Shown here: one piece after another, positions 1 through 64,000 of the stretch
Numbering within the stretch: position 1 is the first letter of the stretch
Layout: every line of letters begins with the position of its first letter
Assembly (NCBI GenBank): GCA_010093605.1
Contig: MU004186.1
Span: 2,212,616-2,276,615 of the forward strand
Length of the DNA: 64,000 bases
Source of the DNA: Lophium mytilinum
Taxonomy: Eukaryota > Ascomycota > Dothideomycetes > Mytilinidiales > Mytilinidiaceae
Reading direction: 5' to 3'
Made by a program: the position numbers and the translations under genes
The notes under the pieces: model-generated
What the model was told of the DNA's origin: nothing
What the model saw: only the letters and a program-made list of their open reading frames with translations
Databases searched by the model: none

Positions 1-1045
1 TTGACGCTATACAACGAAAGTCAGGTTCTCCATTCTTGCTTTGGGATAAGATGTTCGACAACGAGATGAACTCTCTAGTAATCGACACGAGGCAAAACTA
101 TGAGGCAACGATGTATAAACTAGCGTTGAAGACTGGATACTACGACTTCACCGCTGCGAGAGACTTCTACCGGGAGGCCACTAAGGCTGCTGGTCTAGGA
201 ATGCACGAGGATCTCGCGAGGCGATTCAGTAAGTATCCCTTTGATTTTTCTCGATAATCCCGCCACTAACGCCCCCCTAGTTGAACTCCAAGCCCTTCTT
301 CTCACTCCAATTGCTCCCCATTTCGCCGACTACATCTGGCAGGAGGTCCTGAAGAAGGACGAGACCATCCAAAATGCTCTCTTCCCCAAAGTCCAAGAGC
401 CGATTCCAGGCCTCACCGCCGCCCGCGAGTACGTTCGCACAACATCGTCAAACATCACCTCCGCGGAAGGTGCTCAAGTGAAACGACTGGCGAAGGGCAA
501 GACTGCTTTGTTCGACCCCAAAAAAGGTCAGCCCTCCAATTGTTCCGTCTGCATTCTGCAGATGCCCTCCATGATTAGTAATGGTAATGATGCTAACTGA
601 TCCTTTCCCTAAAGACAAGAAAATCACAATCTTCGCCGCAACCGCATACCCTGCTTGGCAAACCAAATACATCGACCTCGTCCGCTCCTCCTACCCTGCC
701 CTTGATATCAAGTCCATTTCGAAGTCTGTCGACAAGGCCGAAAGCAAGAAGGCTATGCCGTTCATCAACGGCCTCAAGCGTCGCCTCGATAACGGCGAGG
801 CGGCTGAGTCTGTTCTGAATCGCAAACTGGAGTTCGATGAGTTGGACACGTTGAAGGCAATGGTGCCCGGCTTGAAGCAGACAATTAGGCACTGCAAGAT
901 TGTGGAGATTGTGAGTGTGAATGAGGGAGGCCAGAGTGGGACGGTAGTAGTAGGAGAGGGCGAGGAAGAGAAGCGGGAGGGACTGCCGCAGAATGCGGCC
1001 GGTGCGGAGCCGGGAAGTCCGAACTTCTTGTTTGAGAATATTTGA
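1..1045 (+). CDS. CDC60: Leucyl-tRNA synthetase, cytosolic, C-terminal part (5' truncated by window edge)
   Basis: This gene charges tRNA-Leu with leucine in the cytosol. Three exons are visible: 1-228, 281-526 and 615-1045, with introns 229-280 (GTAAGT..CCCTAG) and 527-614. Splicing keeps one open frame to TGA at 1045. The first exon reads LLWDKMFDNEMNSLV, the anticodon-binding domain of class Ia LeuRS. The second contains LTPIAPHFADYIWQ, typical of the same helical domain. The third, starting DKKITIFAATAYPAWQ, is the C-terminal extension of archaeal and eukaryotic cytosolic LeuRS. The catalytic HIGH and KMSKS regions lie left of the window. The last 40 or so residues are Gly/Glu-rich and less conserved. 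Family identity is confident; only the gene symbol is borrowed from yeast. Confidence 0.93.
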
Positions 1046-3517
1046 GGGTGAGAGGGGCTTGTGAGGGAGTCTGTGGTGTGTCTCTAAAACTGTTGCTGGT
1101 GCTGTAGGTAGGGGCGTCCCTAATTGAGGCGTGAAGGCATAGGGAGTGATTAGGGTATCAAAGAAATGAAGAAATAAACTTGCTAAATGGAGATAGGTGA
1201 TCCCTGACCCTGTGACGTTTCTGGGACAAATTAGGTTCCTTGGAGGCCACAGCGAATATGCCAGGACCAGCATCCTGCATTCTACAACCTGCATCCACAG
1301 CCGGCACCCGCAGTGACGGGAGCCTCCATCCCACCAGATGCGTATGCCGGGATCTGCATCTGTATCCATCCACAATCTGAAACGTGCACCTGCGGCTTGC
1401 ATCCACGACGGGCATCTCTCCCTGTAAGATCATAGGTCGAAAACACGTGGGAGTCACATGACGTGAGGATCCGGAAGGTATATAAACACCTTCCTGCTTT
1501 TCAACCATGGAGCAACGGGAGGGATGGGAAACAAAAAACAGTACTACCAAAGTTCGATAATGGTCCTTTGGGGTTCGTGCTGTCAAAATCATGAACGGAA
1601 GGAAACATTTGATGGTACTGGAGGGAAATCAACACTGCATCGAACCAATCGCGAATGGTGTCTACTGCAAAACTAGGCTCGCAGTGCCCAATGTGGGGGA
1701 GGGGTGGTTGCATTCTACTCCATGATTTCTATCTCTTTGGTCCGCTGCTGGATAACACCAACAGGAAACCTGGCCCGCTGTCGCCATCAATACCGTGTGT
1801 ACAGGGGCATCAGGGAGGAGGATGAAGAGCATCATTGGATGAATGCAATACACCACTTGAACCTCCCGCATTGCCGGCACGCCACATCAGGATATACTTC
1901 ATTCTCTTTTTGACCCAACAACCAGCCAAATCAGGCCACATGTAATGCGATCACCCTGTCGGTTTGATCCACCCCAATTTCCAAGCCATAAGAGAGGTTG
2001 TACGTCCATTTCATCCACCCCAAAGCCTCCCAAAGCTCATACCGTTTCGCCTTGTTGATTCCCCATCTCAGGTTGCCCGCCCTTGGAAGAAAGCATGCAG
2101 AGCTGCTGAGGAAGTTTTATACCGAGAGGGAAGTCGGGGTCACGTGGATTCGGCGTAGGTCACGAGACGGTTAGTCTTCTGGCGGTCGAGCATGGGGATC
2201 GTGCGCCCAGTCCTACACGTGCTTGGAGAATGAAGTGAGCAAGATGGGAAAGATCAGGTAGAGGTCACAACAGGTTCTTTCTCGTTCATCGAGACTGCTT
2301 CCCTCACGAGCACCTACTTCGCTAAACACATACCCTCATGAATAGCTAAGAGGAAATACCGTCACTGCTTTACTCCCACAAGAATTAAGAGATTTTCTGT
2401 TGTTGACCAACACGGTATAGACAGACAGTCCTCACATACTCTCCTAGGTGGTCCAAGAGAACGACCGCACTGCTGTTCACCACGTCCCATTAACGATACC
2501 TCTGCTCACCAAGAACAGCTATTTGCAAAAGCTTCACAGTAACCTCCTCTTACCAGGAGTGCTCACCACCGTCCCATCTCGCTGCTGTCAATCACCAAAA
2601 TCGCGCACTCCCACTCCCATTGCACTCTTCCGCTCGTTGTTTTCCCATCCCCCATACAAGCTTTGTTGCTTTCGGTTTTGCACTCCCAACGCACCAGCGA
2701 CATTAGTCTCAACCACTCGTTATGATCAAGCCATGTTTTTAGCGTACTGACGTTGTTGATGTCTCCAAACTCTCTACTCTGCTCAGCCGTCAAAGCCGAA
2801 GAGAAGTATTTGTACCCCGACCCCGCTGCGAGGTTGTGTCACGTTCCCAGTCACGAGTGTTGCTCCTAGGCACGAGACAGGTCTAAACAGAGCAATCTAC
2901 TTTTTGGTGGATTAGAAGACTGAGATGAGAACGGTGTGGTATAGTCCCTTCCTTTCCACCTTATTCCATAACGAGTTGAGTAGTATCTGTGTGCGTGGGT
3001 AGGTAGAGGAAATCCAAATCAGGGGTTTCTTGAAAATTCAAGATACCAAGCAAGCATTCAAAAAAGACTTAAGAGACAAACTAAACAAACCCGTTCGCGT
3101 AGAAAGAGAGAAAAATAGGGTATCACAGGCTCCAACGAGTTCGCAGGCCATAGCATTCATAGAAGACGAAGACCACGCGCATGAGTGCCAGGTTTACTAC
3201 TAGCCTCGCTTGCTATAGATAATTGTCACAGGCCAGTAAAAATTTCCTCTCCCCTCCAGAGAATTTGCTATATACTGTAAGATACGAAGATTCGCATACT
3301 TTACTAAGGTTGCGAACGCCCCCTGGGCAAGGACCCCCGTTGCTTGCCACTTACTAACGACTCAATAGTTCGAGGTGAGTGATACCTAGAGACCACTGAT
3401 CGCAGTTGACTGGTGGTGGCGAGGTGTTCGTGGAAATGTCTCGAAGAGGCCGCCAGGCGGCCACTGCAGCGGGAGAGGTGACGCGATTCACTTAGATTTA
3501 GGGGGCTCGAGGTGTAT
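1046..3517. other. Gene-poor interval between LeuRS and the transposon
   Basis: I see no convincing gene in this 2.5 kb. Open stretches on either strand are short, lack recognisable domains and have no coherent splice pattern. Around 1264-1440 there are several imperfect copies of a TGCATCC-like word. A TATATAAA element lies near 1480. The last 230 bp before the transposon end in a second TATATAAG box at 3515-3522. That stretch is best read as the original upstream region of the gene now starting at 6743. Confidence 0.5.
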
Positions 3518-3523
3518 ATAAGA

Positions 3524-3649
3524 AGGACGAGCTTAATTACCACCCCCCTATTCTCTCTATAGCCCCCCCCTTTTCTCTTTCTAGCCCCCCCCCTACTTTT
3601 AGCCTAGCTCCGGCCCGTATTAATATTATTCCACTAATTAAACTTACTT
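3524..3649 (+). repeat. Left terminal inverted repeat of the RIP-degraded transposon
   Basis: It matches the reverse complement of 6471-6596 over about 126 bp with only four differences. All are transitions, and in every case the left copy carries the A/T base. It contains three poly-C tracts of 6, 8 and 9 bases, all kept at equal length in the right copy. Confidence 0.9.
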
Positions 3650-4336
3650 ATTTAACTTTATAGAAGGCTGCGTAAAATAGTAAGTATATATTATAAAATA
3701 GAAAGGCTATAGTATACTAGCTATTAAAAGTCTATTTACTCTATCTATTAAAGCTAGTCTATAAGTAGAAGGCGCCTAGATAGCCGCCGTCTAATTACTA
3801 GCTAAAAGGAACGCTAACTAGGCCTATATACTATAGCCTTATACCTAAATATTCTCTAGTTTCTTTACTATAGGTAGCCTCTTTCTTAGGTATAGATATA
3901 GGGGCATTCTTAAAGCCTAGTTAGCTATTAGAAACTAAGAAAATTAAGCTCTAAGTAGCTACTAGAGTGCCTATTTATCTAATAGAGTAATTTAGTACTA
4001 TATTATTAAACTATAGAGGACTATTTAATACTATAATAGTTTACTTAACTACTAGTATACCTATAGAGATACCTATTATAGTAATTTAGCTAGCCTATAT
4101 TTTAATCTATATTAATTAAGTTAGTTTCTATCTATCTATATTACTTTATATTTTATATATACTATCTATATAAATAGTAGTCTTATATACTTACTATAGA
4201 TATAATATTTCTCTATATAATTCTAGCCCTCTACTATATTAGCGCGCGCGCTAAGCTATACTTACTAGATTCTATTAAGTATTATATTTAAATTAAGATA
4301 GATTATACTAAGTTATATTTATAGGCATATAAATAC

Positions 4337-4365
4337 AGCTATAGCTATAGCTATAGCTATAGCTA
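4337..4365. repeat. Short (AGCTAT)n microsatellite inside the transposon
   Basis: Nearly five head-to-tail copies of the hexamer AGCTAT. It probably arose inside the already A/T-enriched transposon body. No function is suggested. Confidence 0.7.
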
Positions 4366-5790
4366 CGCGTTATTTAATAAGGTCTAGCTAAGCCTATTAG
4401 ATATTCTTTTTAGCGCAGTATAATAGCTAGAGCCTTAATAAGAAGAAAAGAATCTATAGATAGATTTACCTTATTTAGAATAGAATATTTAAACTACTAG
4501 TACTAATAAATATTCTCTAGAATAATAGTATATATAGAGGTTACTATAGCATATAGTTTTTAGTATATTTTATAATAGTATAGTATACTATATATCCCCC
4601 TAAATATTCTATTATATACTAGATTAAAATTATTATCTTTTACCTTCTTAATCTAGCTAGTAAGTAGCCTTAGGCTCTACTTTATAACCTTCTAAATAAT
4701 CTTATTAAATTTAGGTAGCTTTACCCTATACTATAGAGCTCTATATTAGCAGCTAAGCTAGTTCTTTAGCTCTATACTCTAGTAGTAAATATATTAAAAG
4801 AGAAGGGTAACTATATTATAGAGGTTACCTATAGAAATCTAAAGATAGAACTTAATACTACTATTTAAGCCCTCTAGGCGTAAGGTTATAGTATTTCTAA
4901 AGTGCAGTAGAAGAGTAGTATAGTACTTAGTAATCTACTATTAAAAGGCTACTACTCTTTAGTAAGGTAATTAACTAGGCCTTATTTATTTATATAATCT
5001 TCTTCTATCTTCTTTTAAGTAGCTTTAAACGTAAGCCTTATAGGTTTTATAAGATAGAAATTAAACTTATTAATAAACTTTTTTCTATCTCTCTATATAG
5101 CTTCTATCTTAGCTACTATTAGATTTTAAGAGGCTCTACTACTAAGGTTAATTATATTTACTACTTTCTATTTATCTTTCTTCTAAATAGCTATAGCCTT
5201 ACTAGTAATATTCTTTTATATATACTATTTATATAGAATTTAAAAAATAGTAGAAAAAAACTTAGCTAGTATATTCTTAAGTATAAGTTCTTTATCTATA
5301 ATAAAAACGCCTAGTAAAACACCTAGGCGCTAGTATATAAGGTAAAGCTTGCGCACTATAAAGATATAGTTTTTCTCTTCTTTCTCTAGAAGAAAATAAT
5401 AGCTAAGCTTATAGTTCTTACTCTAATTATTAATACTATTAATATAGAGAAGTAGCATTTTAAAGTAATTAGTTTTATAGATGTAATTAAGAAGAATAAT
5501 ATCTAGATAGTATTAAAATATCTTAATACTCTAAGGATATATAAAGTATAGATACTTAACCTAGTTTACTTTATCTAGCTTATATTTATAGTAGTAATAA
5601 GCGTCTAGGTTATTACTACTATATTTTTTAAGTACTTTAAGTATAGCCTAAGTTAGAGTAAGCCTCTTAAGCTTCTTTTTCTTCTAGTTTTATCTCTTAT
5701 TATATAGGTTCTATATTATTACTTTCTTACTCTTAGTAAGTAGGTTATTAAAGATAGTACCTATAGGGGTGCCTCTATTAAGTTAATTAT

Positions 5791-5992
5791 TATCACGGAC
5801 TACGAGAGGCAAGGCACGGAGCACGGTGTTGAGCAAGGAACAGGGTGTATTTACGAAGACGAAGTCGCGTGGAGGTGGAGGTTCCACGCGGCGCAGGCTA
5901 AATACAGGCTGGAGGTGCGAAACCGCGCTAGCGCACGGGCTCACGTGACGTAGCCGAGGGCACGTGACATGTGCGGAGCTGGATCCGTCACA
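5791..5992. mobile_element. Solo LTR (202 bp) nested in the transposon
   Basis: A G+C-rich block sits abruptly inside the A+T-rich transposon. It starts TATCACGG (probably TGTCACGG with one G-to-A change) and ends CCGTCACA, giving the short inverted termini of an LTR. It is flanked by a perfect 5-bp duplication ATTAT at 5786-5790 and 5993-5997, the usual length for Ty3/Gypsy or Ty1/Copia integrase. There is no internal retrotransposon sequence, so this is a solo LTR left by LTR-LTR recombination. It has escaped the heavy RIP seen around it. Confidence 0.85.
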
Positions 5993-6470
5993 ATTATAAA
6001 TACTTTAAATTATTTTCTTATTTAGATCTTAATATATAGCTAGAGTACTATTCTCTAGGTTAAATAGGTTATAATTATAAGTAGAAACCTTAACTTTAAA
6101 GAACTAATTACCTAGCTATAGGTCTCTTATAAAGACGCCTTTTATAGGGTAATTATACTTCTTAGTATAAATTCTCTTCTTTCTATTAGCCGGCTTATAG
6201 ATACCTATATAATTATAATAAATAAGTACTTTACGCACCTAAGGGGGCGTACGCTTATCTATTTTATTTCTATGCTAGATAATTATATACCCTTTCTACT
6301 TAGCCTAAGTATTAATAGACTTTATACCCTCCTCTATAGAGGCGTGGCGGCCCTAGAAGGGCGGCCGTAAAAGTATAGTATTAAAGTAATAATATAAAGA
6401 AAGTAGTATTAATATATTAAGAGTAAGTGCGCGGCTATTATAAATTTAAATTAAGTATAAGAGGGTAAGC

Positions 6471-6596
6471 AAGTAAGTTTAATTAGTGGAACAATATTAA
6501 TACGGGCCGGAGCTAGGCTAAAAGTAGGGGGGGGGCTAGGAAGAGAAAAGGGGGGGGCTACGGAGAGAATAGGGGGGTGGTAATTAAGCTCGTCCT
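6471..6596 (-). repeat. Right terminal inverted repeat of the RIP-degraded transposon
   Basis: Inverted copy of 3524-3649. At the four differing positions it keeps C or G, so it is closer to the ancestral sequence. It ends directly at the second ATAAGA target copy. Confidence 0.9.
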
Positions 6597-6603
6597 ATAA
6601 GAA
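6596..6603 (+). promoter_or_regulatory. TATA-like box of the 276-aa gene, created from the target duplication
   Basis: TATAAGAA lies about 140 bp before the ATG at 6743 and is followed by pyrimidine-rich sequence typical of a fungal transcription start region. The same TATATAAG stands at 3515-3522 on the other side of the transposon. The insertion therefore duplicated the box and moved all upstream sequence 3 kb away. Promoter function is inferred. Confidence 0.4.
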
Positions 6604-6742
6604 AGGTTTTTTCCCTCTCTCTTCTTCATCATACAGCAACCACTCTTTCCACACCACCACATCTGACAGCATCCGCAACCCCTCAAACCCCTCGAACCCA
6701 AACCAACTTCTATTCACTCCAAAGCTACCCATTCTTAGCAAA

Positions 6743-7573
6743 ATGGCTACCAACACCAACTTCATCCTACCCGAGAGGACCCAAGCGTTCATCAACGCGC
6801 TCCCGGCAGCGGTCTTCAAGGCCGAGCTCCGATCTTCCCTCGAGTCTTCTGAGTCCAAGAACCTCGACCCGTCCTCTCCCATCTGGGAGAAACTCCACCC
6901 CCTCGTCAAGCAGGCCGTCCTGGATGACGCAAACAACCTCGCTGCCAGCGCAGCCCATATACTCCACGAAGCTGACCCGACTCTTGTCCTTGAGGCTCGC
7001 AAGGAGCCGAAGACATTCGCCCGCTTCCAGACTAAAACCTCTTTCGGAGGGTACGACAAGCACGGGAACCCCTCTGACTCCGCCTGGAAGGCGGTGAACG
7101 ACTTCATCTCGTTCTGCATCCCGACTCGTATCCCGGATATGGTCAGCAACGTGCAGCGTCTCGTGGCAGCGGTCGCTGCGAACGGCGGCAAGTGGTACGT
7201 CAAGCCCGACAAGAATGGCGGCCAGGTGTGCCTGGAAGACGGCAAGGACGGCAACCCGAAGGACCTGTGCTGCTTCGTGTACGCATACCTCCCGGCCATT
7301 GGGTATGTCGTCGAGGTGCAGGTGAACCATCCGTTCGCCTCCTTCACCTTTGAGCGGGACTCCCTGCTCCGCGATAGCCCGGAGCTCAAGGGGAAGCTGG
7401 TTGACATGTGGGACGAGGGGCTCTACGGAGCTGTTCGAGATACGCTGCTCTGTCCTGAGGAATCTTCGGAGGGGGACAAGGCCGCCGTGCGGGAGAAGGT
7501 GGCTAAGGCATATGCCACGAAGACGCAGGATGCTGCTCTCTTTGAGATCTTGGATGCGGAGAAGCTTATGTAG
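6743..7573 (+). CDS. Orphan 276-aa protein (remote RelA/SpoT-like hint)
   Basis: A single-exon frame starting MATNTNFILPERTQ, in good fungal context (CAAAATGG), ending TAG. Codon use is strongly biased to C/G at third positions, as in well-expressed fungal genes and unlike the surrounding A/T-rich DNA. I do not recognise the family firmly. The middle (residues about 90-225) holds NDFISFCIPTRIPD, then GYVVEVQVNHPF. This order faintly recalls the D..G.R and EVQ elements of RelA/SpoT nucleotidyltransferase domains, but that is a weak inference. It has no signal peptide or membrane segment. It lies 140 bp downstream of a transposon inserted in its promoter, so expression may be altered. Confidence 0.7.
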   Translation: MATNTNFILPERTQAFINALPAAVFKAELRSSLESSESKNLDPSSPIWEKLHPLVKQAVLDDANNLAASAAHILHEADPTLVLEARKEPKTFARFQTKTSFGGYDKHGNPSDSAWKAVNDFISFCIPTRIPDMVSNVQRLVAAVAANGGKWYVKPDKNGGQVCLEDGKDGNPKDLCCFVYAYLPAIGYVVEVQVNHPFASFTFERDSLLRDSPELKGKLVDMWDEGLYGAVRDTLLCPEESSEGDKAAVREKVAKAYATKTQDAALFEILDAEKLM

Positions 7574-7932
7574 AGCATCGAGTGGAGAGGGAGAAAGCCA
7601 GGAAGCATCTTCCGGTGAGGGGGTGAGATGAGATGAAGTAGATTTTTCCTTTATCGTGATTGCTTGTGCTAGCCTCTGGATAGGCTATATAGCTAAGGGC
7701 TCCGGATGAAGGCGATTCGATACCTGGGTTGACAGCTGGCAAGCTGTCTTCGATTGAGATGGTGTTAGAATCTAAAATAGCTACTTCAATGCAATGGAAG
7801 CAATTCAAACTCCACTTATGGACTACGCTTATGAACCAACGTGGCGTCATGAGAGAATGATACCGGTCAAGACCTCGACTTATGATGTGATTAGCTGGCT
7901 GACCACAGTTCGTCACGATGATGACTAGTTGT

Positions 7933-10900
7933 TTATAGCATTAGAAGCATCCAAGAAATTCCGCTCATCCAGTATAATAGCCTCTGGGTAACACTCATCT
8001 GTCCCGAAACCGCGTTACCCGTATACATCGCCACACCCGATATCGTTCCGGCCGCAGCGCTCCCCGTAGGACGGCTGGACGGAAACTCTGTAGTAGTGTC
8101 GTCGTCTTCAATTTTCGTAGCGGAGGGAATAGACAGTGGCTGTGGCTGTGGCTGCGAGTTTGTTTGAACAGATGCTATAATTTGCACCCCAAACACCGCC
8201 CCATCAGAGCCAGCTGAAAGGATATATACGTCATTTCCGTCGGTGACAGTCTGCATTGCCCCGCCCGGTACTGCAGAGATGGCGATCGTTCTCGTCCCTG
8301 TCGGATCTAGGATCACGAGCCCAGATGGGCCAAGGCTGAATGTCTGACCGGCGGTGGTGAGAACGGGGTCGTGGAGCATCAGCGTTAGAGAGGGGTCCAA
8401 AATTAGCGGCATAGCCGAGGGCTCAACCGCAAAAGGCAGTGAGATAGTCGAAATACCGACTATAAGGCCTCCCCTAGTACCCAGGGACACAGCTGTGCCA
8501 TCAACTGTGATAGGCGGTGCGCCGGGTATGAGGGTGTGAGATCCAACCATTACAGCCGAGTTCGTGGGATCGAGGAAAAGAGGTTGCGTCCCTATCGTCG
8601 TGATTGGATCCGCAGATTGGGATGCAAGCTGTGGTACAATAAGCGTCGAGCCCCTGACTACTACTACACCGCCAGGACCCAAAGAGATAGGCGTGCCGTC
8701 GATGGTAGTAGGCGGTGCGCCAGGGGATAAGGTGTGTGATCTGATTATTACGGCCGAGTTCGTGGGATCGAAGAATAGAGTTTGCGTCCCTATGGTCGCT
8801 ATTGGGTCTGCAAGAAGGCTTGTATGCTGTGGTACGCCAAGCGTCGAGCCTCCGATAGTCACTAATCCACTCGTACCGAAGGAGACAGGTGTGCCATCGA
8901 TAGTGGTAGGTGCCGCAGCACGCGTGAGCTCATGGGTCCCGATAATGATACCCGAGTTTTCGGGATCGATGACTAGTGTTTGCGTACCCACCGTCGCTAC
9001 CGGAGCATGTGGTATCGTTGTCGGATCTCCTAGCGACGCTGGCGGATCGTACGATCCAGAAGACATGGTTGATACAGCGACCGGATCTTTCCTTGTGTTC
9101 TGGGGAAGTGGTGTCCCAATCGACTGAACCGGCTCTGCCGTCGATGTAGCCACGGGCGTGCTCTTCGTCGTGTATCCAACATTCGATTTCGCGGACGAGA
9201 AGCCACCCCCAGCTCCAATCGACTGCACACGCACAGGAGGATCGTTGACATATCCGATAAGGAATTCGCAATCCTGCCACTCCTCTTTCAGCGTCATGAC
9301 CTGTGTCGGCATCGATAGGTGAGGATGGTAATCGCCCGGGATGATGGTGGAATAGAGCTCTCCATCAGAGCCCCAGTCTCGGTCCTGGCCTTGCCATGTT
9401 ATCAACGGCACGGGGTCCACCAAGTCGGCGAAGTTGAAAGACCAGACGAATGGGCTGTTGCCGTTGCGGTAGCTGGAGACGTCAGAGCTGTGAAGGGTGA
9501 CGACGGCATTGGTGAGGATGGGGCCAAGGGTGTGTCTTGCACCGTCCTCGGCCCAAATAAGGGGGTAGCGAATGTAGGCACTGTTGGCCCAGAATGTAGT
9601 ACCAGACAAAATTACACTAGGCTGGTTGGCTGTCTCAATGTGCGTGACTAGTTAAGACCAGGGAGATTAGTTGGAGGTTAGAGTGGAGGCTGGTTTTGAA
9701 GGATGAAAGGTACCTACCTGGAGCAGTGGCGGAGGAACTTGGTATGGCTCCTTTCAATTTGCCGGGGTTTGTAAGTGTTGTGGCGCACAGGTTTCGAGAT
9801 ACGTTGGTCGTGATTTCCCAATATATCAGCTCAACGAGCGCCCCGGGATCTACTTGTGTTCAGCGCTGCACCTCTCTGAAAAAGGGTAAGAGCTTACTGA
9901 TAACGCAATATTGGCCCTTTGTTATCGGATTGGAATTAGGATCGAGATGTTTGGAGCACGCTGGGTTACTAGGTTGTGTTAACGGCAAGGGTACCGTAGC
10001 GATGAAGGTATTGCAAAACGATGGCAAAACCTCGTGAGAATATGCCGCTGATGCACAACTATAGGACTGCCAGAGAAAATCGCAATCGGCCTTGCGAATT
10101 TTGCAGTTTGGTGTGGCCAATGTTAAAATTGGACCAACGGTATCCGGTGTGCGTGTCATTGTCTTTGTTGGCATAGAGGATGTAGCCACACAGACTCCTG
10201 GACACATCTCTGAGCAAAGTGTTGTATATAGAGTCTCGATGAAGACATCTGGTTGGGTGTTGTATGAGAAGCCGTCTATTAGAGTAGTCGCGCTGAAGAG
10301 AAGATCGTATAGCGCGAAGGTTGCGGAGGTATACGAGCGCCACAAAAGATCGCAACTACTGGCATAGAGTATTCCTAAATAGGTTCAGCACGCGTACATA
10401 ACTCAGCTAATGATACATACCTGTACCGTGAGACGCAATACTTGGAGAAGAGAGTTGCTTAGTAGAAACCCCAAACGACGCGTTGAAGTTCAAACTACCC
10501 GACGAATGGGCACTTGACAGGGTGTTAGTTCTTGCGGTCGTGATATTCCTGATCGACCGAAATGTCATTACGCTCAGATTGCCGGCGTCTTTCGAGGATA
10601 ACCTAGGGGGAAGTAATGGCTCTGGTGTTATATAGATGTCGCTGAAATGGCCATCTGAGATAGGAGTAGTGGAGTCAGAAGAAGAAGCAGGTGATAGTCC
10701 AGGTGGTGTGAAGACACAGGGAAACCCGTCGTCACATACAACAGCAGTTGATGCGGAGGATGGAGCTGAAAGAGTAATGGGATAATCGCTTGAAGAAGCA
10801 TCGGCAGCGATGCTTCTGTCCTGATCCTTCACGTCACGAAGCTCTCGCGCAATATGATCGTCGAGATGTGACGCTACGACGTGATGATGTGTCGTGCCAG

Positions 10901-11023
10901 CTTCGGAAGAAAGACAGTCATTAGCCAGGTGTATTGTAGCGAAGAAAGGCAATCGAGAATCTACTACACACCATTACTTGCGACTAAAACTATCAACGCT
11001 AGTATTACAACAAAGCATGGCAT
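7933..11023 (-). CDS. Secreted or GPI-anchored repeat protein, 950 aa, five exons
   Basis: Exons on the minus strand: 11023-10978, 10900-10421, 10374-9898, 9852-9718 and 9647-7933. Introns are 77, 46, 45 and 70 nt, and the exon total of 2,853 nt is an exact codon multiple. Residues 1-15 (MPCFVVILALIVLVA) form a signal peptide. The N-terminal half is Ser/Thr-rich with scattered cysteines such as CDDGFPC. Three 66-aa repeats follow (see 8407-9000), each with TIGTQ, DPTNSA, HTL.PG and TIDGT motifs. The C-terminus is a Ser/Thr/Gly-rich stretch and a hydrophobic tail (LLYWMSGISWMLLML), consistent with a GPI-anchor signal. It is probably a cell-surface protein of unknown role. The architecture is firm; the function is not known. 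Confidence 0.82.
8407..9000 (-). repeat. Three in-frame 198-bp tandem repeats in the surface protein
   Basis: Three copies of exactly 66 codons: about 9000-8803, 8802-8605 and 8604-8407. Each encodes [VI]xTIGTQxL, a DPxNSxxII block, a PTTIDGT block and a GxxVxGSTLxVP block. The copies differ at many residues, so the array is not a recent expansion. A weaker, partly related unit seems to follow on the C-terminal side (DPVLTTAGQTFSLGPSGLVI). Confidence 0.85.
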
Positions 11024-11988
11024 GGTTATAACGGAGGAGCTTGACGCGGAGAAAATGAATGAAGATATCGATTGCTGTACCGAGGGAATGTAGAGGGGAA
11101 GATGGAAATGCTTAAAACAAGGCGCTGTTGTTCGAGAACTATTTGAATTTGGTGCGATCGTTATCTACCCCTTGAAGGAGGCTCTATAATGGCGTGTTGG
11201 GTAGTACTACTAGCTGTATTAAGATTTAGTTTGCGGTTAAGCAGCCGGGTTTGAGGGATGTTAATAGTTGCTAAGGGCGAACGGACTCGGGATTGCCATT
11301 GCACTACCCCAGCTTCAGCCAACCTGCCTGCCAAGGGTACACCAAGAAAGCCCTAGGCTGGAGGCTGCGAAGCCCTCGTCCGCGCAAGTCCGGTACGATG
11401 AATTGTTGGATCTAGATTAGGGGTTGAAAAGGACATGGATATATGTATGAAGGAAAGTAGATAGAAGTCTGTCACAAGTCTTTGGATCGCTCACTTGAGT
11501 TGTGATAGCTCTTTGTCATTGATTATCCAAGTAGTCTGATGTTGGACAGTGGAGTGATGCCTAGATCATACTGCCGCAAATACGATCGGCCTGAAATCGA
11601 AGGGGTTTTCAATACCCACAGAAAGTATATTCGAAGTTGCGGCGATGGTGCTCTTTTCACTCCTTCCCTCACTGATGAATAGCCAGCAGGCCTCTTTGAC
11701 AGAGAATTCAAGCCTACACGCACAGACCAGACAGGGTTACCTACACGCGATTCTCCAGTGTGTGTTCTGACGACTTGCTCATCGCTCTCGCATTGATTTT
11801 CCTCGGACTCGCTGCACTGCCAATCAAACAATGTGGCGGAACTCCGGGCGTTGACAATCTCATCGCCTTGCAAGGCGATCAGCAGTTCATCCCTAACCAA
11901 ATGTGGCGTACCAGGGGGGTTTCTGATTGTCTCAGATGCTTCGACCTTCTCGTCACCCCGCACTCCCAAGAACCAGGTCTCGGAAGCC
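11024..11988. other. Intergenic region upstream of the surface-protein gene
   Basis: About 1 kb between the start of the surface-protein gene and the stop of the TMEM135-like gene, both on the minus strand. It would hold the promoter of the former and the 3' UTR of the latter. I see no further gene. Open stretches on the minus strand at 11523-11988 lack domain features and look like chance frames. Confidence 0.5.
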
Positions 11989-13661
11989 CTAAGATTGGGC
12001 CAAAACACCATTCAAGACACGCCCCAGGAACCCCCTTACTTTTTCCGGCCTTTCCTGCACCGTCGCAAAGACTACAGCCGTGCTAATCGACCACGCGATC
12101 TGCTCTTTCCACATGTTCTCTCTCAGGTAGCGCCGGGGAAACCAAACAGCTGCAGCACGAGGCAGCACAAAGAAGAGGATCTCGAGCCGCTTCTGCGCGC
12201 TCTCGAGTAGTACACTGCTACCGCATAAACCGCACCCTGCCAGCACGCAGAGCCCGCTATCCCACATCTGAGGGCTGACTACTTTAGAGGAAAAGAGTTT
12301 GGGCCCGAGACGCGTTCGCGAGAGGCACACGCCGTAATAGAATAGCGCGATAAAGGCACCAAGGAAGGCTGAGCTGCGCGCCATGTCCACCACGGCCTTG
12401 ATCGCCGCGTCAGCGGTAATGAGAAGCGTCGCATTCCCAGAAAGTCGGGCTTTGCTCCTGGCGTTGCGTAGTAAGACTAGGAGCTGGATGGGGGCGTACA
12501 TCCGGGCGGCGAAGACCCAGCCTCGCCAGAAGCGCGACAGGGCATGTGTCTCACAGCTCTTGCCACAGCCCATGTGGACGAGTTCGCAGGGGACTGGAAC
12601 GGTCTTTGCGGGATCGCCCCAGACTTCTGGCAAGTCATAGTCTTTGCACATTGATTCTAGAAGGGGTGCTAGTCCCGTGTCTTTGCCGTAGACGAACGTA
12701 CCAAAGCGAGCATGGCGAAGAACGAGCATTAACCGGCGGTCTAAGCCTGCAGCTGACGATATCCAGCTGTTGTAGGCGGAAGGTAGTCGAGAGGGCGTAT
12801 AAAACCACGCGTACATGATAGTAGCTGCAGAGGCACTGAATAGAGCCGGCGGAGTAATATTCGCTATTATACTCCGGGCTGAGGTAGAGCGAATTGGCGT
12901 TCGTGTCCAAACTTCGCTGATTACGACGTCTAAAGCCCGTATCACCGCGAAAAGGGTGAGATCCATCGTCCTGCCAGCAAGGACAGGCACTAGTGTTGCG
13001 GCATTGGCGGTGCCCGCCGGTGTAGAGGCTACTGAGATCTCCGGAGGGTCTTCAAATGGGTCTATGGTATCCTTAGAAGATATTTCGATCTTACTGGACT
13101 CTATTTTATTCGGCCTACGATCCGTGCGGTTTGCTGGTCTGCGGTTAAGAATAAGGAAACTGATGAAGGCGGAAACGAGAGCGGCCACAAATCTCGCCAA
13201 TCTCAGGGCAATACGCTCGTCTGCTGCGCGTCTCAAGCCCGGAAGTCGCCGTGCAGTTATGTGGACAAGGCGTAATAGGGGAAGTTGAAGCAGAGTCGAC
13301 CCTCCAACGAGGATGCCACAGCAGGCCGGGAATGCATCGAAGGCGGCGGACTGGCGTAGTACCTGGAGTATCTATGGTGCCAAAGCGGTTAGTCTCTGTG
13401 GCGGGATAAAGATATATGACAGATTTGGACACAGAACGAGAGGCGCAGTGGGTTGTGAGACCGTAATTGCATGAACCTCCAGAAGGGGGATGACTATGGA
13501 AGGTTGGAATGATGATGAAAAGTTGGGCATGACTGTATGCTTGCACCACATACCCGGTGAGACGCTGGGGCAAGGCCGATCTTCTTCCTTGCCAGTGCAA
13601 CCAGGACGCTGACGATCCTAGGGCTCGCGCTTGAGAGATAGCCGAGGGCATATGCTCGCAT
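11989..13661 (-). CDS. TMEM135-like integral membrane protein, 496 aa
   Basis: Two coding exons, 13661-13554 and 13371-11989, with a 182-nt intron (GTATGT..GACTAACC..CCATAG). The protein starts MRAYALGYLSSASPRIVSVL and continues ILQVLRQSAAFDAFPACC. The cysteine-containing core PCELVHMGCGKSCETHALSRF at about residues 290-310 is the mark of the TMEM135 N-terminal domain in fungi. It is followed by ALFYYGVCLSRTRLGP and a C-terminal RP..VRG.LGRVL segment. Several hydrophobic helices are present. Animal TMEM135 acts in peroxisomal and mitochondrial lipid handling; the role in fungi is not established. Homologues usually have about 40 more N-terminal residues, so an unrecognised upstream exon is possible. 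Confidence 0.8.
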
Positions 13662-13780
13662 AAGGCTGTAAGAGACGTCGAATTAGCGTCAAGCACGGGG
13701 AACGATTTGAACTTGTTGAGAAAGAGATGCATGACAGCTAGTGATGTTGGGGTCTGAGTTCTTTTGGTAGCACTACTAAC

Positions 13781-13932
13781 TTATTGAGCAGTCAGGATAG
13801 CAGCGCCCTTCTCTAGTGCGTCTGCCCAGTCCCCATTCTTGCCCATGGGCGCATTCGAGCGTAACTTTTCCTTTGGTAACTTCTCTGCAAGCTTCTCTCC
13901 TGCGTAACTCACATTTGCTGCAAGCCTTGAAC
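13781..13932 (-). CDS. Possible terminal exon of a small unrecognised gene
   Basis: The minus strand from an acceptor-like CATCCAG (AG at 13934-13933) to TAA at 13781 reads SRLAANVSYAGEKLAEKLP and then KEKLRSNAPMGKNGDWADAL, ending in EKGAAILTAQ. The composition (amphipathic, Lys/Glu-rich, no stops) looks coding. I could not join it in frame to a start: the nearest upstream exon candidate (MANIQAPKRH, near 14001-13952) gives a wrong phase unless a 30-nt intron is used. Treat it as a candidate exon only. Confidence 0.3.
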
Positions 13933-15575
13933 CTGGATGAGAGATGACAACTTACGGTCTCACGCTTTGAACATGGCGCTTTGGGGCTTGAATGTTTGCC
14001 ATGTCACCAAAACGGCGAACCTGATGGCAGGGGCAGCAAGGGAGGCCTGAAGGGCATGCACTGCAGCGCTGCAGGCGTTGTGGCAGCGAGGACGGAACCG
14101 AGACGCTTGAGCGGGGTGTTGTCTTGACAAGGGAGGACAATCATATGAAAGGCGATGGAGGTGGTCCAGTACAGCCCCTGGATGCGGCACACAGTCGACT
14201 GGGCGCAGAGATGGAGTCAGGCTGGCGAGCGTCAGTGGGGAGCATGAAGGAGCGTCATAGCAGCGCGGAGACACCGAGGCGTTCGGGAGCATAGCGTTGG
14301 AGGCGGCCGCTACGGGTGGAGAGGGTAGTATCTCCGCTGGGAGTGCGAATTGGAGGGCGGGAGGCTCGGCGACAAGTCTTAATCCTCCCATGCTCGCTAC
14401 ACCCCGGCTTCCCCCTGGGGAAATGCGGGGGGAGCCAGGGCTGCAACGGGTGCTAGAGGACACTTAAGGCCGCTCGCGTGGCCGACGGCGTAATTCAGAG
14501 GCTGAAACACACGCGCTGCACGTCAAAGGAGTGCCTCTTGCTCAAGCGGGGACGACGGCCGTGGTGTGTGCAGAAGACGAAGAGACGGCGCGGTGACGGG
14601 CGACATACCTACTCGCGCCAGGGTGACGGAGCTTCCTTCAGGAGGTGGGCAGCCGACTGGCTACCACTACGTGACGGCGAGACGGGACGCGTTGGCTGGC
14701 TGCGTTGAGGTTGAGAGCAAAACGGAGTGCAGACAGCGAGTAGATGGCGCTGGGTGGGGAAACGCGTCGGAACAGGACGAGGCGTCGTGATAGGTGCGAG
14801 CCAAGACTGGTGATGGCAGCTGCAGTCCCTTTGAGCCCGAAGTAGGCGCAGAGCTGTGGCCATTTGGAGCTGGTGGTTGTCGAGATTTAGGGAGGCAAGC
14901 CGAGCCGGGGCCAACGGTTGAGTCGACCCCTACGCATTTTGGCTACACGCTACACTGTGAGGGGAAGAAATCGAGGCCGACGTCTTGCCGAGCACTTCTT
15001 CTGCATGCGCATGTGACAGCGACCCTTCTCCATCGCCGACCACCTCTTAAGATGGTGCTCTACTGTAGAGACCGCCCGCCGGAATAGCCATCTACTGCCG
15101 TCCCACACTCCCCTTCGTACAGGCACTCTGCACTCCTGGGCCCTCCCTCGATCCGACGCGCCCCCGACCACCACGACCGCAACCCGCTCTCCCGAGGCCG
15201 GTCTGCATCCGTCCGCTGTCAACATTCGCCCTCCTCACCTCGCCCGCTTCCAGCTCGCCTTGACGCCCTCGCCTCCGACGTCCACCTTCAGACTTCGCGT
15301 CCGTGTCGGCACCTGCAGGTACGGATTGATCTGACTGTCCTCCTGGCCGGGCCACAAAGACTCCAGCATCGCACTATCTCGAGCACCCGTTGCCCGTCGC
15401 GGAACCCGGAGCGTCTCTCCCCACCACTCCAGTCAGACCATGAGCCTGGGGAATCGATCGACTGCACGCCTCAGCCCCACCCCCCCTCGCAGCCAAGCTG
15501 GATACCCTCGTTGTGTCGTCGTTTCCGGGGTTGGCGGGAGGTCCCGGGCCTTCACCGCTGACGGCGCACATCGGC
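13933..15575. other. Long upstream region of the bHLH gene
   Basis: About 1.6 kb. The right half (about 15080-15570) is strongly C/T-rich, as in long fungal 5' leaders. A GC-rich segment at 13950-14470 gives overlapping open frames on the minus strand without recognisable features. I support no gene here apart from the possible small exon just to the left. Confidence 0.45.
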
Positions 15576-17065
15576 ATGGACCCCTCCCACCTTACAAAAG
15601 ACTCGTCCCCGTTCGGCTGTACGTATAATGCGAGCTCAGCATGCGCGCCGTCTTTGCTAACAATCGCGTTTTTTACTTTCCAGACACGTTCAATGCTAGC
15701 GACTTCGCTGCTGCCGCCGAAGCTTTCTCAACCGATGCGCCGCCCCTCCTCACCGAGAACGAGAACCGCATCATGACTGACTTCTTTTCCAACACCAACT
15801 ACTTTACCGATGATTATAACATCGACAATGGCTTCCACTCCCGGGACGCGCTCCCAGACTTCTCCTGGTCCTACGACCAGCCGCCCACCGTACAAGGCAT
15901 CTCGTCCACCCTGCCGAGCCAGACGCAGCCCATGTCCGGCTTCCACGACGATCACGGCTTCGGCACAACTGCTGACAGGAGGACGAATAGCATAGCCTCC
16001 AACCACAATCCTCTCCCCATCTCCAGCACTCTTTACAGCAATACCCCAACTGCCAGCCAAGCTCCTCAACACCCTCATCATGCCCAACACGCGGCCAACT
16101 CCTATCCCGACAGCGTCTTGTACTCGCTCCAGCCAATTCATGACACTACCGGACCGTCCACCAGTCATACGAGCCCCAGCACCGCGACATTCTACCAATC
16201 TCCAACAGTGCCTAGGTCGAATTCGAACTCCCACCTACCCGAGCAACTAGCTGCTCTGCTACCAAACCATGATGAGGCCAGGTCCATCGATGCCTCGGTT
16301 GCGGCTCAATTCGCGCAAATACAACACCAACACACTCAGCAGGTTCAGAAGACAGATAGCCGCACACGGCCTCGTCTAAGGCAATACACTTACGGGACCG
16401 ACAACTCCTTCAACCCAGCAGGCTATGTCGTCGCCTCCCCATCCGACACCGCAGAAGCCGTCACGAAACGGCTAATGCACGACCTTCGCACCCTCGAGCC
16501 AGCAACCAAAGCCGTCATGCCCAGCGCCGAAAGCACCCGCCCATCCAGCCCCGTAGTCCAGCGCAACACTCACGGGATGTCGCGCCCCGCGCCCTCAGAG
16601 CACTCCGACGACGACAGCTCCGACGACGACGACGGTGGCCGCGCGCCCAAGCGCCGGCGAAAGAGCGAGCACCACTCCAGTCAAGCCGACGACTCTGCCG
16701 ACAACAACAACAACAACTCCAACAACCCCCTCCTCAAGAGCACCCCCAATGTCTCGCGTAACGGCAAACCTCGACGGAGCACGCAGGACGACTCGCACAG
16801 CCGCAAGCGCAAATCGCCGTCCGCGAGCCAGAAAGCACAGCGCGAGAACCTCACCGAGGAGCAGAAGCGCAGCAACCACATCCTATCCGAGCAGAAGCGG
16901 CGCAACCTCATCAAGTCTGGCTTCGAGGAACTGCACGACTTGGTGCCCGAGCTGCGCAATGGGGGGCTCAGTAAAAGCAATGTGTTGATGGAGGCGGCGA
17001 ACTTTTTGGATCAGCTTATTCAGGGTAATGAGCAGTGCCGGCGGATGCTTAATGCGGCTTGTTGA
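15576..17065 (+). CDS. bHLH transcription factor, 474 aa
   Basis: Two exons, 15576-15618 and 15684-17065. The 65-nt intron has a GTACGT donor, GCTAAC branch and TTTCCAG acceptor. The spliced start is MDPSHLTKDSSPFGYTFNAS. The first 340 residues are low-complexity (Ser, Asn, Gln, His). An acidic/basic patch then precedes a C-terminal bHLH domain at about 405-465: the basic region RSNHILSEQKRRN carries the E-box-contacting His-Glu-Arg pattern, followed by helix 1 (LIKSGFEELHDLVPEL), a loop and helix 2 (SKSNVLMEAANFLDQLI). The placement at the extreme C-terminus resembles Ino4- and Max-like fungal factors. Such proteins bind CANNTG sites as dimers. An in-frame extension upstream of 15576 has no better ATG. 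Confidence 0.85.
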
Positions 17066-19979
17066 TGAATGTTCGTGTCCTACGTGCGTGGTTTGCTCTA
17101 ATGTTTGCGAGAAGTGAGCAGGTTCTTTTTTCTTCTTATTTGACGATACCCCTTGGAAGGCTTACTATGTTGGAGCACCCCTATTTCTTTTCGTGGGGAT
17201 CAGACACATATTCTTGCCCCGTCTTATGTGGAGGCGTTTTTTGCGCGAGGTCGGCTAGAGCGCGTGGTCGTGTTCGCCCCTGGGAAAGCATGGCGGGTTT
17301 ATGCTATTGGGGGATGGGTTGGGAGGTTTGATTCGCGGAAACTCGGAAAAGTTTGGTCGGTTCTTTGGCTTTTATTCTCCTTGTACTCTTTTTACGGTGA
17401 GGGTTTGGGGGAGGGGTGATGGGGGATGTTTAGGCTATGGTGGGTATGGGATGAGAGGGGACTAATGGAAGGCAAATGTCTAATGCGGACGGGAAAACGA
17501 GGTGACGGCTGATTACTTCGAGATTTATGCTTAATTTGACGTGTGTTGATATGGGTCTAGTCTCTTGTCCTGACTTCGGTGAAGCTTTTGTGATGATGAT
17601 AGTTTTGACTTTCTATGTAGCGTTTCGCTACTACTTGGGGTGCGTTGAAAGGTTGTTGAGATTGTAGGCCAGATGGACATTTTGCTATGCTGGATATCAT
17701 GCTACCTCTTGCTCGGCAAGCTCCGGGCAGTAAGGCTACCCCTGAATCTTAGAACGTAAAAACCCAAAAAATGTGAGATAAACCAAGCTATCTGAGACAA
17801 TTCACGGGTTCAATCCTCTTCAGAGAGAGACAGCACTGACAGCGGTCTCTGGCGGCCAGAAGTCCTGCTAACGCTGTGGAGTCTTAATGTGCTCGGACTC
17901 ACAATATATCACTAGGTTCTATACCTTCGGGGTTAAGTGTAGGTACACTAACACGTTTTTAATCGACAAGTCCTCCGAGGTGGAGTTCGCGGACCATCCG
18001 CAGAGTCGGATGGTCAGAAGGTTGTGGCGGCATTAGCCGGCATTAGCCTGCATACCAATGCCTTCCAGGACGGCACCAGGGGTCCAGCTAGAAAGGACGA
18101 AAGGCTCAGGAACGCCCGTAGACGTCACCCATGGACGTCACTCCGTTACGCCACGGCGTATTTCCAAGTGCGCGCGCCGCGTTGCCAGGCAATTCATCCT
18201 CTTGTTAGACGATTAGCAGCTCTCCCAGAAGAAATCTCGACGGTAGTAGAGAGAGGCCGGGTTTGAGGACTCGAAGACTGCTCGACGCACTAGATGGCGA
18301 TGAAAAGCGTTGTGTTCAGGCTGAAGATTCGCTCAAAGGGCCGGGCCGTTGGAAGAGATCTATAATCCATTCGTAAGGAGGTGGAGAAGCTGGATTTGGC
18401 GGTTGGCGCGGGCGAGGAATAGAACATGGAAGATGGCTTGATACGGTAATTGAGACTTGAATCGCAGTGAGACATGCCCTACGCCTTGTCTTAGATTAGT
18501 CCGCGGGCGCTGTTGTGCAATAGGGCTCTTCTTTCAACAAAATCAAAGCTAGTACTCAGAGAGCGAAGGTAGAAAGGGCCCTTCGAGGCTTTGAGAGTAC
18601 GACGCTGAATGAGCTGCGCTTGCTACAGAAGGTGGTGGATCTGAGACCTATGTCGCGGTCCGAGTTCTCGACTCGAAGTGCTTCACCGATCATGCTGTTC
18701 GGGCTATCTCTCGATGAGTGATTTTGCGCGCTCAAGTGTTTCATTGAAAGGCAGCGTCAAAAGACACCAAGAGACAGCCCGTTTAAGGGTCCGACGGAAG
18801 GATGTCGCTCCAACTGTCGTTCCGATCCCGAAGACGTATATGACAACACGGCTCGGGGAGTCGGGATGGTAGACGCCACACGAAAGTCAAATAGAGTCGT
18901 ACAGAGAAGCAGGCTTGGACCCGTGGAAGCTTGCCACAGCCACTATCCATGTTCGACGTCCCGGATCACTGCGTTTTAAGTGCATATTTGGCCAATACCG
19001 TTAGTCTATTACCTGTATCCCCTTGCGTCGCTGGGTAAGCCACTTCCCACAATCCTCTTGGACGCTGGTAGGGGCGCCACAGTCGCTATAGATGGTGAAA
19101 AGAAGGGTCGATCGTCTCGCAGTCGCTTGGTTGGAAGATTCGACTGGTGGAGACAACGCGGGAGGTCTGTCGAACGCCACATTCTGGGGATGGCGTGCGC
19201 TTGCTAACTTTAATCCTTTTCGGTTCGCCAAGAAGGATCTTACCTAAGGAACTCTGCAAATCCCTTACTCGAAACTGTTGATGCAAATTCTAGGAGTGAT
19301 GCCTGTCTCTACCCTATTTGGAGGAGGATTTGGTGAGCTATGTACCTTTTTGGTGCAGCAGCAGGACTATTCCCAAGACGAAGTATCGAAGAAGATTTCG
19401 TGACCTGACCTAAAAGCTGGGAATTGAATCTCACGCCGTCCCAGCAGCCGGCGTTTCCCTCTATCCGCACCACCCAGCAGGAATTTACCGTTTGTCAACG
19501 TGCGCGCCACGGACTGTATCGAGATTAATGTTTCGTAGGCGTCTCCTGCCGCGTCCCGGATTTCGTCTCCCCGCACGTCCCTAGCCTATAGTATGACTAG
19601 CACGACTCCCTTTGCCACTTGCAACTAGAGCAAAGCTGGGGGAATTGGCTGGCAGTGTGATTGCCGAGTCAAGGTCTGCCGTTGGGACTGTTTCGACAGT
19701 AAAATAACGATTGAGGATGCGGTGATCTCCGTCTCGTTTGGGTCAGCTGTATGAATATAAGTTCCCTTTGCGAGATGGCTGCCGTGCCTGTGCATCTGTA
19801 CTTAAACTTAGTGGATCCTCCTCCAGGACCCCAGTGTCGGTCATTTTACTCTTACCCCACTTCGCCCGATTTCGTCGTCACCGATCCGGGAGTGGTAGTT
19901 GTGCCTGAAACCCTTTTCTCTCTTTCGTCCAGAGTCGCACAACAAGTATCGTCCCATAGCCCACTCTCGACACTGGACA
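17066..19979. other. 2.9 kb gene-poor stretch with possible coding remnants
   Basis: No complete gene could be built. The first few hundred bases are the 3' UTR of the bHLH gene. Between about 18200 and 18725 on the plus strand several short, gene-like peptides appear in different frames, for example LAALPEEISTVVERGRV near 18215-18266 and KVERALRGFESTTLNELRLL near 18565-18630, separated by stops. They could be a decayed gene or chance. The last part would be the promoter of the rhodopsin-domain gene. Confidence 0.35.
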
Positions 19980-21873
19980 ATGGGCGAAGTCCCAGCCTCG
20001 CAAGATGCCGATCCGGACACCAGGGTCGTGATGACCCTCGGGTGGCTTCTCGCCTCCATGATACTGATGATCTTCTTCGTTTTTGCGCGATTCTACTCCA
20101 AGTTTACCATAAAGACGACGATAGGCGTCGATGACTGGGTCATGGTCACTGCGGCTGTAAGTTTGGTCTCTTTCCCAATTCCGCATGTGAGGTATTGGAG
20201 CCATGCAAGATCTATTGCGCTCACGTCGAAGTTTTGCTGACTTTAGGTGTGAAGCTCTGTGCCATACCCGTGTCGCTCGTAGGGTGCGCAGCCACAGGTT
20301 TCGGATTGGGGTGGAAAAGTGCAAACCTCAAACCAGGGTGGGAGGAGACCTATGCGAAAGTATGTGAGCAAAAGTCTAGGGGTAAATGTAATCTAAAACT
20401 TGCAGGCGTGCATAGGCAATATTGCCCTCATCCCGATGTCCATGAGTCTTACCAAGATCTCCTTATGCCTTACTTAGTCAGTGGCGTCGAAGATCGATGA
20501 GAGTAAACACGTTTCTGACAACCGCAGTCTCCGGCTCTTCCCTTCACGGTCCAACAAGATCTTCTGCTGGACTGCCATAGTCTATTGCGTTGCTTGGGCC
20601 ATCGCGTCAATCTTTGTTTTGATCTTCGCGTGCATGTACGTATTCCCCATACACGTCTTCCTCCCTGAAGCGAGAGCATCTTGCGATCAAGCCTACCATA
20701 CTAGGCCTGTATTGTGGCACGCACATGCAACTGTTTGGTCGCCCCTCTTGGTTGACGAACACGGTTATCAGGAGGTTGCCCGCCGAAGAGCCGGCGGATC
20801 AACCGCCCTCAACAAGTAGCCCAAACTGGGTTGCGCGCAAGCTTCCAACTTGTCTAGGTTTCCGAAGCCTCATCGGGGTGCACCAAGCAGTGGCTCACCG
20901 TGTACCCAGACAGCCGATGACATCCTTTACCTCTTTAAAAAGTTAGCTGACTCTCCTGTCCGGAACAGACCTGTTGCGGCCGTATGGGATCTTTCGATCG
21001 TCGACAAGAAGTGCATCGATTTCAAGGCTGCACTCCTCTCGTTTGCTGCGCTCAACTCACTCAGTGATTTCGTAAGGACTCCACGTGATTTAGCCTTCCA
21101 CGTTCACCATTCGTACTAACGCGTCTCCAGCTCGTCTTTCTTTGGCCTGCCCGCTCTTTGTGGAGCATCCAGCTTCCTGTCAAACAAAGACTCGGCCTCA
21201 TCCTCGTTTTTGCCGTCGGCATCATGTGCGTATACCTCTTCAACTCCCTTGCACTATTTTGCCGCTCCATCGAGCGCAGTTAGCCCATGTCACATACCTC
21301 AACATCCTCTTTCCTTTCGGGGCCATTGCTGACGTCGTTCGCAGCGTCTGCGTCGCCGGTATATGCCGCATGTGGTACTTCCTGGTCTACCTCAACTCCA
21401 AGGATCCTTACTGGGAGGCTTCCATTCTCTGGTGCCTATCTAGCACTGAAGTCGACCTTGGAATCATCTGCGCCTGCCTCCCGGGCACCAAACCGCTCTT
21501 TTCGCGCTTCTTTCCCCGTTTCCTCCGCTCGTCGCAACGATCAGCTTCCGGTCCCACCGGGCACACTCATTACTCGCAGTCGTTCCCGTTCCAGTCCCTC
21601 CCCGGAAAGGACGGGAAAGGATCGCGCGTACAAACGAGCCGCGTCGACAAGAACTCGAAAAGCGGTGGCGACAAGGCGCACTTTGCGTGGGCGTCAGGCC
21701 CCGGGACCGATGTTGAAGACGACGAGGGGAGGCTTGTGGTTCCGAAGGGTGGGATCCAGGTCAGCGAGGAAGTGACAGTCGATCATGGGCCTAGGACGCT
21801 GAGTAAGGACGGCGATGCGGGGAGTGAGGAGTGGATCATCAGCGATTCGAATTCGAAAACTTCGTTACCCTGA
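19980..21873 (+). CDS. Rhodopsin-domain (PTH11-like) seven-helix membrane protein, 395 aa
   Basis: Seven exons: 19980-20156, 20255-20359, 20406-20476, 20528-20635, 20969-21071, 21131-21225 and 21345-21873. They total 1,188 nt in one frame. The start is MGEVPASQDADPDTRVVMTL. The helices follow the Fung_rhodopsin pattern. The markers IGVDDWVMV, LTKISLCLTYLR, KCIDF before helix 5, PVKQRLGLILVFAVGI and STEVDLGIICACLPGTKPLF are the family's hallmark positions. The C-terminal 110 residues are a Ser/Gly-rich cytosolic tail. Such proteins are GPCR-like and many sense surface or plant cues, but the ligand here is unknown. Intron 4 (20636-20968) is 333 nt, much longer than the rest. Confidence 0.85.
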
Positions 21874-22805
21874 AGTAGAGCCCGCGGGGAGCCTGTATGC
21901 GCCACTCTAAATATTTCGATTGGATTCCTAATTTGGGTAGTCACGGCGACAAATGGGCAGACGCGTTTATTGAATATCTTTCGGGGGGCGTTTGGTGGAA
22001 AGCTTGTCTAAAAAGGAGTGATATAGCTCTTCTAATTCATGAGGTGTTGGTCCATGTTAACTGAACGCCGGCTATGGTCTCTGGGAATGCGTGACTTCTT
22101 AATTGGCAGACTGAACCTTAATTTACGCAGCGGAAAAAGATTTAATCATATACCAATGAGCGGCGCTGGATGGCACAGTCGCCATATAAATTTGAGCGAT
22201 CGACAGTAGCCCTTCTGTTATAGAGCGTATAGAGAGGAAGAAACTCTATCTAGACTAAAAGCAACTTAAGAGATGGACCATAGGATGATTGGACGAGCGT
22301 ATTCGTACAGCACCAATAATGAACAGTCGAGGTTTTAGACCTGGCGTAAGGATTTTCGCTGAGAACGAGTAGGTTTTGATGCTCTTTTGATGGATGGGAG
22401 TGAAGGGGACAAAGGGAAGCCCTAGAAGTCGACTTTGAGTCGGCCGCGACTAGCGTACTGAGAGTTTCGCAGTGCGTGACAACATTGTCGCCCACAATCT
22501 CACGAACTTCTTCAGATCCACTACAATTCTTGGCATGTTCTTGAAGTTACATGTTAGGAGAGGCATTCATATTTTTGAGTGGGCTCTACCGTATTGATGA
22601 GCCGAGCGCCTCTAAGCGTGCATGACTTCGTCACGGATCTACGCAGTACCCCACCTTTCCAATGCTTATCAAGAACCTTGGAAATATTGACGTGATCTCT
22701 GAGGTCCCGTTCTCTCTCAAAGAAACCACATAAACTGTACTCCAGAGAATCCTCAGTCAGTCGCATCCGTCTCCGTTTGATCTCTTCATCCGACAACTCG
22801 CCACA
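21874..22805. other. Intergenic region
   Basis: About 930 bp between the receptor gene and the isochorismatase-like gene, both on the plus strand. No gene, repeat or RNA recognised. It should contain the 3' UTR of the former and the promoter of the latter. Confidence 0.5.
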
Positions 22806-23871
22806 ATGACATCAGAAGAAACCTCAGAGCACAGGACCGCCGTGATAGGCAATGCCTCAAACTTCTGGCTCCATTCATCACGCACAGGCTTCGACCTCAC
22901 CCACCCCCCAACACCGTCCGAGATGGCGCCCGGACCCAGACTCAAGCTCGAGACGAGCACATCGCCTATCACGCTCTCCCCTGCCAGTTCCGCGCTCGTA
23001 ATAATTGATATGCAAAACTTCTTCCTCTCCCCATCTTTCGGCCGAACCAAAGGCCCCGGCCATAAGGCTGCTGACAACCTCCTCAACCACGCGATTCCCG
23101 CCGCCCGCAAAGCCGGCATCCAGATCATCTGGCTGAACTGGGGGCTATCTGACGAAGATTTGGACAAGATGCCGCCAGGCGTGATGCGCGCGTTTGGGTT
23201 TCAAGCTATTGTAGAGACCATTGAAGAGACGGCTAAAGGACGGCCGCATGTTGACCCGTTCAGAGAGAGGCCTGACAGCATTGGGGTCGACAAGCATGGT
23301 GATGTGAGATTCCGAGGCGGACATGCTTCGCTGGAGAACGGAAAAGATGGACGCATCTACAAGGGCCTAGGGTCGTCTTGTGGAATTGTGACTTTGGCGA
23401 ATGGGGAGGCGGTGGATGCTGGGAGGCTGCTGGTGCGGGGGGCATGGAATGCGGCGCTTTTCCCGCCGTTAGATGCGGCATTTAAAGAGGGCGAGAAGCT
23501 GTCTGAAGTCCCTGATGTTTGGATTCATAAGAACCGGTGAGTGCTCACGCGAAAGCATCCTTGTGATTGAAAACTAATTCTTTACAAGGATGTCGGGGAT
23601 GTGGGGTGCTAGTACCCTTTGTGAAGAGTTCCTCGAAGCTCACGGCATAAAGAGCCTTCTTTTCGCAGGTGTGAACACGGATCAGTGCGTGAGCGGGACA
23701 TTCACAGATGCGTTTAGTAAGGGCTATGATTGCATTTTATTGAATGACTGCTGTGGAACAACGTCGCCAGCGTACGCACAGCAGTGCATTGAGTTCAATG
23801 CGGCGAAAACCTGGGGTTTTGCTATGAACAGTGAAGACTTCGCCAAAGGGGTAGAGGAAATGGAGAAGTGA
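22806..23871 (+). CDS. Isochorismatase-family (cysteine hydrolase) protein, 337 aa
   Basis: Two exons, 22806-23536 and 23589-23871, with a 52-nt intron (GTGAGT..TTTACAAG). The isochorismatase-like fold is seen in ALVIIDMQNFF (catalytic Asp, about residue 68), the Lys in the segment IHKNRMSGMWGASTL, and AGVNTDQCVSGTFTDA (catalytic Cys with the cis-peptide-forming V-N-T-D context). These make the usual Asp-Lys-Cys triad. The enzymes hydrolyse amide or ester bonds of small molecules, for example N-carbamoyl compounds. An insertion between the first two motifs with RFRGGHASLENGKDG is common to a fungal subgroup. There is no signal peptide. The substrate cannot be told from sequence. Confidence 0.9.
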
Positions 23872-23981
23872 AGGAGCGCTAGACATGTAGGAGCCAACTC
23901 TTCCTCATTACTCTTTGCTTGCCTGTGGTTCCCCAGTAACAAAGAAAAGAAGAGGATGTACCCCATGCAGGGAACTGCGTA

Positions 23982-24548
23982 CTAGACCCAGCTCATGAGC
24001 GCATCAACGAGGTCGTCCATCTTGACATTTCCCTGCTCACCAATCGCTAGGCCACTTACCAGCGCGTTCATTTTTGCTTCTTCTTCTGCCTTCTGCGACA
24101 GAACGCACAAGGAGATGCTGAACCAGATCATCATACAGAGCGGCGCGTCGTCTTGTCCAAGCGTGGTAGGAAGCCTGCTCATAGTCAACGTTTTGATCGC
24201 GAGGTACAGCTCATCTCTGCCCACAGCAGTTCCGTCCTCCACTGGAAGTAGCTGCACGATCTGGCCAAAGATCTCCCATGTTTCCGCTAGAATGAGCTCC
24301 CACGCGATATCCGGAGCCAGGATCTCGTTGTTTCGCATGTCGTGTAGGAAATTGACGGCATCTAGAAGACTTCTCTTCGAGAACATGGTGGCAAGGGAAG
24401 GCTCTTGGTAGAACTGGTGAATCAGCTCGTTTTTCGCATCCAGGAGACCCTTCGGGCAGATCAAGGGACAGTTGGCGATCGCGTAAGCAAGATCATTGCG
24501 GGCGTTCGTAAACGCCCCGGGCGTGTTGATGGTGTCGGCAGGGTCCAT
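23982..24548 (-). CDS. Conserved-looking protein of unknown function, 188 aa
   Basis: Single exon on the minus strand. I chose the ATG at 24548 (MDPADTINTPGAFTNARN) because the longer open frame upstream has no ATG. The protein is predicted to be mainly helical, with short acidic stretches and conserved-looking Trp/Tyr positions (DIAWELILAETWEIFGQIV). It has no signal peptide, membrane helix or domain I recognise. It is convergent with the isochorismatase-like gene, whose stop lies 110 bp away. Confidence 0.6.
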   Translation of the reverse strand: MDPADTINTPGAFTNARNDLAYAIANCPLICPKGLLDAKNELIHQFYQEPSLATMFSKRSLLDAVNFLHDMRNNEILAPDIAWELILAETWEIFGQIVQLLPVEDGTAVGRDELYLAIKTLTMSRLPTTLGQDDAPLCMMIWFSISLCVLSQKAEEEAKMNALVSGLAIGEQGNVKMDDLVDALMSWV

Positions 24549-25099
24549 TTCGGTGCGAGATATTGGTGGATGTGTTGGAAATTGATGGAGGTGTTTGACG
24601 GCCAACGGAGGGGGGACGATGGGCTTAAATATGGAATGATGGAGACAAAAGGTGAAGGTGAATATTCATCCTTTTGTTTTGGCCATTCATCTTCAAGTTT
24701 CACCCTTGTTAAGCACCTTCACTCTGGTTCAAACAGCGACCAGAACATCGCAGAAGTGGCGCTAACTCTTCGCAGGGCCATAATGATCTTTCGAGGCACC
24801 TCGGCGGTGTGCGCTGTGAGTAACGGCATCTTTCTCATGCTCCTAAAAGGTCATCGCACTACAACGGGGCGAACTTTCATCGGTTCATGGTGAATGATGA
24901 CGGCCTCTGGTCCCAGTCGACACGAACGATATTGTCCGCTAGAATGTGGCTTTCGTTTCTAGATTCTGAAGTTACTGTATTTCGATTTTAAATCGACACG
25001 GTTTCTGACTGATTTTGATAGTGTGTTGGCAAAGCCAGGGGCGGAATCGAAGATCAAGCGAACACGAAGTTTCGGAGTGAACAGGTCCAGACGTCAACC
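24549..25099. other. Intergenic region
   Basis: About 550 bp between two minus-strand genes. It is expected to hold the promoter of the 188-aa gene and the 3' UTR of the next gene. No other feature seen. Confidence 0.5.
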
Positions 25100-25741
25100 T
25101 CAAGACATGTTGTCTGCGTCAATGTCAAGTCGACACATAGCTATGATGGTTCTCTCCGGCTCCTCGCCGAAGTCGGTGTCCCCAATGTACCCCAGCTTGC
25201 CGAATTCTACCGTGGCGAACGCCGCGCACGTTGCGGGGGCGGTACCAGGGCGATTTCCAGCCCTTGAATACACGGAATCCTCCGGAAGGACGTTTCTCAA
25301 CCACAGAGCCTTGCAGTAGTAAAAATTCTCAAGGCTTTGCGCCCTCACAGTGTGGATATTTGGGCGTAGAGTAGCTTCATGCGACTCGTGCTCATCCGCC
25401 TCCCAATCTTGAAGACCAAAAGATGACTTCAATAAGCCATTCAATTGGGGCAGCCCTACTGCTTCGGCGAAGAAACCCATGAAGATTGTAGTGCCGCCGC
25501 GCTTCGTCCAGTCAACTACCGCTTCGAGGAGAGTTTTATTTTCTGGTTCGTCAAATGCGATGGCTGGGTCGGTGACAAGGATTATTGATGGCAAGCCAGT
25601 CGATAGATAGTTCAAAGCATCCTGTGCAGTCAAGGACTCATGGACAGTCGCTCGTGATAGGAGCTTAGGGAGCAGAGAAGGATAGAGCTGTCGAGAAGAG
25701 AATGAGAAACCGTACAGCGAGAGGACGAGTACAAAAGGCAT
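25100..25741 (-). CDS. Fungal protein with glutamine-amidotransferase-like fold, 213 aa, unknown role
   Basis: Single exon from ATG at 25741 (MPFVLVLSLYGFSF) to TGA at 25100. It matches my memory of a widespread fungal family of about 200-230 aa with an alternating strand/helix pattern: an N-terminal strand VLVLSLYG, PSIILVTDPAI, WTKRGGTTIFMGFFA, then ALWLRNV and the C-terminal KLGYIGDTDFGEEPERTIIAMC. The GGT-hydrophobic core and the late GYIGD recall class I amidotransferase/ThuA-like flavodoxin folds, but no catalytic Cys-His-Glu triad is obvious. The function is unknown. It is divergent from VMS1, sharing a 454-bp upstream region. Confidence 0.65.
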   Translation of the reverse strand: MPFVLVLSLYGFSFSSRQLYPSLLPKLLSRATVHESLTAQDALNYLSTGLPSIILVTDPAIAFDEPENKTLLEAVVDWTKRGGTTIFMGFFAEAVGLPQLNGLLKSSFGLQDWEADEHESHEATLRPNIHTVRAQSLENFYYCKALWLRNVLPEDSVYSRAGNRPGTAPATCAAFATVEFGKLGYIGDTDFGEEPERTIIAMCRLDIDADNMS

Positions 25742-26195
25742 AATTGATGAGATCAATGGTCCCGAAGAAAGACTAAAGGACCTATAAGAGTAGTGCCACG
25801 GAACTAGGTTGACTGAGTGAGCTCGAAGTGCATTCAGGCACCACCAGCATGTACAGTGAGGAGGATTTTGTAAACAAGCGTTGCGCAAGAATTAGTAGGT
25901 CGATCATACGACCTTGAGAAGCCACGCGCGATAGACTCAATAGATTTGCCAAATTAAGATGGAGTTATAGCTGAACCGGGTTCTGGATGAGGCGAAAGGA
26001 GAGCTTCACTTGATGAGTGCGGTGATGTGGTGAAACGATGGCGGGGAAAGGGGACGTGGCACACGAGTCGGCTTTCAAGGCTGAGCGCCCAGCAATGACT
26101 CGAGTCCCTGACGTCCACGGGTTGACTCCTCCATCCCGCTAGGCTGCTGCAAACATTCCACAACCTCACATCAACGACCCTGACAGTCTTCAGGT
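25742..26195. promoter_or_regulatory. Divergent intergenic promoter region
   Basis: 454 bp between two divergently transcribed genes. Both promoters must lie here. I cannot point to individual sites with confidence. Confidence 0.45.
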
Positions 26196-28265
26196 ATGGC
26201 GCAAACCAAGGACCAGCTGTTCCAGCGCCCTCTCTATGGTGAGCCACTCGCGCTCCAATCTAGACTTCTCACTAATCATATCTCAGTCTTCGACTTGCCA
26301 ACAGAAATACTGTCGACCATCACTCTCAGAAATGCTGCCGAGCAATCCCAAGAAGCCGCCTCCGAAACAGCGCCATTGACCACGAGCGAGTTGGAGGAGA
26401 AAGTAGAGCCTGAGGATGGAGGGCCTATCAAGGCTACGTCATGTACACTCTGTGGCCTGCAGTTTCCCACCGTACAAGAGCAGCGCAGCCATGTCCGGTC
26501 AGACTTACACGGATACAATCTCAAACAGAAGATAAGAGGCCAAAAGCCAGTTGGGGAGGAAGAGTTTGAGGGCCTTATTGGAGGTCGGTCTTTGATTCCA
26601 TTGCCCAGGTACGGCGGCTGACATGGTACAGACCTGAACGAAAGCATATCTGGATCCGACTCCTCTGAGTCAGACGACGAAGACGACCAGAACGACGGAT
26701 CCAAACCCAAAGACTCTACTCTCAGCGCCTTACTGAAGAGGCAAGCCAAAATTTCTAACCCCGAATTCGAGGATTTCGCATCGAAAAGACCAAAACGCGG
26801 CGCCGGAAAACCACCTCTGTTCTGGTTCACCTCTCCTACCCTGCCCGAGAACACGTCCTTGGGGATTTACCGCGCCATATTTTCTGATGTGGAACAGGAA
26901 GAAGAATCTCATATAGTAGAAACCATACGCAACAAACAGCTCGCACCCGTGTCACTCCCTAAAATCAAAGCCAATGCTGAAGGAGCAGCGCCGGCTGATC
27001 CCGCGAAAATTGGACCCCACTATTTCCTTTGCATGATTGGGGGAGGTCACTTTGCTGCCATGGTCGTGTCCTTGGCCCCCAAGATGGGGAAAAAGCACAC
27101 AGGCATAGAGGAACGCCAAGCCACCGTCCTGGCGCACAAGACATTTCACAGATATACTACTCGCCGGAAACAAGGAGGAGCGCAATCTTCCAATGATAGC
27201 TCAAAAGGCAACGCTCACTCGGCCGGTGCTTCAATTCGTCGATACAACGAAGCAGCACTGATGACTGAAGTGCGAGATCTTCTGAAGGAATGGAAAACCA
27301 TAATTGACACGGCCGAATTGGTTTTCATGCGAGCTACAGGAAGCGCTAATCGAAGAGCACTACTGGGTCCTTACGAGGGCCAAGTGCTGCGGAATAACGA
27401 TCCCCGCAACCGCGGGTTTCCATTCAGTACGCGTCGCGCAACGCAGAAAGAACTTATGCGAGCCTTTGTTGAGCTCACGAGAGTCAAGACAAGTACAATA
27501 GATGAGGCAGCCTTAGCGGCTCTTAATGCAGCACCGGCGGCTACCCCCGAGGCTTCAACAGAATCTACCAAACCATCAAAACCTCCTAAACTATCGAAGG
27601 AGGAAGAAGCAGCTATACTACATACTGCACAACTGACTGCATTGATTCGCCGCTCAAAAATACCAGCGATACTAAATTACCTCAGTTCCAATAAACTATC
27701 CTCAACCTTCCAATTCTTTCCAGCAAACCATCACACTCCGACTCCTCTTCATCTCGCATCATCTTTGAACGCCGGATCTGTAGTCCTTGCGCTACTCACA
27801 AAGGCCAAGGCCGATCCGACAGTCATGAGCGACGACGCACGTACACCGTTCAGCCTAGCTGGTGACCGAGCAACCCGTGATGCCTTCCGGGCTGCAAGGG
27901 GCGAGCTTGGGGAAAGCGCATGGGATTGGAGTCTTGCCGGGGTCCCTGCTCCTCTTTCAAAATCCGAGGTCGCAGAGCGTGACCAACGGGATAAGATTGA
28001 GAAAGCCGAGATAGATAAGCAAGAGGCGGAACGACGCAAAGCGGAGACTGAACGTCTAAGGAGAGAGAGTGCGCAAGAGGAAGCCAATAAGCGGGACAAG
28101 AGGTTAGGGAAAGGGAAGTCGCTCGGTGGCCAGCCTGAGAAAACCGGAGCAGAAAAGCGTGAGGAAGAATCGAGGGGATTAACGCCCGAGGCTAGGATGA
28201 GGATTGAGCGTGAGCGAAGGGCGAAGGCAGCTGAGGACAGGATGCGGGGGTTACGAGGCAATTGA
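26196..28265 (+). CDS. VMS1: VMS1/ANKZF1 release-factor-like peptidyl-tRNA hydrolase, 657 aa
   Basis: Three exons: 26196-26238, 26287-26583 and 26632-28265 (1,974 nt). Vms1 cleaves peptidyl-tRNA on stalled 60S subunits in ribosome-associated quality control and links to Cdc48. Visible parts are a C2H2-type zinc finger (CTLCGLQFPTVQEQRSH, about residue 60-85); the VLRF1 domain from about 175 to 350 with FLCMIGGGHFAAMVVSLAP; the loop RRKQGGAQSS near residue 295, whose Gln corresponds to the catalytic Gln; and GSANRRALLGPYEGQ. An ankyrin-like segment (HTPTPLHLASSLNAGSVVLA) follows, then a charged coiled coil. The C-terminal VCP-interacting motif is RERRAKAAEDR, matching R-x5-AA-x2-R exactly. Confidence 0.93.
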
Positions 28266-28496
28266 AACAACTGGAAAGACAAGATTTTATCCTACCTTAT
28301 TTTTAAGCATGGAATCGTCAGAAGTGGCGTCCTAGAATCGGTAGGGTGATATGTCTTGGGCTCTAACCCGAAAGTCTATAGATGCCGCACTCAATATTTC
28401 ACCTGATACGGAGGCTCAATGTGGGTACCCGATTCGCACCGCGACCGTTCAACTAACAAGGCCCGAGATCTCAAACTATCAAGTCAACCGCTCCCC

Positions 28497-29390
28497 TTAT
28501 CTCGGCCAAGTGCAATTAGCCCCAGGTGAACCATGGTCGACGTACCATTTGTTCATTTTCTCATCCTCCCAACGGAGACACACCTCTGCTGTAAGACAGT
28601 AAATTCGCTCGCCATCGGCCGTCTTCGCATCGAAGGTGAAATTGTAACACGCCTGTTGAACTTAGCTTATCCTCTCGCAAATCACCAAGTGCACTCACAG
28701 GAACGCAATACCGTGGCATCACCCAACCTGCCAAGCTCGTAAGCGCGAAGTCCTCCACCGGCGGACAGCCGCCTTTCTTGTCAAGCTGCTGGGTGTCGTT
28801 GTGAAAAGGACAAAAGCCCCAGCTTTCGGTTTCTCCCGCTGTATGATTGTACCTTTACGAGTTTAGTTATTATCCCAACGTTCTGGCCTTCCTCAGGGCT
28901 TTGAGACCACTTCCTTCATAGGACTTGAGGAAGTTGACTTACCCATATTCTTTACAGTGGCTGCCGCAGTCTCCAGTCATCTCGAATGTCGCTTTCAAGC
29001 CCACATCCTTGAGGTAGGTACCTTTGAAGTATAAGAAACGGTAAAGTTACTGATGAAAAGCGTGGTTTACCATAGATGGAGACGCCGAAACCACGATCAC
29101 TACATAGAAACAATCAACTTTGATCTTGAAGACGTGATATACACAGCAACTGACAGGTATAGCGGCTGAGGGTTGAAATTGATCATTGAAATGTTGTATA
29201 GATCCGTTTGTCTCGACTGATTGCAATAGCTGAATGGCGAGCCGCCCGGTATAACATCTGGAAGCGCATGATCTGCTACCAATGCCTCATCTGACAGTAC
29301 GTGTTGTCTAGCTAGCGAGTCTCCACTGGTGAACCCCCAAGATACAGATCGCGCAGCGAAGAGGAGGGGTATCGTGAGTGATGGTCGCAT
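28497..29390 (-). CDS. Secreted cysteine-rich ML-like protein, 217 aa, five exons
   Basis: Exons 29390-29155, 29099-29071, 29021-28943, 28852-28699 and 28652-28497 total 654 nt in one frame. The N-terminus (MRPSLTIPLLFAARSVSWGF) is a signal peptide. The mature part begins DVIPGGSPFSYC, similar to the start of ML (MD-2-related lipid-recognition, NPC2-like) domains. It continues with LDRGFGVSIYG, TGDCGSHCKEYGYN, KGGCPPVEDFALTSLAGWV and NFTFDAKTADGERIYCLT. The strand-rich pattern and paired cysteines support a secreted beta-sandwich that may bind lipid. The ML assignment is an inference; the exon model is supported by phases and by consistent donor/acceptor sites. It lies 3' of the amidase on the same strand. 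Confidence 0.68.
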
Positions 29391-30198
29391 GGTGGCTATT
29401 CGTGAAATTGTAAGTTCCCACTCAGAGTGTCCGTAATCCGAAGAAAGAAGTTCACGCTGAAGTCGGTTCTAGTGGATGTATTGTGGTCCTTCAGGGCGCC
29501 TAGATGGTTCGAACTGCACTGCCCATGCAGGTGTCTGGGTGCCTAGTGGGGGCAGCCTGGGGACATGCATGCAACCGAGCACCCCAAGTTCAGCCCTATA
29601 TATTTAGAACAGCCTCCCAAACATGGAAGAACATGCCTTCCCCCTTGAATTTCCATCAGCACAAACGGCCCTGTCAGATCTCGCCCTAATTCCTGATCCA
29701 AAGTCTTAAGAGCACCATTTGTCCAACATTCACCTTTCTTCAAAGGTAAGCAATCACTTCACGTCCCGACACTTCGCCCCTATCTGGTACAGCTTCTAGT
29801 TCACGTGGTAGGGAGTTTATTTCACCTTTGTGTCTCTATGTGTGTACATGTGGTTGATACTGTTACTGAAGGATTGTAAAGACGTTGGAGATGTCGTTTT
29901 GCTGGACTCGGTTCTTATTTCACACCATATTTGGACATGTCTTCAACGTACTTCTATAGCTTTTTCCCGCAAGCTCTATTATTAGGCGTTGCATCACTCA
30001 GATAACAGGCCTATCAAGAGCTTCTGAATGCAAGCTTAGCCATTCCGCATCATATGTTTCGTATTATTCGTCAGAGCTTTTAGGGCCAGCCACCCAAAGT
30101 AGCAGCAAACACATATGTAGACCCTGTTATCGCAAGTACCTTATTCTCAAAACTCACTTCGGGAAGTGGCCACAGGCTGTGGCCGTACCCCAGAACTC
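29391..30198. other. Intergenic region
   Basis: About 800 bp between the ML-like gene and the amidase, both on the minus strand. No gene or repeat recognised. Confidence 0.5.
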
Positions 30199-32577
30199 TC
30201 AAAATGCTGTCCGTCCAGTCTTGACCTCAGCGCAGAAGCCAGCGTCCGCACATGCTTTGAAGAAACTCCATGAGCGCCAAGTCACAGCCGCGGTGAGCGA
30301 CGAAGTTCAGTGTGATAGCAAGTTGCTCTTCAACCTGTGTCATGTTAGTATTACGCAGAGCTTTCAGCTAATTGCCTGCTTTAGTCACTCACATGAGAGA
30401 TCGCACTCATGTACGGGATCTGACCAATGGGTACGGTAATATCCGTAGTCTACAGATATCATGTTAGCAACAACTTACCTTTTAATGTGGAAGGAGCCTT
30501 ACGGGTGCAAACGGCGCTATTGACGCTCCGCGCATAGCTTCCGCGAAGTCAGGGAAGTACTGTGGAGGTTAGCTAAGGCTGGAGGTGCGGTAAATGCGCG
30601 GACTGACGTCTAAGGTGCGGTCGCGGTACTCAGGAACGCCACCACCGGTATCTGCAATCTGGTAAATCCACAATCCGTCGGAGCAGGTGTCGTTATTCCC
30701 AGGGATGACATGCTATAGCGTAATTAATAAAGAAGTTTTAGGAGCCTGCTCGGCTTCCGTAGGCCTCGTCATGTGCTATGGGCAACTTACGTTGTTGATG
30801 AAGTCAGTAAACTCCCACGCTCTCTCCGTATTCTCATCATAATATTCTTTCGTGTACGTCGGGCTCTCAGCCCACGGCGTTCTCACGCTGACATCAAGCT
30901 CAGGATAGCGGCCCCCGAACTCTTTGCCGTAGTCTTCCACAAACTGCCTCCCCATGGTGACCCACTTGTCATAGATGTTCAAAGAGCTCACATTCGTGGT
31001 CCATTCGCCCATAGTGCCATTGTAGCCAACTACCTCCTGAAAGATTTGGCTTGTGTTCTGATATTCGATCGTCATGCCCAGTACAGTGGTGACGTTAGCG
31101 ATCCAAGAATCGATCAGGGATTGAGCGGCGCTCGAATTAACGGGGAACCATTCGGTGGGATAGATGATCTTCTTGGGGTAGGCGAAAGGGCCGGGAGCTA
31201 AAGCGGGTTTTGCCTCGCCTTCCCAAACATTGGCAATGGTTTGGGCTAGTGTGTGTTAGTTAGTAATATTAGGGCCGTCTGATCAATGAGAAACGTACCC
31301 AGGACTGGATCGCGAGTAAGGAAGCCAACGGAATCTAATGTGATGGCGCTGGTGATGATACCCTCGACTTCTACCGCTCTCCAGGTTGTTCGCAGACTTA
31401 TAGTTGTTAGCACATTTGGCAGTATGTTCGTGAGAGAAGGACAATACCCGTAAATCCCCGCTCGGTCGGCAGGGTTTCTTACACTCCCTCCGTGTCAGTC
31501 CCAATCGTACAATCCAGCTCAGGATACGCAGCGATCGCTGCCGCACTTCCATAGCTAGAAGCGGAGAGGCCAAGGTAGCCATCAGCGCGCGGATTCCAGG
31601 AATACGGTATATCATCGGTTTGGTCTGGCCAAGCTCCCCATGCGAATGTGGCACTCTTCGTCTTGCCCAAAGGTACTGCTCCCAGAGCGATCAGTTTAGC
31701 CATTGCAGGCGCAGTCTCGTTCTTAGGGTTGTTATAAAGCCGCGCATATTCACGAGACCCGCCACCTGTAATTATGCCGTCAAGATCGATGATATCATTG
31801 ATCGCGAATCGACGACCTGCGAGCGGATACTGCGCTAGGCCAAGGAGACTGGTGTACAGCTTGGAAGGGTACGGAATCATGATTTCGTATTGCTCTGGAT
31901 GCCAAATCCGCGCGTAGGCATAAGAACCGTCGTCGTTAGGGGTTGCGCCAGTCATGAATGCGTCGTACTGGTCGTAAAAAGTCGCGTAGGTCGGGAAAAG
32001 CGATAGCATTCCGGATTCAATCTTGCCGACATATGGTCCTGGCGGAACGATACCTGTGTTCTTGACTGACTTGCCAATCGCGCTTGAGCATTTTACTCGG
32101 TCGTCGATCAGGAGATATGGTAGCGACAATGACTTGAGATACGTTATGGCGGATTCGTCGAGTTCAGCACCCTTTATCAGCGAGATGATCTGAAGGCCTG
32201 CGGTCCTACATCAGTAAAGCATCTGAAGTATAGATTATCAGACAGTAATCACCAACTAGAAAGTCTGCAACATAGACATCATCCTTTTTGTATTCTTCTA
32301 TCGTGTCTTCAATGACTTTCCCGGTGATGATGGTTGCATTCAATACCACCACCGTGAAAGGAACAAAATCAAGCTCCCAATTTACCCCATTCTTACCAAT
32401 GCTGTAACTTCCAACGGCTGTGGACTTTCCTGGAGAGGGGACATAGTATGGGTTCGTCGGTTTACCGAGCGAGTAGACTATTGAGCCGTCGTAGTTGGTC
32501 AAGAGAACTTTGAAGGGTGAGGCGATCCCAAATGCCCAAAGGAGGGCGAAAAGCACGACGAGTCTGGCGGACGTCAT
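30199..32577 (-). pseudogene. Secreted amidase-signature enzyme, broken by two frameshifts
   Basis: Eight exons on the minus strand: 32577-32253, 32197-31448, 31396-31299, 31245-30791, 30712-30608, 30559-30503, 30449-30393 and 30334-30199. The signal peptide is MTSARLVVLFALLWAFGIAS. The amidase core shows LGAVPLGKTKSATFAWG (catalytic Lys), GLSASSYGSAAAIAAYPELD and CTIGTDTEG. After TEG the frame breaks: SVRNPADRAGIYG, which carries the nucleophile Ser, continues one base out of frame (lesion near 31485-31490). A second one-base lesion near 30258-30267 separates RGCDLALMEF from FKACADAGFCAEVKTGRTAF. Exon lengths fit one missing and one extra base. It may be a recent pseudogene or carry assembly errors. 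Amidases of this group hydrolyse amides outside the cell. Confidence 0.75.
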
Positions 32578-33786
32578 GGTCTTTGCGATACGGACGCCCT
32601 CGAGTGCCATGGCGCCAGCTTTGTATGTTGCAGGAGTGCTTGCCAACTATTCTCTCATCGCTTCGCCAGTGCCGCTTATTACTAGCGAAGGTTGATAATA
32701 TGATAGCGCTACACTCGGTGCCGTTAGAGGTGAAGGGAAACGCATTGATACACGAATCATCTTCCATGACAATGTTAGCTAGTAGAGGCGGATTTGGTGA
32801 AGACTCAGGACTTCTTGCCGGCATCTTGGCTCTTGGCTGTCCCGACGGAACGATAAGGTTCAGTAGAGGTGCAAAGAGTGGGATACTCGGGTGCCGGCAC
32901 ACTGGAACTCTTCCGACAGCTTCAAGACCAAAGCTTGGCGAGATTCTATCTCTGAGAGGGGCCTGAGAGCGAGGGGTATATGGTGTTGTGGTACCCGGAT
33001 CTGAGAGGAGGTTCTTGGCACGCTAGGCATGAAAAAAGTGGCACACTAGAACTACAGCAGTTCAACACTGGCTGAGGTGGCCCAAAGAGCTATCAGGCTT
33101 GCCAGAGCTGATATTTTGTGAATAGCAACAGCATACTCGAGGGCCTCAAGCAGTGCTAAACAAGCGTATATAGAAAATGGAGAGAGAGCGTATATACCTT
33201 ATAGATTTATACTGTAGACTGCCACTCTCTATTAATACTTAATTACCACGCTGCTTTCTTAGATGCATCTGTTTACCACTGCTTGAAGTGCCTCAACAAG
33301 TTTCCACAGACCCTAAAAGGAAGATGCTCTGTCCCATCTGAACTTCCGAAAATACGCTGAAGAACTCCAAGCAGTGGCACACACCTGTAGAATAGAGTGC
33401 CACCTTTTCATGCCCCACGTGCCTGGGTGGGATGTCGCCGAGCAAGTCAGTTCGTACAAAACAACACTGTATTTACGGCACGTGATATCCGAAAACATCT
33501 CCGAAACATGATCTTCAAGATCTCTAAGGCCCTGGATGCGCCTGGTTTCACTCAATTGATCGAGAAGAGCAGTATGGCACGTGGTCATCACGAGGAATCG
33601 CGTCTATCTGGCGACACGCGACTTAGTGTGACGTAAGCTAGGGCATCCTAGTCTAGACTAGCGCGCTTTTCAATGCCCACCATGATTTAAGCTTCGTCCC
33701 GTTAGCACCCCTCGTCAACACACGTATAGACTCCTGTATGTTTCCTCGGTGTCTCACCGCGCTACCGCATTTTTCAGTTTGTCCCA
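32578..33786. other. Divergent intergenic region with an inverted-repeat pair
   Basis: 1.2 kb between the amidase start and the start of the large unknown gene. It should contain both promoters. A pair of inverted segments stands at 33026-33049 and 33394-33414 (GGCATGAAAARRGTGGCAC type), about 390 bp apart. A second, inner pair lies near 33142-33160 and 33270-33295. They may be the degraded ends of a small transposable element. No gene was supported here. Confidence 0.4.
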
Positions 33787-36700
33787 ATGTCGCCCCAATG
33801 CAGAGCTCTCGAGCTCTCGGACCCGACGGCAAAGACGCCATGCGATAAGCCGGCAACGTCGACCGACGGGCGCCTTTGCAGCTTCCACGCTAGACAATGT
33901 CACGGTATGGGACCAGAGTCTCCCTAAGTATCTTCATCAGCTCGTTCTATGCTAATATCCCTGCTTCAAGCGTTGTACAAAGGATACAAGAGGAGAAATG
34001 CCCAGCTTGACAGCTTAACCAACTTGATGCCATCATATCTAGCTAGTACTAAGACCGCCCTTGTCAACCAGAACTTCGAGGATGTCAGCGAGGAAAAGAC
34101 ACTAAGAGAGCTGCACGCCTACCTATTCAAGAGACAGAACATCCTCTCGTCCGTCATTCGTGGAAGAAAGCTGCATCACAGCCATTTTTTCGCTGTTGAT
34201 ATGGATTACGGCCACGAGAAGTATCTAGCCCAGCTGCAAAAGGAGAAGCATACGATTGCACGCGCTCTGGAGAGGCTTGGACGGAGAACTGCCGATATCC
34301 TTTACGCCCAGCGTTCTTGGTTTCCATGGGTTCGCCAATGTCAGGATGACGACGAGGCGCAGCGCGAAAATGAGAGCAAGAAAGTCAAATTAGAGGCTCA
34401 GTTGTTCAGGCGGCATCAAAAGGAGGTATTGCGACACCAGAAAGAGGTCATGGCGAAGGAGAACCAGAAGCGCGCAGAGGCATTCCTCAATGAAGTATAC
34501 ACGCAGAGACTTTCTGAAATGACCGAAGCGGAACAGGAGGAATGGGATCCAGTGCAGGATGTCGCCGAAGACGAGCGGGACAGCTACATCGATCTCATCA
34601 AGTATTTCTTGATGCTGAAGGATTCAGATTCAGAAACCTCTGATGCAACCAAATTCGAACGAGCAGGCAACGGCAACGGCGCCGGAAGTGCACCTCCGGA
34701 TACGGATATTCCGAAAACGACGAACGGTGCGAAAAAGAAAGGGAAAAAGAGCAAAGCGGATCCCTCAAAGACCGACCCTGTGAAGACTAATCCTGCGATG
34801 GCGGAACCCGGAAATGGAAAAACCAACGGCACCAGCCCAGAGAAGGGCAGTGCTAGTAACATTGAAATGGAAACCCAGGCCCAGATTAGAAGTCGCCTGA
34901 AAGAAGGCGTCAACTTCATTCGCGGAGGAGGCATGCATATTGCTGGCACTGTTGAGGCTCCGCTCAAACTAATGAGGAAATCGGCTCCAATGCCCGACAA
35001 CGAAATCGATGACCTTCTCCAGGACATTGCCCAGATTAAGACGCTGCTATTCTGTCGATTGCTGTTGTCCCACGCCAAACTTTTGCCAGTGGCGTTACGC
35101 GTTGAAAGCATTGAAGAATTCTTGAACGATGCAGAAGTTACGCTGGAGGATTTGCGAGATCTGTGCCTAAAAGTGGAGCAGCCCGGGCTACAAGAAGTCC
35201 GGGATGCGTGCGCTGATTTTGCGAGGGGAGACGAGGAAGAGGAAGATCAATTAGACGACAGTGGAGCAGAGGAAGAGGGAGACGAAACTGCAACTAATCA
35301 TGGATATCGTCCCCGCAAAATGTCGAGAATCAATGGCCTGGATGTTGGCCATGTATACCAAACCAAACGTGAAAAGGCGATGATCAAAAAGCGACAGGAA
35401 GCCCAAGAGATCTTAGAGATGGACGATCCCGCGACATCAATTGACTTCGGTGTCATCACCGATGAAGGCCAATTCAGTAAGAAGAAAATGCGCATCAGGA
35501 TCTGTGGCCATTATATCCATAATTACCCGAGCGAGAAGGCCATGAATAGGGGAGGCTGGTTTCACTTCTGCGTCATCGCGAAAGACTCCAATCTGTAGGT
35601 GATTCTCATCAACCTGTCCACTCATGGACCACTGTACGGAGCGCTTCAATGAAGCTCCAAGCGTCAATACCAGACGTCATGCTTGACACGGCCGGATTTG
35701 TGATAATTGTCGAATGCTGGCAGTCACGGTGATATCCTGACCTGGTGCATCGGAGGTTGAGCCGGCAATCAAGAGTGATGGCCGGACACGGAGGTTAAGT
35801 AGTTGTGGGAAATTCGTGTGCATAACTTACTAATTTGATACTACATGATCATATTTGTCTTTAGCTAACGTACTTTACCAGGTTTGACGCCATTACTCTG
35901 TGCCGACATTGGGATGAGTTCTTCGAGCTGAATGTCTTGGCTACATACCATTACTTCCCCGGCACCCATTGGATGACATGGGTTGGCGATCGCTTGCGAA
36001 ATCAATTAATGTCTCTGGTAGGTATTGTTCGAATGCCTTTAGAAATTGCAATATTAACGCTGCCACAGGGTTTTATCCCGTACGTCCAGAACGACGTCGC
36101 GGACGAATTCACAGGGTATTATCAATCGCCACGACGTCAAGGCAGACGATCGCATCATATCACAGAAATGAGGTATGGGTTTCCTATTATATGACTTTCG
36201 CGGCACTGCTGATACCAGGAACAGAAACTTCATCTGCGGCCATGTCAAGCGTAACGATGCAGCAAGTCGCCGGCTCATTCAATACCTATCAATGGAGACA
36301 TCAAAAGTCATTGTTCTTGTCCGTGACGCAAAGACCGGCCAAGTACTAGTCACGCCTCCAGATGATCAACTTTGGCTAGTTCGCCAGAAGACAGGGCTTG
36401 GGAGAGCTGCAAAGAACGACTACGACGTGCTCAAATCTGTTGGCACCGAATTCTTCGAAGCCATGGATAGCTGTCGACGATGGCATTTTGGATTTACGGA
36501 CTACTATGATATCTACCTCTGGGATGCTACAGCTGGCGAGACATTTCCTCGATTGTACAACAAACTTCGTCAAGTGAGCCGTATTTCTATGCAAGCCCTG
36601 CTCTCACTCAAACGCTCCGTTTCTAACTTGGGTAGATGCTGCTTAAAGCACAACGCTGCGTTCAACCTCTCGATTACTTCAATTTAGCCGGGCCAGTCAT

Positions 36701-38947
36701 CAAGACTCTTACGAGGGACCGAGACACGATGAGAGCACGTACGATCAAGCCCGGTGAAGTCGTAGAAAGCATATGGGACGAGATCCATCATCCCGAAACA
36801 CGCATGCGAGCCCTGGACATTAACAACCAAGAAGTGAAAATCGAGGACTCTCTGATGAGTTATCTCTATAATGAAGCAGACGTTCTTGAGGACCAGATTC
36901 TATTCCCTGAAGAAGTTTTACAGAACAGGAAGAACGAACTATTTAAGGATAACCCAAACGAAATACAGAAGTTCGAGCGAGGGCCGCCTGGCGACCTTCG
37001 AAGATTTGTAAACGACATGGATACCGACGAGGAATTGTCCGATGATGAAGATCATCTCAAGATCACTGAGGGGGAACCTGTGCTACATGCCTCTCAGGGA
37101 GGAGAGCCAATCAACGACGACGACGCATGGACTGACACCAGCGACGAGTCAAGCATGGGCGAGGAGGAAGAAAAGGCTTTGATTGCTTTCGAATTCCAAT
37201 TCAAGGAGTCTCTCGCCAATAAGGAGTCTCTCGCCAAGGATGAGAAGGAAGATCGTGTGCGAAATCTCGCGAAACCGCTATTGGACGCCACTATCCGCTG
37301 GCCATCCTCTGATACTAGCATGATCGACGCCGATATGATGGCCATAATGCGATTGAGTCTTACTAAGACTGATAGAGACTATGCCGACACAAGCGACGAG
37401 AGTATGAGGAAAGAGTACCTTCGATTCATCGATCGCACAAAGTCTAAAAGTAAGTTTAATCCAGGTACACTGCCTGGTCATATGCATGCGTACCCCTTTT
37501 TCGTCGTTGCCTGAAGTCCCTGGATACATCGCCCAAGACTTGGTCGAAGCTTATCTCAAACAATGATCTCCTATTGGAAAAGCATTGTGCCGCACACACC
37601 CATTGATTTTCGAAAGTCTCTCGAGGCAATTCAAGCACTGGCAAACAAGTTTACACACAGTCACGATTAACGACTGTTCTCTCCTCCGTAACCCATGGCT
37701 AATGGATTCGCAGTTTTCAAAGATTGTTGGCACAAGGCTGATCTGAGTCCTGGTGCAGCTGAGACTTACGCAGAACTCCTAAAGGTTGTCAGAAAAGCGG
37801 ACGATTACATAATGTCTAAGATCAACATGGGGCCTTATGAGATGCTGGCATTCATGGGAATGGCGTCCAAAATAACACAACATCGCCGCATCGTTCCCGA
37901 CGCCTTCCTTGCGTACGCAGCAATCCACATGTTTTTTGAGACGACAGGTTTCCTTTCTTTCGCCTTGAAGGACTCTCAACTAGACCTCAGCGAATCGTTA
38001 CTGCTGAACCAAGCCGAACGAGCAAAGCATCCGCCGAGCAGAAGAACATACAAGAGCAACAAGACGATTGACAAGGGCTTTTTCAAAGTTTGGGACGATC
38101 TTTTGAGGGCCAATCGAAGAAAGCCCGGTCAGGATGTCGACGACATTTATCCTCTGGAATGGGATATTGCCGTCAGGCCTATTGTGGCGCATCGTGAGTT
38201 GCATTCATCGCGTTTTCTCTCGTGCGTTCCTAACGGCTGACGTTGGTGAAACCGTAGTCTACAAAGCCGGTGTAATTGGCAATTCGTACGCTGAATTCGT
38301 CTACGGCAAGGCCGTACCCATCGCTGAGCCCTCTCGTCCAATGGATCTCTACATTGACTGGCGTCTCGAAATAGATAGGCTAGTATCCACTTTTATATCG
38401 TCGTCGGTTTCTGTATATTAGGAGATTTGCTATGCTAACGTCTTCAAGCTCTAGACCCATCATACCTAGCCACATCGAAGATCCCACCAAGCTTACAGCA
38501 GATACCCTCCTTGACAGTGCTCGCAAGTTCGCGACGTCTAACCCTGGTGCCCGATTCTCCATCCTGCGTTTGTGGTCAGCACCGCACTTCTACCCTCTCA
38601 TGGTCGGCCCTGAACGTCGTGCGTCGACGAGTTTCTTGGACTCTGTGGGGCGAGCTTGGGAGTGGAAGTTTGTACCAAAGGATATGCCATGTTCAGAGTG
38701 GAGCATCCAGTACGCTGCACGGATGCGAATTGACCCATACAAGCGCCAACTCGGGGACCAGGTTGTTCTAAAGAGGGACTTGTACCTCGTTATGGGGAAG
38801 GATGCGGATGATTGTAAGTTGCGAAGTGCTGGAGTGACGTGGGCAGTGCAGACGGAGCCCTGGCGACTGGAAGTGGATTTCTGGAGGAGCTTTGTTGGGG
38901 TCGATCTGGAGTTCTTGGAGGGCCTTGACAAGGAGTGGTTGGATTAG
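33787..38947 (+). CDS. Very large conserved fungal protein of unknown function (about 1,478 aa), with apparent frameshifts
   Basis: Nine exons: 33787-33904, 33971-35594, 35882-36017, 36069-36172, 36225-36573, 36636-37449, 37517-38193, 38258-38378 and 38455-38947. It starts MSPQCRALELSDP and soon has CSFHARQCHALYKGYKRRN, the Cys/His start of a widespread fungal family without known function. A coiled-coil region and acidic/Lys-rich linkers follow. The conserved block is RHWDEFFELNVLATYHYFPG, later KDCWHKADLSPGAAETY, NMGPYEMLAFMGMA and AVHMFFETT-like AAIHMFFETTGFL. Exon 7 changes frame near 37560, 37650 and 37700; single-base losses and a gain would restore continuity. The intron at 38379-38454 begins GC. 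The gene is probably real; whether the breaks are genuine is open. Confidence 0.72.
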
Positions 38948-39193
38948 GAGGCTCGGTCACGTGACGTTGACTTCTGTCTGCCATTAGCTGGAGACGGCAT
39001 CAAACTGTGAGGTCTCGAATTTAGCGTGTATAGTAGCGGCCTTGGTGACAATAATAAGGGTTCAGATACCATAAAACCCTTTCAATGACGACATCGGAGA
39101 TGTGACGATTGTTGAGCACGAGATTGAGCATGGGAATACATGTCTTAACAAGCACAGATAATGCATATACACCGGCTGAACGCGTCCTTCGAT

Positions 39194-39889
39194 TCATGAA
39201 TTTGACGAAAATTGAGAGCAGATAGTTGAAGCCTCGACTTGTCTCGTTCGGTATCTACCTAGACCTGTCTGTGACTGCGTCCCAATCCAATCTACCAACC
39301 CCGTGTATAGCCCAGGGACTATGAGATCGCAGGTCCCCGCGCACGCTGCACCGCTAGCGGCTGGGAACCAGCAGACGCCTTTCAGTACGGGCAGGATGGC
39401 ATCAAGGCTTAGAACACACGCCTCGCACACCGTCAGCTCCTCGACCAACCGTGTGGTCTGCGGATCAAAGAGGGAGTACCAAACCCGCGTCTCCGTCGGC
39501 GTCTCCCCCGCCACCGTGACCTCATCGTTCGGACACGGCCCGCTCCGGGGGCTCTGCAGCTCAGCTACAACGCCTAAAAGAGACGCGTCTGGAGCAGATT
39601 GTGAGACAAGCCAGGCGTATGCGATCTTGATCCAGTTGTTGTTGAAGTCGCAGGCGGTGGGTCGGTTGGCGGGTATGGGCGGAGAGACAGCGAAGAAGCG
39701 GGCGTAGGGGTGCGGGAGGATGGAGGTGGTGTAGCAGGTTGGGCAGACGACGAATTCGGGGTAGGATTTTAACGAAAACCAATCAACATAGTCGTGGGAG
39801 AAATTTGGTCGTGGACATTCAGCCTATTGCACCGCACCTGGAGAGATGGAGCCAGGAGGAGGGGCGGCTGGGGGTTTGACAAGAGGCAT
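39194..39889 (-). CDS. Cysteine-rich fungal protein of unknown function, with an in-frame stop near the start
   Basis: From ATG at 39889 (MPLVKPPAAPPPGSISPGAV) the minus strand is open to TGA at 39194, except for TAG at 39826-39824, just after codon 21. Beyond it the frame reads AECPRPNFSHDYVDWFSLK, YPEFVVCPTCYTTSIL, TACDFNNNWIKIAYAWLVSQ and VEELTVCEACVLSLDAILPVL. The order CPTC, CDF..W..IA, CP, C.AC matches a fungal family of metal-binding-like Cys-pair proteins whose function is not known to me. Either the true N-terminus comes from an exon I could not find (CAATAG could be a 3' splice site) or the stop is a lesion. Confidence 0.55.
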
Positions 39890-40279
39890 AATTGAAAGGT
39901 TCTCTTTCTATTTGGCTAAGCGAGGAGAGAAGAGATAGAGAGAAGACCTGAGAGAGAGAACGAACCTTTGGGAGAATCGCGGCGTGATGAAGGCTGCGAG
40001 GCTGAAGGACCTCAGCTGAGGCGTTTATTGGGTCTAGACCTATGTTGGGCAAGTATGGGGCTGGTATGTCAGCTTCGCAACTTCAGGCAACACGGATGAT
40101 AACGCTCTAAACAGATCTATTCATTCCAGATTCTTGAAATTGTATTGTGGAGCTGTTTTTTGTGGCAACTTGGGTTATCGGAGGAAGTAGATATTCTATT
40201 CTTACGCTTTGGCAAAATTAACGCCAACAAACGGATATCTGAGCTTCTTCACCGTCAATTCCCCTTATGCCTTGGTTTC

Positions 40280-41941
40280 TCAACCTATATGAACCCTGAT
40301 TCTCTGGGTGACCTTCTTCCGACACATTGGGCATTTTGCTCCCGTCTCTGGGATGTTCCGGTGCTTAATGGGCATTTGAATGTCTGCACACCACTCGCAC
40401 ATAACAAGATGCCCACAAGGCACACATGCGATATCTGCGACTTGTTGATAGCAGATTTGGCACTCCAGCTTGACCATCTTCTCGGCGTCAGTCTTCGGTT
40501 CCGGTCTGCTGTCGTTATCCAAGTGCTTAGTAGGTAGGTGCAGTGAAGCTAGAAGATCTCGAGCCTCTTCTCCCCGGCTGTCCGGGCTGACCATTGCACG
40601 GAGGCGATGCTCAAAATCATCCAATAAAGACTCCGTTGCGCTTGTCGTACGCGGTATACCCTCCCTTCGGGCTTGTTGCCCCACTTGAAACGGCTCTTCC
40701 ATGCGCACCTGCAGCTGCTCGAGGTGTCGGCGTTGTACGTCGCTCAGTTGCTCCAGTTGTCGTTCTTCGGTGCGCAAGTGCTGCAGCTGCTCGCGGTGTC
40801 GTCGTTGTGCGTTGCGCAGTTGCTCCAGTGTCTCCAGTTGTCGTTCTTCGGCGCGAAGCTGCCGCAAATGCGGGTGCTCTTGCGGCATCGAGGTTGCCTC
40901 ATTGCCAGAGGGACGTGAGCCTACAGTGATTTGTTCAGGCGCGCGGGATGCTACAGGCTCCACGTCCGGAGGCGATGTATGCCGCCGCGCAAGATCAACT
41001 GGCGTCAGGCTCAAAGCACTGGAATGCGGTGAAGCTGGCGAATTTGACAAACCAGCAAAAAAGTCTCGTTCTCCTTCAATTCGACGCTGTTCAGCTTCGG
41101 CACGATTCATCTCAATTCGGCGTCGATTCCACTCTGCGTGGCGAATAAAGAGGCCTGTGATTGGACTCATATAGTCGTCGCTTTCAATGTCTTCGCGAGT
41201 ACCCCAGACTCTCCTCGTGCGCTCGGCTGTCCACTCGGCCCTGCGTTCGCGCAACTGCTGAATTTCGAGTGATCGTTGTGGTTGAGCAGACGGTATATCA
41301 ACGTCGTCTTCGTCCTCGAGAAGGTCGTCGAGTTCTTCTTCAATCGTGCGGTGAGGTTCTGCGGTGCTGGCAGCTTCAGCAGGCGTCGTTGCTCTCGTCG
41401 TCCTGTTGAGTGCTCTTGTTGCGTCGTTTTGTTGTCCTGTTCGGAGTTCGTTCACTGTGAGTGGCAAGTATCCTGGAGAGACGTCCCGGAATGGCTCGCC
41501 AACAACTGCTATGCGAGATTCGGTCCCGTCTGCGGCCTTGACGATCCGATAGCCCTGGTGAAACTCGTTCCAGCGCTCAAGGAATTCGGTTTGATCTGGG
41601 AGTTCTGGAATTCGTGTCCGAGAAAGTGGGAGAGGAGGATCTGCTGAAGCGATGCGGTTGTTCCAGAATTCTACTCAAACACGTCAGCGACATGCATTCC
41701 ATGGTTCAGGAAAAGACTGTGAGTGGGATTATCCACCTTTACAGAACCAACAATAGCTCTGCCATCGTGTGCCCCGCTGGACGAACCCAACACCGTCTAT
41801 GTATACCGAGTACGAGCTCGAGTGGGCGCGTTCGTCGGCACAGGCGCAGCAATTAGGTGTGGATGTCAGTCGGCAGGAAGTGGCCAGTTTATGGGGACAG
41901 TGTTCCTCCAGTCGAGGAACATCGCCCGTGAGGGTTCCCAT
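40280..41941 (-). CDS. RING-finger protein with internal coiled-coil repeats, 531 aa
   Basis: Two exons, 41941-41737 and 41670-40280, with a 66-nt intron; total 1,596 nt. The start is MGTLTGDVPRLEEHCPHKLA. The N-terminal 70 residues hold a cysteine group (CRLTSTPNCCACADE, SYCWFCKEFWNNR). A charged linker follows. A coiled-coil section at about residues 340-410 has two similar units, EERQLETLEQLRNAQRRHRE and EERQLEQLSDVQRRHLEQL. The C-terminus is a C3HC4 RING: CQICYQQVADIACVPCGHLV, CEWC and CPMCRKKV. RING domains of this layout usually act as E3 ubiquitin ligases; the substrate is unknown. The gene is divergent from the Nudix gene. Confidence 0.85.
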
Positions 41942-42346
41942 GGTGTTGAATGATGATCTGTGAAAAGTTCAACGGGTTCGGATGACGGGCTGTAGATGCA
42001 GAGCTTGTAAGAAGCAAGAGGTCCTCTATTCACCACGGTTCGATCAGTCGCAAGTCATGTCTTGCAAGAAGCATGCGCATCGATAAAAGGGTAGTGTTTT
42101 CCAAAGAGAGCCCCAAGACTGCACTGATCGCTTTGCTTCCTCTTCATGAATTGACTGCTAGTGTTGTTGGGAGATGCGGCGAAGAGGGGTGTAGTTGACG
42201 ATGGCACGATAGTTCTAGCTCGGCGGAGATGAGGCCACTAACTCCACAGCCTCCAGACGTCATGCAGGTGCACTTTCACACCCACAGCTCCACTGCATCA
42301 GCCCCATGGCAGGCATCCATACCCTCTTCAGCACTACAACTTCTCG
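41942..42346. promoter_or_regulatory. Divergent intergenic promoter region
   Basis: 405 bp between the divergent RING-finger and Nudix genes. No specific site is clear to me. Confidence 0.45.
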
Positions 42347-43359
42347 ATGCTTCCTCGACTGCGGCTGACTCTCGCACATCTCTCAAGACGACCCTCAAAC
42401 TCCGCTATACTCGCAACAATCACCAGAACAGCTTCTGCCAAAATGTCAACCTTCACCCTGCCCAACACGACTCCGCCAATTCCAGTGTCGCTGCCTTCGA
42501 ACCTACCACAAGACGCTCTAATTTCATTCCCGGCTTTCAAAAATTGGCTAGCCACGCTGCAACATTCCCTGTCCCTCCAGAGCAACAAGTCACACACCTT
42601 CCACGCGAATCCCTACGCCCTCAAGAATATCGAGGTTCAGGCTGTCGATTGGTTTGGGAAGAAGCCGGGCTTTATCAAGCTGCAGGCAAAGGTAGAGAAT
42701 GACAATGGCGAGAGTCTGCCTGGGGCTGTGTTCTTGAGGGGAGGTAGTGTAGCTATGCTGGTACGTTGCGCCTTGTGGCGCTCTACATCGATATCTATCC
42801 TTCACTATGGTTATGCGTCTCGTGCTAACCTTGTAAACTCCGTCCGTAGCTCATTCTCCAACCCGACGATGTCCCCGCCGACACGGAGAAAGATAAACAC
42901 GTCCTCCTGACCGTTCAGCCCCGCATCGCAGCCGGATCTCTCGAACTCATCGAACTACCAGCAGGCATGCTAGATGACGGCACTTTCTCTGGAACTGCCG
43001 CCAAGGAAATACAAGAGGAGACAGGGTTGGAGGTCCCAGAGTCTGAACTCGTCAACATGACGGAGCTGGCATTGGCGTCAGGAGCAAGCTCCAACGATGT
43101 CGAGAAGCTGCAGACCGCCATGTACCCTTCCCCAGGCGCATGCGACGAATTCATTGCACTCTTCCTGCACCAAAAGCGCATTCCGCGTTCCCAACTTGAC
43201 GAGTTCCGTGGCAAGCTGACGGGCCTACGCGACGAAGGCGAGAAGATAACTCTGAAGCTGGTGAGGCTAGAAGACCTGTGGCGTGAGAGTGGGCGGGACG
43301 CGAAAGCCCTGGCGGCTTGGGCGATGTACCAGGGACTACGGGGGGAAGGCAAGATTTAG
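42347..43359 (+). CDS. Nudix hydrolase (ADP-sugar pyrophosphatase type)
   Basis: Two exons, 42347-42760 and 42850-43359, with an 89-nt intron (GTACGT..GCTAACC..GTCCGTAG). The Nudix motif is LPAGMLDDGTFSGTAAKEIQ followed by EETGLEV. It has Lys in place of the usual Arg and lacks one acidic residue of the strict consensus, but keeps the EExG core that binds divalent metal. Upstream WFGKKPGFIKLQAKV and VFLRGGSVAMLLIL fit the ADP-sugar and nucleoside-diphosphate-sugar subgroup (Ysa1/NUDT14-like). The first 32 residues (MLPRLRLTLAHLSRRPSNSA) are Arg/Ser-rich and could target mitochondria. An internal ATG at 42443 (MSTFTLPN) would give a cytosolic form. The substrate is not certain. Confidence 0.85.
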
Positions 43360-44102
43360 TATGAGTGCCTAGACAGAAGTCTCTGAATATCTGCTCGCCA
43401 CTGTCCGAGGCGCTTTGGTGCATCATGCAAAATCCGGATGAGATGGTAAAAACTAGAGAGTGCGAATCTGAGCCGTTCCAAACGCTTTTCATCAACTTAC
43501 GTCGCTGTCGATCGGGCTGCTTCAACAAGCTATCAGAATCTCACAAACGGACTGAAACCAGGCGCAGAGGTGAGTGCAAGCTTATGCCCTGGTACTAAAT
43601 AGCACCTCGATCCAATCGCAGACAATGTGCGGCAAATCAGGCAAGTATCATCAAAGAACGGTGCAGTCAGAACATCGTATGCAAATGCTGTTCAAGCATG
43701 CCATCGCTGTTGGAGTAAATGGGACCGAGGTCTTTTCGAGCGCAGGATCGGTGCTGCTACCCCAGAAAGCTTCTTCCCCGGCATCCCCACGACCGGATTC
43801 CACATTCCTACAAAGCTCTCGCACCACCCCAACCTTCTCGAATTAAAGGAGATCCCGCTTGATTGATACCGGCTAGCGCTCTCATGCCGCTCGGGTAGTC
43901 CCCGCACCATTACCCCGGAGCCCCAGACGATCCCCAGCTTCTCGCACTGTTTTGTCCCGAGAGCGAAGCACGGGGTGAGCAGGCTAGTGTTCGGGGTAGT
44001 ATAAGGACGTTACCTTGACTGAATATAAGAGCCCTTCAAGCTTATTCTTCCCTCAATATCTCCATCAAGTTTCATGAGGTTCGTTATTTCTACACAGCAA
44101 GC
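43360..44102. other. Intergenic region
   Basis: About 740 bp between the Nudix and transporter genes. A plus-strand open stretch at 43627-43866 is gene-like in composition but has no recognisable domain or supporting splice sites, so I do not call it. Confidence 0.4.
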
Positions 44103-45784
44103 ATGGCCATTTGGAAACGAAGGATTGTCGTCGACGACAATGCCATTACTGAAGGATCTGGCCTGACCCTCAGACAATCACTAGTCCCTTGTGGTCTTGG
44201 TATGCGTCTATAATCAACAGCTTCATTCCTTTTACTAACCACGAACACTCGCAGTAACGATTCTCTTCTTCCTCTGGGGTTTCGCTTACGGTCTTCTTGA
44301 TGTTCTCAATTCGCATTTCCAATCTACTCTCAACATCAGCGCAAGCAAAGCCTCTGGGCTCTCAGCCGCCTATTTCGGTGCCTACTTCCTCTGCCCATTG
44401 ACAATCTCCGGTTGGATCCTTCGTCGCTATGGTTTCCGCGTAACCTTCATGACCGGTAACTTACTCAATGCTCCCACTTATACAACCATCTAACACCCCC
44501 AGGCCTCGCCGTTCTAGCAGTCGGTTGCCTCCTCTTCTGGCCCTCAGGCGTCAAAGCCTCCTTTGGCGGCTTCTGTGGCAGCATGTTCGTCGTTGGTGCT
44601 GGCCTCTCCACCCTCGAAACTGGCGCCGACAACTTCCTCTCCATCTGTGGACCCCCTCGCTACTCCGAGATCCGCCTCAACATCGCACAGGGCGTGCAGG
44701 GCATCGGTTCCTTCGTTGCACCACTGCTGGCATCGCGCGTGTTCTTTGCGAACACCGTGAACACAGCACAGGGGCTAAAGAACGTACAGTGGGTGTATCT
44801 AGGCGTAGCTGGCTTTGTCGCGTTGTTGATCATACTGTTCTTTTTTGCGCCGATGCCTGAAGTCACGGATGCAGACATGAATATTCAGGAGGAGGATATT
44901 GCTGGTGAGGATGTTGGGCCGTTCAAGAAGCAGTATAACCTCTTCTTTGGGGTGTGGTCGCAGTTTTGCTATGTAAGTCTCCTCCCTTTCTATCCAACCC
45001 AAGAAACTCAGCCTAATTTCTCACAGGTCGGCGCTCAAGTAGCAGTCGCAAACTACTTTATCAACTTCTGCCAAGAAGCCGGATACACACCAGCGATGTC
45101 ATGTAAGCCAACCTTTTCGCTACTTACGACCTCTTCCACGCTCAAACCACCCCCTAATACTGATATCACCCAGCAAACCTCCTCGCCGTCGGCCAAGGCA
45201 TGTACGCCTTCATGCGCTTCGTGACTGCCGGTCTTATGACCATGCGCGCCTTCAAACCCCGCTTCATTATGGCTTTTTACCTTGGGCTATGCTTCATATT
45301 TGGCCTTGCAGCTACCCTGACACATGGAAAGGCGAGCGTTGCCATGCTGATTCTCGTTTTGTGCTTTGAGAGCGTAAGCGGCCCCTTATCCGCTATGCTC
45401 CATGAAACACTAACACCTCGCGAACAGGCCTGCTTCGCGACAATCTTCACCCTCGCCCTTCGCGGGCTGGGCCGACACACCAAGATCGGCGGGAGTATGC
45501 TCGTCGCTGCTATCTCTGGCGGTGCAGCTATTCCGCCAATGACGGGAGCTGTAGCCACTCGCACTGGTAACTTTCACACTGCGATGGCGATTCCAACCGC
45601 GTTCTATGTCCTCGCCTGGGTGTTCCCAGTATACGCCAATTTCTGGAATTCGAAGAGCTTGGATGGGCATCGTGCTACGGATCTAAATATCATGGCGCCC
45701 GGTCTGGGAAAAGAAGGGGAGCTTGAGAAGGTTGGGGAGGAAAGGCAGGAAAGGGTGGAAGTGAGCGCTGGAGAGAAGTTGTGA
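44103..45784 (+). CDS. MFS sugar transporter, fucose/galactose permease (FHS) type, 466 aa
   Basis: Six exons: 44103-44199, 44255-44455, 44503-44972, 45027-45102, 45174-45373 and 45428-45784 (1,401 nt, one frame). The start is MAIWKRRIVVDDNAITEGSG. About twelve hydrophobic helices are visible. Family marks are VTILFFLWGFAYGLLDVLN-like helix 1, the helix-4 to 5 segment GAGLSTLETGADNFLSICGP, IAQGVQGIGSFVAPLLAS, and in the second half FINFCQEAGYTPA and RGLGRHTKIGGSMLVAAISG. These match the fucose:H+ symporter (FHS/FucP) family, which imports sugars by proton symport. The short cytosolic tail is Glu-rich. The substrate is inferred from the family only. Confidence 0.9.
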
Positions 45785-46162
45785 GACGAGAGGGGTAAAA
45801 GGAACGGCCAGGAGTTCAACTAATCAAGAGAGTTTGTGAAGGTTTATGGATGACTATTCGGTAATCTGTAGCTAGTTCAACATACTATTTATACCTGCTT
45901 CATGCATTACAACGTGAGGTTTCAAGAGTTTCGTACCCATTCTCTCGTATGAAGAGTAGAGAACCCTGACTCCGGCGGATGAACTAGTAACTCTGTGGAT
46001 TGTAGCCTCATGGTGTCGATGCCTAGCTTCTGGGCATTTCCTAAATTTTGTGGTGTATAGTTAGAATGTCACGTGCCGAAGCTCTTTACGCGCATCGACG
46101 CCAAAACGCGTCCTCCAACTTCACACTCCACACCACAAATACCTTGCAATCCAGCCACGAAC

Positions 46163-47492
46163 ATGGCATTGCTAGTCGACAAACACCGCCCGCGGACCCT
46201 CGAGGCCCTGACCTACCACCCCGACCTCTCCGCGCGCCTGAAGTCCCTGGTAAGCTCTCCACCTCCATCTATACCCCCAGCCCTCGCTCTAACACCTCCC
46301 CTCACAGGCCCAGAGCGGCGACTTCCCCCACCTCCTCGTCTACGGGCCCTCCGGCGCAGGCAAGAAAACCCGCATCGTCGCCACCCTCAAAGAGCTCTAC
46401 GGGCCAGGCGTCGAAAAGATAAAAATCGACGCGCGCGTCTTCCAGACCACCTCGAACCGCAAGCTCGAATTCAACATCGTGTCCTCCGTCTACCACCTCG
46501 AGATCACGCCCTCTGACGTCGGCAACTACGACCGCGTGGTGGTTCAAGATCTGCTGAAGGAGGTTGCGCAGACGCAGCAGGTGGATTTGGGCGCAAAGCA
46601 GCGGTTCAAGGTGGTGGTGATCAACGAGGCGGACCATTTGACGAGGGATGCGCAGGCGGCGCTAAGGAGGACGATGGAGAAATATAGTCCGAACTTGAGG
46701 TTGATTTTGCTGGCGAATAGTACGAGTAATATCATTGCGCCGATTAGGAGTCGGACGCTTTTGGTAAGGGTGGCGGCGCCGAGTGAGGGGGAGATTTGTG
46801 AGGTGTTGAAGACGGTGGGGAGGAAGGAGGGGTATAAGGAGGTGGAGACATTGAATGAGAGGATTGCGAAGGAGAGTGGGAGGAACCTGAGGAGGGCGTT
46901 GTTGATGTTTGAGGCGGTTCATGCGCAGAAGTAGGTGGTGCTAGTGTCTTCACATTTCAGAGCAGTGCTAATTTTGGGCTGCAGTGAGGCTATCACAGAC
47001 AAAACGCCTATTCCTCCGCCAGATTGGGAAGCCTTGATTGCGCAGATTGCGGACGATATTATACAGGAAAGGAGTCCGGCGAGGTTGTTGCAAGTGAGGG
47101 CGAAGCTATACGACCTCCTGACGCATTGCATACCAGCTACTACCATCCTCAAGGTGTGTGTGTCCGCAACTCTCACAACGTTTTACGGCTAACTTCTGTC
47201 CAGACTTTGACATGGAAACTTCTCCCCAAAACTGATGACGACCTAAAACCAGACGTTATCAAATGGGCAGCGTTCTACGAGCACAGGATCCGCATGGGCA
47301 GCGTAAGCCATTGCCCTCATCTTGTAACTTGCTGAAGCTAATTGGTTGGCAGAAAGTAATATTCCATCTCGAAGCATTCGTCGCGAAGTACATGCGGCTA
47401 TACGAAAGGTATTGCAATAATTCAAATTCCTCTTCTTCCCATGAACCCCGCTAACTCTATCCAGCCATCTCATGGGCGTTGACTTCGACTAA
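46163..47492 (+). CDS. RFC5: Replication factor C subunit 5 (human RFC3 type), 353 aa
   Basis: Six exons: 46163-46249, 46308-46930, 46985-47153, 47204-47302, 47353-47408 and 47465-47492 (1,062 nt). The protein is a small subunit of the clamp loader that places PCNA on primed DNA. It starts MALLVDKHRPRTLEALTYHP. The P-loop is YGPSGAGKKTRI, with Lys-Lys-Thr in place of the usual GKT/S, as in the Rfc5/RFC3 branch. Further signatures are KIDARVFQTTSNRKLE, VSSVYHLEITPSDVGNYDR, VVINEADHLTRDAQAALRRT and the SRC-like IAPIRSRTLL. The ending ESHLMGVDFD is typical. Length and exon phases agree with the family. Confidence 0.95.
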
Positions 47493-47789
47493 ACGGTTCA
47501 TTTACAGCATGGCATTGATTGGACGAGAACGAGCAAACGGGCGTTTTGGCGATCAATACTATATGGGAATATCATGAAACCCTTGACCTCTACCTACAAG
47601 GTTCTCATGTTTTTGGAGTTGTTGTACCCTTTTAGACACCCGACTCTGCGTCATCGACGTCATATCGGGTCACGAACCACTAGTCTCAACGCGAACTTCG
47701 CGACTCAACGTTACAACCGCGTGCTGTACAACTGCAATTGACACCTCTGCCAAACCCTCCCTTCGTCGCAATATAACTGAAACGCGATA

Positions 47790-48429
47790 ATGGCAGATAA
47801 GCTGATGGACACAGAGCCTGGTGGGGAGAATACGCAGTACTGCACTACTTATACACTACCCTATCTAAAGTATAGAATCTAACAACGCTGAAAGATACGA
47901 ATCCATCAACGAATTCACTAAAGCACCTAAGAAAGAGAGTGGACAGTTAGGCGGTATGCAACCTTCTCAAATTCTCCCAATCCTCTATCGATCCACACTA
48001 TGCCCTCCATCCCAATGTACATTCAATCCCCCCTCCAAAGAAGCCCTTCACGCATCTCTGCCATCCTCTCTTCTCCACCCCATATCTCTCACTCTCTCCC
48101 TTCTCGCTCTCGTGTTCCGAGCGCCATGGGCAACATCCATCTCCTACCTAGCTCAACTCCTAACCCCCCCAGATCCCACCGACACTTCCACTCCCGCCGC
48201 TACGGAGGATAAGAACGAGGCGAACAGCGTCGGCATCACCCCCGCCGACAAGATCCGCTACGGGCAAGCTTTGCAAGAGGGCGGGATGGGCGGTAAGACG
48301 GAGGGCGGCTTAGAGTCGAACACGTCTACGTCCGATGGGCTGGGGAGGGAGGAGGAAGGGGAGCAGAGCGGAAATGGGGGAGCGAGGGCGGCGCAGGGGT
48401 ATGGGGAGGGGAGTGGGGTTGGGGGATAG
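47790..48429 (+). CDS. Small unknown protein with low-complexity tail, 193 aa
   Basis: Two exons, 47790-47836 and 47895-48429, with a 58-nt intron (GTACTG..CTGAAAG). The start is MADKLMDTEPGGENTQYESI. The middle has a hydrophobic stretch (LHPISLTLSLLALVFRAPWA) that could be one membrane helix, preceded by ILPILYRSTLCPP. The last 60 residues are Gly/Glu/Ser-rich. I do not recognise the family. The splice joins two plausible segments in frame, but the donor is not ideal. It lies 300 bp after RFC5 on the same strand. Confidence 0.55.
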
Positions 48430-49079
48430 AGGGGTGAGAGGGTGGGTGGAGGGGGTGGGGAGGAAGAGAATGGGCAACTGGAGACGCGAGACGGGGGAGG
48501 GAGTTGCTAGCGACTGTATATTATGCGACATGTGTAGCGTAGCTCGTCCAGGGTGGTAACAAGTGAACGACTGGGCAATCAGCCGGAGCAGGCTGGTATT
48601 GATGTCCCTTCGTTCATCTTCTTATCTCACTATTCACATTGCATTACTCATACAACGATGATGAAGTGAACACGCTGAATTTGTTTCGAAGGTATCTTCA
48701 AATGCAAAGCCATTACTAGAAACTACAGTCTGGAAAGAGTGTTACACAACACGTAAAACCCCGTGCTCTCTTTCCCACCCATCCCATGCTCTTCTCTCCA
48801 ATGACTGCCCATTCTTCCGTGGTGCACAAGGTATGCAAAAACAAAGGGGTATGATGAAACCGTACACAATCCATCCATCCAACCGAACGTCCAGCCCAGA
48901 AATCTAAATGTGAGAAAAAAGAGGGTATAACGCCATTATGAAAGACCGGCTCAGCTCAGGCAAGAGAAAGGTAATGCACAAAAGAAAGGTAGAGAGTCTT
49001 TTCCAAGCGAGAGTTGCTCGGGAGCCCACGCTTAATCGGCCGTAATGTCGTTAATCGCTCAGTCTTTTCGACGGAAGGC
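48430..49079. other. Convergent intergenic region
   Basis: 650 bp between the stop codons of convergent genes. Purine-rich at its left end (the continuing Gly/Glu-coding bias). No feature beyond expected 3' UTRs. Confidence 0.45.
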
Positions 49080-51062
49080 TTAGTATCGTCGGTCGTTGTA
49101 GGAAGCGCCATACCCCCTCCCAGCCCCGGCCCCATCATACGCGTTGTTCGCCCCTCTTCCTCGATAGTATTCATCATGGCCGCCGTATGAGATCCCGTTG
49201 ATGGACTCAGCTCTAGTGCGGTTTGGGTTAGAGTCCTCCTCTGCTTGCCGTCTGGCCCAGTCCCGCTTTGCCTCTGCGTCCTTGGCGAAGCGGCGGGTTT
49301 CTTCATCGGATTCGTAGATGTTCGATGCGGAGTAGCGAGGGGCGTCACCGATAAAGGTGTCGGAGCGGGTGGCCGGATTTGAGAAGCTCGGACTGCGTGG
49401 TCTTCGACCATTGAGGGTTGAACTGGTTCGATGATGGCGAGAGGTGGAGGGAGGGTAGTCGGTTGAACGGGTGGAGGTAGGAGGCCATTGATTTGAGCTG
49501 GCGGAAGATTGTGAGCGATGTCCACGAGTGTGTGTTTCGGTATCGGATCTCATCGCGGCGGGTTCTTCAAAGACTCTGCCACCGTTGGGGGCGGCTGAGT
49601 AGGGCTGTCGTTCGCGTTCGATGGGGATTGATGGAGGGAGTTCGTCTTCTTCATCTGTGTCGATGGCTGATGTTGACGGATGCCCGGCTGCGCCACCGTA
49701 TGGGCTTCTCTCACGCTCTAAACTGGCGTTGACACTCGGTACGAGAGGCGGAGGCGGTGGGAAAGTGGGTGCTTTCTTTAGTGGTACAGCGCCATCGGCG
49801 GAGAGTGCAGCAGCACAGCGTTGCTGAGCTTGTAGATTTTCATGCTTTGGAAATAGACGTCGAGGTAATTCTTTTGGAAATCGCTCCTTGGCGTCGTCGG
49901 CATTGCTAATGGGCATATCCAGAACAGCCCTCGAGAGCCGGTCATGTTCAGTGTCTGGGTATGCTTGAATCATGGCAGTCATCCATTCTTGAAATCCATC
50001 AGGTGTCAAGGCTGGGATGTTTGGGACTAAGTGGACCTCGTCTTGGACTAAATGGTGTTGACATTTCATGTCCCGGTACATCTTAGACAAGGCAGAGTTG
50101 GGCAGTTTTCCGAAGATAGCTGAACAACGTTAGACTAGACTAGACTTTCTTTGCTGATATGTAAACTCACTGCTCCATGGATAAATCTCGTCACTAAGTC
50201 TGACGTCGTCGTAGAACTTTTGCATTTTAGCCGGAGAGATGACAAGGCTCTTCTTCGGCTCGTAATCATCAATCTGAGACGGTTAGAAAGGGTGATCACC
50301 GTTTGTAATTGGCTTCGTACTTACAATGTGAATTGCCAGCCCTCTCAGAAACTGCCCCAGCCTTGCCGTTGGGTTCCCAGCCGAATCGAAGAGGGGTTGC
50401 CAGATTTTCTCCACCGTTGTTGCCTCTCCGTTGTCTGTTGGAATACGTGCAGCTGTTACAGGCCGGGTCCGAGAAGGCGGCTCGTATGCATGGCGTGGCT
50501 GGGTACTTTCTTGCCTGGGCGTCGGGGTATCGCCAGCGCCGTCAAACATGGGGTCGTGCCGCAAAGGATCAGGTGAATTGGACCCGTGGCTTTCAAAGTC
50601 GTGGCGGGTTGGGGATGGCGGTGTGTACACGTTGCGGGATGGAAAAGAGGCCGTCGTGGATGCAGTAGGCGACCGTGCCGGGTAGTGTTGCGTAGGAGGA
50701 GGCTGAGGTGCGGCGTTGACTCCTACCCCGCTAGACTTGAGGTCATCCAAGACCTGCTTCCTGACCTGGGCTGTGATCTGGGCTATAAGATCTGGGTCCA
50801 CTCGACTTGCGGCGTCAGATTTGTCAAACGCGCTGTTGACTGCGTCATAGATTGGCTGCTGCGAGCCATCGGAGCGGGTGTTGGACGATGCGCGCGATCG
50901 TGGGCTCTGCGGTTCGGGGGGATAGTATGCAGGATTGCTGTTCTGGTGGTGCGAGGGAGGATTGGTCGGATAGGACCGCGGATCGTAGGTGGTGTCGTAG
51001 GCGTATTGCGACGAGTGCTGGTCCGGCGGGTTCAGAGGCCCGCGGTAGCCGTCGTAGGCCAT
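49080..51062 (-). CDS. DUF7514-domain fungal protein, 626 aa
   Basis: Three exons on the minus strand: 51062-50325, 50273-50171 and 50119-49080 (1,881 nt). The start is MAYDGYRGPLNPPDQHSSQY. The N-terminal 220 residues are Pro/Ser/Tyr-rich. The domain spans about 225-375: VEKIWQPLFDSAGNPTARLG, FLRGLAIHI, LVISPAKMQKFYDDVRL, IFGKLPNSALSKMYRD, HHLVQDEVHL and MPISNADDAKERFPKELPRR. These are the conserved positions of the fungal DUF7514 family, whose function is unknown. The C-terminal half is disordered, with Arg/Ser/Tyr-rich repeats and an RGRG motif. No signal peptide or membrane helix. Confidence 0.85.
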
Positions 51063-52924
51063 GGAGAGGGGCTATTGCATCAACTCGCTTTTGGGTGTGA
51101 AGTACAGAGAAACGGGGTTCGCGGATCTGGTTGGTGATGGAAGTTTGGTAGCGGGCGCGGTTGGCTGGTGGGTCGAGATAGTGTGACAGCTCGCCGGTGG
51201 ATGGCCTGCAGGTCGGTATGCAGCTAAGTGGAGGCGAACGACGAGCGAAATCTGGCAGAGTGTGGAATATATACTGCGACTTGGGCCGCAGCAAGGTTGG
51301 AGGATGTTGGGTGTTCCTTCTCTTGGGAGGGAATGGCGCGATGGATGCTAGAGACGAGGTTGCGGTGGTGGTGGGGGTTTATGGGATTGGAGCTTCACCG
51401 GTGATGGAATGGCGGATGGCAAGCAGCAGACGACTTCAGCCACAGCCTGCTCTCTGAATGTAACGACGGCAGACGGTGAGTGGTGGGAGTAAGAAGCCGG
51501 TGGAGAGGCCTGGGGGGCATCCACAGTCGACACTCAGGGTAATTGGACAACGTCATCGGTACTGGGGGCTGCTGGGACCAAGTGTCTATTTTGATCGTCC
51601 TATTACGGTGGGCGACATCTTCAAACCACATCTACCTACATGCAAATCGAACGCACCCCTTCTCCCGTCCACAAGACAAGTCGTTGTCCATATACGCACA
51701 CCTGGCTGACGTCTCCCAGCACCCCTCGGGTTTCGTTTCGACTCGTTTCTGTTCCCCTCATTTCCTGTTTCAACTCCACCCCCTCAGCCTGACCTCCTGC
51801 CACCTGTCAGCGAGCTCCTGCGCCCGACGACGGCCCGCAGGGCGTAAATCGTTGATTCTCGCAGGGAACACCACGTTGCGCCTTCCGGTACTTCCACCGC
51901 CGGTCTGCATCGCCGGTGATCTTGGACGCATCTCTCGTAAAACAGTAATAGATCAGCTTTAGTGCTAGGTTTTGTGGCCGCCGCAATAACGGGTGGTGTT
52001 CTCTCTCATTTTGGGGGCTCTATTATATTATCACGTTACTACAACCGCAGAACGTCTATACCAGTAGACATATTGTTTAGATAGTTCAATGACTGACATA
52101 AGTTTGCTCTTTGTATGAGTTTTGGCTGCATCTCAAGTGCTTTGAAGTGAACAGCAGCCGAAGCTTCCTTATTCGAAATAAGGTCATTCATCAGCCTTTC
52201 TGAGAAACGCAGCATCAACCCTCTACCTTCCGGCACTTTTAACACGATTTTCTGTCTTGCACTAGTCCTGCGCCTCCGATGTACCTTTGTTGCGTCTAGT
52301 ATTTCGCTCAGGGAGGCTTGCTAGATGCGAACTGCGTTGAAAAAAGGCAGCGTATCCTGGAGCATGCTGATTACGGCGGCGAGGCTCCCGAGCATTTCCC
52401 GACGACCAGGCTGCGGGCTGAAGTTTCCGTGTTTCGTTTCATCGTGCTTCTGTTTCCCTCGTTAAGGTTGCGGAGATATCAGGTCTCGAGCATACAGCGC
52501 TTTCAAGAGACGTGATTAGAGCATTGGAGACAGGCTGGCTTGTCAACAAGCTGGCGGCAGATGAAGCAGAGGAGAAGAGGCATGGGGGAGGCACAGTAAT
52601 CCGACAGGCCCCCAAAGCAGGACCTTGGCGGCTAGGATGCAGCCGTTACGCTCTCTCACCACTCACGACGGCAGGGCAGGCTCCTCTAGCTATCGGCCAC
52701 GTCCTTGAAACGGGGGGTGTTGGAGAGGCGGCGGCGGCCCGTCTTGGGCCTTCCTGGATGACCGGAAGCTGCAGGTCGGTAGTCACGATACGAAGTGGTG
52801 AAGTACAGCAGCTGCTGGGCGAGGCTAGAAAATGGCCGCCCTGCTGCACAGCTGCTTCGTCTGTTCTAGGGCAGGGAGGTCGGGGCGCGGAGGGAGCGCC
52901 GGGTGGTGCAGGTGTCGATGGATA
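51063..52924. other. Intergenic region left of the MITE
   Basis: About 1.9 kb with no gene I can support. The first few hundred bases should be the promoter of the DUF7514 gene. Open frames on both strands are short and of unusual composition. Confidence 0.45.
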
Positions 52925-52926
52925 TA

Positions 52927-53263
52927 CAGTAAAACCTGATTATAGTGATACGGTTTTTTCCGAGGTTTCGTATCACTGTACAGAGAGTATCACTGTAACA
53001 GAAGTCACGTGTCGGCGATTTGTAAGCCATTGACCCCCAAAACAGCGAGATCTAGGGGTCTTTGGGGGCGGTCGGAGGTGCCACGGACCACCCGCCCATA
53101 CAAAAACCCCCCTGGCTAGTATGATTTCGGTGAGAGGGTACTAGTGATACCATAGTAAGCAGGGATATTACTATACCCATACAAATTTCCACGGTCAGCC
53201 GAAATTTATCACTCTATAGAGTATATCACTATCCACCGGTAACACTATAATCAGGTTTTACTG
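52927..53263. mobile_element. 337-bp pogo/Tc1-mariner-type MITE
   Basis: Terminal inverted repeats begin CAGTAAAACCTGATTATAGTG on both ends, identical for 21 bp and similar for a few more. A TA dinucleotide stands directly outside each end (52925-52926 and 53264-53265), the target duplication of the Tc1/mariner superfamily. The CAGT start is typical of pogo-like elements. There is no transposase frame, so it is non-autonomous. Internally the word TATCACTRTA recurs several times, near both ends. Confidence 0.88.
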
Positions 53264-53265
53264 TA

Positions 53266-54145
53266 TTGCACGGGGCGGTCCTTATGCCGGCGCGGTAAGA
53301 AAAGCATGAGGGGTGAGGGCAGGGTGAGGGTTTTTGTTCGGCGGATCTCTCGATGCGACGGCTGAGACGGTGGTGTCGTTTCAGCCCGTGGCTCCGTGGT
53401 GCTGATTGGCCAGCGCGTCGAGTGAGCAGATCCACTCGATGCTGGCGGCCAAGAGGCTCTCAGCGGCTCCTGGGCTCCCTTCACTCGCATTGCCAATGCC
53501 ATTCTAAGCTTCTCCTTCTTCTCTTCGTTGCCTCCAGCGCTGCTGAGACGGCCGCTGGTTTCTACTCCTCTTTCGCCGCTTGCCGCCCGCCTTTGACCGC
53601 CAACCTCTGTCGCTCAATAAAGGCCCACGCCACAACCTCAAGCTGAAAGCGACGGCGACAAGACCCGACTCACCCACCCCCAGCGAGTGTTTCGCCGTGC
53701 CCGTTTCAACCACCGAAACCTCCATATACCTGTCCTGACCTCGACACCACGAGTGCAGCGGTTCGACATCGCCTGCCCGTCACCCTCTTACGCCTCACGC
53801 CGCCCAGACACTCCCTCGGATAGCTGCTGAGCCTCCGACGCCGCTGTGTCACCGAGCCAGCTGCCACTCTCCGCTCGAGGATTCGCGACCTTCTCCTGTC
53901 TCACAGACTTGCTCCTTTAGCACCCACCGCCCGCGACCACGTCCACGAAAGTCGACTGCTGCATCCTACGGTCCCGCCCCGTCGGTCCCAATACTCTCGA
54001 ATACGCCCTCGCTCTATTGTCAATCCACCATGCCGTTCTGACGACATCGTGCCGCACTCGATCGTGGAGGAACACAGTCTCTCCGCCGAACGCAATACAG
54101 ATATATTGGTAGCATTCCCGCTGTCTTGCCGCTCCGCCATTCGCC
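53266..54145. promoter_or_regulatory. Upstream region and probable long 5' leader of STE11
   Basis: About 880 bp between the MITE and the STE11 ATG. From about 53590 the plus strand is strongly C/T-rich, as in transcribed fungal 5' leaders. No other gene is evident, and the precise start of transcription cannot be seen. Confidence 0.4.
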
Positions 54146-57100
54146 ATGGCCATGCTAGCGTCCAAGTCGCCCTACCCAACCCCCTCTCTGGGAGGCTCGG
54201 CATCTTCGCAGTACCCTACAACTGTCTCGAGCTACCGCGTGCAGGCGGCCTCGAGGTCGGACCATGCCTTTTTCGCATCGCCAACTGAGTCTGAGTTCTC
54301 GGAAAGCTACGATACGCCGGATTCCGTGAGGTAGGTTATTTCGAGAGTACGGCTTGAGGGATGCTGACAGGCGCAGGCATTGGGACGAGGACAAGGTAGC
54401 CGACTGGCTGCAACGGATCAACTGCTCGCAGTACATTGACCTCTTCAAGAGTGAGTTCTACGCGTCTAGTGAACCCGCCACGTGCTAATGACGACAGAAA
54501 ATCACATCAATGGCGAGAACCTCATGGAGATGGACCAAACGCATCTCAAGGACATGGGCATCAAGAAGATTGGCGACCGTGTGCGTATTGGAACTCAGGC
54601 CAAGCTCTTCAGGAACCGCGAGTACAGACGGGGATCGAAGCGGAGCTCGAATAGGGTACGACAGCACCGTTCTGCTTCCATCTCAGCTGCTAACGTCTAG
54701 TAGCAATCTCTCGCGGTTCTTGATCAGGCCGCAGCCTTCATTACTCCCCCGTCTTCAGGCTCCCCTCGCCCTACACATTCCAGCCGATCTATCCCCACCA
54801 GCTCCCGCTCCGATAAACGCATGTCTCGACAACTTACCGGAGCTGACTTTAGCTATGCATCCGCCCTCCCCTTCTCTAAGACCCCTTCTCGGCCAGGCTC
54901 TCCCCTCGTCGACCAAGAAAACCGCAGCATTCGATCTCAGCAGTACACGGGCACGAGCAGCCCAAAGAACCCTGGTAAAAAGGACATACCGCAGTACTTT
55001 GGCTACCCCCTCAGCGCCGGGCTAAACAGTGCGCGGGCTCCAGAGGGCATTCAAACTGCTCGCTATGTGACGCAGACTCGAACAACCCCAACTGAGACAC
55101 CTCAAACTGCCCGTTTTGCCCACCACGTTCGAGCGAGTCCCAGCTTAGACAACGCCACAAATAGCGCCATTCTCCCTGCCGACAAAGCACTCATTCGCGT
55201 TATTTTTGATAACGGTCGCTCCTCTGTTGTTAGCATCGAGAATTGCAAGACAGCAGAGGACATTATGTTGAAGACACTACGCAAAGGCTACCTGAACGAG
55301 GCGCATGTAAAGAACTATTGCTTCTATGTACTCGATGGCCCCGAACCTACGCCAGCACTGTGCCGGCGACTCAGTGAGATAGAGCTGATCCGCATATGCA
55401 ACGACCGAGCACGTCTGGAAAAAGGCAGGCTCATCCTCCGGAAGATCCACACCGGCGAACCAGAAGACGACCAGCTCAAGACTGCTGCAGGTATCTATCA
55501 GCAGCAGCAGCTACAGCAGGTGCAGAACGTCATCCTACCTACCAACAACCGGAGCCAGTTGAAGGTTGAGAAGATCACGGGAGAATCGCTCGCCGCCGTC
55601 AGCTATCCTCTATCTCCAGCGTCCGCTCGCGAGCGTGAACGACACATCAACTCGACAGCCCAGGATCTCGAAAGAGCCGATAGCCTTCAGTCAACGACCA
55701 GTGCTCGTGCTCGAAAGCTGAAGCAATTCTACGGAGCTAGACCTCCGAGCGAGTTGATTACTTCCGATCTGACCTCCTACTTCCCAGACGTAGAAAAGGA
55801 GGAGATTGACAAGACCATTCGCATGTCTGTCCGCAGGTCACGTCGCATCAGTCGTGCTACAAGTCGTCTCAGCATGGCCTCCAACTTCAGCGTTGCTTCC
55901 TCTCTTCGAGATGCACCACCACTGCCTTCAATCGCTGATGCTTGGCTACAAGGTGCTGGCCAAGCCCGTCCACTTCGACCACTTTCAGTCATGCGGCTTG
56001 GCCTTCCATCTCAGTCTGGTTACCGTGATTCCATGGCATCGTCGGTGCTCGAACCACTAGAAGAGGAGTCACCACTCGAGCCCGACCGCAAATCGTACGT
56101 TTCCTTCGCCGGAGATGACAACGGATCGGAAACTGTTTCCGTCACCGACCCTGAAGGCCGTACAAACACATTGAGCTCCTACTTTGACGATGGTGGTAGC
56201 AGTCTCGCAGGTAGCAGCAGTGTCGGCACTGAGAACGGCGACTCGCTCAACAAGCGTCTCTCTCAGGCTATTGCTGACGACGGAGAAGAATTCGACGAGG
56301 AGCTCACCGACTACCTCGAGCAGGACAGCTGGGAGAACGTCAAGTACATGAAGGGTGCTCTCATTGGTCAGGGCTCATTCGGAAGCGTCTACCTCGCCCT
56401 ACACGCAGTCACCGGTGAGCTCATGGCCGTGAAGCAAGTCGAGATGCCCTCCAGTTCCGGCGCCTCCCAGATGGACCAGCGTAAAACCAACATGGTCGAA
56501 GCTCTCAAGCATGAAATCGGCCTTTTGCGCGACCTCAAGCACAAGAACATCGTTCAGTACCTCGGCTCCAACTCGGATGACACTCACCTCAACATTTTCC
56601 TCGAGTACGTCCCCGGTGGCTCAGTGGCAACTATGCTCGTCAACTACGGCCCACTCGGCGAATCCCTCATCCAGAACTTTGTCCGCCAGATCCTCACTGG
56701 CCTGGGCTACCTCCACTCTTGCGATATTATCCACCGCGACATCAAGGGTGCCAACATCCTCGTCGACAACAAGGGCTCTGTCAAGATCTCCGATTTTGGC
56801 ATCTCCAAGCGTGTTGAAGCGTCCAGCCTCCTCTCCACCCCTGGCTCAGGCAAAAAAGGGAACCAGCGCGTCTCACTCCAAGGCTCCGTCTTCTGGATGG
56901 CGCCCGAGGTCGTGCGGCAGACTGCCTACACGAGAAAGGCAGACATCTGGTCACTGGGCTGTCTCATCGTCGAGATGTTTACGGGTAGCCATCCCCATCC
57001 GAATTGCACGCAGCTGCAGGCTATCTTCAAGATCGGAGGTAGCGGGGATGCGAGCCCGACGGTGCCGGAGAATGCAGGCGAGGATGCGCGCGCATTCTTG

Positions 57101-57187
57101 AAGCAGACGTTTATGATTGATCATGAGGCTCGCCCGACGGCGGATGAACTGCTGGGGAGTCCGTTTTGTAACCCCAAGGCGGGTTGA
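54146..57187 (+). CDS. STE11: STE11-type MAP kinase kinase kinase, 966 aa
   Basis: Four exons: 54146-54330, 54377-54450, 54498-54655 and 54704-57187 (2,901 nt). It is the MAPKKK of the mating/filamentation and invasive-growth cascade, acting above Ste7 and Fus3/Kss1 type kinases. Domains: SAM at about 62-135 (VADWLQRINCSQYIDLF, HLKDMGIKKIGDRVRI); a Ras-binding-like domain at about 297-390 (LIRVIFDNGRSSVV); and a C-terminal kinase at about 685-960. The kinase has the glycine loop IGQGSFGSVY, Lys in LMAVKQVEM, HRDIKGAN, DFG and WMAPEVV. An autoinhibitory region lies between, with conserved VRRSRRISRATSRLS. The start follows a good CGCCATGG context. Confidence 0.95.
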
Positions 57188-58157
57188 AAGCGTCTGAGAG
57201 ACGAAACTGTCAACAAACTTCAACATAACTGAGTGGGCTCTTCATGTGGTTCACTCTAAAAGGAGCGAGAGAGAGAGGCAGCGCCTCAAGGGATTTATTT
57301 TGGAAGCGGTGATGTCCGCGAATCGTTCTCGCCCACCAAACGCATAATTGGAACGATCAAAGGAATGGGGGAAGGGTAGATATCGGGTTCTTTCTTTTTT
57401 CCCACACGAAGTTACGAAAGCATGTCGCATGGACTGCGGACAGAGGAGTGTGGGCTTTATGCTTTCTAGTGATAGTAGTGTGGCACTTTTGATCGCCTCT
57501 TCGTCGACACTATCTATGGGTTGAGTGGAGGGGCCGGCTTTCTTCTACTTCTTACTCCTCTTCGCCGTCTTGGACTGTAACTATATGCAATGGGTTATTA
57601 TCGGGCTGGCTTGGTTGAATGGTGATGGGAGATGATGGATGGGGATGAGAGATGCGGCGGAATGTATTGTAGGATTATATGAGGATGAGAATCTTGTGCT
57701 TGAAATGTTCGTCTGCTTGAATGAAGGTGCTGTGCTTTAGGTGGTTTGCTCGATGGGTCTACGGGTTTCCTGCGTTTACTTGGATGTGGATGGGACGGGG
57801 GCTTTTGAGGGCACTGTAGATTACCCTTTTTCCGAAGTTTGATTCGGGACATCAGGATATCACACAACAGTATACCGAAATCGAGTTCAAATCGCACGGA
57901 CTGGCTCCCGTTTATGCATTCCAATGTTGTCAAACTGAGTCTATTTCTAGGCTCTAACCCAGGACGTTGTCAATAGTATGCCAGAACTAAGTTCAAACCG
58001 AATGGACTGGCTCCCGTTCATACCTCTTAACGGTGCCAAAACAACCCAATCCCAAGCTCCCATTCCCAGTCTCGCGATCTCTACATCCCGCATCTAACCA
58101 AACTCCAAACTCTCCTGAATATCAGCTCACACAACCTACGGTTTCCCCCATCCTCCA
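57188..58157. other. Convergent intergenic region with a diverged duplication
   Basis: About 970 bp between the stops of STE11 and the alcohol dehydrogenase gene. It holds both 3' UTRs. A duplicated segment of about 66 bp lies near its right end (described separately). No gene seen. Confidence 0.5.
57870..58041. repeat. Two diverged direct copies of about 66 bp
   Basis: The stretches 57870-57935 and 57976-58041 share GTATRCC, AGTTCAAA and an identical GGACTGGCTCCCGTT core, with scattered differences elsewhere. Copy starts are 106 bp apart. Origin unknown. Confidence 0.6.
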
Positions 58158-59744
58158 CTACGCCAAATCCAACACAACCCTCCCCCTCAACCGCCCCTGA
58201 TCCATCTCCTCAAACACATCCGTCAGCTTCTCCATCTTCTCAACGCGGTAGTGCGTCTTCACGACCCCCCTGGCCGCGAGTTCGAGAACCTCTCCAGCTT
58301 CCTTCCGATCGCCGACGGCGACGCCGACAATGCTGAGCGCTTTCGCGACGAGTATCTGAGGTGCGGCGGACGCGATGGGGAGCGCGGCGCCTTCGGGGAT
58401 GCCGACGCAGACGACGCGGCCGCCGAAGCGGAGAAGGGGGATGGAGGAGGCGTAGGCGGCGTTGGCGGCGGAGACTGGGGTTGAGAGCACGTGGTTAGCC
58501 ATTTCATTGATATTTTCAAGGGGAAATGAGGGGGCTGGGGGTTTCTGGGGACTGGGTTCGAGAGAGCCTGGCATGGGGGATTGGGAGAAGGGGAGCGGGT
58601 TACATACGGACTAAGACAGCATGCGCCCCTAGTCCGCCTGTTAATGCGAGGACTTGATCGGTGATAGACGGCGCGTCTTTGGGATCGGAGGCTTGGGGGA
58701 GCGGGATGAAGTGCTCGGCGCCGGATTCGAGCACGAGGTCTTTTTTGGAGACGTGGTCGACGCCGATGACCCTGTGGCTCATACCGCGCGAGGAGAGCTG
58801 GACGGCGATGTGGCCGAGGCCGCCGCCAGCACCTACACACCGCGAGCATCAGCAATCTTTGCTTCCAACCATTCATGTTCTCGTCCCTCTTAGCTGAGGA
58901 TTGGAGCTCTCAGCTCTCAAGCCCGCAGAAGGGGGCAAGCAAAGTCGTAGATATACACACCCAGCACAACGACCCACTCCCCACTCAACGCGCCACTCCT
59001 TCGCAAGGCTGCATACGTCGTTACGCCCGCACACAGCATCGGTGCCGCCTCAGCGCTGCCCAGGCCTTCGGGGATCGGGGTCACGTAGTTCGCGGGCGCA
59101 AGCACGTACTGCTGGAACGTGCCGGGGGTGTAGTAGCCGCTGATTTTCTGGTTGAAGCAGATGCCGTCGTGGCCTGCGAGGCAGGCGGGGCAGGAGGCGC
59201 AGGTTGCTGAGATCCATTTGACTGTAGGGAAAGAGGTGGAGTTAGCAGGAATTCGGTGGAGCTGAATCAAGACTACTTGGATGGTACGGGGAGAGGTATC
59301 ATGGAGTGTTTGCATAGGACGTACTCCCAACCCTATCCCCAACCTTCACTGGGCTCGCTGCAGCACTCCCAGCAGGTCCCATGGCTACTATCTTCCCGAC
59401 GCCCTCATGGCCGCCGACTTGGCCTGGTTGAGTTGGGAAGGGGAGGGACACCCAGTCGGATTTCATGACGCCGATGTCTGAGTGGCAGACGCCAGAATGC
59501 GTGCTAACATGATTCTGATCAGCGTTCTCAATTATCTTGGAATAGTTGAAATGCAAGCCAGTCCAACCAGAGAAGCATGGAAAGAGCCATATAGCGAGAG
59601 AAGCGGAATGGAAGCTCACAGATTCACAAGCACCTCCCCCGGCCCCGGAGTCGGCGTCTCCACCATCTCAATCTTCGTCGAGATGCTGCCGGGCTTGTCG
59701 TAGACGGCCGCCTTATGCGTTTTGGGGATGTGGATGTCGGCCAT
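58158..59744 (-). CDS. Zinc-dependent alcohol dehydrogenase, 368 aa
   Basis: Five exons on the minus strand: 59744-59620, 59503-59325, 59221-58961, 58832-58608 and 58474-58158 (1,107 nt). Introns are 103-133 nt, longer than in neighbouring genes. The start is [20 protein letters not shown]. Catalytic zinc ligands are in SGVCHSD and GGHEGVG. The structural zinc site is [15 protein letters not shown], with four Cys. The NAD(P)-binding Rossmann motif is [16 protein letters not shown]. This is the ADH1-like class of medium-chain dehydrogenases, which interconvert alcohols and aldehydes with NAD. There is no mitochondrial presequence, so it is probably cytosolic. The exact substrate is not shown. 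Confidence 0.93.
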
Positions 59745-60949
59745 GACTGCGACTACTTTACTCAATCCCAATCTGCCGTTTCAGGTCACAAAAGTTGAGA
59801 GGAGAAGTAAGAAGCGATATAAGAAGTAATTGAAAGATGAAAGTAAACAGGTGACGCAACGCCGTTACACGCGAAAGAAGCAGTTCGGTAGCACGTAGGA
59901 AGCAGAGTCGGAGAAACAGAGTCGAACAAAGACGTCAGATTACCGCCCCTCCAATCGTGCCTAGTCTATTTACGCCTGATACCATGCGCACACGCGCGTG
60001 GATATGCCGTGTGTTGCCCACAACAAAGCTACTAGCCTGCCTCGGCCTAATCCTCTATGCCTGGGATGCGGGGGAACTTGCATTGGAGCACTTCGGTGCG
60101 GAGGCGGGCGGTTGGCAAGACGTACTACCCTGCTTCGACCTTCTGCACGTGGTGTAAATAGGATCCATGGCTCAAGGATTCCTGGGGCCGCGGAGCGTGA
60201 CGTATACGGGGATTGCGGGGTCTGATGGAATGGAAGAGTGGTGGTAGCTCGGGGATGGAGGTCGAGAAGCGGAGGTGGGTCTAGGAAGTGTGGCTGGTGT
60301 CTGGGCTGTCCTGAAGATAAGTGTGGCTGAAGCCGTGATAAAGGGAGGGGGCTAGGTAGGTATGGGTAATGGAGAGCTAGATATTGGTAATGAAGAGATC
60401 ATAAGACGGGAATACATGCTTCAGAAATGTAACAGGTAAGCCCATCTGTATCCGCCCAATCAACTCATCAGCGTTGAACTAAGTCGGAATCAATGTTAGC
60501 TACTGCAATGGCTCGTCGTAGATGTGCGTACGCATACCGCCGCATGAGGAGCCTCAAGGTGTTTCCAGCATTTCGGATGACAGGGAAGTTCCGCATGTTG
60601 ACCATAGTAAGCTCGCGAGGGTAGATACCGTAAACAGTGTTCACAGTGTGTACGCAGATTCTAAGTGCATTCTCGTTCCCAGCGTCAATTAGTACGCCGG
60701 AGCAGTGGTAAGAAAATGTACGGACGTCTACGAAAAGGCACTACGAGTATCGACATCACTTCATCTCAGAGGTGATTGAGTTTGTATTCTTATATTCAAG
60801 TATCATTCGAAGTAATCTCTAGACTATAGCGCTAGTCTGCTTACCCCGGAGCATGATTCGTAATCCGTATATCGTTGTAGTCCCAGCTACGTATGCGCCG
60901 TATCGAGATATACCTGACTATCATGATTGATATTTCCGTAGTGCTGTAT
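59745..60949. other. Intergenic region
   Basis: 1.2 kb between the alcohol dehydrogenase start and the RAD7 stop, both minus strand. It should hold the ADH promoter and the RAD7 3' UTR. No gene or RNA recognised. Confidence 0.5.
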
Positions 60950-63059
60950 TCAAGCACCAACATGCACCATCTTTCCTAGCGCCATGTTAACATCAACACC
61001 CCACTCTCCGAACTGCTCAATCGCATCTTGAGCCCTCGGGACACCGATGAGCACGATACCAGCCGGCACAATGACGTCCTCAATGCCGAAACAGCTGAAG
61101 GCGACCAGCTTTTTCAACTTCGGGCAGGATTTGAAGATGCCAGCAACGACGATAGTATCGACGGTGGTGCAGAACGAAACGTTGAGCTCCTCAAGGCACG
61201 GATACTGCTTCTTGCCGTCGAAGACAGACGAGAAGGTGGCAAAGCTGATGTGGCGGCAACTCGCAATGTCGAGAGTGTGGAGCTTGAAGCCGGAGTGCTC
61301 CATCATTGCGGCGAATCCTGCGTCTCCGAGACCGATGACTTCCTCGGGACCTTCAGGGTTGGCGTTGTCGATGTCGCGGTTGCTGTTCACGTCGATGAAG
61401 CGGAGGGGAGGGTTCGCCCAGTCGGTGAAGAGGGCAGCAAAGGCCGCGTCAGTGGCGTAGTCGTTCTCTGTGAAGCGGAGTTTGGAGAGGCTACGGCATT
61501 GGGTGTGAATTGCGTCGAGGACATCGTCGCCGGCTTCGAGGAAGCGCTCAAGTGAGAGAGTCTGCAAGTTGGCGCCGACGCTGCCGATAACGTTGACGAT
61601 GCGTTCACCAGGGACTTCCTGGGAGATTTGTAGCGAGAGATGTTCGAGATGGGCAAGGTGAGCAATGGCATCGATGGCTGCAACACCGAGCTGGCGGCAA
61701 CGCTTGAACTTGAGGCGAGAGATGTTGGGGCAGTATCCGACCATCGCAGCAGCAGCATCGTCGTCGAATGAAGCATCAAGCCACTCGAGCTTCAGGGTCT
61801 CGAGCTGCTCGCCCTTCACTTTGAACATCCTGATCCACATGTCATTGGTGACAAGATTGGCGGCGTAGAGTTGGATATGCTTCAGCTCGGGGGCCTTCTC
61901 GAGCATGTACTCGACGCATCGGTCTTTGAATTGGCAGCAGTTGCGGAGCGCGAGTTTCTCGATGTGTGGAACAAACGCGAAGATATGCTCGTAGTCCTCG
62001 CACTCTAAATAAGCACACTCGTGGATAGCGACAGTCTTCAGGTCCGCGCGCAAGAACAGCTTCAACGTCTGAGGAGTGAGGACTCGCTTCTTTGAGAAGA
62101 TTTCGCAGAGACGCTCAATGATAGAATCTGGCAGATCGCCGAACTCCTCTACTTCTTGATGGTGCTGAACGATTTTCTCGATGCAGAGCTGCTGCAACGA
62201 CTTGGCTCCGTGGGTGACGATACCGTCGAGGCGGTTGCTCTCCACCTTGCGACGGGTCTTTCGAACGGCGGGCTTGTTGGCCTTCTCGGTCGCCTTCTCC
62301 TCCTTTGCAAGATCCTTTCCGCAGGGTGTGCAGACCAGACCACCGTCTGGGCCAGTTTTGCTGTACGGGGTGACGGTGAAGCGTTTGCTGCATGTCTCGC
62401 AATTCTCCAGCTGGCCTGGCAGCGGCTTGGACTTCTTGTACATGTTACCCAGAGCATCATCGTAATCTTCATCGGAGTCTTCGTCGTCAGAGTCGTCGCG
62501 CTTCTTCTTCTTGCTTGCAGCCTTCTTCTTGTCTTGCTTGCCCTTCTTCACCTTGGCGATGGCATCTTCTTGGTTCCTCTTGCGCTTGCGCGACCTCTCA
62601 ACAGCCTCGGCGACGGCATTCTCTTCGGCTTCCTGTTCTTCAGCTGTCTGCACCTGGTGGCTTGGACCTTCGCCGTTGTCTGGGGCCGCCTCGTCGCCAT
62701 CTTCACCACCTTGTTGCTCGGCCTGCTGAACTCGTTGGAGGTAGGAATCACGGATCTGGGCGGCGGAGATATTGTTCGCCTATTGGACCGCACGAGTTAG
62801 CCAGGGCTCGACGATACTGAGACTGGTTTGCTGGTCTTCAAAAGGCTAGGAGAAACTTACAGCAAGGAAGTCGGTCAAAGCGGAATGACTGTGACATCGT
62901 CAGCTCAGCTCAGATCACACATGCAATAGCTGCTGGAGACTTACGGTCCACGGATACCGGCGGTGCCACGGTTGGCGCCATTGTTGCGTGCGCGACGATT
63001 CGACCTGTTTGACGGATGATCAGTACGACCATCTCTCGAGCGATCAGGGAGCCTTACAT
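60950..63059 (-). CDS. RAD7: RAD7-type nucleotide excision repair protein, 639 aa
   Basis: Four exons: 63059-63058, 63004-62945, 62888-62861 and 62779-60950 (1,920 nt). Rad7, with Rad16, serves global-genome repair in non-transcribed DNA and acts in an E3 ligase complex. The N-terminus MSNRRARNNGANRGTAGIRG, then PHSALTDFLAANNISAAQIR, is the conserved Rad7 start. A Lys-rich region precedes a Cys-pair zinc-like motif (CETCSKRF, CTPCGKD, residues about 155-185). The rest is a leucine-rich repeat array, for example LKTVAIHECAYLECEDYEHI and CPNISRLKFKRCRQLGVAAI. The start codon is split: AT ends exon 1 and G begins exon 2 after a 53-nt intron with a GTAAGG donor. Confidence 0.92.
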
Positions 63060-63591
63060 TCTATCGCGAACCAAGAAGATGAAAGCGAATCGATCAAAAT
63101 TGCATCAATCAAAGCAGAGCGAGGTTGACTGGAGAGGTAGATGGTGGAAAGAAGTCTGGTGTTGGAGGTTGGGGTTGGTAGAAGTGAGGAGCGACAAGTC
63201 GGCGGTCGGTGGGGCCTTTTCAATTAACGCGTCTCGCGCAGTCAGGTGGCAATTAAGGCTTATTCAGAAGGGATTAGCGCCTTATTGAGTGCCCCTTTTT
63301 GCTAAAGGCTTTCACGTCATGCAAATGCATCACTGTCCAATGTGCTCCCATGACATTCCTGATACTCAATTGGTATTTTCTCCACGCCTTATGATCTGGA
63401 GCCCATAATGCACCCCCAGGGGCAGCCGAACAAGTATCGCCCCGATGCATACTCCTAAGCTATGCCGAATCCAGGACTGAAATCCCATGAATGAAAGATG
63501 CATCTCAAATTCCGAAGATACAACACCAACCTGTCCGTGCTGATGGGAAGGCCCCACCAGTACAGAAGAGTTTCAGCTGTCCGAGCGATTC

Positions 63592-64000
63592 CTAGAACCG
63601 GACGTCGTCATCGCTATCGCTGTGATCGTCATCGTCGTCTTCGTCATCCGACTTCCAGACTTCAGGCTCCGGGCTAGGAGGTTTCTAGAAATCAATTAGT
63701 ACAAGTCAACGTCGTGATGTATTCCGGGTACACTCACGTATGCCTTGATCTTGGCGAACTTGCCTCCGCCCGCATTGACGGTGCGCTGGGTAGCAGTAGA
63801 ATGGACAGATCCAGCGACAGACGACCCTGTAGTTGAACCACGTCCAGCAGGGTGTCCATATTTCGTAGGATCGAAACCGCCGGAGGAGAGGCCCGTCGGC
63901 TTGCTCTGCAAGGAAGAGGTCGCACGGGATGACTTTCCCTTCGCAATCATCCACTCTTCGTCCTCCTCCGCTGGCCGTCCACCGACCGAGCTACCAAGTC
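63592..64000 (-). CDS. 3' part of an unknown protein with acidic C-terminus (truncated by window edge)
   Basis: Exons 64000-63738 and 63684-63592, with a 53-nt intron (GTGAGT..GATTTCTAG). The visible part reads LGSSVGGRPAEEDEEWMIAK, then a Ser/Gly/Thr-rich stretch with FDPTKYGHPAGRGSTTGSS, and ends in PEPEVWKSDDEDDDDDHSDS and DDDVRF. The acidic tail is typical of nuclear or chromatin-associated proteins but is not diagnostic. The start and any domain lie to the right of the window. I do not recognise the family. Confidence 0.65.

Follow-up and report, generated by a model that had tools for sequence, protein, structure and literature searches.

What does a gene keep, and what does it lose, when a transposon inserts just in front of its start codon, at what appears to be its TATA box? 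This question is raised by a locus near the beginning of the 64,000-bp stretch of DNA analysed here (the window), where a degraded element lies directly upstream of an open reading frame. We consider it likely that the insertion target of a Mutator-like element (MULE) was the TATA box in a TATA-containing fungal promoter, that the resulting 8-bp duplication left a box on the gene side, and that the sequence formerly upstream was displaced by about 3 kb.

A RIP-degraded Mutator-like element and its family

The element occupies window positions 3525-6595, is 3071 bp long including a nested solo LTR, and carries its transposase remnant on the minus strand. Its left terminal inverted repeat (TIR; 3525-3654, plus strand), which holds subterminal direct repeats, C-rich and about 22 bp long, pairs with the right one (6466-6595, minus strand). 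These arms of about 130 bp are 95% complementary, and the 6 of 130 positions at which they differ are all of the RIP type (C/T or G/A). With inverted repeats bounding the element, a duplicated target and family copies in the same genome, from which the boundaries were taken, the transposon insertion proposed in the earlier note is real.

The element is a Mutator-like element. The MULE transposase domain PF10551 was identified in a little-mutated copy on contig C2 (L005:1746-2090; E 8.8e-23, 81.1 bits against a cut-off of 27.6). In the focal copy, alignment to this relative places only a decayed remnant of the domain, at 5211-5501 on the minus strand, and the three minus-strand frames of 5183-5531 contain 7, 8 and 18 stops. 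The long TIRs are those of a MULE, as is the 8-bp target site duplication found in all 17 copies with both ends readable; MULE duplications measure 8-11 bp according to excerpts from a published account (PMC6446971). A duplication of 8 bp is also typical of hAT transposons, a class rejected here: the 4 frame pieces searched, from the 25 frames of at least 50 amino acids in the little-mutated copy, gave no match to the hAT dimerisation domain at E up to 0.1, and a MULE match was obtained instead.

Because searches of the genome (43.2 Mb, 24 contigs) scored only the best candidates, copy numbers are lower bounds. At least 17 family copies have both ends readable. Four are full length: the focal copy, which contains the nested insert, and those on contigs C19, C5 and C2, each exactly 2852 bp long; the others are 11 short derivatives of 427-688 bp, one copy of 1368 bp and an interrupted copy on C3 (C3:1976428-1987921; L009, L004 and L008), which is split by about 8.6 kb of other DNA. 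Five further ends were excluded from the 17: two on C13, 46 kb apart, and two on C15 and one on C17 that are partnerless in the stretch analysed. The ends on C13 (L086, C13:320440-320760; L087, C13:366040-366640) form two halves of one short MULE derivative, about 46 kb apart. Since their outer 8-mers are both TAGATTTT and their inner break points adjoin, about 45 kb has apparently been inserted into this derivative. A genome search concerning that insert gave no match to DUF3435, the Starship recombinase domain, and control genomes gave none either.

Between 3525 and 5792 the element has a clear RIP signature, with a TpA/ApT ratio of 1.82, a (CA+TG)/(AC+GT) ratio of 0.10 and 27% GC, compared with ratios of 0.73 and 1.18 in the window background (8001-64000) and of 0.66 and 1.11 in the gene to the right. 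The 500 bp to the left of the element (3017-3516) give intermediate values of 1.19 and 1.00, and the right flank (6604-6742) gives 0.67 and 1.31. A RIP pattern of this sort points to a filamentous ascomycete as the host. Little RIP mutation is seen in the C2 copy (C2:1522872-1525723; GC 0.49; ratios 1.21 and 1.13). Read without introns, its transposase frame is nevertheless interrupted, with pieces of 302, 115, 57 and 151 codons in one frame and stops between them, and no uninterrupted transposase frame was found among the four full-length copies. Relative to the C2 copy, those on C5 and C19 carry 459 and 639 RIP-direction changes, with 0 and 2 transversions, respectively. Between the focal copy and the C2 copy there are 613 RIP-direction changes, along with 39 reverse transitions and 139 transversions, over 2843 aligned sites, and the focal copy therefore belongs to a separate lineage.

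The nested insert, a GC-rich segment of 202 bp at 5791-5992 that appears to be a solo LTR, is absent from the three other full-length copies and is bracketed by the 5-bp duplication ATTAT (5786-5790 and 5993-5997). Its sequence occurs elsewhere in the genome as six pairs about 7.7-8.1 kb apart, which probably represent the two LTRs of full retrotransposon copies. The simplest order of events would be MULE insertion, RIP, arrival of an LTR retrotransposon and recombination between its LTRs, although the donor copy could already have carried the RIP mutations or the LTR. The insertion had also been called possibly recent. Nothing favours this, given the heavy RIP mutation of the copy and the solo LTR nested in it, although RIP may itself predate the insertion.

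Among fungal MULEs, Hop reportedly makes a target duplication of 9 bp, compared with 8 bp here. Hop is an active MULE of Fusarium oxysporum, named in three reports (PMC3441728, PMC6446971, PMC3599309), and resembles the focal family in being a fungal MULE with TIRs. VdMULE1-3 of Verticillium dahliae, as portrayed in excerpts from their description (PMC3441728), share with our family PF10551, a comparable length (3.4-3.6 kb), termini starting with GG and subterminal direct repeats, and an 8-bp AT-rich duplication, ATTGAAAA, is given there for one of them, similar to the 8-bp AT-rich duplications observed here. They differ in having TIRs of 53-86 bp, against about 130 bp here, and in termini of the form GGNAA, whereas ours are mostly GGACG, GGAGG or GGATA (PMC3441728). 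In addition, the same excerpts report no clear RIP bias for VdMULE, whereas copies here are RIP-mutated (PMC3441728). Short derivatives of 427-688 bp, which make up 11 of the 17 copies, are a further difference from VdMULE.

Target site duplication and probable TATA box

A perfect duplication of 8 bp (8/8) was found in all 17 family copies with both ends readable, and one of 9 bp in 0 of 17. Comparison of family ends shifts the element boundary by one base per side relative to the earlier note, which had read a 6-bp duplication, ATAAGA. That length is ruled out by the family boundaries, and the duplication is instead the 8-bp TATAAGAA. Its left copy lies at 3517-3524; its right copy, at 6596-6603 on the plus strand, forms the TATA box on the gene side, 147 bp upstream of the ATG.

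The family inserts into AT-rich DNA. The A+T content of the target site duplications in the 17 copies is 86%, compared with 59% in the adjoining 20-bp flanks, and a target contains on average 6.88 A/T bases out of 8, compared with 4.12 +- 0.34 expected from its own flanks, a value reached in 0 of 20000 simulations. Of the 17 target contexts, 5 contain TATAA in either direction, compared with 1.77 expected for the same A+T content (post hoc test, P 0.0225). A preference for AT-rich 8-mers, some of which are TATA-like, can thus explain an insertion at a TATA box without any targeting of promoters. We found no paper in a literature search for fungal promoter insertions that also required the TATA box, a result that does not exclude the existence of such a report, and the excerpts of PMC7175516 contain nothing on TATA targeting by MULEs.

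The TATA-box consensus is TATAWAWR. It occurs only twice, counting both strands, in 56.4 kb of the window (7601-64000), or about 0.002 times per 100 bp per strand. An exact match, TATATAAG, has been left stranded beyond the element, at 3515-3522 on the plus strand. Rejoined with a single duplication, the flanks read GTGTATATAAGAAAGG, so that they do form one TATA element ahead of the ATG at 6743, as had been noted before; the distance of 147 bp is counted from the first T of the gene-side box. Because the duplication spans the box, the gene side keeps TATAAGAA and now reads GTCC-TATAAGAA-AGG. The TA formerly 5' of it has been replaced by the CC of the element end, and the gene-side box is therefore no longer a full TATAWAWR match.

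The earlier note had pictured an insertion in the TATA box that split the promoter and left the original upstream region 3 kb away behind RIP-degraded DNA. The TATA-like target and the displacement of the upstream region stand, with 3071 bp of RIP-like element in between. The box, however, was not destroyed, since the 8-bp duplication restores TATAAGAA on the gene side.

Downstream of the retained box, a pyrimidine-rich start region is predicted at 6607-6660 (plus strand) by its geometry relative to promoters of Aspergillus nidulans. It contains CA dinucleotides with their A at 6628, 6631, 6635 and 6638, which is 32-42 bp past the start of the TATA sequence. In A. nidulans, according to parts of a published survey (PMC4046813), the majority of TATAA motifs are found 30-45 bp upstream of the start site; among tight starts, 49% are spanned by CA and the 5' UTR has a median length of 93 bp. 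The arrangement of box, pyrimidine-rich region, CA dinucleotides and ATG is that of a TATA-containing promoter, and this geometry predicts that the gene-side core promoter works. Basal transcription is probably still able to begin about 105-115 bp upstream of the ATG. The box at 6596-6603 may be dispensable for the promoter. Upstream of the ATG, the gene's frame continues without a stop through the 5' leader and into the end of the transposon (6584-6742); it spans 329 codons from stop to stop, and its first ATG is the one at 6743.

The gene, its paralog and the displaced upstream region

The coding sequence (6743-7573, plus strand) is an intact open frame of 276 codons, in agreement with the earlier note, which had further described it as an orphan. 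It is not one: the genome contains a paralog, at C2:2744216, with 52-53% identity. The gene had no match in Pfam, NCBIfam or PDB, each at E up to 1, and the paralog had none in NCBIfam, nor in Pfam at E up to 0.01. Over 250 aligned codons, the mismatches between the two at codon positions 1, 2 and 3 (0.36, 0.24 and 0.50) are as expected for a conserved protein, a pattern that does not date selection to the time after the insertion.

In the paralog a TATA box, TATAAAAT, precedes the ATG by 118 bp, compared with 147 bp for the focal box. Two 10-mers of the DNA now on the far side of the element are common to the paralog's upstream region: TACCTAGAGA (3383-3392, plus strand), located 134 bp before the TATA sequence here and 139 bp before that of the paralog, and GCCGCCAGGC (3449-3458, plus strand), located 68 and 75 bp before it, respectively. 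Among control segments, 244 of 5610 shared any 10-mer and 0 of 5610 shared two in register, a statistic that was chosen after the data had been seen. A Smith-Waterman comparison of the upstream regions was not significant (65 of 1122 control segments scored as high), and a banded 8-mer test was weak (left flank, P 0.0245; both flanks, P 0.097; 16 of 360 control segments as high). The matching place of the paralog's TATA box and the two common 10-mers make it probable that the two sides of the element were originally one promoter. These similarities are suggestive of a far flank that was once the gene's upstream region, within one ancestral promoter. The 204 bp to the left of the insertion (3317-3520) match only themselves in the genome, and thus no duplicated copy of the empty site was found.

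We propose the following course of events. A cut-and-paste MULE favouring AT-rich 8-bp targets would have inserted at the TATA box of a TATA-containing promoter and duplicated the 8 bp, TATAAGAA, that cover the box, so that TATAAGAA would remain on the gene side, with a pyrimidine tract after it and CA dinucleotides where a start site would be expected. All of the former upstream sequence would have been displaced by about 3 kb, behind DNA that is now RIP-mutated, and its control of the gene presumably lost. The element would have undergone RIP and been invaded by an LTR retrotransposon, later reduced by recombination to a solo LTR; the simplest view is that both changes followed the MULE insertion. 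Our confidence in this proposal is tempered very slightly by the C2 copy being little mutated and not unmutated, and by the post hoc choice of the statistic behind the upstream homology.

Alternative readings and significance

It is possible, though unlikely, that the TATA-like sequence was only an AT-rich target and never a working TATA box, the gene being transcribed from a TATA-less promoter within the attached 140 bp. The preference for AT-rich 8-mers is general in the family, and TATAA is found on one strand at 4 of the 16 other insertions, where no ORF of at least 250 amino acids starts within 400 bp; at one of these four, on C2, a 103-codon frame has its ATG 156 bp away. Moreover, TATA-less promoters look common: among 22 ORF starts, crudely taken as the first ATG in each long frame, TATA[A/T] is present 100-200 bp upstream of the focal one alone. 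Against this, a sequence as rare as TATAWAWR (2 per 56.4 kb) is found here on the right strand and suitably spaced ahead of a pyrimidine-rich tract, and the TATA box of the paralog is similarly placed.

Plant Mutator elements favour the 5' ends of genes. A MULE that recognises promoters as such, through open chromatin or TATA-bound factors, would make the hit on the TATA box a targeted one, which we regard as improbable. In its favour are the TATAA count in target contexts given above, with its post hoc P value, and the number of copies close to genes. Sixteen copies have flanks of about 1 kb or longer (that on C4, with about 77 bp on each side, was excluded). Three of these lie upstream of an ORF of at least 250 amino acids at a distance of no more than 400 bp: the focal copy at 147 bp, the C5 copy at 195 bp and C7b, between divergent ORFs, at 324 and 369 bp. 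The same is true of 7-8% of window positions, a background counted differently, since copies were prescreened by coding score and window positions were not. The frame scan ignored introns and covered 8 of the 17 copies, selected for a notable coding-score hit. At three of 16, the numbers are too small for a claim of gene-proximity enrichment. Of the five sites with TATAA, the focal one alone lies within 400 bp of the start of a long ORF, and the flanks of C9a, C6b and C21 contain just 28-32% GC. MULEs tend to insert in or near genes, as stated in parts of one account (PMC6446971), and the three gene-proximal copies are compatible with this tendency, too few as they are to establish it here.

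The C5 copy just mentioned (C5:2085361 onward; L031:1821-2900) is a full-length, RIP-mutated MULE upstream of a pirin gene (PF02678) and possibly a second promoter insertion. That the element end is now itself the promoter, with the gene rewired to the transposon, is very improbable. The end adjoins the box and provides the bases 5' of it, but the element's interior is RIP-degraded and probably silenced.

The mimp elements are Tc1/mariner-related and belong to another superfamily than the focal MULE. As described in excerpts from PMC3599309, these MITEs occur in promoters of Fusarium oxysporum effector genes and are thus likewise transposon sequence close upstream of fungal genes; they differ from the focal MULE in being tied to a whole gene class (PMC3599309).

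A wider generalisation is highly doubtful at present, namely that the family's target preference resembles a TATA box and that its insertions keep the gene-side box and remove upstream control only. With a duplication of 8 bp, equal in length to the box, insertions of this kind would leave a box on the gene side and, if the generalisation holds, would preserve basal expression while removing regulation.

In conclusion, our preferred reading of this locus is an ordinary but instructive MULE insertion, probably into a TATA-containing promoter: a known kind of event in a new case, illustrative and not surprising. Regulatory change commonly arises from transposons in promoters. Here the target duplication itself would decide what the gene keeps, its TATA box, and the paralog, with its uninterrupted promoter, provides a comparator within the same genome.
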